Shown here piece after piece: positions 1 to 48,871 of a stretch of 48,871 bases of DNA (its first letter is position 1; every line of letters begins with the position of its first letter). Below the pieces are notes generated by a model. That model saw only the letters and a list, made by a program, of their open reading frames with translations. It ran no database searches and had not been told where the DNA came from. This stretch comes from Bacteriovoracaceae bacterium. GTDB lineage: Bacteria > Bdellovibrionota > Bacteriovoracia > Bacteriovoracales > Bacteriovoracaceae. The translations under genes were made by a program, and so were the position numbers. The stretch covers positions 1-48,871 of the forward strand of contig JADHTQ010000032.1 in NCBI GenBank assembly GCA_016784965.1, given 5' to 3'.

Positions 1-130
1 ACGATTTCTGAGGAGTTTTGGGCCTAATCTCGGCCATTTGGGTACAAAAATAAGAAAATTATTATGATTTTTATTGATCATTTTAAATGGTTATCAATAT
101 TTAATGGATGCTATGCGATAGGTGAAAAGT

Positions 131-826
131 TCAGGTTAGGGCATTACCGGAATCGTCGCCTTTTGCTTTTGACTGTCTTTTATGAATGTCGCGTAGCTCG
201 GCGAGCTTTTCATCTGTCTCTTGTCTGATCTTGGCCTTTTCGTCTGCTTGAGCTGCAATAGTCTTATTTAGCCAATTGTGATGCTTGTGCTCTTGCTGTC
301 TTGCTCTTGCATTAGATTTTTCTTTATTCTCTAGAACAGATTTTCGGGCAGCAGTGCTAAGGTTGCTCATATCTTCATCAAATTCTGCTCGATTTTTCTT
401 GAGCTGGTTAGTCAGCTTACTTTTTATACCATCTTCTCTGGCCTTTTGAACTCTGTTATTTTCATCTAGAGAGCGGTCATATGACTCCCTGGCATTTTTT
501 AGCCGGTTGGTAAACTTCCCTCTGGTCTTTTTGTCATGATTGTAAAAATCTTCCCGTGCCTTTTTTATCTCATCTTGATATACCTTTTTTTTCTTTCTCA
601 GCCCTTCATCTGTCATTCGGTCATAACTATTAAGTCGCTCTTGGTGATCTTTTTCTAACCTCTCTAGATCCTTTTCATAGACTGCAGCTCTGTTATCAAG
701 CTGTGTCTTGCTATTTTCTTTTTGTTCTTTCAAATTTCTATTATAATTTCGCTGCAGCTCTTTTTGAGCGTCGTTATAATAGCGTTTTTTTGCATTTAAT
801 TGAGAGTTATAATCGGTGACATCCAT
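131..826 (-). CDS. Highly charged coiled-coil protein, unknown function
   Basis: I do not recognise this 231-aa protein. Almost its whole length is a Lys/Glu/Arg/Gln/Asn-rich heptad-like helix, so it should form an extended coiled coil. There is no signal peptide and no membrane segment, so it is probably cytoplasmic. I place the start at 826 because AAGGAAGG lies 5 nt upstream of that ATG; an in-frame ATG nine codons earlier has no comparable ribosome site. It is transcribed away from the symporter genes, and the 3' end lies near the window edge with no gene beyond it. Possible roles (structural filament, scaffold) are speculation. Confidence 0.7.
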   Translation of the reverse strand: MDVTDYNSQLNAKKRYYNDAQKELQRNYNRNLKEQKENSKTQLDNRAAVYEKDLERLEKDHQERLNSYDRMTDEGLRKKKKVYQDEIKKAREDFYNHDKKTRGKFTNRLKNARESYDRSLDENNRVQKAREDGIKSKLTNQLKKNRAEFDEDMSNLSTAARKSVLENKEKSNARARQQEHKHHNWLNKTIAAQADEKAKIRQETDEKLAELRDIHKRQSKAKGDDSGNALT

Positions 827-1023
827 GCATTCCTTCCTTAAAAAAAGACTCATGATAAGGCCTACCTATAGAGGGCCATACTACTTATTTTAGCACATTT
901 GCAAGGCCCAAAATATCCAGGAAAGTTTTGCTACTATTAAATAATGTCTTGATATTTATAGAGCATCCTTGACAATATATATATAAAGTTTAGCTAAAAC
1001 ATCTTTTTCAAGTTGGGAGCACT

Positions 1024-1224
1024 GTGAGCAATCAATGGTTATCTTTTTTTTATCAGTATGGAGTAGGTGGAATTGTATTCTCTTTAAGCCTGTGGGGAAT
1101 TATCGAGCACGATGTCTTAAATTTCTCCAAAAAGATCGATAAACATATATTTTATCTCATGCTGTGTGGATTTGTAAGCTTTCTACTCGTGCATGGAATT
1201 TGGGTTTATTTAGTGTTAAATTGA
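1024..1224 (+). CDS. Small two-helix membrane protein upstream of a symporter
   Basis: 66 aa with a GTG start preceded by GGGAG. Two hydrophobic segments are visible (about residues 12-25 and 42-64), separated by a charged loop containing FSKKIDKH. It lies 36 nt upstream of the sodium:solute symporter on the same strand and is probably co-transcribed. Some SSS-family transporters (for example those with DUF3311, DUF4212 or YhdT partners) are preceded by a small hydrophobic partner protein. I cannot assign this one to any of those families, so a companion-subunit role is inference from position and size. A TTGACA hexamer at 969-974 may be the -35 element, but no good -10 follows. Confidence 0.6.
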   Translation: MSNQWLSFFYQYGVGGIVFSLSLWGIIEHDVLNFSKKIDKHIFYLMLCGFVSFLLVHGIWVYLVLN

Positions 1225-1260
1225 ACTTTTTTAAAAGTTGTTATGAAGGTCTTGTAATTA

Positions 1261-3150
1261 GTGCTTGATGCAGTTGTAATTCTAATCTATTTTTTCGTTG
1301 TTGTCATAACTGGATTATGGGCGGCAAGCTTTACAAAAACCACTGATGATTTTTTCTTTGCTGGCCGCAGATTTAGTTGGTGGCCAATTGCCTTTTCATG
1401 CGTGGCAACCCTGGTTGGGTCATATAGCTTCATCCAATATTCGCAACTAGGCTTTAACTTTGGTCTTAGTTCTCTTAGCTCCTACACAAATGACTGGTTT
1501 GTTATGCCCCTTTTTTTAATGGTATGGTTGCCGATTTTGTACTTTAACAATATAAAAACGGTACCTGAATATTTTAAAAGACGCTTTGATGAACCTACTA
1601 AAAATATGGTAGTCATCATGTTGCTGGTTTATCTGGTGGGCTATATTGGGGTTAACCTCCTAACTATCGGAGTGGCGATCAAGTCTATCATAGGCCACAA
1701 CGAAATTCTTAAAGCAGTTTTTGGTACCTCTACTTTTTCAAAACTTTGGAGTATGAACGGTATGCTAGACTGGAACATAATTGTTCCAGCTACCATCATT
1801 GCCATTTTTTCAGGCCTCTATCTACATGCTGGTGGCCAAAACTCTGTACTTATAACTGATTTTTTACAGGGGCTACTACTTCTTGCTGCAGGTGTCTTTG
1901 TTGTTGTTACGGGTATTAGTTATGTAGGAGGATTGGATCTATTTTGGAGTTCACTGCCACTTTCACACAAGTTGCCCTTTGCCGACTTTAGTTCTCCTAG
2001 TAACTTCCATTCAACAGGTGTGTTTTGGAGTGATGGGATAGTTGGGACATATGCTTTCTATTGTATCAATCAAGGTGTCTTAATGAGGTTTTTGTCTGCA
2101 AAATCCGTAACTGAGGGCCGAAAATCTATGCTATTTGTAGTAGCAGTGCTCATGCCAATTGCTGCAATTGCTGTTGGTGGAGCAGGTTGGGTTGGAACTG
2201 CTATGGTAAAACATAGTCTTTTGCCAGTTGGCTCCAGCAAAGAAATTTTTATTCGAGTAGCACAAGTAATATGTTCACCGGGAGTATACGGCTTGGTTGT
2301 GGCCGCTGTGATTGCTGCCTTGATGAGCACTCTAGACAGCTTAATTACAGCAGTCACGGCCATTGTCGTAAATGATATAATTAGACATCGAAGACCTGAT
2401 AAAAGTGATGAATATTATCTAAAGAAGGCAAAAAATATCTCTCTTTTTGTAACTTTGCTGGGCCTTGTGCTTGTACCCATTTTTGATCAATTTGGCTCAA
2501 TATATAGGGCCTTGTCACATTTTACCTCGATGGTCATTCCTCCTCTCATCATTGTAATGTTAATGGGTATGTTTACCAAAAAATTCTCCGCCAAGGCCGC
2601 CCTTATTACATTAATTGCTGGTGCTTTTGCACTGCTAATCTCGTTAATTTTTCCCGCAGTCATTAAACCATTTGCCCACGGAGTTCACTCCGATAACTTT
2701 AGCTTTATGAGATCATTTTATGGCCTAGTTAGCTCGGGAATAATTGCGCTAATCTGTTTGGTTTTCTTTCCAAGAAGTGATGAAAGCAAGCAAGGTGATA
2801 TAAAAACGTTGGGCCTTACCATATGTACCATCAAAGACGCTCTGCCTCGCTATAATAAAATGGAGTCAACGCTCAATGCTCTTTTAAAATCAAAACCACT
2901 TATACCTGTAATCGACAACCTGAGCTCAGGGGTGGGACTGTCGCCAACAATTATGGACTCATTAAATTTAAGTGATGGTGATAGAGTTTATCTGACTGAC
3001 GCTAGATGGTTTTTAGGGGGACTAAGGGCCACTTATACAACCGTTTATCAAACTCACAACATTGATCAAACTATTAAAATATCCACTACAGTTTTTAAAA
3101 AGGGAAATTTTTTACCAGGTAAAAAGCTAATCCTTGAAAGGCTGTCTTAA
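1261..3150 (+). CDS. Sodium:solute symporter (SSS family)
   Basis: 629 aa, starting at GTG. The N-terminus has the SSS pattern: a first helix, then a DDFFFAGRRFSWW segment and a helix containing ATLVGSYSFIQYSQLGF. More than ten hydrophobic helices follow; the region around residues 350-380 (ALMSTLDSLITAVTAIVVND) matches the SSS signature, in which Ser/Thr and Asp contribute to the Na+ site. The last roughly 100 residues are a hydrophilic cytoplasmic extension. It should import an organic solute with Na+ across the inner membrane; the family includes sugar, amino-acid, carboxylate and vitamin transporters, and the substrate cannot be read from sequence alone. It follows the 66-aa membrane protein in a likely two-gene operon. 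Confidence 0.88.
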   Translation: MLDAVVILIYFFVVVITGLWAASFTKTTDDFFFAGRRFSWWPIAFSCVATLVGSYSFIQYSQLGFNFGLSSLSSYTNDWFVMPLFLMVWLPILYFNNIKTVPEYFKRRFDEPTKNMVVIMLLVYLVGYIGVNLLTIGVAIKSIIGHNEILKAVFGTSTFSKLWSMNGMLDWNIIVPATIIAIFSGLYLHAGGQNSVLITDFLQGLLLLAAGVFVVVTGISYVGGLDLFWSSLPLSHKLPFADFSSPSNFHSTGVFWSDGIVGTYAFYCINQGVLMRFLSAKSVTEGRKSMLFVVAVLMPIAAIAVGGAGWVGTAMVKHSLLPVGSSKEIFIRVAQVICSPGVYGLVVAAVIAALMSTLDSLITAVTAIVVNDIIRHRRPDKSDEYYLKKAKNISLFVTLLGLVLVPIFDQFGSIYRALSHFTSMVIPPLIIVMLMGMFTKKFSAKAALITLIAGAFALLISLIFPAVIKPFAHGVHSDNFSFMRSFYGLVSSGIIALICLVFFPRSDESKQGDIKTLGLTICTIKDALPRYNKMESTLNALLKSKPLIPVIDNLSSGVGLSPTIMDSLNLSDGDRVYLTDARWFLGGLRATYTTVYQTHNIDQTIKISTTVFKKGNFLPGKKLILERLS

Positions 3151-3162
3151 TAGCTTAGTTTT

Positions 3163-3315
3163 TTAAGGCCATATTTCAATTTCTTGATGATCCAGAGGAA
3201 CTTGAGAAGCTGTTGTGGTGGCAAGAGACCTGGTCTGCTTCCCTGGATAGTTTACATAGCCCCCAATACTTAAAACTGCTACCATTACAAAGACAATTAT
3301 TGCATACCATTTCAT
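3163..3315 (-). CDS. Small single-helix membrane or exported protein (50 aa)
   Basis: A short reading frame starting at 3315 with GGAGC 6 nt upstream. It begins MKWYAIIVFVMVAVLSIGGY, one hydrophobic helix or uncleaved signal anchor, followed by a polar tail ending in EIEIWP. It fits neatly between the 3' end of the symporter, with which it converges at a 12-nt gap, and the metal transporter operon. No homologue is recognised. The good ribosome site, plausible membrane helix and lack of any competing gene support it; its small size keeps confidence moderate. Confidence 0.5.
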   Translation of the reverse strand: MKWYAIIVFVMVAVLSIGGYVNYPGKQTRSLATTTASQVPLDHQEIEIWP

Positions 3316-3445
3316 TTTGTAGCTCCAAGAAAAAATTTTAGATACCTTAAGTACCTTTTACTTACACTATTATGGCCTATAAGTTTTAAAAAATTAAGCT
3401 AAACTACAACTAATGAGGAATTATGGATAAGTTGTTAAAAAATGG

Positions 3446-4306
3446 TCAAGTATTCGACATATTTTGCCTACCAGCAATTGCTTGAAGCAGTAAAGTTGCA
3501 AAATATGCCACAACTGAGACCATAATTATTGCTGCGCCACTTGGAATATCATAAATATAACTGATCGAAAGTCCAGTTATACTAAACAATAAGCAAAATA
3601 ATATCGCCCAAAAAATCATCTGCTTTAGAGTCTTAGTAATAATACTTCCGATGGCGGCAGGAATTGTAAATAGAGCAATGACCAAAATAATGCCCACCAT
3701 CCGAACTAACAGCACAATGCTCACAGCAATAAGGCCTAGTAACATAAAGTAATACAGCTCTACTTTAATTCCTCGAAGACGTGCAAACTCCTCATCAAAA
3801 CAGATCGCTAAAAATTTATTATAAAAAACTGAAATAATTACAACAATGATGATATCAAATATAAATAGCGGATATAGGTCTTTTTTGGAAATCATCAAAA
3901 TATTGCCAAACATGTAGCTCATTAAATCGATATTACCTGGAGTTTTAGAAATAAATAAGACACCACTTGCCATACCAAATGCCCACATTGCCCCGATGAT
4001 CGTATCTGAGCGCTGCCTGCCTTTTAAGCTTAAAATGCCGATTATGAGGGCACTTAGCAGTGCGACCAAAATAGCGCCAAACATCGGCGAAAACCATGCT
4101 AAACCATACATGCTTTGAAGATATAGTGCCAAACCAATGCCACCTAAAACCGAGTGGGAAATGGCACCTGCTAAATAGCTAATTTTTTTTGCTACCACAA
4201 AGCTTCCCAAGACCCCAAAGGCAACGCTTGAAAATATTGCGGCAATAAATGCATACAATAAAAATGGAGTGTCTGGATTAAACAAAACCTGAATCAATTC
4301 ACTCAT
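3446..4306 (-). CDS. znuB: Zinc/manganese ABC transporter permease (ZnuB-like)
   Basis: 286 aa from the ATG at 4306, which overlaps the stop of the ATPase gene (ATGAGTGA); an in-frame ATG at 4324 would overlap more. It is a multi-helix inner-membrane permease of the ABC-3 family (FecCD-like fold), with the typical SYLAGAISHSVLGGIGLALY segment after the first helix and a KTLKQMIFWAI segment near the end. With ZnuC and ZnuA it should import Zn2+ or Mn2+. Length is normal for the family. It is the last gene of a five-gene minus-strand operon. Metal specificity cannot be fixed from the permease. Confidence 0.9.
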   Translation of the reverse strand: MSELIQVLFNPDTPFLLYAFIAAIFSSVAFGVLGSFVVAKKISYLAGAISHSVLGGIGLALYLQSMYGLAWFSPMFGAILVALLSALIIGILSLKGRQRSDTIIGAMWAFGMASGVLFISKTPGNIDLMSYMFGNILMISKKDLYPLFIFDIIIVVIISVFYNKFLAICFDEEFARLRGIKVELYYFMLLGLIAVSIVLLVRMVGIILVIALFTIPAAIGSIITKTLKQMIFWAILFCLLFSITGLSISYIYDIPSGAAIIMVSVVAYFATLLLQAIAGRQNMSNT

Positions 4307-5069
4307 CTTGACAATGCCCTTCAATGGAACAATCGTGATCTACCATTTTAACGTCATTTTGATAAAGAGCAAACAAGCTCTTTTTTGTCACCTCATTAGT
4401 GGGATGGATTGCCACATGTTGATTGTGAACACAGATAACTTTTTTAACCATACCAGCAACAAAATTTGGATCATGTGAGACCAACAATACGGCCATTTTA
4501 CTGCTCAATTCATTGATTATTTCCATAATCTTATTTTCAATTTTGGCATCCAAGTTTGCAGTTGGCTCATCTAGCACTAAAATGGAGGGGTTGCAAACTA
4601 ATGCCCGTGCCAGCAATATTCTACGCTTTTGTCCACCAGACAACTTAGAAAAAGAATCATTCATTACATTGAATAAATCCAGCTTATTTAAAATGTCTTT
4701 GGCATACTCTAAATCTTGTTTTTTATACCAGCTGGAAAAATTATGTAGCCTACCCATTAGCACTACATCTAAAACTGTAATGGGAAAGCTTGGTTCGTAG
4801 TCTACAGCTTGTGGCATATGCCCCACTTTATGAGAGGCCAGGCGAGGGGACATCCCCAATATAGAAATTTTTCCTCTAGAAGGAACTTCCATACCTATCA
4901 TCAGTTTTAGTAAAGTAGTTTTGCCACTACCATTTGGGCCAACAACACAAGTTACCCCAGTTGGGTCTACTGTAAAGTTAACTCTGTCAAAAACCAACTT
5001 CGATCCATAGTAAAAACAAACGTCTTTAAAGGAGACTACTGGAGCTGGATCATTATGTTTTTTTGTCAC
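4299..5069 (-). CDS. znuC: Zinc/manganese ABC transporter ATPase (ZnuC-like)
   Basis: 256 aa. Walker A GPNGSGKTTLLKL (about residues 44-56), signature LSGGQKRRILLARAL, Walker B ILVLDEPTANLD and the switch histidine in LLVSHDPNF are all intact. Translation starts at a GTG that overlaps the stop of znuA (GTGA), and the gene overlaps the permease, so the three are translationally coupled. The C-terminal tail contains DHDCSIEGHCQDE, a His/Cys/Asp-rich stretch that might bind metal; this last point is inference. It energises the ZnuB-like permease. Confidence 0.92.
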   Translation of the reverse strand: MTKKHNDPAPVVSFKDVCFYYGSKLVFDRVNFTVDPTGVTCVVGPNGSGKTTLLKLMIGMEVPSRGKISILGMSPRLASHKVGHMPQAVDYEPSFPITVLDVVLMGRLHNFSSWYKKQDLEYAKDILNKLDLFNVMNDSFSKLSGGQKRRILLARALVCNPSILVLDEPTANLDAKIENKIMEIINELSSKMAVLLVSHDPNFVAGMVKKVICVHNQHVAIHPTNEVTKKSLFALYQNDVKMVDHDCSIEGHCQDE

Positions 5070-5962
5070 TGCTTCGATAGGCCTTTGTAAAATGTTTGGC
5101 CCATGCTCTCTAGGCCTTCGAGAAGATTATAGGGTATCGGATTAACAATAACAACAGAAAGCCCCAAGATCTTGGCAATATTTTGCACCATCTTTTTATC
5201 TAACATCGGTTCCACATAAAGAGCTTTTATTTTTTTGTCTTTAACCATCTTGGTGATGGTTAATAGCTGTTTGGCGGTTGCCACCTTGCCCTCAATCTCA
5301 ATCGACTCTTGCTGTAAATTGTATAAATCACTAAAGTACCCATATGCGGGGTGAAAAACTAAAATAGTACTTCCTTGAAATGGCCTAAATAAAGATTTCT
5401 GTTTGAGGTAAATTTCATCTAATTTTTTTAAAAATGTTTCAAGATTATGTTTTAGGATTTTTTGCTTATTCGGCAAAAGTTTAGTTAATTGAGTATAAGT
5501 ATTTAAGGCCATGGTTTTTACATTGAGGGGAGATAGCCACACATGAGGATCAAAAAGATGCTCACTGCCGCTGTGTGATCCGTGGTGGTGGTGATGGTGG
5601 TGTTTTAATTTACTTTTAAACTTTCTATGCTTTATATTATCTGCCATATCAACAACTTTAAGTTTTTTTAAGTTATTTCGAAGTTTATCAATAATAATTT
5701 TTTCAAATGGTAGGCCAATACTGAAAAAAATTGTTGCTGTTGATAATTGATAGATCTCTTTGGGAGTAGGAAAATATGCTTCAGGAGAGCTATTTGGGCC
5801 AACTAATACCTTCACTCTAACATTTTTTTCGCCGGCCACCTGGTTAACAATATAGGCCTGTGATGAAACCGTGACATAAATTGTAGGTAGAACATTGGCA
5901 CTTGCCCTTAAAATTGGTAGTTGTATCAAAACAATGATTAAGGCATAACAGATAGACTTCAT
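5066..5962 (-). CDS. znuA: Periplasmic zinc/manganese-binding protein (ZnuA-like)
   Basis: 298 aa from the ATG at 5962; a TTG at 5968 that overlaps the upstream stop is a possible alternative start. An N-terminal signal peptide is followed by a cluster A-I solute-binding fold. A loop of seven consecutive His plus further His residues precedes DPHVWLSPLN, the usual location of the metal-collecting loop in ZnuA. Candidate metal ligands are the His of DPHVW and the His of VFHPAYGYF. The usual first ligand, the His of a PHxFEPTP-type motif, is missing: the corresponding segment reads SPEAYFPTP. The His-rich loop favours zinc. It is third in an operon of overlapping genes. Confidence 0.9.
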   Translation of the reverse strand: MKSICYALIIVLIQLPILRASANVLPTIYVTVSSQAYIVNQVAGEKNVRVKVLVGPNSSPEAYFPTPKEIYQLSTATIFFSIGLPFEKIIIDKLRNNLKKLKVVDMADNIKHRKFKSKLKHHHHHHHGSHSGSEHLFDPHVWLSPLNVKTMALNTYTQLTKLLPNKQKILKHNLETFLKKLDEIYLKQKSLFRPFQGSTILVFHPAYGYFSDLYNLQQESIEIEGKVATAKQLLTITKMVKDKKIKALYVEPMLDKKMVQNIAKILGLSVVIVNPIPYNLLEGLESMGQTFYKGLSKQ

Positions 5963-5964
5963 AC

Positions 5965-6540
5965 TCAAATCATAAACCCCAGAGAAAATAGTATTTCAAA
6001 ATATACTCTAGACTTCATTTGAAAGTCCACCTCAAAACGTGATGACTCCCCCTCAGTTTTGGAAATGTCAACTTTAGTCTCTCTGGGATAATAATAACCA
6101 AATCCAACACCTGCCATAGCATTCACACCATTTTTAAAAATCCATTGATACAAAGAGCTAATTCGATATTGATAAAGTGTGGCATCAACTTTGGTACCTG
6201 CGTCCGATGTAATAGTCCGCTTGCCCACAAATGAAAAAAAGTTAATTAATACCCAACCATCAAGACTCAAATCACCTGAAAGTGAAAAAATGAGTGGGAT
6301 TCCTGCACTCCTATCCTTGGTTTGAACATTTTTAAATTCAGAAAATCCCTTCTCCACCATCACACCAATGGCCCACCTCTTTGAAAAGTTATAATCAATT
6401 GCCACCCCTTGGCCTATAAATCCCATCCCGTCATATGCCCTAAAGTTTACACCAATGCCCTTTACAGCATATGCATTTGTAGATAAGGCCCACAAAAGGA
6501 GCATTACAAGTATGAATTTGTGCCTTAGAGATCTAGCCAC
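5965..6540 (-). CDS. Small outer-membrane beta-barrel protein in the zinc operon
   Basis: 191 aa with a GTG start shortly after GGTGGG, overlapping the previous gene by 16 nt. Residues 1-25 form a signal peptide ending near NAYA. The rest alternates polar and aromatic residues in short strands (GVNFRAYDGMGFIGQGVAIDY, then YQYRISSLYQWIF), as in an eight-to-ten-strand barrel. No named family is recognised. Its stop overlaps the znuA start, so it is translationally coupled to the importer. That coupling suggests a role at the outer membrane in the same metal pathway, which is inference. Confidence 0.72.
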   Translation of the reverse strand: MARSLRHKFILVMLLLWALSTNAYAVKGIGVNFRAYDGMGFIGQGVAIDYNFSKRWAIGVMVEKGFSEFKNVQTKDRSAGIPLIFSLSGDLSLDGWVLINFFSFVGKRTITSDAGTKVDATLYQYRISSLYQWIFKNGVNAMAGVGFGYYYPRETKVDISKTEGESSRFEVDFQMKSRVYFEILFSLGFMI

Positions 6541-7409
6541 ATTCCCACCATAAGTTGCTTTTGACGCTTGTTAAAAAACTCCCATGCTCTGGCCCTTCCT
6601 GCGTAGTACTCAATGCCTATACGCATAATAGACCCACCACCGCCAAACTTGAGTATCAGACCAAGTTGAGAATTTCTTGTCAGTAACCAGTTATTTTCTT
6701 CAAAGCTTTTAATATCGATGGCCGCAAACCACCCTATAAAGTTGGCCCACACTTGATACTTAATATACTCTATCCCCCACTGCAGTCGCCACCTTCTTTG
6801 CACTATGGGATCATGCATTTCATAGGCCCAGCCAACTTCACCATACGTTCTAAGTCCATAGTCAGACTGATAGCTAATTCCGATAATGCGCTCATTTCTC
6901 GTGTATCCCACTCTAACATTATCGGTCTTAGTAATATACTCATCTCCAATATGACTGGAGACGTGAAATAGACCAGTTCGGGCCGCCCAATGCTCACCTA
7001 TAGTCCAAGTCAAAAGAACCTGGATTACGCCGTCCCATCCGATGTTATCCAGAGAGTTATCCATATCGAATTGGTTAAAAGCGGCCGCTCCAAAATCAAA
7101 TTGGACTCCCCTATCTGGGTAGTTTTGTGGATGGATTCTAAGCACGCCAAACATGGCACCAGTGGAGTTATCCAAGCGATTAGAACCAGTGTCTGGGATG
7201 GAGTTATTTTGTACATAGGCCCTGCCTAGTTGCATTCTCGGAAAGTGAGTATCTGCAAGATACCTGGGCATCAGTTTTGATGTTGGGCCAAATACAATTT
7301 TGTTACCAAGAACTGACCAATTGCAAAGGCCTCTATCCATCCACACAAGATTGGATATAAACCAAAACAAAATAATTTTAGTGAAAACCTTACTCACCAT
7401 TTTGCCCAT
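6525..7409 (-). CDS. DUF1207-like outer-membrane protein, first gene of zinc operon
   Basis: 294 aa. A hydrophobic N-terminal segment (residues 8-28) looks like a signal peptide. The mature part has an early LMPRYLADTHFPRMQLG segment and later strands rich in Trp, Tyr and Gly (WAARTGLFHVSSHIGDEY, YAGRARAWEFFNKRQKQL). This pattern resembles the DUF1207 family of exported proteins, which have no established function; the assignment is from memory of the family and moderate. Start could be 7409 or 7400. It is the first of five overlapping genes, so a metal-related role at the cell surface is inferred. A candidate promoter lies at 7443-7472. Confidence 0.72.
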   Translation of the reverse strand: MGKMVSKVFTKIILFWFISNLVWMDRGLCNWSVLGNKIVFGPTSKLMPRYLADTHFPRMQLGRAYVQNNSIPDTGSNRLDNSTGAMFGVLRIHPQNYPDRGVQFDFGAAAFNQFDMDNSLDNIGWDGVIQVLLTWTIGEHWAARTGLFHVSSHIGDEYITKTDNVRVGYTRNERIIGISYQSDYGLRTYGEVGWAYEMHDPIVQRRWRLQWGIEYIKYQVWANFIGWFAAIDIKSFEENNWLLTRNSQLGLILKFGGGGSIMRIGIEYYAGRARAWEFFNKRQKQLMVGMWLDL

Positions 7410-7442
7410 CTAAGTCATTAAAAAATCAAACCTATCCAATTA

Positions 7443-7472
7443 AGCATAATGGATTTAGGTTAAATTTGTAAA
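7443..7472 (-). promoter_or_regulatory. Candidate promoter of the zinc importer operon
   Basis: On the minus strand TTTACA (7467-7472) and TATGCT (7443-7448) are separated by 18 nt, about 35 nt upstream of the DUF1207-like gene. This is a reasonable but imperfect sigma70-type match. No clear Zur-type palindrome was seen. A short AT-rich palindrome, AAAAAC-TT-GTTTTT, sits further upstream at 7501-7514 and could be an operator; that is speculation. Confidence 0.3.
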
Positions 7473-7591
7473 CCTCCATAACTCAACTCTTGCAACACAA
7501 AAAAACTTGTTTTTAATGTAGCACCCAGCATCATTCTGTGTTATATTGCGGGACACAAAACTAACCGATCACTAGAAATTGTGAGGCACAG

Positions 7592-7798
7592 ATGACCCCT
7601 AAACAAGCTAAAGTTAAAAGTAAACAGCTCTCCACAGCTATCAGCTTGACCACCGAAATAGCCACTGCTTGTGGCACACCGACCATCATTAGCATGCACA
7701 AAAAGGCGATAAATAATTACACCAAACAATTAAAAATTATGGCCCAAGAACATCCAATTATCGTCCAGCAAGCAATAAAAAAATATCTTATCCAATAA
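7592..7798 (+). CDS. Small hypothetical protein upstream of the zinc-ribbon gene
   Basis: 68 aa, ATG preceded by GAGG at about 6 nt. It is Lys/Thr/Ile-rich and probably helical, with no signal peptide, metal motif or membrane helix; not recognised. It lies 42 nt upstream of the zinc-ribbon protein on the same strand. A TATATT hexamer at 7547-7552 could be its -10 element. An opposite-strand frame overlaps it, but this frame has the better ribosome site and operon context. Confidence 0.5.
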   Translation: MTPKQAKVKSKQLSTAISLTTEIATACGTPTIISMHKKAINNYTKQLKIMAQEHPIIVQQAIKKYLIQ

Positions 7799-7840
7799 AA
7801 GCGATTGAAAAACTTTAAAGGTCCATGCTAAATTGGTCAG

Positions 7841-8572
7841 ATGAATAAAAAATATTTAATAAATCTTATAGAAATTCAAAACCTAGACAACCAAACCTGT
7901 GTTCATTTAAAAAATATCGATTCTCATAGAGAGAGAATAACCTCCATCGAGCAAAAACAAATTGAACAAACAGATTTAAAACAACTTAAAACAAAACAGC
8001 TGCAAACTTTTAATAGCTCTCTTTCTAAGCTTGAAGCTGAACTGTTTATGGTGGAAAAACAGATAAAAAAATCCAAGGCCAACTTAGAAGTGGCCACCAA
8101 CCAGCAACAATTAGATGCCAGCAATAAAGAACTACAAGTTATGACCCCCAAGGCATCCGCTCTTGAAACCGATGTACTAGAAATGTATGACAAGATTGAG
8201 TTGTGCCAGGATGAGATTGCTCAAATAGATACTTTTTTAGATGGTGCGGCCACAACTTTGGCCACCATCACGTTCGAAGTAGAACAAGATGTTAAGGCCG
8301 AACAATTAGAGATTAAAGAATTAGAGCAAAGGATCGAAGCGCTACTTGAAGGATGTCCCAAAGATATAAAGATCGCTTTTTTACAGGCCAATGAGCAGTA
8401 CCGCTTTAAAAACCCCCTGGCATTTATTAATGAAGGGACATGTAATCGCTGCCATTATCTAATTGATAAAAACATTCAAAATCAAGTGGAAAAACACTTC
8501 AGCTTAGAGCTATGTCCCAACTGTGCCAGACCCTTGATTGCTCTGTCTATCACCAGGACAGAAGCTCCCTAG
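7841..8572 (+). CDS. Coiled-coil protein with C4 zinc ribbon (COG1579/CT398-like)
   Basis: 243 aa. Residues 1-170 form a long charged coiled coil; residues 200-235 contain CNRCH, then about 25 residues later CPNCARPL, a four-cysteine zinc ribbon. This two-part layout is that of the COG1579 family (chlamydial CT398), thought to be a helical-hairpin scaffold, with proposed links to secretion or RNA metabolism but no settled function. In several bacteria a COG1579 gene lies close to rnpB; here rnpB is about 3 kb away across the RND gene. The last 63 nt overlap the 3' end of the convergent RND gene. Confidence 0.8.
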   Translation: MNKKYLINLIEIQNLDNQTCVHLKNIDSHRERITSIEQKQIEQTDLKQLKTKQLQTFNSSLSKLEAELFMVEKQIKKSKANLEVATNQQQLDASNKELQVMTPKASALETDVLEMYDKIELCQDEIAQIDTFLDGAATTLATITFEVEQDVKAEQLEIKELEQRIEALLEGCPKDIKIAFLQANEQYRFKNPLAFINEGTCNRCHYLIDKNIQNQVEKHFSLELCPNCARPLIALSITRTEAP

Positions 8573-11500
8573 AATCTTTTTACACATTCTCCCGAAAAAA
8601 TCTACAATTTGTGTATACAGCAAATAGGTGCTTGGAATAAACACTAGAGTCACCATTGTTGAAAATAAAAGCCCCCAAGCAAAGCTGATTGCCATAGGTT
8701 TTATAAAAGGGTCACCGCCTTTAAATTCGGCCAAGGGCATAAGGCCTGCGACTGTAGTAAAAGTAGTTAAAATGACAGGTCGAAATCTTGTAACACTGGC
8801 CTTACAAATTGCTTCCTTTAAATCAACTACCTGAGTTCTTCTTTCATTAATAAAAGTAACCAGCACGATGGAGTCATTTACCACTACACCGATCAAAGCC
8901 ACAACTCCCAAAACTGCCATAAAACTAAGGGCCATCCCTTTTAACTTAAAAATTATAATTACTCCGATCAGTCCAAAGGGGATCGACAGCATTATGACCA
9001 GGGGTTGTCCGAGGCTATCAAAGATCACCACTAGGACAAAAAAGATACATACCAAGGCCAAAATTGCTGCCTTCATAAGATCTCCCATCATCTCTTTGGT
9101 TTCTTTGTGTTCACCTGCAAACTTATAGCTAAACCCAGGAGCTGCTTTGATAATTTTATCCATATCCGCTTTTAAATCTTTTGCCACCTTTATCGGAGTT
9201 GTTACCTCTTTATCTAAGTCAGCAGACACAGAAATTATGCGCTTGCGCTCCTGCCTTCTTATGACTAGTGCCCCCTCATACCTCGATGTCTTTACCACTT
9301 TAGAAATGGGAATTCTTCTTCCCTGATTATTTAAGATAAACAGTTGCGATAAAATGTTTAAGTCTTGCCGGTACTGCTTACTAAGCCTAATGATAATTTC
9401 AACGTCGTCTTCTGATTCTCTAATTTCAGTTAGAGAGTCTCCGGCATATGCTCTTCGCAGCTCCAAAGCGATTTGTTTGGTAGTAAGCCCCAGTCGTCTG
9501 GCCTCTTTATCGTCTACATCAACAATTAGCTGCTTTTTGCCCTCTTCAAAGTCGATTTCAGTACTGGTTATCCCTTTGGTGCCATCTAGTAATTTTTTAA
9601 CCTCTTTAGAAAGCTTCGACAATTCATTCAAGTTCTCACCGGTCAACTCAATTTCTACAGGTTTCCCTTTTGGTGGGCCTCCGACTAACTTTTGAGTAAA
9701 CACCACAAATTGTGGAACCAATTTTTTAACCTTGGCGGTCAAATCATTTAAAATCTCATCGGTTGTGCGCACTCTTTCATCGGGGGGAGTTAGGTAGATA
9801 ATTAAAGAGGCATAGTGGCTGCCCTTTTTAATTCGATGTAACTTAAAAAGCTGCCCCACAAATGATCTCACTTGATCTAGTTCTTCTTTTTTTAAGTTAG
9901 CAAGCACAGTTTTTTCTATTTTTTTCATTGCCTGATTTGTAACATCAAGGGGTATACCAATTTCACCTTTCATTTGGATCATGACAATTCTGACATCATC
10001 GCCGGGAAATAGCTCAAAACGCATATTCTTGGCAATAAAAAGTGATCCGGCAAGAATCATAAAAAACAAAATAAACGTGGTACCAGGAAAATTTAAAAAT
10101 TTCTTAAGTACCACCTCATAGGCCCTCAGTACAAAATCATACCACCTGGAACTCTTTTGTCCCTTTTTCAACTTACAAAAATCTGCTAAGTGAGACGGTA
10201 GCAAAAAGAAGCATTCAAACAAAGAAGCAGATAGACAAATGATCACCACCGCTGGTATCGACCAAATAAATTTGCCCATGATCCCCCCCATAAAAAAGAG
10301 GGCACCAAATGCGATCATGGTAGTCAGCACTGTGGCAATAACTGGCTTAATGGTATGAAAGGCCGCTTTTTGGGCAGCATCTTTTGGATTCATACCAGCT
10401 TCTAAGTATTGGTAAAATTGCTCGGCCACAATGATAGCGTCATCAACGAGCATCCCCAAAACCATAATTAGCCCAAACATCGAAATCATATTAAACGACA
10501 GCCCCATAATATTCATCACAAAAAAGGCGGTCATAAAGGCTATAGGTGCACCTAGGGAAGTGATAAAGGCCGTTTTAAAGTTTAAAAATAAGATCAAACA
10601 CAAAAACACCAAAAACATTCCTTGGAGGCCGTTTCTTCTTAAAACATTTAGTCGCCGACTCACATAATATGAGGCGTCATCTGTAAAGCGATACTTTAAG
10701 TTTGAAAACTTTGCCCTTTTAAAAAAGCCTCTCGCAATATCTTTGATCTGGTTAGTGGTGCTAATAATATCGGCCTTCTCTTTAATAAAAACCGACAAAA
10801 ATATCGCCTCCTCCCCTTGTGATCGCTGATAGATTAAGTGCTCAGTAGGTTCTCGTACAACGGTTGCAATATCTGAAATCAAAACCCCTTGCCCTGAAGT
10901 GTTAGACCTGATGGTCACCTTCTTGATATCTTCAATACCAGTGAACTCAGCAATAGTTCTGATCATGACATCACCAGACTCAAGCTCAACTTTACCTGCC
11001 GATAAATTGATCGACCTAGCAGAAATGGCATTTGCCACCTCTGACATCGTTAGGCGATATTTACTCAATTTATCAAAATCAACCTCCACCCGAATTTCAT
11101 CTTTTCTATAACCATCGAGGTCAACGCGAGCAATTTTTGACTCCTCTTCTAGTAGATCTCTAAGCCCTAAAGCAGCAGTCCTTCGGTGCTCATAGGTTCC
11201 ACCGATTATAGGAATTTTGATGGTTCCTCGGTGCCGATTGGTTAAACTCTTAACAAATGGTCGCTCTATGTCCTCTGGCAGATCTTGAATGCTATCCACT
11301 GCATCTTTGATGTCTGAGAGCACCTGATCTAGCTCATAGTCTGGATCAACTTCAATATAAAGCATTGATCGACCTTCCATCGAAAGACCGTTCATCGATT
11401 TAAAGCCATCAACACTTTTTAAACTTCTCTCAATGGGAATGGTTACCAAGTTTTCCACATCCTCCGGCGATGAGCCGGGGTAGATCGTGGTAATAAAAAC

Positions 11501-11635
11501 TACATCAAACTCCACCTTGGGAAAAATTTCCTTTTGAAGTGTAAAAAGCGATGCTACACCAATTAAGAGCGTAATTACCGTAAGTAGATTTACAATTAGG
11601 GGCCGATTTATAAAATAATTAATAATATTTTTCAT
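8510..11635 (-). CDS. RND-family efflux transporter (AcrB/HAE1-like), inner membrane
   Basis: 1041 aa from the ATG at 11635, which has GGAGG 7 nt upstream. The order is a first helix, the porter segment GSSPEDVENLVTIPIERSL, a TM4 proton-relay Asp-Asp pair (MVLGMLVDDAIIVAEQ), a second periplasmic repeat, and a final block with LGVVALIGVVVNDSIVLV. Length is normal for an RND pump. It should export drugs, lipids or other amphiphiles using the proton gradient. No periplasmic adaptor or TolC gene lies beside it, so it must work with partners encoded elsewhere or alone. The C-terminal tail, rich in Gly/Ser/Gln, overlaps the convergent zinc-ribbon gene. Confidence 0.93.
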   Translation of the reverse strand: MKNIINYFINRPLIVNLLTVITLLIGVASLFTLQKEIFPKVEFDVVFITTIYPGSSPEDVENLVTIPIERSLKSVDGFKSMNGLSMEGRSMLYIEVDPDYELDQVLSDIKDAVDSIQDLPEDIERPFVKSLTNRHRGTIKIPIIGGTYEHRRTAALGLRDLLEEESKIARVDLDGYRKDEIRVEVDFDKLSKYRLTMSEVANAISARSINLSAGKVELESGDVMIRTIAEFTGIEDIKKVTIRSNTSGQGVLISDIATVVREPTEHLIYQRSQGEEAIFLSVFIKEKADIISTTNQIKDIARGFFKRAKFSNLKYRFTDDASYYVSRRLNVLRRNGLQGMFLVFLCLILFLNFKTAFITSLGAPIAFMTAFFVMNIMGLSFNMISMFGLIMVLGMLVDDAIIVAEQFYQYLEAGMNPKDAAQKAAFHTIKPVIATVLTTMIAFGALFFMGGIMGKFIWSIPAVVIICLSASLFECFFLLPSHLADFCKLKKGQKSSRWYDFVLRAYEVVLKKFLNFPGTTFILFFMILAGSLFIAKNMRFELFPGDDVRIVMIQMKGEIGIPLDVTNQAMKKIEKTVLANLKKEELDQVRSFVGQLFKLHRIKKGSHYASLIIYLTPPDERVRTTDEILNDLTAKVKKLVPQFVVFTQKLVGGPPKGKPVEIELTGENLNELSKLSKEVKKLLDGTKGITSTEIDFEEGKKQLIVDVDDKEARRLGLTTKQIALELRRAYAGDSLTEIRESEDDVEIIIRLSKQYRQDLNILSQLFILNNQGRRIPISKVVKTSRYEGALVIRRQERKRIISVSADLDKEVTTPIKVAKDLKADMDKIIKAAPGFSYKFAGEHKETKEMMGDLMKAAILALVCIFFVLVVIFDSLGQPLVIMLSIPFGLIGVIIIFKLKGMALSFMAVLGVVALIGVVVNDSIVLVTFINERRTQVVDLKEAICKASVTRFRPVILTTFTTVAGLMPLAEFKGGDPFIKPMAISFAWGLLFSTMVTLVFIPSTYLLYTQIVDFFGRMCKKILGSFCPGDRQSNQGSGTVGT

Positions 11636-11717
11636 GATGCGCCTCCAGGCCAGCACAATTTGCTATTGCAAACGAGTAAAATATAGTATATTTGGGCCAT
11701 TAACAAAACAACTATTT

Positions 11718-12038
11718 GCCGAGAAGGGAAAGTTGTCGCTGATACTAACTATTTTAGTCAGTATGGGAGGAAGGTCTGGACACTGTATGGCAACGTAGCG
11801 GGTAACGCCCGTCCACCGCGAGGTGAGGACCAGTGCAACAGAAAGAATGTACAGATAGAAGTTTTTGCTTTTTGCTGTAGTGAAATCAGGTAAACTCTAC
11901 GTAGTGCAAGCCCAAATAGGTCTGTGTTATAAAGGCGGCCAGTCGAAACAGACGGGTAGGGTGCATGAGGTCAAAGGTAACTTTGGCCCTAGATGAATGA
12001 CAACTCACGACAGAATCCGGCCTATCTCCCTTCTCGGC
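11718..12038 (+). ncRNA. rnpB: RNase P RNA, bacterial type
   Basis: The catalytic RNA of RNase P, which removes 5' leaders from pre-tRNAs. The ends pair as a perfect 12-bp P1 helix (11718-11729 with 12027-12038). Conserved cores are visible: GGAGGAAGGTCTGGAC (5' P4 side, a variant of GAGGAAAGTCCGGGC), ACAGAAAG, GGTAAAC, a P-loop AGATGAATGAC and the 3' P4 element ACAGAATCCGGCCTATC. About 321 nt. The RND gene diverges from it with an 82-nt gap holding AT-rich promoter-like sequence (TTGCAA at 11666 and TATATT at 11687 on the plus strand). The DUF4143 ATPase gene converges on it 18 nt downstream. Confidence 0.96.
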
Positions 12039-12056
12039 CCTTTATGATACTAACCT

Positions 12057-13193
12057 CTAAAGATTATTCCAGATGTAGCTTAAAAAATCTTCCCATGGCC
12101 AATATTCAATATTGTCCTTATCACGACGAATTGAATCTTTGGAAAGTAAAATAAGCCGCCCCTTAAACCCCTCATCTTTGATCTTTTGCAGTCCCTTACA
12201 TGACTTTGGAGACATTTTTGAACCTGACTTAATCTCTATCGCAAAATCATCACCAATAAGTAGATCTACTTCATCTTGATGCGTTGTTCGCCAAAAAAAC
12301 AATTTTTTTCTTAGTCGTTTATAAGAACATAGTGCAAAAATTTCTTGGATTATAAACGATTCAAAAGCTTTTCCATATAGGTTGGATTGCTCTGGCAGTG
12401 AAGGAATCTGGGCCAAAAAACGACAAACACCTATATCAAAATAATAAAATTTTGCAGTCTGAATTGCTTTGCGTTTTGGGCCTTGCCAAGGAGTTAGGTA
12501 AAATCCAAGTAAAGTATCTTCTAATATTTCAAAGTATTGCCTGACTGTTGGAGGAGACAGTTGAGTATCTGATGCAATTTTTGAAAAGTTTATAACCTCT
12601 CCATTAAGTAGCGCTGCTCTTGCTAGAAAACGCTCAAATCCGAGAATATTTCTAGAAACTGCTTCCGCTTTTATCTCTTGATCTAAATAAGTGTCGACAT
12701 AATCACTTAACTCCTCTTCAGGTTCATCACTTAGATAAATTCGTGGTATCCCCCCGTAGAGCAGATAGCGATTTAAATTAAATGTATCATTATCCTTTAA
12801 CTCCCTCCAAGTTAGGGGATGAAAAAGCAGCTTTTTAGCTCTTCCACCAAGCATATTGGCACCTTCTCTTTTGAGTTTACGAGCACTACTACCTGTTAGA
12901 AGAAAACGGGAGTTTGTATGTTCGATTATGTGATGAACCTCATCCAATAGCTCAGGAATAAGTTGTACTTCGTCAATAATAATCAGAGTATCTGGGTGGG
13001 CCTTTACATAATCCATTAGAATCGATGGGTTGTTAATATATTTTCGTCGCTCAGAGGCCTTAAGCAAATCAATGTAAGGATACTCACTTAATTGATAATT
13101 TATCAGATAACTTTTACCGGTAGAGCGAGGGCCAAACAAAAAAGCTGATTTCTTCTTTGTGAATTCAGGTAGTTGTAAACATCTTTTGATCAT
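12057..13193 (-). CDS. AAA+ ATPase with DUF4143 C-terminal domain
   Basis: 378 aa. Walker A FGPRSTGKSYLI (about residues 20-31) and Walker B TLIIIDEVQLIPEL place it in the AAA_14 family; the C-terminal half is DUF4143-like and holds DEVDLLI followed by FAIEIKSG, a PD-(D/E)XK-like arrangement. Members are widespread, often mobile or multi-copy, and have no settled role. Length is typical. It stands alone, converging on rnpB. An inverted repeat lies directly before the start, and no clear Shine-Dalgarno is visible. Confidence 0.88.
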   Translation of the reverse strand: MIKRCLQLPEFTKKKSAFLFGPRSTGKSYLINYQLSEYPYIDLLKASERRKYINNPSILMDYVKAHPDTLIIIDEVQLIPELLDEVHHIIEHTNSRFLLTGSSARKLKREGANMLGGRAKKLLFHPLTWRELKDNDTFNLNRYLLYGGIPRIYLSDEPEEELSDYVDTYLDQEIKAEAVSRNILGFERFLARAALLNGEVINFSKIASDTQLSPPTVRQYFEILEDTLLGFYLTPWQGPKRKAIQTAKFYYFDIGVCRFLAQIPSLPEQSNLYGKAFESFIIQEIFALCSYKRLRKKLFFWRTTHQDEVDLLIGDDFAIEIKSGSKMSPKSCKGLQKIKDEGFKGRLILLSKDSIRRDKDNIEYWPWEDFLSYIWNNL

Positions 13194-13202
13194 TTATACA
13201 CC

Positions 13203-13235
13203 ATACTTTTGATTTTCCCGTATATTTAAAAGTAT
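13203..13235 (-). promoter_or_regulatory. Inverted repeat in the leader of the DUF4143 ATPase gene
   Basis: ATACTTTT (13203-13210) and AAAAGTAT (13228-13235) form perfect 8-bp arms around a 17-nt loop, ending about 9 nt before the start codon. On the minus strand TATACT in the distal arm may also serve as a -10 element. It could be an operator or a hairpin controlling translation; neither is shown. Confidence 0.35.
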
Positions 13236-13323
13236 AGCCATGGATATCCCGAGTGTCAAGCAAGCCACTTTGCCTGGTAAGACCACTACTTACAAAATGA
13301 ACTTAACTGATTGAATGCGGGAT

Positions 13324-16300
13324 TTAAATCTTACCCAGTAAATATTCCTTTCTCTTTTTCTCAGGAAACTTCTCGATGGCGTAGCGCAACATAGTCCTCG
13401 GCATTTTTTTATAGTGTTTTTTTAAGAAGTTCTCTTCAGTTTTGATATGTCGATTTCCAATCTCCCTTAACATCCAACCAACACCTTTGTGAATCAAGTC
13501 ATGATCGTCAGTCAGCAGGATCTTGGCAATTTTTAAAGAGTCATCAAAATGCAGTTGTTTGATAAAGTAAAATGTCGACAAGATGGCGATGCGCTTTTTC
13601 CACAGATCATCTGAGTTTGCAAATTCATAGAGTAGACTTTTATCTTTTTTAAATAGGTAGTCACCGACAATATGGTGGGCCGTCACATCCACCAAGTCCC
13701 AATTGTTGATGTATTTCACATTTTTTATATAGATTTTATAGATCTGCTCTTGCTGCGATTTTGTTACCTTTTTATCTTGATATTTATTGATCAAAATAAA
13801 AAGAGCACACATTCTTTCTTCGTGAAAGCTAGAGCGAAGCAGAGCAGTTGCATCCTCAATAGATATTTTTTTATACTTGCGTGCCACCTTTCTTATGTCT
13901 GGAACCTTAATTCCTAAAAATTTATCCCCCTCTCCATACTCTCCAGGTCCCGTTTTAAAAAAGCGCATTAACTCTTGTGCCTTTTTTTGATTGGCCGACT
14001 TTAAAAGCTCTTTTTTGACATCATCTAGCATGCTGACACTCTCAATAAGTTCAACTTTGGCAGCACAAACTTTAAACTCTGGAATTTTGGCATCTGGATC
14101 TAGGGCAGGGTTAGTAAGGCGGTTAGCTGGAGATTCTACAAAGTGAAAGGGAATATAGATTACACCGACTTGAATTTTTTTGGTCACAAAAGCGGGAATT
14201 TCAATCTCACCCCTTTTGCTAGAAACTTTTACTATTTGCTGGTTGGTAATCCCTAATTTGACTGCATCTGCTACCGAAATCATCACATGGGGTTTTCCTA
14301 ACTCATTTAAGCCAGATGTTTTTCTGGTCATGGTTCCTGTATGATACTGCGCTAACAATCGTCCAGTAGTCAAAGTAAGCGGATACTCTGGATCAGCTGT
14401 TTCCGCCGGGGGATTGTATTTTATAGGCATCATTTTCCCCTTGCCCCTGGCAAATTTATCAACATGTAATATCTTAGTTCCGGGGTGATTTGTGTCCGGA
14501 CAAGGCCACTGCAGGCCATCTTTAAGCTTGGTGATTCTATCCCAGGTTATTCCTTTATATTGGGGGGTAAGATCATTAATTTCTTTTGTTATGTCCTTTG
14601 TTTGAGCATAATTCCAATAATTGGCGCACATTTTATTAGCAATTGCTTGGACAATTTCCCAGTCAGGCATTGACTCTCCTGGCGCCTTAACCGCCTTTTG
14701 TTGTCTTTGTACGCGCCTTTCAGTATTAGTTATGTGTCCATCTCGCTCGGCAAATGACTGGGCCGGAAGCACCACATCTGCAAAGGCCGCTGTTTCGGTT
14801 AGAAAAATATCTTGAACCACCAAAAAGTCGAGGCGCTTTAGTGCTTCAATTACATGTGTTTGATCGGGATCGCTCAAGTAGGGATTTTCCCCCATAATGT
14901 ACATAGCTTTTATCTGTTTGTCATAAGCGTCGTTAAACATCTCAACAACTGTTAGACCTGGTTTTTTTGGCAAACTGGTTTTCCAATAGTGTTCAAACTT
15001 ACTTCTTACTTCATCGCTTGCAACCTTTTGATAACCTGGATAGTCTCCTGGAAGCCCTCCCATATCACATGCTCCCTGCACATTGGACTGCCCGCGCAGG
15101 GGATTAACACCTCCTCCAACTTTTCCGACATTACCAAGTAACATTTGTAAGTTGGCAATAGAGCGTACATTGTCAGAACCAGTAGTGTGTTGAGTAATTC
15201 CCATGGCATAAAAAACACTGGCGACTTTGGCATTGCCCATTAACTTGGCAATTGCCGATAGCTTTTTTGCAGGCACTTTAGAAACTTTTTCCACATTTTC
15301 TGGCCGGTAACTATCTGCCATAACAACTTTCATAAACTCTTTTAGACCTTCTGTTCTCTTTTTTAGATAATCTTTATCCTCCAGGCCCAGTCTAATAATT
15401 TCTTGCATAATGGAGTTTAAAACGGCCACATCAGTTCCAGGCAATTGTGCTGCGTAGATGGTGGCATAGCTTGCTATATCAATCTCTTTGGGGTCAATCA
15501 CGATGAGCTTTGTCTTATTGGCCCTGACTGCTTTTTTAATTCTTGCAGCAATTACAGGGTGTGCCGCAGAGGTATCGGAGCCAATAATTAAAATCACATC
15601 TGCTTTGTGAATTCCAGAGATATCATTGGTCATAGCGCCACTACCAAATGCTTGGGCCAGTCCCACAACGGTGGAGGCGTGGCAAAGCCTGGCACAATGA
15701 TCGACGTTGTTGGTCTGCATATCTTTTCTGACAAATTTTTGAAAAACAAAGTTGTCTTCGTTTGTTACTTTAGCAGAACAAAGTCCTGCAAATGCATCTG
15801 GGCCATGATCCTTTTTAACTTTCATAAATTTTTTAGCAACTATATTAAGTGCTTCATCCCAAGAGGCCTTGACAAACCGTCCATTTTCTTTGATCAACGG
15901 GTGTGTAAGCCGCTGCTTGCTTCCTACAAAATCAAAACCATGTCGGCCTTTTACACATAACATGCCTTGGTTGGTGATTGCTTTTTGATTGCCATTTACA
16001 CTGACGATAGAATCATTAATGGGGTTAATATGTAAATCCAACTTACAACCCACTCCACAGTATGGACAGACTGTCTCAACCACTTTTGGTGGCCACAATC
16101 TACCATGAGACTTGTCATTAGATGCTGTTAAAGCACCTACCGGGCATACTTGCACACACCCACCACACTGAACACAACTAGAATCTTTAACCAATAGACC
16201 ATTATCAAATATGATCTGCTCTTGAGTGTTTTTATCTTTAAATGAGAGCACTTCGTTTACTAACTGATCATTACAAGCACTCACACATAATCCGCAATGG

Positions 16301-18153
16301 ATGCATCTATTGCTGTCATGGTTTAAAAAAGGTGATGAGTTATCAATAGTCGCTTTGTGGCGTAATTTACTAAAAAATGTACTGTTGTCAACACTGTACT
16401 CTGTTGCATAATCTCTTAAATCACAATTAGTATTAACTGCACAGCCACACTCCAAACAGCGGGCGGCCTCACTTGTTGCATTTTCTTCTGCTCTAGGTCT
16501 CTCTACTTCTTCGAAACTTTTTCGCCTAATTTTTGGAGGTAACTCTGGGTTATTTGTTCTACTATTTACCTCAAAATGTTGATATTCCTTGACGGAGACA
16601 TCTTTGACTTTTAACTCTTTTTTGGCATCAAAAGGAGTATAGGACATTAATGGTTTTTTTTGGATAAAGCTATCAATCATATCAGCAGCAATTCTGCCGT
16701 CTGCTACCGCCTCAATAGCAGAAGCCGCTCCCCTTTTAAAATCACCGCCGGCAAAAATATTGGTGTCTTTTACATGCATTGTAAAATCATTTACATCTGC
16801 TGTATTCCATTTAGTCAGCGGAAAGTCTTGATCAAACATTTTGGTATCTGGGGTTTGAGAGATTGCCGCAATTAGGGTTTGGGCACTTTGTTCAAAAAAC
16901 TCTCCCGAAGGCATTGGACGTCTGCGCCCACTTTCATCTGGTTTTCCCTGAGTCATCTTCTCAAGTTTTACTTTTTTTAGCTTAGAGTGCTTATCTCCTT
17001 TTAGTTCAACGGGGTTGGTTAAAAAACTAAACTTGACACCCTCCTGTCTTGCGGCTTCTACTTCATAGGCTTCCGCGGGCATCTCATGTTCTGTTCTTCT
17101 ATATACCACCGTTACTTCACTTCCTAGACGAATGGCCACTCTAGCACAATCTATAGCTGTATTGCCCCCTCCTACAACTATCACCTGTTTGTTCACCTGA
17201 GGGTTTTTACCTAGGGCATGGGCCTTCAAAAAGTCAACGCCCAACAAAACTCCATTCAAGTTTTGCCCTTTGATCATAATTGGTACCGCCAATGAAGCCC
17301 CAATTGCCAAGTAGACGGCATCATACTCGTGGGATAGATCGGCAAGGCCAATTTCTTGTCCAATTTCAACATTGGTGGAAATGCTCATCCCATTTTGGCA
17401 CATCTGCTCAATCTCTTTATCCAAAACTTCTTTGGGAAGGCGAAATTGAGGAATTCCGTAGCGTAGCCATCCCCCAGGCAGCGGTGCGGCCTCAAAAACT
17501 TGTGCTTCATACCCTTTTAAGCTCAAGTAATACCCGCAGGTAAGGCCAGATGGCCCTCCCCCAACTATTGCCACTTTTTTATTTTTGGCGGGGGCCTTAA
17601 TTGGAGGATCAATTGGGGTCTCCATTAAAACTTTATCCGCGGCATGTCTTTTTAGTTGCCTAATGGCTACAGGATCTTCTACTAGACTACGCCTGCACTC
17701 CTGCTCACAAAAAGCGGGACAAATCCTGCCAACCGACATGGGCATCGGCAGTCTCTGCCTAATAACTCTCACTGCTTCTTGGTGATTACCCTTGGAAATA
17801 TGATAGAGGTATGATTGAATATCTACGTGGTCAGGACATGCTACTTGGCAAGGAGCATCGCAGTCGGCGTAGTGATCCCTCAAGATCTTCTCAAGTGCAG
17901 TTTTCACGTGCTTGGTTATCTGCTTTGATTTGGTAGTGACCTCCATATTCGAAGCAACTTTTGTTGTACAAGACAAAACTAAATCTGACTTTCCTTTTAT
18001 GTGAACTACACACAGATTACAAGACTGATTGGAAGTTAAATGATCTTGGTGGCATAAGTTAGGAATCAAAATACCATGTTGTTTTGCCGCTTCAAAAATG
18101 GTGGTATCTTTACTGACAGTAAGTAACTTGTCATTCAACTTAAATTTGATCAT
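13324..18153 (-). CDS. Single-chain NAD(P)-linked formate dehydrogenase fused to AlkD-type DNA glycosylase
   Basis: 1609 aa from the ATG at 18153 (GAGG 6 nt upstream). Domains in order: [2Fe-2S] domain (C34, C45, C48, C62); GltD-type Fe-S domain (C98, C102, C106, C145, C149, C153); FAD site VAIVGGGPSGL (about 194-203); NAD(P) site VIVVGGGNTAIDCARVA (about 324-340); two 4Fe-4S ferredoxin motifs (C617-C627, C660-C670); bis-MGD formate dehydrogenase with its own 4Fe-4S site (C696, C699, C703, C733) and catalytic Cys in ARLCHAST (C824, not selenocysteine). Formate oxidation could thus pass electrons to NAD(P)+ within one chain. From residue 1375 (14031 downward) a full 235-aa AlkD homologue follows in frame, with Trp111, Asp115, Arg147 and Trp186 in local numbering matching the catalytic set of B. 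cereus AlkD. The junction lies just where a formate dehydrogenase normally ends, so stop-codon loss between neighbours is likely. AlkD may also be made separately from the ATG at 14031 (GAGAG 7 nt upstream). Confidence 0.9.
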   Translation of the reverse strand: MIKFKLNDKLLTVSKDTTIFEAAKQHGILIPNLCHQDHLTSNQSCNLCVVHIKGKSDLVLSCTTKVASNMEVTTKSKQITKHVKTALEKILRDHYADCDAPCQVACPDHVDIQSYLYHISKGNHQEAVRVIRQRLPMPMSVGRICPAFCEQECRRSLVEDPVAIRQLKRHAADKVLMETPIDPPIKAPAKNKKVAIVGGGPSGLTCGYYLSLKGYEAQVFEAAPLPGGWLRYGIPQFRLPKEVLDKEIEQMCQNGMSISTNVEIGQEIGLADLSHEYDAVYLAIGASLAVPIMIKGQNLNGVLLGVDFLKAHALGKNPQVNKQVIVVGGGNTAIDCARVAIRLGSEVTVVYRRTEHEMPAEAYEVEAARQEGVKFSFLTNPVELKGDKHSKLKKVKLEKMTQGKPDESGRRRPMPSGEFFEQSAQTLIAAISQTPDTKMFDQDFPLTKWNTADVNDFTMHVKDTNIFAGGDFKRGAASAIEAVADGRIAADMIDSFIQKKPLMSYTPFDAKKELKVKDVSVKEYQHFEVNSRTNNPELPPKIRRKSFEEVERPRAEENATSEAARCLECGCAVNTNCDLRDYATEYSVDNSTFFSKLRHKATIDNSSPFLNHDSNRCIHCGLCVSACNDQLVNEVLSFKDKNTQEQIIFDNGLLVKDSSCVQCGGCVQVCPVGALTASNDKSHGRLWPPKVVETVCPYCGVGCKLDLHINPINDSIVSVNGNQKAITNQGMLCVKGRHGFDFVGSKQRLTHPLIKENGRFVKASWDEALNIVAKKFMKVKKDHGPDAFAGLCSAKVTNEDNFVFQKFVRKDMQTNNVDHCARLCHASTVVGLAQAFGSGAMTNDISGIHKADVILIIGSDTSAAHPVIAARIKKAVRANKTKLIVIDPKEIDIASYATIYAAQLPGTDVAVLNSIMQEIIRLGLEDKDYLKKRTEGLKEFMKVVMADSYRPENVEKVSKVPAKKLSAIAKLMGNAKVASVFYAMGITQHTTGSDNVRSIANLQMLLGNVGKVGGGVNPLRGQSNVQGACDMGGLPGDYPGYQKVASDEVRSKFEHYWKTSLPKKPGLTVVEMFNDAYDKQIKAMYIMGENPYLSDPDQTHVIEALKRLDFLVVQDIFLTETAAFADVVLPAQSFAERDGHITNTERRVQRQQKAVKAPGESMPDWEIVQAIANKMCANYWNYAQTKDITKEINDLTPQYKGITWDRITKLKDGLQWPCPDTNHPGTKILHVDKFARGKGKMMPIKYNPPAETADPEYPLTLTTGRLLAQYHTGTMTRKTSGLNELGKPHVMISVADAVKLGITNQQIVKVSSKRGEIEIPAFVTKKIQVGVIYIPFHFVESPANRLTNPALDPDAKIPEFKVCAAKVELIESVSMLDDVKKELLKSANQKKAQELMRFFKTGPGEYGEGDKFLGIKVPDIRKVARKYKKISIEDATALLRSSFHEERMCALFILINKYQDKKVTKSQQEQIYKIYIKNVKYINNWDLVDVTAHHIVGDYLFKKDKSLLYEFANSDDLWKKRIAILSTFYFIKQLHFDDSLKIAKILLTDDHDLIHKGVGWMLREIGNRHIKTEENFLKKHYKKMPRTMLRYAIEKFPEKKRKEYLLGKI

Positions 18154-18217
18154 AATAACCTCTTGAGCATATTTGCATAATTTAGACGACTTATATCCTA
18201 CACTAAGGAAGCGGAAA

Positions 18218-19207
18218 ATGAAAACACCTATTGCCATACTCGGAGCAACCGGCACGGTTGGTCAAAAAATTATAACTATGATGAAAGATCATCCCCTATT
18301 TGAAATAACTCAATTGGTGGCCTCTTCAAAAAATGTCGGAAAATGTTACGAGGATGCGGTGATTTGGCGAGAAAAAGAGGAACTACCAAAATCTTTGTGC
18401 AAAATAAAATTGATCTCTTTTGAAGATGTCACCGCCACTTATGCTCTATCCTCACTTCCTTCAGACGTTGCCCAAATCCAAGAAATGGAGCTAGCAAAGC
18501 GAGGCATTCATGTAGTGAGTAACGCTTCCGCTTATAGGATGGCAAAAAATGTGCCCCTAATAATTCCAGAAATAAATGCAGATCACATCGGCCTCATAAA
18601 AAAACAAGATACCAAGGGTAAAATTATTACCAATCCCAACTGTGCCACAGTTTTTTTATCACTGGGAATACTCCCCTTACTCTCTGTGGGAGAAGTTAAA
18701 CATATAAGTACCGTCACCTTACAAGCAGTAAGTGGTGCAGGATACCCCGGAGTGCCCTCAATCGACCTAATAGGAGATACTATTCCCAACATCGGTGGGG
18801 AAGAAGAAAAGGTAGAATCTGAAAGCAAAAAAATATTGGGAGGCCTTGATCGCTTTTGTGACTTTAGTATTACCTCTCACGTAAACCGTGTACCTGTTGC
18901 CCATGGACATACAGTTGCAATCCATGCTTACTTTGCAAGCGATGTAACGGTAGAGCAGGTTCAAGTCGCCCTCTTAGAAAAAATGAAACAGTTTCCCGAC
19001 TTGTACAAGTATCACCAAGACCCATTTAGGCCCAGGCCTCGTCTTGATTTAGACCCATTAGATCAGCGGGCGCATATTGGTAGATTAAAGCAAGGAGATG
19101 CCCCCAATATCGTAGGTCTTGTCTCCATGGGACACAATTTGGTGCGTGGGGCAGCAGGTGCTGCCAAGCTAAACCTGGAACTACTACATAAGACACTAAA
19201 AAACTAG
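18218..19207 (+). CDS. asd: Aspartate-semialdehyde dehydrogenase, archaeal/fungal type
   Basis: 329 aa from the ATG at 18218, preceded by GGAAGCGGAAA; an earlier in-frame ATG at 18173 would run into the leader of the divergent gene. It reduces aspartyl-4-phosphate to aspartate semialdehyde with NADPH, feeding lysine/DAP, threonine and methionine synthesis. Visible: NADP loop GATGTVGQ, catalytic Cys in NPNCATVFLSLG, and the LQAVSGAGYPGVPS and GGEEEKVESES segments typical of the archaeal/fungal form (TIGR00978-like). It is the first gene of the lysine cluster and is divergent from the formate dehydrogenase gene. Confidence 0.94.
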   Translation: MKTPIAILGATGTVGQKIITMMKDHPLFEITQLVASSKNVGKCYEDAVIWREKEELPKSLCKIKLISFEDVTATYALSSLPSDVAQIQEMELAKRGIHVVSNASAYRMAKNVPLIIPEINADHIGLIKKQDTKGKIITNPNCATVFLSLGILPLLSVGEVKHISTVTLQAVSGAGYPGVPSIDLIGDTIPNIGGEEEKVESESKKILGGLDRFCDFSITSHVNRVPVAHGHTVAIHAYFASDVTVEQVQVALLEKMKQFPDLYKYHQDPFRPRPRLDLDPLDQRAHIGRLKQGDAPNIVGLVSMGHNLVRGAAGAAKLNLELLHKTLKN

Positions 19208-19217
19208 AGGTAACAAT

Positions 19218-20450
19218 ATGGTCCTAAATTTAAAAGAACTCTTTATACAAAACACTATTGGATTTCATTTCATTATTTCTTTGGGGCTACTAATTCTTGG
19301 ATTTATTGCTCTGCTGATATCTAAAAAGATAGTTTTAACCTCCATCAAAAAATTTGTCGGTAAAACTAAAGTTACCTGGGATGACGTATTTTATCAAAAT
19401 AATCTCTTTAAACACTTAAGCTACATTTTGCCTGTGGCCTTAATTTATTTTTTACTAACTCTCATGCCCTCACTGCACCCCAAGTTTGTTCAAGCAGTAC
19501 TTAAAATTTTAACAGTGATAGTTACAGCTTTTGCCACTTTGTCACTGCTTTCTATAATCACTTCAATCAATGTCATCTATGCATCCCATCCCGAATTTAA
19601 AGATCGCCCCATTAAGGGATACTTTCAGTTAATTAAGCTCATTATCGTAATTATCTGTTTGATAATTATTGTTTCCATTTTACTCAATATGTCCCCTCTG
19701 GTTTTTCTAAGCAGCCTAGGTGCTTTAACTGCCGTTTTAATTTTAGTGTTTAAAGATACCATCATGTCACTAATTGCCAGCATTTTACTTACCTCTAATG
19801 ACCTGGTCAGAATTGGTGATTGGATCGAAATGCCTCAATTTGGAGCAGACGGTGACGTCATTGATATTGCCCTTCATACCATTAAGATTCAAAATTTCGA
19901 CAAAACCATTACCACCATTCCTACCAATAAACTCATTGATGGATCGTTTAAAAACTGGCACGGCATGTCCCAATTTGGAGCACGACGGATTAAACGCTGT
20001 ATTTATCTGGATTTGAATCACTTTAAGTTTTTGACTGAAAAAGACATCCAAAGGCTTGGGCAATTTAAGCTTTTGAAGAATTATTTAGATGAAATAAGTA
20101 AGCAGATAAGCGGTTTAGATGAAAAATCCGGTGAAGTTACAATTGATCATACCTTCAGTGGCAACAATAGAAGACTTACAAATGTTGGAACCTTTAGATG
20201 GTATTTATATTTCTACTTAAAAAACAATCCTCAAATCAGCAAAGATGCCACTTTTTTAATTCGTCAACTAGCGCCTACCCCTAATGGATTACCACTTGAG
20301 TTATATATCTTTGCTAGTGAAACCGATTGGATTAAATATGAAAATATTCAAGCAGATATTTTTGATCACATCTTGACAATTGTTCCCGATTTTGGTCTGA
20401 AACTCTTTCAAAATCCTTCTGGAGCTGATTTTGGCCACATTGCTCACTGA
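19218..20450 (+). CDS. Mechanosensitive channel, MscS family (YbdG/MscM-like)
   Basis: 410 aa, 10 nt after asd. About five hydrophobic segments lie in the first half, then the MscS pore helix region (SSLGALTAVLILVFKDTIMS) and the beta domain (GDWIEMPQFGADGDVIDIAL, then TTIPTNKLIDGSFKNW). The longer C-terminal part with GARRIKRCIYLDL resembles E. coli YbdG (MscM). It should open under membrane tension and release small solutes in osmotic downshock. The short spacing suggests co-transcription with asd; whether this has any link to lysine synthesis is unclear. Confidence 0.9.
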   Translation: MVLNLKELFIQNTIGFHFIISLGLLILGFIALLISKKIVLTSIKKFVGKTKVTWDDVFYQNNLFKHLSYILPVALIYFLLTLMPSLHPKFVQAVLKILTVIVTAFATLSLLSIITSINVIYASHPEFKDRPIKGYFQLIKLIIVIICLIIIVSILLNMSPLVFLSSLGALTAVLILVFKDTIMSLIASILLTSNDLVRIGDWIEMPQFGADGDVIDIALHTIKIQNFDKTITTIPTNKLIDGSFKNWHGMSQFGARRIKRCIYLDLNHFKFLTEKDIQRLGQFKLLKNYLDEISKQISGLDEKSGEVTIDHTFSGNNRRLTNVGTFRWYLYFYLKNNPQISKDATFLIRQLAPTPNGLPLELYIFASETDWIKYENIQADIFDHILTIVPDFGLKLFQNPSGADFGHIAH

Positions 20451-20508
20451 CACTTTTTATATGTGATTACAGGGTGTTACAAAAATAACTGGTATTTATT
20501 AGTCACTA

Positions 20509-20530
20509 GTGGTACTATATATAATACCAC
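20509..20530. promoter_or_regulatory. 22-bp palindromic operator overlapping the promoter of the HTH/nucleotidyltransferase pair
   Basis: GTGGTA at 20509-20514 is mirrored by TACCAC at 20525-20530, and the eight central bases TATATATA are also self-complementary: 10 of 11 base pairs match. A TATAAT -10 hexamer (20520-20525) lies inside it, so a bound repressor would block RNA polymerase. The start codon is 11 nt downstream, with AGAGG as ribosome site. This is the layout expected for an autoregulated HTH gene. Confidence 0.65.
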
Positions 20531-20540
20531 AGAGGTTTTT

Positions 20541-21116
20541 ATGAAATACCAATTTCTTCACTTATTAAACTCAACACTTATCAAAAAGGGCCTCTCCCAA
20601 AGGCATCTTGAAAAAATTGGCCCACTTTCTAGAACCGCAATTAGAAGAATTTTAAATGCACAAGAAAATGTTACATTAAAATCAATTGATGAATTTGCCC
20701 AGATGTTGGATTTGCAGACCTCAACAATCATACATCCTGCCATGGATGCTAACAGTGATTTTTCTATCATAGCAACTTCTTGGAAAATTCAAAAAGATGG
20801 ATTTTCTTCTTGGAAAATTCACCTTATGGACTTTGTTGATGAATTTAGAGCAAGTGTAGATCCCCGTTTAATCTTACTTCCTCCGACTAAACAAATTGGA
20901 CCTCGTTTATTTTCACTTCTAAGCTCGACGGTATACCAACTGTGTTGCATGACCAACTCCCCAGCACCTGATTGGTGTATGAAAAAATATACTCTAGATA
21001 AACCATGGTTTGTGGCAGGTGTAGAATCGCTAAAGGCCTATGCCCTACTAGAGTCGCCTCTGCCATTTAGACAGAACAATATTTTTGTACTTAATAATTT
21101 TTTAGAAAGGATATAA
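20541..21116 (+). CDS. XRE-like HTH protein, probable antitoxin/autorepressor
   Basis: 191 aa from the ATG at 20541 (AGAGG 5 nt upstream); an upstream in-frame start at 20463 would run through the palindromic operator. Residues 1-60 form a lambda-repressor-like HTH (LIKKGLSQRHLEKIGPLSRT, then KSIDEFAQMLDLQ). The remaining 130 residues are unrecognised and could bind the partner. The gene is directly followed by a nucleotidyltransferase whose ATG abuts this stop codon. HTH-plus-nucleotidyltransferase pairs are known as toxin-antitoxin systems (AbiE and relatives); here the HTH protein would be antitoxin and repressor, by inference. It interrupts the lysine cluster. Confidence 0.75.
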   Translation: MKYQFLHLLNSTLIKKGLSQRHLEKIGPLSRTAIRRILNAQENVTLKSIDEFAQMLDLQTSTIIHPAMDANSDFSIIATSWKIQKDGFSSWKIHLMDFVDEFRASVDPRLILLPPTKQIGPRLFSLLSSTVYQLCCMTNSPAPDWCMKKYTLDKPWFVAGVESLKAYALLESPLPFRQNNIFVLNNFLERI

Positions 21117-21644
21117 ATGCTTACGCGCAAACAAATTATAACATTATTTGAAAAACTAAATGAAGCACTCAAAAGACAAAATGAGATTGGTGAAATTGGT
21201 ATCGTTGGCGGCGCTGTTATGTGCCTTGTCTACCAAGCACGTGCTTCCACTAAAGATGTCGATGCAATATTTGAACCGGCAGATATAATCAGAAAGCTGG
21301 CAGCAGTGATTGCTGTTGACAATCAATTGCCACCTGATTGGCTAAATGATGGTGTCAAAAACTTTCTAGTACCAAATTTTATCAAAAATGAAGTACTGAA
21401 TTTGTCTAATTTGCGCATCTGGGCACCTGAGTCTAAATATATGTTAGCAATGAAATGTATCAGTGCTCGGTGGGATACTCACGACAGAGATGATGTGATT
21501 TTTTTAATTAGTTTTTTAAAACTAAAAAAGGCACAACACGTTTTTAACATTATTCAAAATTACTATCCAAAAAATAAAATTCCACCCAAGACTCAATTTT
21601 TTATTGAGGAGCTATTTGATGATCACTTGAGTAGTTTGACTTGA
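21117..21644 (+). CDS. Nucleotidyltransferase (DUF6036/AbiEii-like), probable toxin
   Basis: 175 aa, starting on the base after the stop of the HTH gene. Residues 25-48 carry the pol-beta-type nucleotidyltransferase signature: a Gly-Gly pair in GIVGGAVMC, then STKDVDAIF with the metal-binding Asp-x-Asp. A further ESKYMLAMKCISARWDTHDRDD segment is typical of DUF6036-like proteins. Such enzymes can transfer nucleotides to tRNA or protein and inhibit growth (AbiEii, MenT). The toxin role is inferred from family and gene order; a housekeeping role is not excluded. Confidence 0.78.
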   Translation: MLTRKQIITLFEKLNEALKRQNEIGEIGIVGGAVMCLVYQARASTKDVDAIFEPADIIRKLAAVIAVDNQLPPDWLNDGVKNFLVPNFIKNEVLNLSNLRIWAPESKYMLAMKCISARWDTHDRDDVIFLISFLKLKKAQHVFNIIQNYYPKNKIPPKTQFFIEELFDDHLSSLT

Positions 21645-21694
21645 TGTAGTGAAAAAACTTATAATGGTGGATAAAAAAGGTATAAGGTACATTA

Positions 21695-22369
21695 ATGAAA
21701 ATTGCATTACTAGGTGATGGAAAAACTGGCAGCAAAGTTGCTGAGATATTGAACTTAAATCAAGAGTCCATCTTTAATTTACAAAACCCACCAGATCTAA
21801 CAAAACTTAAGGCCCATGATATAATTATCTCCTTTTTGCCAGGGGATGCTTTTTTACACCTAATTCCGATGTTGGTTAAAAGTAAGCTACCTGTTGTCAC
21901 CGGCAGCACTGGGTTTGAGTGGCCCGAGCATCTAGATGCTACCTTAAAAAATGAACAGACGGCTTGGATTTATGCTTCAAATTTTAGCTTGGGGATGAAT
22001 CTGATAAAGGGGATGATCGATATTATTAAAAAGGCCTCCCTGCTATACTCAGACGTTGATTTTAAAATTCATGAAATTCATCATACAAAAAAGCTAGATG
22101 CTCCCAGTGGAACGGCCCTTAGTTGGCAAAAGTGGCTTGATCAACCGGCCAGTATTTCCAGTGAGCGCATCGGAGATGTTGTGGGAGTTCATACCCTTTC
22201 GATGAACTCACCTACTGAAAAAATTACGCTAGAACATCAAGCACTTGATCGCAAAATTTTTGCCGAAGGAGCAATATGGACAGCAAACAAGTTATATAAA
22301 GACCAAAAGGCCCTAGGATTTGGCCTGCACAGTTTTATGGATATTGTAAAGTCACAATTACATTACTAA
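21695..22369 (+). CDS. dapB: 4-hydroxy-tetrahydrodipicolinate reductase
   Basis: 224 aa. N-terminal NAD(P) loop GDGKTGSKV and the active-site block IHEIHHTKKLDAPSGTAL (His and Lys) identify DapB, which reduces hydroxy-tetrahydrodipicolinate in the lysine/DAP pathway. It is shorter than the E. coli enzyme (273 aa), as in the compact DapB subgroup, but contains both domains. It lies 18 nt upstream of dapA and forms a dapB-dapA-dapD run. Confidence 0.93.
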   Translation: MKIALLGDGKTGSKVAEILNLNQESIFNLQNPPDLTKLKAHDIIISFLPGDAFLHLIPMLVKSKLPVVTGSTGFEWPEHLDATLKNEQTAWIYASNFSLGMNLIKGMIDIIKKASLLYSDVDFKIHEIHHTKKLDAPSGTALSWQKWLDQPASISSERIGDVVGVHTLSMNSPTEKITLEHQALDRKIFAEGAIWTANKLYKDQKALGFGLHSFMDIVKSQLHY

Positions 22370-22387
22370 CAACAAGGATCAACCATT

Positions 22388-23272
22388 ATGATGGAAGCAG
22401 TAAACTGTAAGTTATGGACCGCTTTAATAACTCCTATGACTGAGGACAATCGAGTAGATTTAAAGGGCCTTAACAAATTATTGCAAAGACAAGTTGATGC
22501 AGGAAATGGAGTGCTGTTGCTTGGAAGTACCGGCGAAGCGCTCAACTTGGACCTGTATGAACAAAAAGAAATTCTCGAATATATTATGAGTTTGCGCCTC
22601 GATATTCCCTATATGGTAGGAGTGGGAGGTATCAACCAAAAGGCCACCACTCACTGGGTAGAGTACTTGGAATCTCTTCCAATTCAATGCTACTTAATGG
22701 TCACTCCATTATACTCAAAACCTGGGGCCAAGGGGCAATATGAGTGGTTTAAAGGGCTTTTAGATATTGTCACACGACCTGCCATGCTTTACAACATTCC
22801 ATCTAGAACTGGCATTTCACTAAGCCTAGAAGCTATCAGAGATCTTCAGGAGCATCCCATGTTTTGGGCCATAAAAGAGGCCAGCGGCTCTACGACTGAA
22901 TTTACAAACTATAAGAAGGCAGCCCCTTCGGCGCAAGTCTTTAGCGGTGATGATGCCATGTTGCCTCAGTATGCACCACTTGGTGCTTCGGGCCTTGTTT
23001 CTGTTTGTGCAAATGTCTGGCCGATGGAGACCAAAAAATACGTGGAGCTTGCCCTTAAAAATGAATTAGGTGACGCCAAATTATGGGAAAGTGCCACAAG
23101 GGCCTTGTTTTGTGCCAGCAATCCAATACCAGTGAAGGCCTTAATGCAAAAGCTTGAACTCATCTCTAGTAAAGTCTTACGCCCCCCCCTTAGCCACCTG
23201 GACCTAAAAGAGGAATCAGTCCTTCTTAGTGCTCATGAAAGTATCCAGAAATGGTGGCAGCAGTTTATCTAA
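22388..23272 (+). CDS. dapA: 4-hydroxy-tetrahydrodipicolinate synthase
   Basis: 294 aa, standard length. A TIM-barrel aldolase that condenses pyruvate with aspartate semialdehyde. Visible: LLGSTGEALNL (pyruvate-binding Thr pair region), the Tyr in MLYNIPSRTG, and the Schiff-base Lys in WAIKEASGS. AAGGA precedes the first of two adjacent ATGs. It follows dapB by 18 nt and precedes dapD by 14 nt, so the three are one operon. Confidence 0.95.
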   Translation: MMEAVNCKLWTALITPMTEDNRVDLKGLNKLLQRQVDAGNGVLLLGSTGEALNLDLYEQKEILEYIMSLRLDIPYMVGVGGINQKATTHWVEYLESLPIQCYLMVTPLYSKPGAKGQYEWFKGLLDIVTRPAMLYNIPSRTGISLSLEAIRDLQEHPMFWAIKEASGSTTEFTNYKKAAPSAQVFSGDDAMLPQYAPLGASGLVSVCANVWPMETKKYVELALKNELGDAKLWESATRALFCASNPIPVKALMQKLELISSKVLRPPLSHLDLKEESVLLSAHESIQKWWQQFI

Positions 23273-23286
23273 AAAGGAATTAACCT

Positions 23287-24036
23287 ATGACAGTTACAGA
23301 CTACGAACTAATAATATCCAATCTTGAAAGCGGAAAAGCAAGATCAGCATCGAAAATCGATGGCAAGTGGCAGGCCAATACTGAGGTTAAAGCGGCCATT
23401 TTAGAGGCATTTAAAGCGGGCAAGCTCGTTGAGCAAGACGGATTTGTGGATAAGCATAATATTATGCCACAAACTTTTAATGTCGATAAAAAGGTACGCA
23501 TCGTTCCAGGTGGCACTTCAGTTAGGCGGGGATCCTTTGTCGCTGAGGGAGTCATCATCATGCCACCGTCGTATATCAATATTGGCGCTTATGTAGCAGA
23601 GGGAACAATGGTTGATAGCCACGTCTTAGTTGGTTCATGTGCACAAATTGGCAAAAACGTCCACCTATCGGCGGGAGTACAAATTGGTGGTGTACTAGAG
23701 CCTATAGGCATGTCACCAGTGGTTATTGAAGATAACGCCTTTATCGGTGCAGGCTCGGTCATAGTAGAGGGAATTCAGGTAGGTGCAGGTGCAGTCATCG
23801 CTCCAGGAGTAGTTTTATCAAGAGGGGTTCCCATTTATGATTGTATCAACGATAGAAAGTTAGAAATTGGCGAGGCAATACCTCCAAATGCAATTGTCAT
23901 CCCCGGCAGCAGACAGATAAATCCTGCGCTTAAATGGGGGTTTGAGCAAGGGTTACATTTAAACTGCGCAGTGATTGTAAAATATCGCGATGAAAAGAGT
24001 AACCAGTCCTTGGAGCTTGAGTCTATATTGCGTTAG
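23287..24036 (+). CDS. dapD: Tetrahydrodipicolinate N-succinyltransferase
   Basis: 249 aa. The middle is a left-handed beta-helix of hexapeptide turns (VGSCAQIGKNVHLSAGVQIG, then NAFIGAGSVIVEGIQVGAGA), and the N-terminal part contains VRIVPGGTSVRRGSFVAEG, typical of DapD. It succinylates tetrahydrodipicolinate, so this organism uses the succinylase branch of DAP synthesis. It is slightly shorter than the E. coli protein (274 aa). The stop overlaps the 3' end of the convergent DTW gene by 4 nt. Confidence 0.94.
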   Translation: MTVTDYELIISNLESGKARSASKIDGKWQANTEVKAAILEAFKAGKLVEQDGFVDKHNIMPQTFNVDKKVRIVPGGTSVRRGSFVAEGVIIMPPSYINIGAYVAEGTMVDSHVLVGSCAQIGKNVHLSAGVQIGGVLEPIGMSPVVIEDNAFIGAGSVIVEGIQVGAGAVIAPGVVLSRGVPIYDCINDRKLEIGEAIPPNAIVIPGSRQINPALKWGFEQGLHLNCAVIVKYRDEKSNQSLELESILR

Positions 24037-24731
24037 GGATCAAAAAAGATCTTTCTCTTTAGGTATTTTTTTGAAGGGTTTTTTTGGTTTTCAGGCTTGT
24101 ACACACTTTTTCTATAGCCAGGCAGCGACAGATCATTGGCACATTTCACTTGAAACTCAACAACTTGTTTTTGAATCTCTAGCAAGTGATCATACGACTT
24201 TGCTTTAAAACTGTTAAGGAACATATAAATTGCCTCAATTGTTGACAAACAAAGCGGACTTGGCTGCTGCTTAATGGCAAATTTAGAGGTGCTGCCCGGA
24301 TCAAAGCAAACTCTTTTTAAGCTATTGATGTTTGAGCTTAACTTCATCATTTTTTTAGCACAGGGCCAGGTGCCATCAATTACAAATACTAGAAGCTGCC
24401 TACAGGCCACATTACTTGGTCCAAACTCTCCTCTGGTAACATTTAAAGCACTGCCACCTGGATATAAGACCACGGGCACATAGGTATCGTTGTTAATCAG
24501 CTGGTTTACTGCTTCATTTTGAGTAAAGTCCACACCTTCAATAATGATTGAATTTTTAAGTGCCAGGTGTGCCAAGCGGCCGGTACCATTTTTGCTCTTT
24601 CTGGCCTCCTTGGGATGCATCAATATGGCAAAACATATATCTGTTTTTTGGGGGGTAATAAAAGAGCATAAGCAACAAACGGAAGCTCGCATACATCTGT
24701 AGCAGTACCTACCTAAATGTGTTGAGGCCAT
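24033..24731 (-). CDS. DTW-domain protein, probable tRNA acp3U transferase
   Basis: 232 aa from the ATG at 24731, just after an in-frame GTG. N-terminal Cys-rich block (CYRCMRASVCCLC), then MHPKEARKSKNGTGRLAHLALKN and the DTW-type motif IDGTWPCAKKM. In the DTW/TapT family this fold transfers aminocarboxypropyl from SAM to uridine in tRNA. Its convergent neighbour is dapD, with a 4-nt overlap. The Lys-rich C-terminus (residues 210-232) would suit RNA binding; this is inference. Confidence 0.87.
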   Translation of the reverse strand: MASTHLGRYCYRCMRASVCCLCSFITPQKTDICFAILMHPKEARKSKNGTGRLAHLALKNSIIIEGVDFTQNEAVNQLINNDTYVPVVLYPGGSALNVTRGEFGPSNVACRQLLVFVIDGTWPCAKKMMKLSSNINSLKRVCFDPGSTSKFAIKQQPSPLCLSTIEAIYMFLNSFKAKSYDHLLEIQKQVVEFQVKCANDLSLPGYRKSVYKPENQKNPSKKYLKRKIFFDP

Positions 24732-24823
24732 CACAAGTTATTGATCACTTTTATATTGTGTTTATAAAAAAATTTAAAAAATTTTGATTTTAAAAAGATC
24801 TTAGAAGATAAATCGGTCTTGGT

Positions 24824-25399
24824 CTATTGATTTGTAACCTTTACCTGAACCTTTAGATCCTTCCAGTCATTACCATTGTAAGGATCACAGGCAGCACCTT
24901 GCTCACATACTTGCATGGCAAAATTGACGTGCTTATCAGAATAAGAGTAAGTGTCAATATACTCTAGAGAAGGAGCTGGACTAACATTGCCGCGTTCATA
25001 GGCTATAAAGAGGTTTTTATGGGTCTTCATGCGAAGCTTATACCGTGATTTTTTTGCCTTAGCACTAGCTACACGTGCCTTAATCACTACTTCTTGATCA
25101 CTAGGTAGGTGCACGAAGTCTCGGCCAGGATTTGTTGATTGCTTTGCCCCAAGTTTAAAGTGACATGTATCCTGGGCAATTTTTAGCTTATGTTTTTGTT
25201 TTTGATAAGGTCCATGATCCTTTTTTAACACTTCAAAAGACAGCTTGTTGCACATTTTTTTTACATATGCTGGCAAGTTTTGTGTTTGGGCCCCCCTGCC
25301 AGGACGATATAAATGGGGAACTCTGCCGTAGCTGCTAGCTGTCATAGTAGTTGTGACTACCACCATAAATATCAAAAATGTTAATTTATTCGTTTTCAT
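24824..25399 (-). CDS. Exported protein of unknown function
   Basis: 191 aa from the ATG at 25399 with GAGG 6 nt upstream. Residues 1-25 are a signal peptide. The mature protein is basic, with several Cys (in KKMCNKLSF, DTCHFKLG, QVCEQGAACDPYNG) that could form disulfides, and beta-rich segments. No family is recognised. It is divergent from the next secreted gene across a 442-nt gene-free stretch. Confidence 0.65.
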   Translation of the reverse strand: MKTNKLTFLIFMVVVTTTMTASSYGRVPHLYRPGRGAQTQNLPAYVKKMCNKLSFEVLKKDHGPYQKQKHKLKIAQDTCHFKLGAKQSTNPGRDFVHLPSDQEVVIKARVASAKAKKSRYKLRMKTHKNLFIAYERGNVSPAPSLEYIDTYSYSDKHVNFAMQVCEQGAACDPYNGNDWKDLKVQVKVTNQ

Positions 25400-25841
25400 A
25401 ATAACCTCGAACTTTAAAAAAGCAGGCCCAATTGAGGGCACAACTTACCCATACCTAAGGGGTGTACAGCAAACTATGTGCCAAAGTGTAAAAATTACAC
25501 GCTTTGGTCCCTTAATGATTAAAAATCCTGATTGATATCAGATACAAAACGCCCCGCATTCATCGAGGGATAGAGTTTTTATATGCCTTAATAAAGCTTC
25601 TATGGCCGGGGCCTTGCCGACACTGTCGGTCAGATTGTCACTACTTGCTAGGCAAATAAATTGCAATATGCCACCACTTATATCCACTACCCATGGAGGC
25701 CAACGTTCTATGAATTTAGTTCAGAGTCTAAAATTATTACATCTAATTCAAAATTGACTTTATGTGTCAGCAGAATTAATGTACGCTTCGCGTCATCAAC
25801 AATTATTGTTTTCTAAACAAAACATGCAAGAGTGTGCAAAC
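25400..25841. other. 442-nt intergenic region with two hairpins
   Basis: No confident gene in this divergent region. It holds a strong imperfect hairpin (25481-25507: CCAAA/TTTGG and GTGTAA/TTACAC arms with a 2-nt bulge) and a short perfect palindrome (CCGACA-C-TGTCGG, 25617-25629). The first could be an operator, an RNA hairpin or part of a small RNA. No tRNA or known riboswitch is recognised. Confidence 0.4.
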
Positions 25842-27389
25842 ATGACTTACAAAAAACATTACAAATGGCGTAAATTTTCTATATTACAAATACTTTTAAT
25901 TACCATCTACACTGCTGGAGTTGGTTTTGCCAAAGATAAGGCAACCACAAAGTCTACCCCTTGGCAGTGTTACCAAACAACAGTTGCAGCTTCTTCAGGT
26001 CTACTTTCTGCTTTGACGGTTAGTAATTTTTTAGATTGTTTGCAATATAATGGATCACTCAGCAAAGTTGCCGCACAGTGGAGCATACTTAAAAAAAGTC
26101 ATTGGCAATTGAGTGAGTTAAGTGACGATGACTCAGATGAGTACTCATTTGATTTTGCGACAAATCCCATGAATCCCCATCAAAAACACAAACTTTCACT
26201 ACCATTAAAGTTTTACTCAAAAGATGAAAAATCTTTTACCTCTTTAATATTCTGGCTTGAAGATGAATTATTTCCAAAGGCCCTAGCAGGTTTTGTGGAG
26301 TCAAAAACTGATAATAAGACCGCCCTATCTTTTGAGTCTTCTTTTTATCAACTAGTGGCCTATATGGATACTCCAGATAAGGCCAATTGGAAAAAGAAAG
26401 AAAATAGTAGAAACCACTACATGGGTACTCTTGTGGAGAGTGCTACTTTTAGTAATTTTTCTTTTGAAAGTGGTGTCAGCAAACACCCTGTACTAAACTT
26501 TTTAATAACACAAAATTTTTACTGGCCAAAGATGCGCTCCTTTTTTGATCACTACACAGAGTGCAAAAGCACCAGGTGTTACTTTCGAATGGAGAAAAAA
26601 ATTTATCAGGCACTAATGGCACTTCTTGAGCACCCAGAGCTATTTGAAAAAGTGCACCTAGGCACCCTAGCTGGTTTTGGTTTGCAACATGTAGACTATC
26701 CAAAAGCACAAGAAAAACTCCCAAATGTAATCGGATGCTACAGTAAATATGCATATGAATCAGTCCCAACCGGAGATCTAAGCTTTGACTATTCACTAAC
26801 CGGTGCAGAATCAAAAAAGCAAAGAGATTACACCAAGTATGGAAGATGGGGGTTGTTGGGTAGGCCCATATATGTCGAGGCCATGAATAAATCAAAGCTT
26901 AAAAAAACGGGCATTCCAGCGCAATTTCAGGGGCAAAATGCAATTATAAGAGATATCTCAGATGCCGCTGTTGCCTCTTTAAAACAGCTAAAGGGACTAA
27001 ATAACAAGGCTGCACACACATTGATTAAAGCTACAGGGGGGTTCATTGAAACAAATGGTTACACTATCGATGAGGCCACTGAAGCAACATATGACTCAGC
27101 AAGTTTTGTGGTTGCAGACTACCACAGAAAAGTCGCAAACGGGCAAATACGCCCTGGCTCCCATTTTAGCAACTTAAATTTTTTCAAACAGACAATTATC
27201 TCTAAAGGACACTCCCTTGGAAAATGGACAAGAATGTTATCCAAGTGGAATCCCGGAGTTGTTTATTACATTTATGCCTACAATTATCAAATTGCACCTT
27301 TTAAAAATAGAGGATGGAAAAGCTACTTTGAACGAGTAGTTCACACTATAAATAATCACTTAGAAAAAGTGACTTTTAACAACCAATAA
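25842..27389 (+). CDS. Large exported protein of unknown function
   Basis: 515 aa from the ATG at 25842; a GTG-type start at 25764 would add 26 residues before the signal peptide and seems less likely. Hydrophobic residues 17-31 with Ala-Gly ends form a signal peptide. The mature part contains paired Cys (TPWQCYQ, FLDCLQ, ECKSTRCYF, NVIGCYSKYAY) and many aromatic residues; I see no catalytic signature I can trust. The next gene, 10 nt downstream, is also secreted, so the two may act together outside the cytoplasm. Confidence 0.7.
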   Translation: MTYKKHYKWRKFSILQILLITIYTAGVGFAKDKATTKSTPWQCYQTTVAASSGLLSALTVSNFLDCLQYNGSLSKVAAQWSILKKSHWQLSELSDDDSDEYSFDFATNPMNPHQKHKLSLPLKFYSKDEKSFTSLIFWLEDELFPKALAGFVESKTDNKTALSFESSFYQLVAYMDTPDKANWKKKENSRNHYMGTLVESATFSNFSFESGVSKHPVLNFLITQNFYWPKMRSFFDHYTECKSTRCYFRMEKKIYQALMALLEHPELFEKVHLGTLAGFGLQHVDYPKAQEKLPNVIGCYSKYAYESVPTGDLSFDYSLTGAESKKQRDYTKYGRWGLLGRPIYVEAMNKSKLKKTGIPAQFQGQNAIIRDISDAAVASLKQLKGLNNKAAHTLIKATGGFIETNGYTIDEATEATYDSASFVVADYHRKVANGQIRPGSHFSNLNFFKQTIISKGHSLGKWTRMLSKWNPGVVYYIYAYNYQIAPFKNRGWKSYFERVVHTINNHLEKVTFNNQ

Positions 27390-27399
27390 GGAGAATAGT

Positions 27400-27990
27400 A
27401 TGAAAAAAACAATCATTTTAATTACTACAGTTTTACTTTTACAAACCCAAGTTTTTGCTCAAGGATATGATAGCAATGGTCCTGCCGCCAGCAATCCTGA
27501 TGTGCAAGATTACTCAAATGGTCCAGCTGCGGGCAATCCAGACGTAGAAGATTCAAATGGTCCAGCATCTGACAACCCTGAAACTACAGATGAAGTAGCA
27601 CAAGAAATTTGCAGCTCCCTTGAAGTGCGTTTTGGATATAAACCAGGCAGTTTGAGATGTAAAAGAAACTTCTCATCTTGCACAAAGGTTCCAGACACCA
27701 TTACTAAAGTTGCCTGCAACTTTACAATTGAGCCTATCGGCAACACTCTTAAGATCCCTTTAAACATGATGGAAGAAGCTGCTTTTTATGCTGCCCAAGG
27801 AGCAAGTGAAGAAGTAGAAAATGATCTTCCAATTATTGGACCTGCCCTTAGAGGTGCATTTGGATTACTTGCAGGCCTTGGCAAGGGTCTTATGGAAGGA
27901 CTAATAGGAACAGGAATTTCTCTTTTTGAAATCTCTGGTGATGCTAATAAAGCAGTGTTAAAAGTTGAGTACGATTCAGATCTATACTAA
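27400..27990 (+). CDS. Exported protein with NGPA-type repeats
   Basis: 196 aa; AAGGAGAATAGT directly precedes the ATG. A clear signal peptide (residues 1-20) is followed by three imperfect repeats of SNGPAAxNPDVxD (about residues 24-63), then a Cys-containing globular part (CSSLEVRFG, RCKRNFSSCTKV, VACNF) and a Gly/Leu-rich segment (residues 130-175) that might contact membrane. No family is recognised. It is 10 nt after the 515-aa secreted protein; the hairpin at 28013 closes the operon. Confidence 0.72.
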   Translation: MKKTIILITTVLLLQTQVFAQGYDSNGPAASNPDVQDYSNGPAAGNPDVEDSNGPASDNPETTDEVAQEICSSLEVRFGYKPGSLRCKRNFSSCTKVPDTITKVACNFTIEPIGNTLKIPLNMMEEAAFYAAQGASEEVENDLPIIGPALRGAFGLLAGLGKGLMEGLIGTGISLFEISGDANKAVLKVEYDSDLY

Positions 27991-28012
27991 ATAAATTCAT
28001 ATTTAATGTATA

Positions 28013-28033
28013 CGGCCACTGCTTTAGTGGCCG
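28013..28033 (+). terminator. Hairpin after the secreted-protein operon
   Basis: CGGCCACT (28013-28020) pairs perfectly with AGTGGCCG (28026-28033) around a 5-nt loop, 23 nt after the stop codon. The following sequence is only partly T-rich (ACATTTTAATTTC). The same 8-bp stem recurs at 30063-30094. Confidence 0.65.
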
Positions 28034-28165
28034 CACATTTTAATTTCTCCTCTGTTTTAGATAGTAGGGGCCAAATCAAACAAAAAATCCCTCTCTTCCA
28101 ACCCAACCAAAACTGAAAACGGCAACAGTTCCAGTTCCCCCTTAAGTTGCAATATGTTTGATTTG

Positions 28166-29077
28166 TTAACCCCTCGGCGCAATAAATGAATATTGTGGAC
28201 CAGCACTCGTTTCTTCTAAATAATAATTTGTGCTCTTTGGCAATGTAACACTGTCTCTTTGCAGCATTTTTTGCACACCCAATGCTTTAACACCTGCTCT
28301 GGCATTGCATCCACTGCACAATTTTCTGATATTTTCTTGAGAGCTATCACCGCCTTTGGATATGGACCGAATATGATCGTACTGCAAATTAGTTCTACTT
28401 TGACATCGCTTCCCAGTAATAGAAGAAATTCCTTCGCATCTATTTTGGGACCTTTTATCTACATTCTCTTTAACATCTCTGGTGATATACCTTTGATGCT
28501 TAGATCGTTTAGTTGATCTTCGTTTATCTTTTGCCCGTTTGTTTTGCTCAATATGTCGGTCTATCAAAGACTCGATAATCTCTAGTTCACTACAACCTTC
28601 AAAGTCATCACTTATGCTCTCAAGCTTTCTTAAGAGATGTTCAGCAAGGGTAATGTTCAATGTTTTTGGGACAGGATGATCTGCCAATAGGTTTAAAGTA
28701 TCTTTGGCCTGCTTACTAGATTTACCACAAACCTTTTTTATAACATCCTCTTTGTTTTGTTTTTTATTATTTTTAAAAAATGAGTAGAGAGAAGCCGCAG
28801 TTGTGAGATTCAAACTGCCATCTTGAATCTTTTCTTTAATAATGGGTGATGCCTTAAAGGCACGGACAACTTTAACACGAGTTGCGGCTTCATAGTCTGA
28901 ATATTTAAGAATTCTCGTACAAAATTTAAATAGAGATGGCACCCCATAATCAATAAAGACTTTTCGTCTATCGATCTCCTCCATATAATTTAAAACCTCT
29001 GAAACGATAAGTTTTTCTTCTTTAGCTTTTTTTATTACCTGAACAATAAGCTCTTTATCACTAAGTGTATTAATCAT
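28166..29077 (-). CDS. HNH endonuclease
   Basis: 303 aa from the ATG at 29077 (GGAGG 5 nt upstream). The first 200 residues are charged and helical; the C-terminal domain holds CEGISSITGKRCQ, then LQYDHIRSISKGG, then ENIRKLCSGCNARAG, a standard HNH nuclease (His of DH as general base, Asn in EN, CxxC for zinc). Similar proteins occur in several copies in Bdellovibrio-type genomes; no proven role is known to me. Neighbouring decayed genes and repeats suggest an accessory patch. Confidence 0.85.
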   Translation of the reverse strand: MINTLSDKELIVQVIKKAKEEKLIVSEVLNYMEEIDRRKVFIDYGVPSLFKFCTRILKYSDYEAATRVKVVRAFKASPIIKEKIQDGSLNLTTAASLYSFFKNNKKQNKEDVIKKVCGKSSKQAKDTLNLLADHPVPKTLNITLAEHLLRKLESISDDFEGCSELEIIESLIDRHIEQNKRAKDKRRSTKRSKHQRYITRDVKENVDKRSQNRCEGISSITGKRCQSRTNLQYDHIRSISKGGDSSQENIRKLCSGCNARAGVKALGVQKMLQRDSVTLPKSTNYYLEETSAGPQYSFIAPRG

Positions 29078-29113
29078 TTTTGCCTCCGCAGTTTTATAAT
29101 AAACTAACATAAA

Positions 29114-29455
29114 ATGGATCAAATGACCAATGTAAGAAAACGCCCAAAGCCCCTCTATAAGCCACGCAAGGGCTCTATAATAGCTCGTGTGAGTAGCATA
29201 ATTGTCTCTATTTTTGCCACTACTTTAAGAAGTGAAAAAGTTGTTATCTTTTTCATTTGGAAGCTTCTAAGACGTATGTTTAGACCTCATGATCTTTTTA
29301 TAAAAAAAACTGTCATCTACAATATTGCACTTAATGTGTTTAATTCGTCTTTTGATCAGAGTATCAGTTGTCTATCCTCTGATCTTTGCACGCAAGCGGT
29401 ATATCAGTTGGAGGAATACTCTGGAACTACTGATAAGCACTTTTTAAATCCTTGA
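29114..29455 (+). CDS. Doubtful ORF (113 aa)
   Basis: An open frame on the plus strand within an otherwise gene-free stretch between the HNH gene and the NUDIX remnant. Its product is basic with one hydrophobic segment, has no recognised family and no good ribosome site, and its start lies in the leader of the divergent HNH gene. It could be chance or the remains of a decayed gene. I see nothing else between 29078 and 29436. Confidence 0.22.
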   Translation: MDQMTNVRKRPKPLYKPRKGSIIARVSSIIVSIFATTLRSEKVVIFFIWKLLRRMFRPHDLFIKKTVIYNIALNVFNSSFDQSISCLSSDLCTQAVYQLEEYSGTTDKHFLNP

Positions 29456-29482
29456 ACAAGTACTTTTTAATTCCTTGAACAA
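29437..29482. repeat. Two tandem 23-bp direct repeats
   Basis: 29437-29459 and 29460-29482 are adjacent 23-bp copies that differ at two bases; each ends in TCCTTGAACAA. They lie just 3' of both the doubtful ORF and the NUDIX remnant and look like a recent local duplication. Confidence 0.85.
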
Positions 29483-29507
29483 ATCCAAGTTGAATTAATT
29501 TAATTAT

Positions 29508-30000
29508 TCAAACACTACCTAGACATAAATAAGCACAAGATTTATTGAGTTGGTCAATTACGATATGTTCAATTTGTTTTGGTAGACAATTACATCTTTC
29601 ATATAAAAATTGAGGATACACATCATATTGGTGCAAATGCTCTACTGGTATCCATTTAAAAAACTGATGCTCAATATTTTCTGGCCCCAGAAATTCGTGA
29701 TCTAGGTGAAGAAAGCTCTCCTTGCCCGTTAAAACTAATTTGTAGTAAAAAGCAATTTCATGAAATCTAACATTATCAAATTCAAAAAATTCCTCGACGA
29801 TCCATAACAATTTTTCTGTAGTTAGCGACTCACCTAGTTCTTCATAAATTTCACGCAAGAGTGTTGCATGTGATGATTCAAGGAATTCACACCTGCCACC
29901 AGGTGGGACATAGCAGTATTCTGCCTTGATAGATTAAAATACCACCAACTCTATAATTAAACCTCGTATTATTTTTATCAAAACAGATCATTTTGGACAT
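29508..30000 (-). pseudogene. Frameshifted NUDIX hydrolase
   Basis: Reading from 30000, the frame gives MSKMICFDKNNTRFNYRVGG and then ILIYQGRILL before a stop; the next frame gives EYCYVPPGGRCEFLES followed by REIYEELGESL, the second half of the Nudix box (Gx5Ex7REUxEExGU). Together they make a NUDIX protein of normal length broken by one frameshift near 29920-29935. The intact distal part (116 aa from 29858) lacks the N-terminal strand and half of the box. NUDIX enzymes hydrolyse nucleoside diphosphate derivatives; this copy is probably inactive unless the frameshift is a sequencing error. Confidence 0.78.
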
Positions 30001-30062
30001 AAATTTTTACAAAACCTCGAATAAAATACTTTTTACACTTACTTCAAAGAGATAATAAAAAA

Positions 30063-30094
30063 CGGCCACTACTTAGCTTAATAAGCAGTGGCCG
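30063..30094 (-). terminator. Terminator of the porin-like gene
   Basis: CGGCCACT (30063-30070) pairs with AGTGGCCG (30087-30094), extended by CTTA/TAAG after one mismatch, with a 6-nt loop. On the minus strand it is followed by a T-run (GTTTTTTATT), a good intrinsic terminator 31 nt after the porin stop. A T-run on the plus side (TTTTTT at 30101) may make it bidirectional. Confidence 0.82.
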
Positions 30095-30125
30095 CAATAG
30101 TTTTTTATATCAATCAAATCAATAA

Positions 30126-31163
30126 TTAAAATACGTATTCAATAAATCCGTATGGAGCTAGGTTTTTAGCAAAAGCATCCTTATGATCATCTTCTAACAC
30201 TCCACTATACTCAAGTTTTAAAAGTAAGGTAACTGCAGGAGTAAATTTGTAGAAGCCTTCAAGACCGATATCCATAGTCACATCTCCTTTGCCCACTTTT
30301 GCATTTGATGCATAGAGGTCTAGTGATAACTTATCAGTAATGATGTCATAACCGACTTCAAAGTAGTTTTCAAAGGTATTGACGCCGCCAATTCTTTTGA
30401 ATAAAAATTGGTCGATAATATAAAGTCCATGGGCACCAAAAAAGCCAATGTCTGGCATAACTTGAACGTATTTACTATGATCGTGCATATAGTCAGTATG
30501 TGCCCCAACACCAATTTTTAATTCATTTTTTTCACCAAATTTGAAACCTCTGGCAACTCTACCACCGAGAATTAGTGTTTCTGGTTTATCAGTATCAGTA
30601 CTCATTCTTTCTGCGTTATCCTCATAGTTCACTTGCAACGCAAGGTTTAAACCAAAGAGACTATGGCTGACTTTAATTGAATGTGCTACTGAATACTCAT
30701 AGTTAGCAAGGACATCATAGGCATGTAAAAAGTTGATGTTTCGTCCAATATCAACCTTCACACCATTGTCACCAGTATAGGTAACATAGGCCCTCGCAAA
30801 ATAGATACCAGTGGCCGGCTTAGGATCGGCTGCTTTTGATTGATTGCTTCTAAAAAATGACTGGTTGAAGTCAAATCTAGTATGAAATCCCCAACGCTTG
30901 TTTCTTTGTCCATCAAAGTAAAATCTAAAATAGGGCATCCTGAGCTTTCTGCTATCTTTAAATTGATAATAAAGTCTTGTAAAACCTGAAACTTTCAAAA
31001 AGGAGCTTTTGTCCTTGTTGAAGTAAATCTTATAACCTGCCGGTGTATGCTCACCTCTTAGGTTTACCGAAGTATCTTTTTCTTCCTCTTTATCTTTTGC
31101 AAACGCAAAACAAGTAACAAGTGATAACATCAACAACAATGAAAGAATTTTTTTAAGCGACAT
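30126..31163 (-). CDS. Porin-like outer-membrane beta-barrel protein
   Basis: 345 aa from the ATG at 31163 (GAGGAG 5 nt upstream); a longer frame with a second hydrophobic leader starts at 31277 but lacks a ribosome site. Residues 1-22 are a signal peptide; the mature protein alternates polar and aromatic strands (FLKVSGFTRLYYQFK, MPYFRFYFDGQRNKRWGFHT) and ends in IEYVF with a C-terminal Phe, the usual outer-membrane insertion signal. It resembles porins in general; the substrate is unknown. It is monocistronic with its own terminator. Confidence 0.75.
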   Translation of the reverse strand: MSLKKILSLLLMLSLVTCFAFAKDKEEEKDTSVNLRGEHTPAGYKIYFNKDKSSFLKVSGFTRLYYQFKDSRKLRMPYFRFYFDGQRNKRWGFHTRFDFNQSFFRSNQSKAADPKPATGIYFARAYVTYTGDNGVKVDIGRNINFLHAYDVLANYEYSVAHSIKVSHSLFGLNLALQVNYEDNAERMSTDTDKPETLILGGRVARGFKFGEKNELKIGVGAHTDYMHDHSKYVQVMPDIGFFGAHGLYIIDQFLFKRIGGVNTFENYFEVGYDIITDKLSLDLYASNAKVGKGDVTMDIGLEGFYKFTPAVTLLLKLEYSGVLEDDHKDAFAKNLAPYGFIEYVF

Positions 31164-31357
31164 ATTAACTCCTCGGGTAGCGCTAAACAGGTTTTTTAAT
31201 AAAACGACCGTAAGAGGACACCATAAATGACTTAAAAAATCCAGTATAAAAAGTAAAATGGTTAGTTTTTTTTTCAAAGTAAGGTTTGATGTTATTTCCA
31301 GTTTGCCTTATCATTTTAGAATACAATAATGTTAACCACTTTATAATGGGGCCCTTC

Positions 31358-32566
31358 ATGATTTTTAATCCTTTTAAAATTTTTGTTAACAAACTGGGCG
31401 GTAACTTTTTGACACCACCAGAGCTTGTTTATGAACAAAAAAATCCTTTGATCGCTGAGTTAATTGACAAGGCGTTTACAGGGTTTAGAGAAGGTGACAA
31501 ACCAAAGGGCAAACTGCTTGACATTCACACCCACATAGTGGGTCTAGGTAACAGTGGCAGCGGCGCATTTGTAAACCCTGCCATGCAAACTTGGAAAAAT
31601 CCTATGCGTCTTTTGAAGTTTAACGTCTACAAAAGTGCCACTGGGATTAAAACAAAACAAAATGCTGATGAGCAATATTTGGATAGAATTGTATCTTTAG
31701 CTAAAAGCATCAAAGACCACGGTCTTTATACTGCCATGGCATTTGACAAACACTACGATGAAAGTGGCAAGGTAGACCTCGCCCGCACTGAGTTTTATAC
31801 CCCAAATGAATACGTCTATGACATTTATAAAAAGTACCCCGATGTTTTCATCCCTATGATCTCGGTTCACCCCTACCGCCTGGATGCTATCTATGAGCTT
31901 GAAAAGTGGGCCAAGCAAGGAGTAAAATATGTAAAGTGGCTCCCAAATGCTATGGGAATAGACCCATCGAGTGCTTTGGTTAAACCTTTTTATCAGGTGA
32001 TGATGAAGTACGATATGACTCTTCTTTGTCACATCGGCAATGAGAAGGCAGTTAAGTCAACTCGTTTTCAACATCTAGGAAACCCCCTTCTTTTGCGTTA
32101 TCCCTTAGAGCTTGGGGTAAATGTGATACTTGCTCATTGCGGATCCTTAGGCAGCAATCTCGATTTAGAGTCGTGGAAAAATCAAATGACTCCAAATTTT
32201 AATCTCTTTTTGAGACTGATGGATGAACAAAAATATGTAGGTAAATTGTTTGCAGATATTTCGGCAATCCAGCAAAGAAACCGCTATGCAAACTCTTTGG
32301 CGAGTATGCTTGAGAGGTTTGATCTGCACCCTCGCTTAATTAATGGTAGCGATTACCCCATGCCGGCCATAAATACCGTTGTTTCACTTAAAAAGCTGGC
32401 CCAGGCGGGGTTTATCACCACAGATGAGGCTTCGGCCTTAAATACCATTTACCGCTATAATCCGCTGCTATTTGACTTTGTCTTAAAGTCTACCGTTAGG
32501 CACCCCAAATCTAAGCGACAGTTTAGTAAAGATGTTTTTGTGGCCAGAAACTTTATAACGATTTAA
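31358..32566 (+). CDS. Amidohydrolase-family metal-dependent hydrolase
   Basis: 402 aa from the ATG at 31358 (GGGG upstream; starts at 31346 or 31286 are alternatives). Metal-site features of the amidohydrolase TIM barrel: LLDIHTHIVG (first strand His-x-His), ISVHPYR, LLCHIGNEK, ILAHCGSLG and NGSDYPMP (final Asp), with WLPNAMGIDP between. This pattern fits the amidohydro_2 group (decarboxylases and lactonases), but the substrate cannot be inferred. It converges on the hydrogenase protease gene with a 14-nt overlap. Confidence 0.83.
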   Translation: MIFNPFKIFVNKLGGNFLTPPELVYEQKNPLIAELIDKAFTGFREGDKPKGKLLDIHTHIVGLGNSGSGAFVNPAMQTWKNPMRLLKFNVYKSATGIKTKQNADEQYLDRIVSLAKSIKDHGLYTAMAFDKHYDESGKVDLARTEFYTPNEYVYDIYKKYPDVFIPMISVHPYRLDAIYELEKWAKQGVKYVKWLPNAMGIDPSSALVKPFYQVMMKYDMTLLCHIGNEKAVKSTRFQHLGNPLLLRYPLELGVNVILAHCGSLGSNLDLESWKNQMTPNFNLFLRLMDEQKYVGKLFADISAIQQRNRYANSLASMLERFDLHPRLINGSDYPMPAINTVVSLKKLAQAGFITTDEASALNTIYRYNPLLFDFVLKSTVRHPKSKRQFSKDVFVARNFITI

Positions 32567-33008
32567 GCTGCTCAATTGCCGACAAAGCATAGCTTGGGAT
32601 ATTTTTTTCTAAACTACTAGATACTCCAAATCCCTCACGAATCTGCTCTACACCGATGCCCATAAATTTAATTGGTGGTATGTGGTTGGCCAACTCTTGG
32701 GCCATGGAAATAACTTTGGTTACATCCCCCTCATGGGTACTAAAATTGATAACTTTCTTTTTGGAAACAATTTCATCCATGGTAAAAAAAGTATGTTCAC
32801 CAGGAGTAGTGATTGCTTTGCAGCTATCCACGATCACAATGCCCTCTGTGTCCGGAGTAAAGTAGGTCATTAAATTTAAAATGCTTGATGATAATTCGAC
32901 GGCCTCAAAGTCCTTATCCAAGCCATTTTCAAAAATATGTTCGACGACACGTATACCTATACTGTCGTCGAACATAGAGTAATTACCAACACCGACTATA
33001 TAACGCAT
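32553..33008 (-). CDS. Hydrogenase maturation endopeptidase
   Basis: 151 aa from the ATG at 33008, which overlaps the stop of the large-subunit gene (TAATG). It has the HyaD/HycI/FrxA-type fold: GVGNYSMFDDSIGIRVVE with the Ni-sensing Asp, IVIVDSCKA with the second Asp, and a later His in NFSTHEGDV. It removes the C-terminal extension of the large subunit after Ni insertion. It is the last gene of the hydrogenase operon. Confidence 0.9.
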   Translation of the reverse strand: MRYIVGVGNYSMFDDSIGIRVVEHIFENGLDKDFEAVELSSSILNLMTYFTPDTEGIVIVDSCKAITTPGEHTFFTMDEIVSKKKVINFSTHEGDVTKVISMAQELANHIPPIKFMGIGVEQIREGFGVSSSLEKNIPSYALSAIEQLKSL

Positions 33009-34324
33009 TAACTTACAAACTCCACATCGAGGTAGTGAGCTGAGCAAGAAATGCATGGATCGTACGATCTAACCAACATTTCAAGTGCCAAGCGCATTTC
33101 ATCTTCTGATTTATCTGCAGCTAACAACTCTGGAACCAATTTATCAAAATCTTTTTGAATATTGGCATGATTTTGGTTTGTGGGTATAATACAATTTGCT
33201 TTTACACACATCCCATCATTATCGTATTCGTACTCGTGGTATAAGATTCCACGAGGCACTTCAGTTGCACCTGCACCTTTTGCAAACTTAGTGGGAGCAA
33301 CTAGTCCTTCTTCTTTTAGGCCTGTGGCCAGTAGCTCATCAATTAGTCTTAATCCCTCATAGGCAGAGTGAGCAACCTCAATCAATTGCGCCACACTGTT
33401 CATATAGGGGTTAAAGCAAGGTGCTTTAAAGCCAAACATTTCAGCAATTTTTAAGGCCTCTGGATGCAGTTGCCCTATGTTGTTATTCACACGGGCCAGT
33501 GCTCCGGCCATGTAACTTTCCATTTTATTTTTACAGTACTTGGCAGTGGAGTTCGGAGATACCCATTCATTGGTTACCTTCTTGTAATCAGAAACTGGGT
33601 AGCGCTGCTTTTTGCCATCTGGCATGATCGTTTGAATTTGGCCATCATACATGCCGTACTCTTCGTCACTTGATAGTGCCATGTACTCAGTTTGTCTTTC
33701 AAAGGCGGGAACTTTACCTGCCACTGACAAGACTGTCTCAACAGTTGCAGTAAGATCTGGTACTGCGGCCACAAGTTTTTCTTTTAGTGCTTTTAAGTCC
33801 TCTGCTGTAGGTAGTTTTGTAAACCCACCGGGAACAACCGTAGTTGGGTGTGTAGTTCTACCTCCAATCAGTGAGCCCCACTCATGACCTAATCGCTTTA
33901 AGCGCAGTGCCCTTTTTACAATTTCGGTGTGAGTTGGAATCAAAGGAAACACCGATGGTGCGCCAAAAAGATCTGGAGCAACTAGGAAGTATACGTGCAG
34001 TACATGCGAGTCAAAGTTTTCTGCATGCTTTAGTAAACTTCTAAGTTTTGTGGTTTGAGTAGTATTTTTTATGCCAAGAGCAGCTTCAGAGGCCTTAACT
34101 GAAGCGAGGGTGTGCCCCACAGAGCAAATGCCACAAATCCTACTGGTAATTCTGGCCACTTCAGAATAGTGGCGGCCTCTTACCATTGATTCGAAAAATC
34201 TTGGAGCTTCTGGAACCTGCCAGGTACACTCTTCAACTTTTCCGCTTTTAATATTCACTTTAATATTGCCGTGTCCTTCCACCCTGGTTAGGTGGTGTAC
34301 ATCAATGTTGATATCTTTTTTCAT
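33008..34324 (-). CDS. hydA: Group 3b [NiFe] hydrogenase, large (alpha) subunit
   Basis: 438 aa. N-terminal nickel ligands in RICGICSVGH and C-terminal ligands in DPCISCSAH form the Ni-Fe site. Eight residues follow that His and should be cleaved by the protease encoded next. The TRVEGHGNI start is typical. With HydB, HydG and HydD it forms the soluble NADP-linked bidirectional hydrogenase (sulfhydrogenase) of group 3b. The start overlaps the hydD stop (ATGA). Confidence 0.94.
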   Translation of the reverse strand: MKKDINIDVHHLTRVEGHGNIKVNIKSGKVEECTWQVPEAPRFFESMVRGRHYSEVARITSRICGICSVGHTLASVKASEAALGIKNTTQTTKLRSLLKHAENFDSHVLHVYFLVAPDLFGAPSVFPLIPTHTEIVKRALRLKRLGHEWGSLIGGRTTHPTTVVPGGFTKLPTAEDLKALKEKLVAAVPDLTATVETVLSVAGKVPAFERQTEYMALSSDEEYGMYDGQIQTIMPDGKKQRYPVSDYKKVTNEWVSPNSTAKYCKNKMESYMAGALARVNNNIGQLHPEALKIAEMFGFKAPCFNPYMNSVAQLIEVAHSAYEGLRLIDELLATGLKEEGLVAPTKFAKGAGATEVPRGILYHEYEYDNDGMCVKANCIIPTNQNHANIQKDFDKLVPELLAADKSEDEMRLALEMLVRSYDPCISCSAHYLDVEFVS

Positions 34325-35070
34325 GCATCACTCCTACAAAAAGCTGTAAAAATTCTCGACTTATGCTTAGCGCGCGCCTCTGGTAATTTTCCCTTCTTGA
34401 TGAGAACTTTTTCCATGGCCTCTTCATTGGGATTATCGACAAATCCACGACAGGCCTCACAAGGAATTCCATCGGCAGGACATGGTGCCCGACAGCCGGC
34501 CCTTGCAACAGGTCCTAAACAGTGGTCGCCTTCAAAGTAGCGGCAAATAGTCTCGTTATGTTTACACTCTATACAAACTGGATGATTGGGGATCACGGGC
34601 TCTTTGCCATGAACGAGGTGAGACACAATATCCAAAAATTCATATTTATCCATCGGACAACCGTATACGTTGTAATCAACTTTTATAACCTCTGAGATTG
34701 GTACTGCACGGTCGTTACTGTAAAGGTGGGGCATATTTCTATCCTCACCATAAACATCTTTTCTAAAATCTTTTTGGTGATTTTTTAGAGCATTAACTCC
34801 TGCAGTAGAAGCACATGCACCGTAAGCGATGACAATATCTGATCTTTCTCTGATATTCTCCAGGCGCCCACGATCAGCTTCTCTGGTAAAGCTTCCCTCA
34901 ATGCAGGCAATAGTCAAGTGCTCGGCCGTCTCAGTCATCGCCTCTCGAAATTCCACGATATCGATATGGTTAAGAAGTTCCACAAATGCCGCATCACCAT
35001 AGTTGGTAAGTTCAATCTGGCACCCTTCACAACTGGCAAAATCAAAAAATCCTACTTTTGGTTTACTCAT
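34321..35070 (-). CDS. hydD: Group 3b [NiFe] hydrogenase, small (delta) subunit
   Basis: 249 aa, no Tat signal, so cytoplasmic. Proximal-cluster cysteines in FASCEGCQIEL, AYGACAS and VYGCPMD; medial and distal clusters in VCIECKHNETIC, CLGPVARAGCRAPCP and CEACRG. It passes electrons from the Ni-Fe site toward the flavin subunit. Its start and stop both overlap neighbours. Confidence 0.93.
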   Translation of the reverse strand: MSKPKVGFFDFASCEGCQIELTNYGDAAFVELLNHIDIVEFREAMTETAEHLTIACIEGSFTREADRGRLENIRERSDIVIAYGACASTAGVNALKNHQKDFRKDVYGEDRNMPHLYSNDRAVPISEVIKVDYNVYGCPMDKYEFLDIVSHLVHGKEPVIPNHPVCIECKHNETICRYFEGDHCLGPVARAGCRAPCPADGIPCEACRGFVDNPNEEAMEKVLIKKGKLPEARAKHKSRIFTAFCRSDA

Positions 35071-35903
35071 TATAGCGCCTCCTCTAGTTGTTTTAAGTCA
35101 GTATAGTTAAATACTGGACCATCGATGCAGACGTACTTATCGTTGATCTGACAATGGCCACATTTTCCCACACCACACTTCATTCTGCGCTCTAAATCTA
35201 AAAATATATTATTTTCTTTAACTCCTGCTTTTTTAAGTTCTCTGATTACAAATCTAAACATAATGGGAGGTCCACATATGACCACCTTACTATCCGGCTT
35301 AACTGTCGCCTCTTTAAATAAATTTGTAATGACACCAACTTTTCCTTTCCACTTATCATTGCCTTTATCTACAATTTCGTGAAAACAAACATCGGATGAG
35401 CCTCTCCAAAGTTTCAAGTCATCTTGAAACATCTGCTCCTCAGGATTTCTAGCTCCATATAAAAGGGTGAACTCTTTAAAGCTCGCTCGCTCATCCATGA
35501 TATATTTAATCAAACTTCTAGTTGGACAAAGACCAATTCCGCCGGCCACAACTACGACGTTGTGTCCCTTTAGCTCGTCAATGGGGAACCCATTGCCAAG
35601 TGGCCCTCTAATAAGCATCGTGCCGCCCTCTTCTAAGCGGTTAATCGCCGTGGAGACACGTCCAACAGTTCTTACTACTATATCAAAAGTACCGTTACTA
35701 CTGGTAGGAGAGCTTGCCAGACCAATCGGAATCTCACCGTAACCCATGAGAGATACTTCTAAAATTTGTCCCGGTGCATATTCGAACTTGGCCCCATCTG
35801 CCATTTTTAGAGTAAAATGTTTTTCTCTTTCAGTGACTTGGGCAGCTTTAACAATTTTTGCTTCCTTAGGGACAAAAATGTTCTCTTCGCAATGACATCC
35901 CAT
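35070..35903 (-). CDS. hydG: Group 3b hydrogenase, FAD/NAD(P)-binding (gamma) subunit
   Basis: 277 aa, ferredoxin-NADP reductase type. FAD region around IGLASSPTS, NAD(P) site VVVAGGIGLCPTRSLI and a C-terminal [2Fe-2S] site RRMKCGVGKCGHC with a later Cys in YVCIDGP. It transfers electrons between NADP(H) and the Fe-S chain. Two nt separate it from hydB, and its stop overlaps the hydD start (TAATG). Confidence 0.93.
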   Translation of the reverse strand: MGCHCEENIFVPKEAKIVKAAQVTEREKHFTLKMADGAKFEYAPGQILEVSLMGYGEIPIGLASSPTSSNGTFDIVVRTVGRVSTAINRLEEGGTMLIRGPLGNGFPIDELKGHNVVVVAGGIGLCPTRSLIKYIMDERASFKEFTLLYGARNPEEQMFQDDLKLWRGSSDVCFHEIVDKGNDKWKGKVGVITNLFKEATVKPDSKVVICGPPIMFRFVIRELKKAGVKENNIFLDLERRMKCGVGKCGHCQINDKYVCIDGPVFNYTDLKQLEEAL

Positions 35904-35905
35904 AT

Positions 35906-36937
35906 CTACACCTCCATTATTTTGTTAATAACGTTAACAGGGTCAGCAATATCAGAAGTACATGACATCGAACATCGCCCACAGCCAACACAAGCAGGGC
36001 CCCCAAGCTTAGCGTTTAGATAAGTTGTTTTTCTCATAATTCGATGCCTAAATCTATCACCTCTTTTTTCTCTAAAGTTCTCTTGGGCCCCAAATCCCAG
36101 AGAAATTTTAGCGAAATCTTCAGTGAGGCACCCGTCCCATTTTCTAGTTCTTGTGCCGGATACTTGATCGACATTCCAGTTGTCTTGTACATCAAAACAG
36201 TAACAAGTTGGACACACTATATTGCAAGACCCGCATGAAAAGCAATCTTTGGCACAATCCTCCCAAAAGGCAGTGTTGTTAAAAGCTTTGCGCACTTTAT
36301 TGGCCACAGATTCATAGCCTACATAATCTAAAACTTCAGGGCATTTACCCATTACGCGATTATTGACATCTAATGCGTTGGACTCATGCTCCTTTTTAGC
36401 TTTAGTAAAAGTACCAAAGCTTACCAAAGCTTCGCCCTTGTCCGTATAGGTTTCAAAGAGGTAGCCATCATCAATTTTGGTTAAAAAAGCATCGTGCCCC
36501 TTGGGTTTTACATGTACACCAACTGTTCCAAAAAATGCTCTCTCGGCAATATTTTGTACGTTGGAGCCGACAATGGTCGCAGCTTCCCTATGCGCCATAT
36601 AATTTATATCTCTATGATTTTCATTATACAATAGATCGGTCATATCGAGGGCCTTGATATCATAAAAGTGCACCCCAAAGAGGATCTTTTCTTCGACATT
36701 TACGCAACCTTCAAACTTATCGCCTTCGAACTTAACGATAGGTTGACACGTCGGGAAAAATTCCTTTTTTGGAGGCAGGACTGTTACGTCATAATCTAGC
36801 CTCAACTCCTTAGAGTTTTTTAACTTCTCAAAAACAAACCTACTTTTTTTGGCGACGGGGCCAATCACTTGCTTTGCCTCGACCAGCTTTGTCACAAAGG
36901 TCTCAAAATCTTGGGCCTTTATAAAATACTTATTCAT
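35906..36937 (-). CDS. hydB: Group 3b hydrogenase, Fe-S (beta) subunit
   Basis: 343 aa, first gene of the operon; related to anaerobic sulfite reductase subunit A. Two 4Fe-4S sets: DCFSCGSCNIVCPTCYCF and GPACVGCGRCSMSC. The order hydB-hydG-hydD-hydA equals that of the Pyrococcus furiosus hydBGDA operon. No hypA-F maturation genes are in the window, so they must lie elsewhere. Confidence 0.92.
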   Translation of the reverse strand: MNKYFIKAQDFETFVTKLVEAKQVIGPVAKKSRFVFEKLKNSKELRLDYDVTVLPPKKEFFPTCQPIVKFEGDKFEGCVNVEEKILFGVHFYDIKALDMTDLLYNENHRDINYMAHREAATIVGSNVQNIAERAFFGTVGVHVKPKGHDAFLTKIDDGYLFETYTDKGEALVSFGTFTKAKKEHESNALDVNNRVMGKCPEVLDYVGYESVANKVRKAFNNTAFWEDCAKDCFSCGSCNIVCPTCYCFDVQDNWNVDQVSGTRTRKWDGCLTEDFAKISLGFGAQENFREKRGDRFRHRIMRKTTYLNAKLGGPACVGCGRCSMSCTSDIADPVNVINKIMEV

Positions 36938-37018
36938 AAGTTACCCCACTAATGGTTAATAAATTTTTACTTGAACAATATTGTTAATTTTTTCACATAG
37001 AAATGCAAGTAGTTTATT

Positions 37019-38668
37019 TTATAATTTTGCCCGCTGTTTATTCATGAGATATCTACGCCTTAAATGCTTTAGTGCAAATAGACCATAGTTTAATTCTACG
37101 GGTATTTTGATCGTCTCGAGGCCACTTTGATAAAAGTAATTTCCTTCGTATAAGTTGAGTTGAGTTAGCACTTCTTTAACAATTAGGCGCGAAATATCTC
37201 CCCGCCATGGAGGAATTGTCAGCTTAGCTCTTGCGCCTTGCACATCATTTTTAATATGCTCTTTAAAAATACTAATCAGCTCTTTTCTTCTTTTTATATC
37301 TTTGTCCTCTGGCCCTTGCGCATATCGCCATTGACGACGAATCCACTCCAAAAAGTTTTTGGGCAACTTTACTGTAAAGGAGGCCTTAAGCTTACCGATT
37401 ATTTGGTTGGTGCGATCAAATTCTCCCAAATTTACATCAAATACTACCTTGAACCTTGGGTAGTGGGGCGTGAAATATAAGTGTCTTTGAACTCTTTCAA
37501 TTGTCAGCGGCTCCTCAAAGTAAATCTCTCCAAGCTTATTTGTACTTGCAGCTTTGGCCCAATTACTCCAGGCACTATCCATACTGGAGGTTAAAAAGTC
37601 ACGAGCGTCACTGAAGCTTTCGCTTCTAATAAATAGATCTGGAAGACCCGACTCTAAAGCGATATATTGTGCGGCAAGCAGATACTGCTCTTCCAGCGAT
37701 GTTTCATCAATCCACCTCTTGATATTTTTTTCTTGACCTTGATAGACAAAATCAGCTTTTTTTAAATCCTGACAATATAGCCTAATTAAGTTATTTTTTA
37801 GCCCACTAGTGCCGGCTCGCTTTGCCATTGACCTCCTAAACTCCTCTTTGCTCACTTGCTTACACCGATAACTGTGACATACTAGCTGGACTGCACCTGG
37901 ATCATCTACTAAGTATAGCGAGTTATTTGAAGGCCTCCACTTCACCTTTTGCCCCATCATGTTTTCAATAACAGATGCCATAATAACTGGGTTGCGCACA
38001 AGAGGTACCATTAATCGCAGATCATGAGTGTTATAACCCCATGAACACAAATTTCTAAAAATCTTGATCGTCAATTCGAACTCTTTGGTCCGCACCTCGT
38101 GAATAGGCCTTATATGTTTTATGGCATCACTGTATAGATGGTTGTCTGCAATCGTTGGCAGGTAGTCAACACTTGTATTTTGATAGTATCGCGCTAAGGC
38201 CTTTTTAATCTCTGCTCTATTTGATATTAGCAGGTTTTGAGAACAATAATTTTCACTCAGCCGGGTAGTTAAATTATTATATTCAGTCGGGGTAAATTCA
38301 AAATATTTTGCATAGGCAGAAATGGCCTGCATTGCTCTGTTTAAACCAACATATTGCAAGGTTACCAACATCCCTCTTAGGGTTTGTTCGCGATCCCACT
38401 CAGTTGCAAATTGAATTACCTTGTTTACTTTACAGGATTTATGTAATTGCTCGCCGTTATCTATCATCCCTCTGTAGTTGGCAACACGTACTTTATACTG
38501 ATCAACCTTATCAACAAGCTCATCACTTTCAGCTATAATTGAGTTAAGTGGATTAGCTTTTTGCAAGGCCTTGTCGGTCTTAGATGCATTTATCAGTAGC
38601 TGGAAGGGAACACCCGCTTGGACATTTTTTAAAACAAGTATAAGTACGAATATAGTCAGTTTGTACAT
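37019..38668 (-). CDS. Large exported protein of unknown function
   Basis: 549 aa from the ATG at 38668 (GGAAAG upstream); starts at 38734 and 38683 are possible. Residues 1-20 (TIFVLILVLKNVQA) form a signal peptide. The mature protein is mostly helical and basic at its end (LRRRYLMNKQRAKL), with scattered Cys. No family is recognised. It diverges from the TPR-like gene across 83 nt, so the two may share a control region. Confidence 0.7.
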   Translation of the reverse strand: MYKLTIFVLILVLKNVQAGVPFQLLINASKTDKALQKANPLNSIIAESDELVDKVDQYKVRVANYRGMIDNGEQLHKSCKVNKVIQFATEWDREQTLRGMLVTLQYVGLNRAMQAISAYAKYFEFTPTEYNNLTTRLSENYCSQNLLISNRAEIKKALARYYQNTSVDYLPTIADNHLYSDAIKHIRPIHEVRTKEFELTIKIFRNLCSWGYNTHDLRLMVPLVRNPVIMASVIENMMGQKVKWRPSNNSLYLVDDPGAVQLVCHSYRCKQVSKEEFRRSMAKRAGTSGLKNNLIRLYCQDLKKADFVYQGQEKNIKRWIDETSLEEQYLLAAQYIALESGLPDLFIRSESFSDARDFLTSSMDSAWSNWAKAASTNKLGEIYFEEPLTIERVQRHLYFTPHYPRFKVVFDVNLGEFDRTNQIIGKLKASFTVKLPKNFLEWIRRQWRYAQGPEDKDIKRRKELISIFKEHIKNDVQGARAKLTIPPWRGDISRLIVKEVLTQLNLYEGNYFYQSGLETIKIPVELNYGLFALKHLRRRYLMNKQRAKL

Positions 38669-38751
38669 GGTAAATCTTTCCATTTTTATGCTAGTGGCAT
38701 AGTACATACTTTTATTTATTAATTTATCGACCATTTTCCCGACAAGTTAAC

Positions 38752-40173
38752 ATGAATTATTTTTTCAAAATTTTTGCCAGTGGCAAATTTATCCCTTTTT
38801 TATGGTTTTTAATTACTGCTTCTGCCCACTCTACTGAGGAAATTAGATGGGAACAATTGACTACTTATGATATTCAGGAGATGCATATCAAGCTGCAGGT
38901 TAACACCAGACTCGAAGACCTCAGATATTTAAAAATGGCCAAGACAGCACTTATTTCAGGTGAGTTGGAAAAAGCGTCGTATTCTTTGGGCAAAATTAGT
39001 CACCAAAATTTTACTCTATCACACGTCAAAAGGCGCTACTTTGCCATCATTAATTTTTTAAAGGAAAACTACTTAGAAAGTTTACAACTCATCGGTACAC
39101 TTGAGGGAGTAAACGTAAAAAACTATAGCCAAAATTGCCTATTAAAACTGATCAACCTATTAGCTCTTAAGGACGTAAATACACTTAGGGTCGAGCGAAT
39201 AAAGTGTCAAAAAAACACCCTGTTTTATTCAAAAAATAATCAAATTTGGTTAGATAGTATGCTCGATCTACGGGATAATAATTTTGAATTTATCAAGCAT
39301 CTTGTAGTCAGAAACATCCAGTACCCAACCGAAGACTTAAGTAATATTTTAGATAGTCACGAATTGACACAAATTTGGCTCAAGATTGGTCTCTATACCA
39401 ATCAACATGATGCCCTGGAAAAACATTTAGCAAACCTGCCCATGTCAGCTTTCCGCTCAAAAAGAGTTCGAGAACTGCTGGGACTCACCTACTACCGACT
39501 AGGTAAACTTGATCTAGCAATCAAATTCATCGAAGATATCCAAACGGCAAATGTCGAAAATATCAAGGCCAATATCAAACTTAAAAATAACGATTACGAA
39601 ATGGCCTATGGTCATTTGAAGTTGGCCCTTAGAAAAAAAAGTAACTCCCTCAATGCTCTAAATCGAGCAATCCCTCTGGCATGGATTTTAGAACAATGGC
39701 AAGATGGCCTGGCAATGCTTAGTAAACTCTACGTTACAGCAGAAAACGAAAAACAAGTTCTAGCTTTGGCCGCAGGACTTAACATCCGCTTAAACAATTT
39801 AAAAAAGGCCCAGGAACACTTAATTTTGCTAGAACATTTGTATGATAAGTTCACTTCCAAAGAAGTGGACTACATGTATAGTTATTTAGCTGCCATTTTA
39901 GGTGACGTTACCAAACTTAAAATCTATGCCAACAAAGCATGTCGAAGATTAGATGGTCTAAACTGTTGGGTCAAACTTCAGCAGCTAGTGTGGCCCGACT
40001 TTAAGCGAATGATCCATCGTGAAAAAAAGGTCTTAATTAAAAATAATAGTAACAAAGATAGTTTTTCCCTGGCCTCTTTAAAATCAGCACCGGTAATTTC
40101 CAACTTAAAAGAGGCCCCCATTTTTGAAGATAGTGATTTGCGCGAAATTAGTGCAGGTGGAGGTTCCAAGTGA
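38752..40173 (+). CDS. Exported TPR-like repeat protein
   Basis: 473 aa. Signal peptide (residues 1-26), then helical pairs with TPR-like spacing: LGLTYYRLGKLDLAIKFIED, NDYEMAYGHLKLALRK and NIRLNNLKKAQEHLILLE. TPRs mediate protein contacts; partners are unknown. The stop overlaps the GTG start of the next gene, so they are translationally coupled. Confidence 0.72.
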   Translation: MNYFFKIFASGKFIPFLWFLITASAHSTEEIRWEQLTTYDIQEMHIKLQVNTRLEDLRYLKMAKTALISGELEKASYSLGKISHQNFTLSHVKRRYFAIINFLKENYLESLQLIGTLEGVNVKNYSQNCLLKLINLLALKDVNTLRVERIKCQKNTLFYSKNNQIWLDSMLDLRDNNFEFIKHLVVRNIQYPTEDLSNILDSHELTQIWLKIGLYTNQHDALEKHLANLPMSAFRSKRVRELLGLTYYRLGKLDLAIKFIEDIQTANVENIKANIKLKNNDYEMAYGHLKLALRKKSNSLNALNRAIPLAWILEQWQDGLAMLSKLYVTAENEKQVLALAAGLNIRLNNLKKAQEHLILLEHLYDKFTSKEVDYMYSYLAAILGDVTKLKIYANKACRRLDGLNCWVKLQQLVWPDFKRMIHREKKVLIKNNSNKDSFSLASLKSAPVISNLKEAPIFEDSDLREISAGGGSK

Positions 40174-40574
40174 TTAGTGCCATACTTAAAAACAAAGTAA
40201 TGATCTTTCAAATAGTGGCCCCCTTGGCCATTATTTTGTTAATGGTAATAGGTGTTGTACAATATTTTCAATCTGAAAAAGCTCTTTTAGAGGAAAAAAC
40301 TTGTATTAAAGAAACGAACAAAACATACTCCAAATTAACTAAGCAAAAAGGAGATATCTATCGCATTGATAAAGTGGTTGATGACGACAAGTACGCCATA
40401 TCTAAATATCATCAAAGAGCCTGGCTATATCTAAAAGAAAGGCCTGTTGAGTATTTCAAAGAAAATAAAACATTCATTTATGAAGAGGTGGACTGTCCAG
40501 ATCAAAGCGGAAAACCAAAAATGCGATCTATCCGCGATACAGTAAAAACTCTCAAGTTTAAGTTTGGTAGTTAA
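40170..40574 (+). CDS. Single-pass membrane protein of unknown function
   Basis: 134 aa, GTG start with GGAGG 6 nt upstream inside the previous gene. One hydrophobic helix (residues 10-29) is followed by a charged periplasmic or cytoplasmic domain with two Cys (TCIKET, VDCPDQ). No family is recognised. Coupling to the TPR-like gene suggests a membrane-anchored partner for it. The end overlaps the convergent histidine kinase by 4 nt. Confidence 0.65.
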   Translation: MISAILKNKVMIFQIVAPLAIILLMVIGVVQYFQSEKALLEEKTCIKETNKTYSKLTKQKGDIYRIDKVVDDDKYAISKYHQRAWLYLKERPVEYFKENKTFIYEEVDCPDQSGKPKMRSIRDTVKTLKFKFGS

Positions 40575-41281
40575 CAAGCTGGCAAGAAGACTTTAAATTG
40601 GCTCCCAACACTTGGAACAGATTCCACATGAATTTTACCCTCGTATTCCTCTACTATGCCGTGAACTACTGAAAGGCCAAGTCCTGTCCCCTGACCTGTT
40701 TTTTTGGTCGTAAAAAATGGATGAAAAATTTTATTGATAATTGATTGCTTTATTCCCTCACCGTTATCTTTTACCGATAGGACATACATATTCTCGTGTC
40801 GATCCAGGGCCAAATTAATCACACCATCTCGCCTTTGCCCAATTGCATGCATGGCATTAACGCATAGGTTCATTAAAATTTGGTGTATTCTCGTTGGATC
40901 AACGCTCATTAGGCTACTTGTAATTTTATTGTTTAAATTTATTTTAATAGTGCAAGGCAGAGTGGTTTTCATAAATTGGTAGACTTCATGTATTATGTCA
41001 GAAAGTTCCACGGTTCTTCTAACTTCTTCAGTGCATCTACAATAGGTTAAAAGTTGATTGACAAGGCTTGTCGCCCTACTTGAAGCTTGGTACATTTCGC
41101 CCAAATATAAGTGCAATTCTTTATCATCCTTGTCAATGGATTCGCGCATTAGGTCTAAATGGCAAGTAATAACTGTTAGTACATTATTAAAGTCATGGGC
41201 AACTCCACCGGCTAAGGTCCCCAGTGCTTCCATCATCTGTGTGTGTTGCAATTTTTTATCTTGCATTATTACTTGTTCCAT
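40571..41281 (-). CDS. Sensorless soluble histidine kinase
   Basis: 236 aa with only the transmitter part: an H-box (GGVAHDFNNVLTVI, phospho-His), N-box (HQILMNLCVNAMHAIG), G1 (VKDNGEGI), F-box and G2 (FHPFFTTKKTGQGTGLGLSVV). There is no membrane helix, PAS or other sensor, and no response regulator nearby. It could be a phosphorelay partner or respond through protein contacts. The HisKA-like dimerisation helices are intact, so activity is plausible. Confidence 0.87.
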   Translation of the reverse strand: MEQVIMQDKKLQHTQMMEALGTLAGGVAHDFNNVLTVITCHLDLMRESIDKDDKELHLYLGEMYQASSRATSLVNQLLTYCRCTEEVRRTVELSDIIHEVYQFMKTTLPCTIKINLNNKITSSLMSVDPTRIHQILMNLCVNAMHAIGQRRDGVINLALDRHENMYVLSVKDNGEGIKQSIINKIFHPFFTTKKTGQGTGLGLSVVHGIVEEYEGKIHVESVPSVGSQFKVFLPAC

Positions 41282-41440
41282 AAAAAATATCGCCTAAAAG
41301 TTTTGAGGGAATACTGCTTTGTATCTTTTAATCATTAAACAATTATTGTGAAACTGTTTAGAAAACTCCACAATCTCTTATTTTAGCTGACAAATACGTG
41401 TAAGTTGGCTAAAATTGGTGCCATAAAGGCCCAACATAAT

Positions 41441-43177
41441 ATGATTAATTTTATAAAAAAGATGTTTCCTTATTTTTTGCCCTACAAAAGGAAGCTCATT
41501 GGCTCAATTTTATTTTCATTTGTCCTAGCTGGAATTAAGGGCTATCAAGCAATGTTATTTGAGCCAATTGTCACCAAAGGGCTCTCTCCTGACTCCTCTA
41601 TGACCTCTGTTATTCAACTAATTTTGACCCTTATTGCTTTGGGCATAATTAACTTCCCCGCACGCTTTTTTCACTTCTACTGGATTCGATTTACAGTTGA
41701 TCGCATCGCTTGTGATATTCGCAGTGAGATTTATAAAAAATTCCAAAAATTGCCCATGTCTTTTTATGCCGATAGCAAGCAAGGAGAATTAATTTCAGGA
41801 CAACTAAACGACACCATTTTGTTTGCAAGCGGATTTCGCAGTGTCGTAGACTTTATCAGAGAACCTCTAACAGCTATCTGCACATTTTGTGTGGCGCTAT
41901 GGCAAGATTGGCAGTTGACTATGGTCATAGTTGTGGCTTCCCCGGCATTCATCTATATTTTTAACAAAACTGGTAAAAAAATTCATGAAAACCAAACCAA
42001 GGTACAAGAAAAAATATCCATCTTTACCCACAATATAACCGAAGGAATTGCCGGACAAAAAATTACCAAGGCCTTTAATCTACAAAACTATACGACAAAG
42101 CGCTTTGAAAGCTCACAAGACTCATTTTTTACCACCCAAATGCGCTCTACATTTATTGAAGAGATCGCCCACCCCCTTGTGGAGTTTATTGTCTACTTGG
42201 CCATATCCGGAGTCATCTTTTTTGCTCACTACCGGGTAGCTTCAGGTGCACTAACTACTGGAGGGTTTATTAGCTTTATCGCCGCCATGATCTTTATGAT
42301 GGAGCCCATTAGAAAATACTCTCAGTCCAATGTGCGACTAAATCAAGCAAAAGCAGCGGCAGAACGCATTTTTAAATTGCTGGCGTTGCCTGAGGAGGTT
42401 GACGTCGGTGAGGTAGATAAAATTGATTTTGTCGATCAAATAGAGATTGATAACATCTCATTTGCTTACAAAGACCACGATGTAATTTCAAATTTATCAA
42501 TGAGCGTCAAAAAGGGTCAAAAGGTTGCACTTGTGGGACTATCTGGCTCGGGAAAATCAACACTCATTAACCTTTTGCTAGGCCTATACCCCATCGAGCG
42601 AGGTCAGATAAAAATTGATGGCATCAATTCCACTGATATCAAACTTACATCCCTGCGCGGCCTTTTTTCTCTGGTCAGCCAAGACATCTTTTTGCTACAC
42701 GATTCCATCTTGGAAAATTTAACACTTGGCAAAAACATCACTCAGGAGCAAATTGATGAAGCACTGCAAGTAGCTTATGCAACTGAATTCATCAACAAAC
42801 TACCAGATCAATTAAAAACCACTATTGGTGACCGCGGCTCTAAGCTATCTGGCGGGCAACAGCAGCGCTTGACCATTGCACGGGCGTTCATCCAAAATAG
42901 TGAAATTTTACTCTTTGACGAAGCTACATCTGCCCTGGACAACGAATCGGAAAAAATTGTCCAAGCTGCCCTAGATGACTTGGGGCACAATAAAACTGTC
43001 ATTGCAGTGGCACATAGGCTATCAACTATCCAACACTTTGATCAAATCTTCGTTTTTCACGAAGGGCGCTTGCTGGAGCAAGGTGTGCACCAACAGCTAC
43101 TAGAGCTCGGTGGAGAATACCACAAGCTATATGAGTTAAGTAAAAGCACCGATGAACTAGCTACTGTCCAGACATAA
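41441..43177 (+). CDS. ABC exporter, MsbA-like (lipid A or multidrug)
   Basis: 578 aa from the ATG at 41441; an upstream TTG at 41405 is less likely. Six N-terminal helices are followed by an ATPase: Walker A VGLSGSGKSTLINLLLGLYP, Q-loop LVSQDIFLLHDS, signature LSGGQQQRLTIARAF, Walker B ILLFDEATSALD and the switch His in AVAHRLSTI. It forms homodimers that flip lipids or drugs across the inner membrane. MsbA is suggested by overall layout; a multidrug role is not excluded. Confidence 0.87.
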   Translation: MINFIKKMFPYFLPYKRKLIGSILFSFVLAGIKGYQAMLFEPIVTKGLSPDSSMTSVIQLILTLIALGIINFPARFFHFYWIRFTVDRIACDIRSEIYKKFQKLPMSFYADSKQGELISGQLNDTILFASGFRSVVDFIREPLTAICTFCVALWQDWQLTMVIVVASPAFIYIFNKTGKKIHENQTKVQEKISIFTHNITEGIAGQKITKAFNLQNYTTKRFESSQDSFFTTQMRSTFIEEIAHPLVEFIVYLAISGVIFFAHYRVASGALTTGGFISFIAAMIFMMEPIRKYSQSNVRLNQAKAAAERIFKLLALPEEVDVGEVDKIDFVDQIEIDNISFAYKDHDVISNLSMSVKKGQKVALVGLSGSGKSTLINLLLGLYPIERGQIKIDGINSTDIKLTSLRGLFSLVSQDIFLLHDSILENLTLGKNITQEQIDEALQVAYATEFINKLPDQLKTTIGDRGSKLSGGQQQRLTIARAFIQNSEILLFDEATSALDNESEKIVQAALDDLGHNKTVIAVAHRLSTIQHFDQIFVFHEGRLLEQGVHQQLLELGGEYHKLYELSKSTDELATVQT

Positions 43178-43288
43178 CTACAGGTAATAATTTCAGTTCT
43201 TACTATAAACCTAAAACTTTGATAAACTGACACTTAAGATGCAAGGTATAAAAAGGGACATCTAAAACCTTGCATAACATAAGAGGAT

Positions 43289-44920
43289 ATGAAAAATATC
43301 AGAGCGTTTTTCTACATTAGTGTCATCGCGGCGTGTTTTCTAACACTTAATTTTTCTATTGCCGGCAATGCTTTTTATCAAGAAGATCAAACGGCCAGTG
43401 AACTCCCCCAATCACCCGTTTTAAAACCTGTCTACCGGCCGGTTGTCAAAGCGGTAAAAAAAGTACAATACCAAAAAGTCAAAAAAGCTCCAAGGGCACC
43501 GGTAATAAAAACGTCCCAATCCTCCCATTTTTCATTTCCTGAAGCGGAGTATACAATCGCTGCCAAAAATGGGGCAAATCTCAAAGAGGCACCAAATGTT
43601 TACTCCCAATCTATCGCTTTTGTGCCCAATAACTCAAGCGTTAAAGTAAGCTCTAGTAGAGATGATTGGAGTTATGTAGAGGGCTACTACGAGGGTTGGG
43701 TTGCCTCTCAATTCCTACAGGAAACCTCTCAAGCTGGTAAATATCGCATCGCTGTCAGAAGAGGCTCGCTCAATATGCGCAGCGCACCTAGCACCAAGTC
43801 CATGCGCGTTGCTCAAATTCCTCGTGGCACAGTTGTTATTGTCAACAAAGTTACAAGGCAGTGGAGCAAGATATATTGGTACTACGAGGGTTGGCTCCAA
43901 ACATACTTATTGCAAAAAATTGCTCGAAAACCTTCTCCAATTTCGAGTTGGTGGAGTAGTCTTTTTAAAAAAAATACCAAGTCGTCGCCACCACCAAAAA
44001 AATCCAATATGTATAAAGTCACCGCCAGAAACGGAGTGAACTTAAGGCAAACTCCAAGCACCTCGGGTAAACTTTTAACTGTAGTACCAAACAGGGCACT
44101 AGTAAAAGCTACACAACATAAAAAAGATTGGATCAAAGTTAAAGGCTCCTTGAAAGGATGGATACCATCAGAATTTCTCCAAGTAAGCTCTACTGGAACA
44201 TACAGAATCGATCTAGATCAAAGAACATTCGAATTAAAGGCCAGTCCCAGTTATCAAGCAAGAGGGGTCGGCAAAATCTCCAACTACTCTACGGTGGAAG
44301 TAAGAGACAGTCGAAATGATTGGCACCTGGTAACCTTGAACTATCACGGGTGGGTGTTTACAAAATTTCTGCAAAACACCTATAGGGCGCCAGCTGCTGG
44401 CACAAAGTTCTACTCTGAATATATTTTTAACATTGAAGATCAAAGGGGATTTATCGGCCTTGGAATTTTAAAGTCCATCATCGACGAAGATAATATAATC
44501 CCTTCAGTCGCACCAATGACCCTCGGCTACGATTTTCCCATCGAAAAACATACCAAGGCGTGGTGGGCCGTTGACATCCGCGCTGCAGTCCAGTTTTATT
44601 CCCATTTTTCAGCAACAACAGGACTCAATGCATTTGGCCTATACCTCGGTCCCCTGTGGTATTTAAAGTTTTCTAAACATTCAAAGCACGCCATCTCTAT
44701 GGCCACGTGTGCTGGAATTAGCTATTTGTCAGGTAATAGCACCTACAACGATACCGCTTTTAATACTGTGAACCTGTCGTTTGTATGGTCACTGGCCTAC
44801 GAGTACCAGACTAAGAAGCTAATTATCTCCCCAGAGTTTTTGGCAACATATATTTATGATACACAATATCCTACATTGCAAGCAGGTGCCTCACTAAACA
44901 TTATCTACCCCTTTAAATAG
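43289..44920 (+). CDS. SH3b-repeat / outer-membrane barrel protein, paralogue 1
   Basis: 543 aa. A signal peptide (residues 1-26) and a Pro/Lys/Val-rich linker are followed by four SH3b-like repeats (about 88-144, 151-208, 241-298, 304-362), each ending in a Gly-Trp pair plus FLQ-like residues. Repeats alternate: 1 and 3 end in type A (EGYYEGW, KGSLKGW), 2 and 4 in type B (YWYYEGW, TLNYHGW). The C-terminal 165 residues (about 380-543) form a beta-barrel shared with two neighbours (RGFIGLGILKSII, AWWAVDIRAAVQFY, YLSGNS, final NIIYPFK). SH3b domains commonly bind peptidoglycan, so it may tether outer membrane to wall. Ribosome site AAGAGGAT. Confidence 0.82.
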   Translation: MKNIRAFFYISVIAACFLTLNFSIAGNAFYQEDQTASELPQSPVLKPVYRPVVKAVKKVQYQKVKKAPRAPVIKTSQSSHFSFPEAEYTIAAKNGANLKEAPNVYSQSIAFVPNNSSVKVSSSRDDWSYVEGYYEGWVASQFLQETSQAGKYRIAVRRGSLNMRSAPSTKSMRVAQIPRGTVVIVNKVTRQWSKIYWYYEGWLQTYLLQKIARKPSPISSWWSSLFKKNTKSSPPPKKSNMYKVTARNGVNLRQTPSTSGKLLTVVPNRALVKATQHKKDWIKVKGSLKGWIPSEFLQVSSTGTYRIDLDQRTFELKASPSYQARGVGKISNYSTVEVRDSRNDWHLVTLNYHGWVFTKFLQNTYRAPAAGTKFYSEYIFNIEDQRGFIGLGILKSIIDEDNIIPSVAPMTLGYDFPIEKHTKAWWAVDIRAAVQFYSHFSATTGLNAFGLYLGPLWYLKFSKHSKHAISMATCAGISYLSGNSTYNDTAFNTVNLSFVWSLAYEYQTKKLIISPEFLATYIYDTQYPTLQAGASLNIIYPFK

Positions 44921-44935
44921 ACTTGAAATTGATTC

Positions 44936-47146
44936 CTACTGTAGTGGATAAATTACATTGATAGTGCCACCCCATTGCAGCAGTGTATGCTTTATATCAT
45001 AGATATATGTCCAAAGAAGCTCAGGTGAAATTATTACTTTTTTGATGGGAAACTCATAGGATACCGATAATAAAACGGCAAAATTAACAGAGTCAAAAGA
45101 CACTTTTTTATTAATAGAATTGCCCGAAAGGTAATTAACTCCCAAACCTGGGGATATGGCAATTCCACTAGTAAAAATATTTTTAAAAGATAATCGCCAA
45201 ATGGGGCCCATATAAAGTCCCAATGAATTTATCGCAGTATCTTCAGTTAAATGTGTAAAATACTGCATAGTCATACGCATATCAGATGCCCACCACGCCT
45301 TATTATTTTTAAAAGTCGGATAATCAAACCCTATGCGTATCAGTACTACTGAGGGAAGTAGCTCTTTTGATTCGATAAAAGAGGTCAAAAGACCCACGCC
45401 TAAAAAAATTCTCATCTCATTTAGGCGTACATTGCAGATCCCAAATCGATCTTTAGCACTTTGCTCATCTTTGTCTGGTTCTTCTACTGGTGGGCGCATA
45501 ACAAAAAGGGCACTGGAGGGTATCATGCCATGCCAACCAACTAGAGACCATCCATTTATTGTCTGCTCAATTATAATTGTACTGTTACTTGGAAGTGTAG
45601 TGATCACTTCTGTATCTTCGCTTGGACCCACGTGCAGCTTAAATTTTTGCTTGCCTGTATTATATGTGGCCTCTTTTAGATACTTTGCAGGCACCCGGCC
45701 CTTGTGGTAAGTGCTAACTACCCCCCACTCACTTCCCATGCTATCTGGTTGCAGTGCAAAGGTAAAATTTGCAGATGCAGTTCCCTTCCACCAAACTGAT
45801 ATCCAGTCATTGGCAATCTTATCCACTACTACTACTGTACCACTTTTAAGCTTTGCAATAACTTTTGGGTCATCATGGGTGGAGGTAAGTAGGTCCACAG
45901 TTTGAGAGTGATCTATAACTTTATATTTACCAGTTTTTTTATATGGGCCCTTTAGAAGTTTAGAGGGCACCCATCCCTTATGATATCCACTAACAAGGCC
46001 CCATTCAGAATGCTCCACCACTTTTGCTTTTTGCTCCATTGTTGGTAACTGGGGGGCCTTGACGGGAGCTTTGACGTGGGTTTTGTCGGAAGCTTTGACG
46101 GAGGCCTTGGCCATTGTAGTTTTATAAGTTGTTGGAACAATCTGTGCAGTACACGTGTTGCTTAGATCGTCAAGGGTAGAGCTTTTCTTAGAGTCAACAA
46201 CAACTTCGTCGAGTTTACTCAAAGAGTCCGAAGGCACCCACCCTACAAAACGCCAATTTATTAAGCTCCACAATTTTTTCCTTTTAACAACACTTACCGT
46301 GGTTTTGTTGGGTACACTAGTGACTACACTTCTATTTTTTCCGAGGGTACTAAACAGGGTTACAGTTGCTAAACTAGACTTAACTTTGTATTTAGAGGCC
46401 TTACTTTTTGTCTTTTTAAGAAGTTTGGAGGACATCCAACCACTATAATGACCTTTTACTAGACTCCAATTATTTTTACTTCCATAAACTCTAATTGTTG
46501 AGCCAACTGGAATATGGGTAATAATCCTTGCAGATTCCTTGGCCATTGTTCTAACCTTTAGCCCGCTTGTAGAGTTGACTCTATAATTCCCCGATGAAAG
46601 TTTAGATCCATCAGCTACTTTTATAGGTACATTGACATCTGCGGATTTGCTCGTATTGAGAAACTTAGAACGCATCCACCCTTCATATTTCCAGCTAACC
46701 GATGTCCAGTCGTTAAAGCCCCCCCTTATAGCAACAGTAGAGCTATCGGGAATGAATGTAATAGTGTGGGCTTCAGAGTTTGGCTCCATTTGTAATCTCA
46801 GCTGCCCAGGGTATGGAACCATAACTTTGCAGGTTTTTTGCATGTGAGTTTTTAACAAAAAGCGAGACAGTACCCAGCCAGTTAACTCACCTTTTGCAAA
46901 AGACCAATCACCTTTGCTTTTTGTAACCTCAATTAAAGATTGATTGGGAATTGTAGTAACGTTTTTTGCATTTGAATCAGGTCTACTTAGTAAATAAATG
47001 CCTATCCCACCAGGTGCAAAAACTTTGTAATGACCAGGTGGCAGACATGTATTTTTTCCATCTTTGGCCGTATCAACTGCAAATGTAACAGTTGCCAAAG
47101 CGAGGCAAAGAAGTATCGTGACGATCCTAACTAGTAAGTTGATCAT
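44936..47146 (-). CDS. SH3b-repeat / outer-membrane barrel protein, paralogue 2 (largest)
   Basis: 736 aa from the ATG at 47146; an in-frame TTG lies at 47161. A signal peptide is followed by eight SH3b-like units in A-B order: full A/B pairs at about 39-163 and 176-299, then a Thr/Lys/Ala/Val linker and two shortened pairs at about 377-454 and 461-538, in which the A units keep only their last strands (SEWGLVSGYHKGW, SEWGVVSTYHKGR). The C-terminal barrel (565-736) matches paralogues 1 and 3 (FLGVGLLTSFIESKE, AWWASDMRMTMQYF, YLSGNS, NVIYPLQ). It is convergent with paralogue 1 and divergent from paralogue 3. Confidence 0.82.
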   Translation of the reverse strand: MINLLVRIVTILLCLALATVTFAVDTAKDGKNTCLPPGHYKVFAPGGIGIYLLSRPDSNAKNVTTIPNQSLIEVTKSKGDWSFAKGELTGWVLSRFLLKTHMQKTCKVMVPYPGQLRLQMEPNSEAHTITFIPDSSTVAIRGGFNDWTSVSWKYEGWMRSKFLNTSKSADVNVPIKVADGSKLSSGNYRVNSTSGLKVRTMAKESARIITHIPVGSTIRVYGSKNNWSLVKGHYSGWMSSKLLKKTKSKASKYKVKSSLATVTLFSTLGKNRSVVTSVPNKTTVSVVKRKKLWSLINWRFVGWVPSDSLSKLDEVVVDSKKSSTLDDLSNTCTAQIVPTTYKTTMAKASVKASDKTHVKAPVKAPQLPTMEQKAKVVEHSEWGLVSGYHKGWVPSKLLKGPYKKTGKYKVIDHSQTVDLLTSTHDDPKVIAKLKSGTVVVVDKIANDWISVWWKGTASANFTFALQPDSMGSEWGVVSTYHKGRVPAKYLKEATYNTGKQKFKLHVGPSEDTEVITTLPSNSTIIIEQTINGWSLVGWHGMIPSSALFVMRPPVEEPDKDEQSAKDRFGICNVRLNEMRIFLGVGLLTSFIESKELLPSVVLIRIGFDYPTFKNNKAWWASDMRMTMQYFTHLTEDTAINSLGLYMGPIWRLSFKNIFTSGIAISPGLGVNYLSGNSINKKVSFDSVNFAVLLSVSYEFPIKKVIISPELLWTYIYDIKHTLLQWGGTINVIYPLQ

Positions 47147-47290
47147 AGTAAATTTTATCAAAATAACATTTAGGGGTAAAGAGTTAAATATGCAGGCCTT
47201 TGTCCTTTACCCCCAAATATAATTTTGGTAAAATGTCATCAAGCATTAACAACTATACACAGGGTTTTGGCCACGGATATTAGTAGAATA

Positions 47291-48622
47291 ATGAAGCTTT
47301 CAAATTCTTTTTCTTTTTTCAAAGTTACTATTGTGTTGCTGTTTATACTCATTAACGGTGTTTTGGTTGCTACTGCCCAAGATAAAAAGAAGGCCCCCAA
47401 ACAGTCTTTTTCTCAATTTCTTAAGTCTATTTACCAAAAACTACCCTTAAATCAACCAAAATCAAATGCTGGAAAAAAGACCAAAGCACAAAAGAAAACT
47501 AAAAAGGCGGCCAGCAGTACATCTCCTTCAAACCTTATACGACCCGGCAGATTCATCATTGTTTCAAAATTGGGCTTCGGGATAAATCTAAGAGAAGATC
47601 CCGATGCAAGTGCTAGGGTCTTGGCCGTTATTCCAGACAAGTGGGACGTGGAAGTTTTAGAAAGTCAGAAAAATTGGAGTCTAATTCAAGGTTCTCTTAA
47701 CGGATGGCTCCCCTCACCTTTTTTACACCGTCCCTTTTTTAGCAATGAATATATTGTAAAGGCCCCAAAACTTGGCAAATTAAACTTGCGCAAAACTCCA
47801 AATAAAGATGGTGTCATCATCTCCACTATACTTGATGGCCAGGGTGTCGTTTCCCAAAAAAAACAGGGAGAATGGAAGTATGTTACCTGGTATTTTTCCG
47901 GTTGGGTATTTTCAAAACTACTTAGACCCATTAAAATCACCTCCGTTCCTATAAAAAGTACAAAGGTCGCTGTGAAGGGTGATGAAAAAGATGATGAGGA
48001 TGATGGAGAGGAAGAGGAAGAAGATGAAGATGAAAATGAAGATTTAGAGGAGGAAGAAGAAAAAGAGGAAGAAGAGGTCGAAAAGGGAAACAAAAAGAAG
48101 TGGACATTTGAGTCGCCTCTTTCAAAGATTCATTTAGATAGTCAAAGATTTTTCTTAGGTCTTGGGTATCTAAGCTCCATCTCTGACGCAGATGATGCAC
48201 TCCCCTCTGTCGTACCCATGCGTATGGGATATGATCATCCTCTTGCCAAAAGTAATCCTGCTTGGTGGGCAACTGACCTTCGAGCTATCTTTCAAATCTA
48301 TACTCGATTATCCACTGATACTGGTCTTTACTCTATCGGTTTATATCTTGGGCCTATCTGGCATTTTAGTTTCAATAAAAGTTTTAAGCATGCACTTTCA
48401 ATTTCTACTTGTGTTGGCATGAATTATCTATCTGGTAATAGTCTCAAAAAAAATGTTACCTTTGATTCACTCAATTTTTCTTTTTTGATAACGGCTGCGT
48501 ATCATTATCCTATCAAAAGATTTCATATCTCTCCTGAGCTTAATTTTAATTACATTTATGATGTTAGTCGGCCGCTTGTGCAGTGGGGGGGGGCTTTGAA
48601 TATCATTTATACAATTGAGTAA
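47291..48622 (+). CDS. SH3b-repeat / outer-membrane barrel protein, paralogue 3 (acidic linker)
   Basis: 443 aa from the ATG at 47291; an upstream GTG/ATG-type frame from 47225 lacks a better ribosome site. A signal peptide is followed by a Lys-rich linker, one A unit (about 86-145, GSLNGW) and one B unit (152-212, TWYFSGW). A run of about 40 mostly Glu/Asp residues (229-267) then leads into the shared barrel (about 280-443: RFFLGLGYLSSISDA, AWWATDLRAIFQIY, YLSGNS, NIIYTIE). The acidic run could bind cations or act as a spacer; that is inference. Confidence 0.82.
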   Translation: MKLSNSFSFFKVTIVLLFILINGVLVATAQDKKKAPKQSFSQFLKSIYQKLPLNQPKSNAGKKTKAQKKTKKAASSTSPSNLIRPGRFIIVSKLGFGINLREDPDASARVLAVIPDKWDVEVLESQKNWSLIQGSLNGWLPSPFLHRPFFSNEYIVKAPKLGKLNLRKTPNKDGVIISTILDGQGVVSQKKQGEWKYVTWYFSGWVFSKLLRPIKITSVPIKSTKVAVKGDEKDDEDDGEEEEEDEDENEDLEEEEEKEEEEVEKGNKKKWTFESPLSKIHLDSQRFFLGLGYLSSISDADDALPSVVPMRMGYDHPLAKSNPAWWATDLRAIFQIYTRLSTDTGLYSIGLYLGPIWHFSFNKSFKHALSISTCVGMNYLSGNSLKKNVTFDSLNFSFLITAAYHYPIKRFHISPELNFNYIYDVSRPLVQWGGALNIIYTIE

Positions 48623-48677
48623 TGCCGCAAAGTAATATCCTAAATAACACTGTAAATTAATTGTAGTCATGTTAATG

Positions 48678-48732
48678 TGATCGGGTTGGGTGATCGGTTT
48701 GAAGTGATCGGTTTGAAGTGATCGGTTTGAAG
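48678..48732. repeat. Short tandem repeat, 14-bp unit
   Basis: Three perfect 14-bp copies of TGATCGGTTTGAAG (48691-48704, 48705-48718, 48719-48732), preceded by one degenerate 13-bp copy (48678-48690). They lie about 70 nt upstream of the gene that begins at 48804 and could be regulator-binding repeats or a repeat-generated end of a mobile element. Confidence 0.9.
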
Positions 48733-48803
48733 GTATCCTTGCGGTGAATCTGCATAAAATTTACTTAATTCTGTGATTTAATGCCTCTTAAGTGAGGTGA
48801 ACT

Positions 48804-48871
48804 ATGGATTTGAAAAAACTCTCTCAAGATATAGCAATTTGGCGACAAAACAAAAACTTTAGAAGTGAAAG
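48804..48871 (+). CDS. Start of a gene cut by the window end
   Basis: ATG at 48804 with GAGGTG upstream; 22 complete codons run to the window end, beginning MDLKKLSQDIAIWRQNKNF. The charged start, with a Trp-Arg pair, is reminiscent of small proteins encoded beside transposases or other mobile elements, but too little is present to say. It is the first gene after the 14-bp repeats. Confidence 0.5.
   Translation, partial: MDLKKLSQDIAIWRQNKNFRSE

Follow-up and report, generated by a model that had tools for sequence, protein, structure and literature searches.

Three adjacent paralogues of a Bacteriovoracaceae bacterium joining SH3b repeats to a common predicted outer-membrane barrel: candidate wall-to-membrane tethers

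Gene layout and domain plan

The window analysed here (48,871 nucleotides) was one entire contig of the 4.59 Mb draft genome (97% complete) of a predatory-type bacterium of the Bacteriovoracaceae. ORF analysis of positions 43289-48622 identified three full-length, intact genes. Paralogue 1 (43289..44920, plus strand) encoded 543 aa, comprising a signal peptide, four SH3b repeats (aa 86-147, 150-213, 240-301 and 303-366), a linker and a C-terminal barrel domain (aa 380-543; 44426..44917, plus strand; 164 aa with eight predicted strands). Paralogue 2 (44936..47146, minus strand, 736 aa) carried a signal peptide, four complete and three to four degenerate SH3b repeats, and the barrel (44939..45430, minus strand). 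Paralogue 3 (47291..48622, plus strand, 443 aa) possessed a signal peptide, two SH3b repeats, a long and strongly acidic linker, and the barrel (48131..48619, plus strand). The hydrophobic signal peptides at the three N-termini were identified by inspection only.

Genes 1 and 2 were convergent and 15 bp apart, and genes 2 and 3 divergent, so the three do not form a single operon; the minus orientation of the middle gene was missing from the preliminary description of this DNA. The reading frames of paralogues 2 and 3 opened at TTG codons (47161 and 47225, respectively), but the likely start codons are ATG 47146 (minus strand) and ATG 47291 (plus strand), which we preferred because they result in clean signal peptides as read from the sequence. 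Between them lay a divergent intergenic region of 144 bp (47147..47290), in which, we infer, the promoters of both genes must sit. The preliminary description had proposed three adjacent paralogues sharing a signal peptide, SH3b repeats, a variable linker and a common C-terminal barrel. The adjacency was borne out by three complete ORFs holding the only three copies of the barrel in the genome, and the shared plan by SH3_3 matches in every protein and by barrel identities of 41-50%.

SH3b repeats, barrel domain and their distribution

A Pfam scan matched SH3_3 (PF08239) in proteins 1, 2 and 3 with E-values of 6e-35, 1e-26 and 2e-11 and bit scores of 119.6, 93.3 and 44.3, all above the curated cut-off of 27 bits. 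A repeat HMM built from the four SH3b repeats of protein 1 and run on all three proteins recovered four repeats in protein 1, two in protein 3 and eight stretches in protein 2, of which four were complete and four partial or degenerate (one of the latter at E=0.038). The repeats of paralogue 2 are decaying, an indication that the array is under weak constraint, which weighs against the anchoring role proposed below. In the structure prediction of full-length protein 1, the four SH3b units formed confident folds (pLDDT about 75-85), with the mutual orientation of the domains not fixed by the model (pTM 0.29). Foldseek placed a YrvJ-YacD model at the top of the matches to this prediction (3e-7) and ranked the endolysin phiSM101, which also bears SH3b, lower; YrvJ of B. 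subtilis is an SH3b-bearing wall amidase. Sequence search against the PDB gave weak SH3b matches to wall-acting proteins.

The last ~164 residues were 41-50% identical among the paralogues (41% and 49% to the domain of protein 1), and the motifs listed in the preliminary description reappeared in their alignment: GLG/GVG, PSV, AWWA-D-R, YLSGNS and N-[IV]-I-Y. AlphaFold2, run on the three-sequence alignment, returned eight strands (pLDDT 78, pTM 0.71), and Foldseek with this model listed OmpA, NspA, Ail, OmpX, OprF and PagL among its matches (OmpA at 7e-7 and TM 0.70; values for OmpA and NspA between 7e-7 and 9e-7, for Ail 4e-6). The domain is thus predicted to adopt an OmpA/OmpX-like fold of eight antiparallel strands, in support of its earlier designation as a barrel. 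All three proteins ended in Q-x-G-x-x-[LI]-N-[IV]-I-Y, in keeping with a Bam-type beta-signal, with the qualification that a loose form of the pattern arose in 4.5% of shuffles of the last 20 residues of one barrel. A strand-alternation score placed the barrels above most controls, but the SH3b part of paralogue 2 also scored high, and we give this measure little weight. PHROGs, NCBIfam, PADLOC and PDB sequence searches assigned the barrel to no family, in agreement with the preliminary description, which recognised no named family for it.

A search of the whole genome with the barrel found exactly three copies, all in the genes described here (E=1e-45 or better), a similarity far beyond chance. 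Profile searches of 59 relatives and of all 369 genomes of the phylum found no convincing relative; phylum-wide matches were fragments only (E>=5e-4), carrying stops or lying within unrelated proteins. No relative was found in GTDB genome contigs, viral contigs or plasmids either. SH3_3 matches at E<=1e-4 numbered 19 in the host genome versus 0-4 per genome in 58 sampled family members, so SH3b use has expanded in the host lineage.

A second set of proteins in the same genome (L010, L011, L013, L015 and L020) joined one to four SH3b repeats to a C-terminal domain of ~210 residues belonging to a single family. This domain looks barrel-like, with alternating strands, a final aromatic strand in some members and a weak match of one member to OMP_b-brl (0.008). 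A shared origin of the first and second barrel types was considered and rejected, as hhalign gave no match between them. A sixth copy of the second domain in the genome (L058, C83:41268-41921) lacked SH3b repeats, as did distant members of the family in five other genera. L058 and the distant members instead had an N-terminal domain of ~75 residues with the pattern N-P-x-I-K-x-W...G-T-x-L-x-I, which resembles LysM; members with such an N-terminus in other Bacteriovoracaceae genera were L047-L051, L053, L055 and L076. Pfam gave no match that would identify these N-termini as LysM, and their best PDB match, at a non-significant E=0.13, was SafA, a LysM protein; the resemblance to LysM is thus one read from the sequence. 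A LysM-resembling domain on related barrels is what would be expected if wall binding is the shared role. Another genus (genome G030) encoded a 378-aa SH3b protein with a barrel-like C-terminus (L098).

A proposed wall-anchored barrel and its alternatives

We propose, with a probability of roughly 60%, that the three proteins are outer-membrane barrels anchored to peptidoglycan through their SH3b repeats, a reading in which localisation, topology, binding and tethering are all deduced. Each protein would be exported by Sec, and its eight-stranded C-terminal barrel would insert into the outer membrane with both ends periplasmic. From what is known of eight-stranded barrels, an even strand number combined with a signal peptide would place both ends, and hence the SH3b part, in the periplasm; the structural model and this topology support the arrangement first suggested, with the barrel in the outer membrane and the SH3b part on its periplasmic side. 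The N-terminal array of two to about eight repeats, together with a flexible linker, would form a stalk that binds peptidoglycan non-covalently, either linking outer membrane and wall or fixing the barrel in place, as with OmpA, OmpM and LysM-bearing barrels. Differing repeat numbers and linkers may produce stalks of different reach. Owing to the second SH3b-barrel set, tethering is better supported than the preliminary description could show. The failure to find any relative of the barrel counts against it, as there is nothing to show selection on the arrangement. Ligands of SH3b domains vary, and none of the sources consulted demonstrated SH3_3 binding to a Gram-negative meso-DAP wall. The genome also encodes Pal-like and OmpA-family proteins (eight PF00691 matches), so an extra tether is not obviously needed; the SH3b-barrel proteins would supplement the usual ones.

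Among the closest parallels in layout is OmpM of diderm Terrabacteria, in which a periplasmic SLH wall domain at the N-terminus is followed by a stalk and a C-terminal outer-membrane barrel (PMC10628300). Both systems place an N-terminal periplasmic wall-binding domain and a linker or stalk ahead of the barrel, but OmpM uses SLH and a trimeric porin barrel, whereas the proteins described here use SH3b repeats and an unrelated eight-stranded barrel; a Pfam scan found no SLH domain in them. Since OmpM is reported absent from Gracilicutes (PMC10628300), the SH3b-barrel proteins would be a separate invention. YeeJ and intimin likewise carry a small periplasmic wall-binding domain, LysM, N-terminal to an outer-membrane barrel (PMC5595812). 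They differ in having an inverse autotransporter barrel and an exported passenger, whereas our proteins have SH3b and stop at the last strand, with no C-terminal passenger. OmpA and OprF, among the best Foldseek matches, combine an eight-stranded barrel with a periplasmic wall-binding domain, but theirs is OmpA_C at the C-terminus rather than SH3b at the N-terminus, and the Pfam scan that detected PF00691 elsewhere in the genome found none in the three proteins. The nearest envelope precedent for an SH3b domain held at the outer membrane is TagV of Serratia, a lipoprotein with one SH3b that is proposed to bind peptidoglycan (PMC7614798); it differs by its lipid anchor, its single SH3b and its role as a T6SS accessory. 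The preliminary description had suggested a possible new type of wall-to-membrane tether. A tether remains plausible, given that YrvJ was the best structural match of the SH3b array, but "new type" was too strong with OmpM (SLH) and YeeJ/intimin (LysM) already established. What is new is that SH3b is paired with a barrel, that this pairing recurs with a second, unrelated barrel, and that it has expanded in a lineage-specific way; no paper describing an SH3b or SH3 domain joined to an outer-membrane barrel was found in the literature searched.

Alternatively, the barrel may be the working part, serving as an adhesin, a small pore, a receptor for prey or phage, or a surface variant, with SH3b only stabilising or placing it and tethering a side effect. 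The eight-stranded matches include the adhesins and surface proteins Ail, NspA and OmpX, the barrel is better conserved among the paralogues than the SH3b part, three differing copies lie side by side as in diversifying surface proteins, and in YeeJ the contact of LysM with peptidoglycan supports a surface adhesin (PMC5595812). However, the extracellular loops modelled by AlphaFold2 were only 4-9 residues long, unlike adhesive loops; we consider a working barrel possible but rather unlikely. The SH3b repeats might instead bind periplasmic proteins or peptides, in which case the molecule would act as a sensor or scaffold and not as an anchor to the wall. Peptide binding is common among SH3 folds, and the degeneracy of some repeats would agree with such a role, but the Foldseek matches of the SH3b units, and more weakly the sequence matches, were to cell-wall-acting proteins, and barrels of the second family bear LysM-resembling domains in place of SH3b, leaving this explanation improbable.

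The barrel might also be a PagL, a lipid A deacylase with an eight-stranded barrel of similar size, or a degenerate descendant of one. Paralogue 2 matched PF09411 at E=0.001 with 19.6 bits, below the cut-off of 23, and PagL was among the Foldseek matches (TMt 0.61-0.68; rank 25 with the barrel model). Paralogues 1 and 3 gave no PF09411 match, and matches at E<=0.01 occurred in 16 of 97 related genomes, three of them above the cut-off and several visibly to other barrels. Comparison by hhalign with L059, a genuine PagL from this phylum, gave no similarity, and the catalytic motif H-x-S-N, present as H-F-S-N in L059, was absent from all three barrels. With the sub-threshold match attributable to background, we rejected PagL identity and regard a deacylase or its descendant as very improbable.

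Returning to tethering, a broader and more tentative suggestion, which we would not yet favour, is that the Bacteriovoracaceae lineage built its own stalked outer-membrane tethers. Two or more unrelated barrel families would then have been fitted with SH3b arrays, giving eight such proteins in a single genome, with a LysM-like domain apparently swapped for SH3b in one of the families, as a Gracilicutes counterpart of OmpM whose stalk lengths might match envelope remodelling. Detailed knowledge of how the outer membrane is attached to the wall in diderm bacteria comes from few lineages, and an SH3b-barrel set in Bdellovibrionota would add another, independently assembled solution. Two, four and about eight repeats on one barrel provide a natural series for relating stalk length to envelope spacing, and the same reading offers a hypothesis for further multi-repeat SH3b proteins of Gram-negative bacteria.

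Other features of the window

A 1643-aa ORF (13324-18255, minus strand) encoded an NAD-linked formate-dehydrogenase-like molybdopterin oxidoreductase with a complete C-terminal DNA_alkylation (AlkD-like) domain (aa 1413-1630, E=1e-64), an odd fusion. A four-gene operon (33011-36937, minus strand) encoded a sulfhydrogenase-type NiFe hydrogenase with its 4Fe-4S, FAD/NAD, small and large subunits. Directly after paralogue 3, at the contig end (48650-48871), a unit of ~14 bp (GTGATCGGTTTGAA) was repeated three times in tandem, and beyond it began an ORF whose product resembles a transposase-associated protein.
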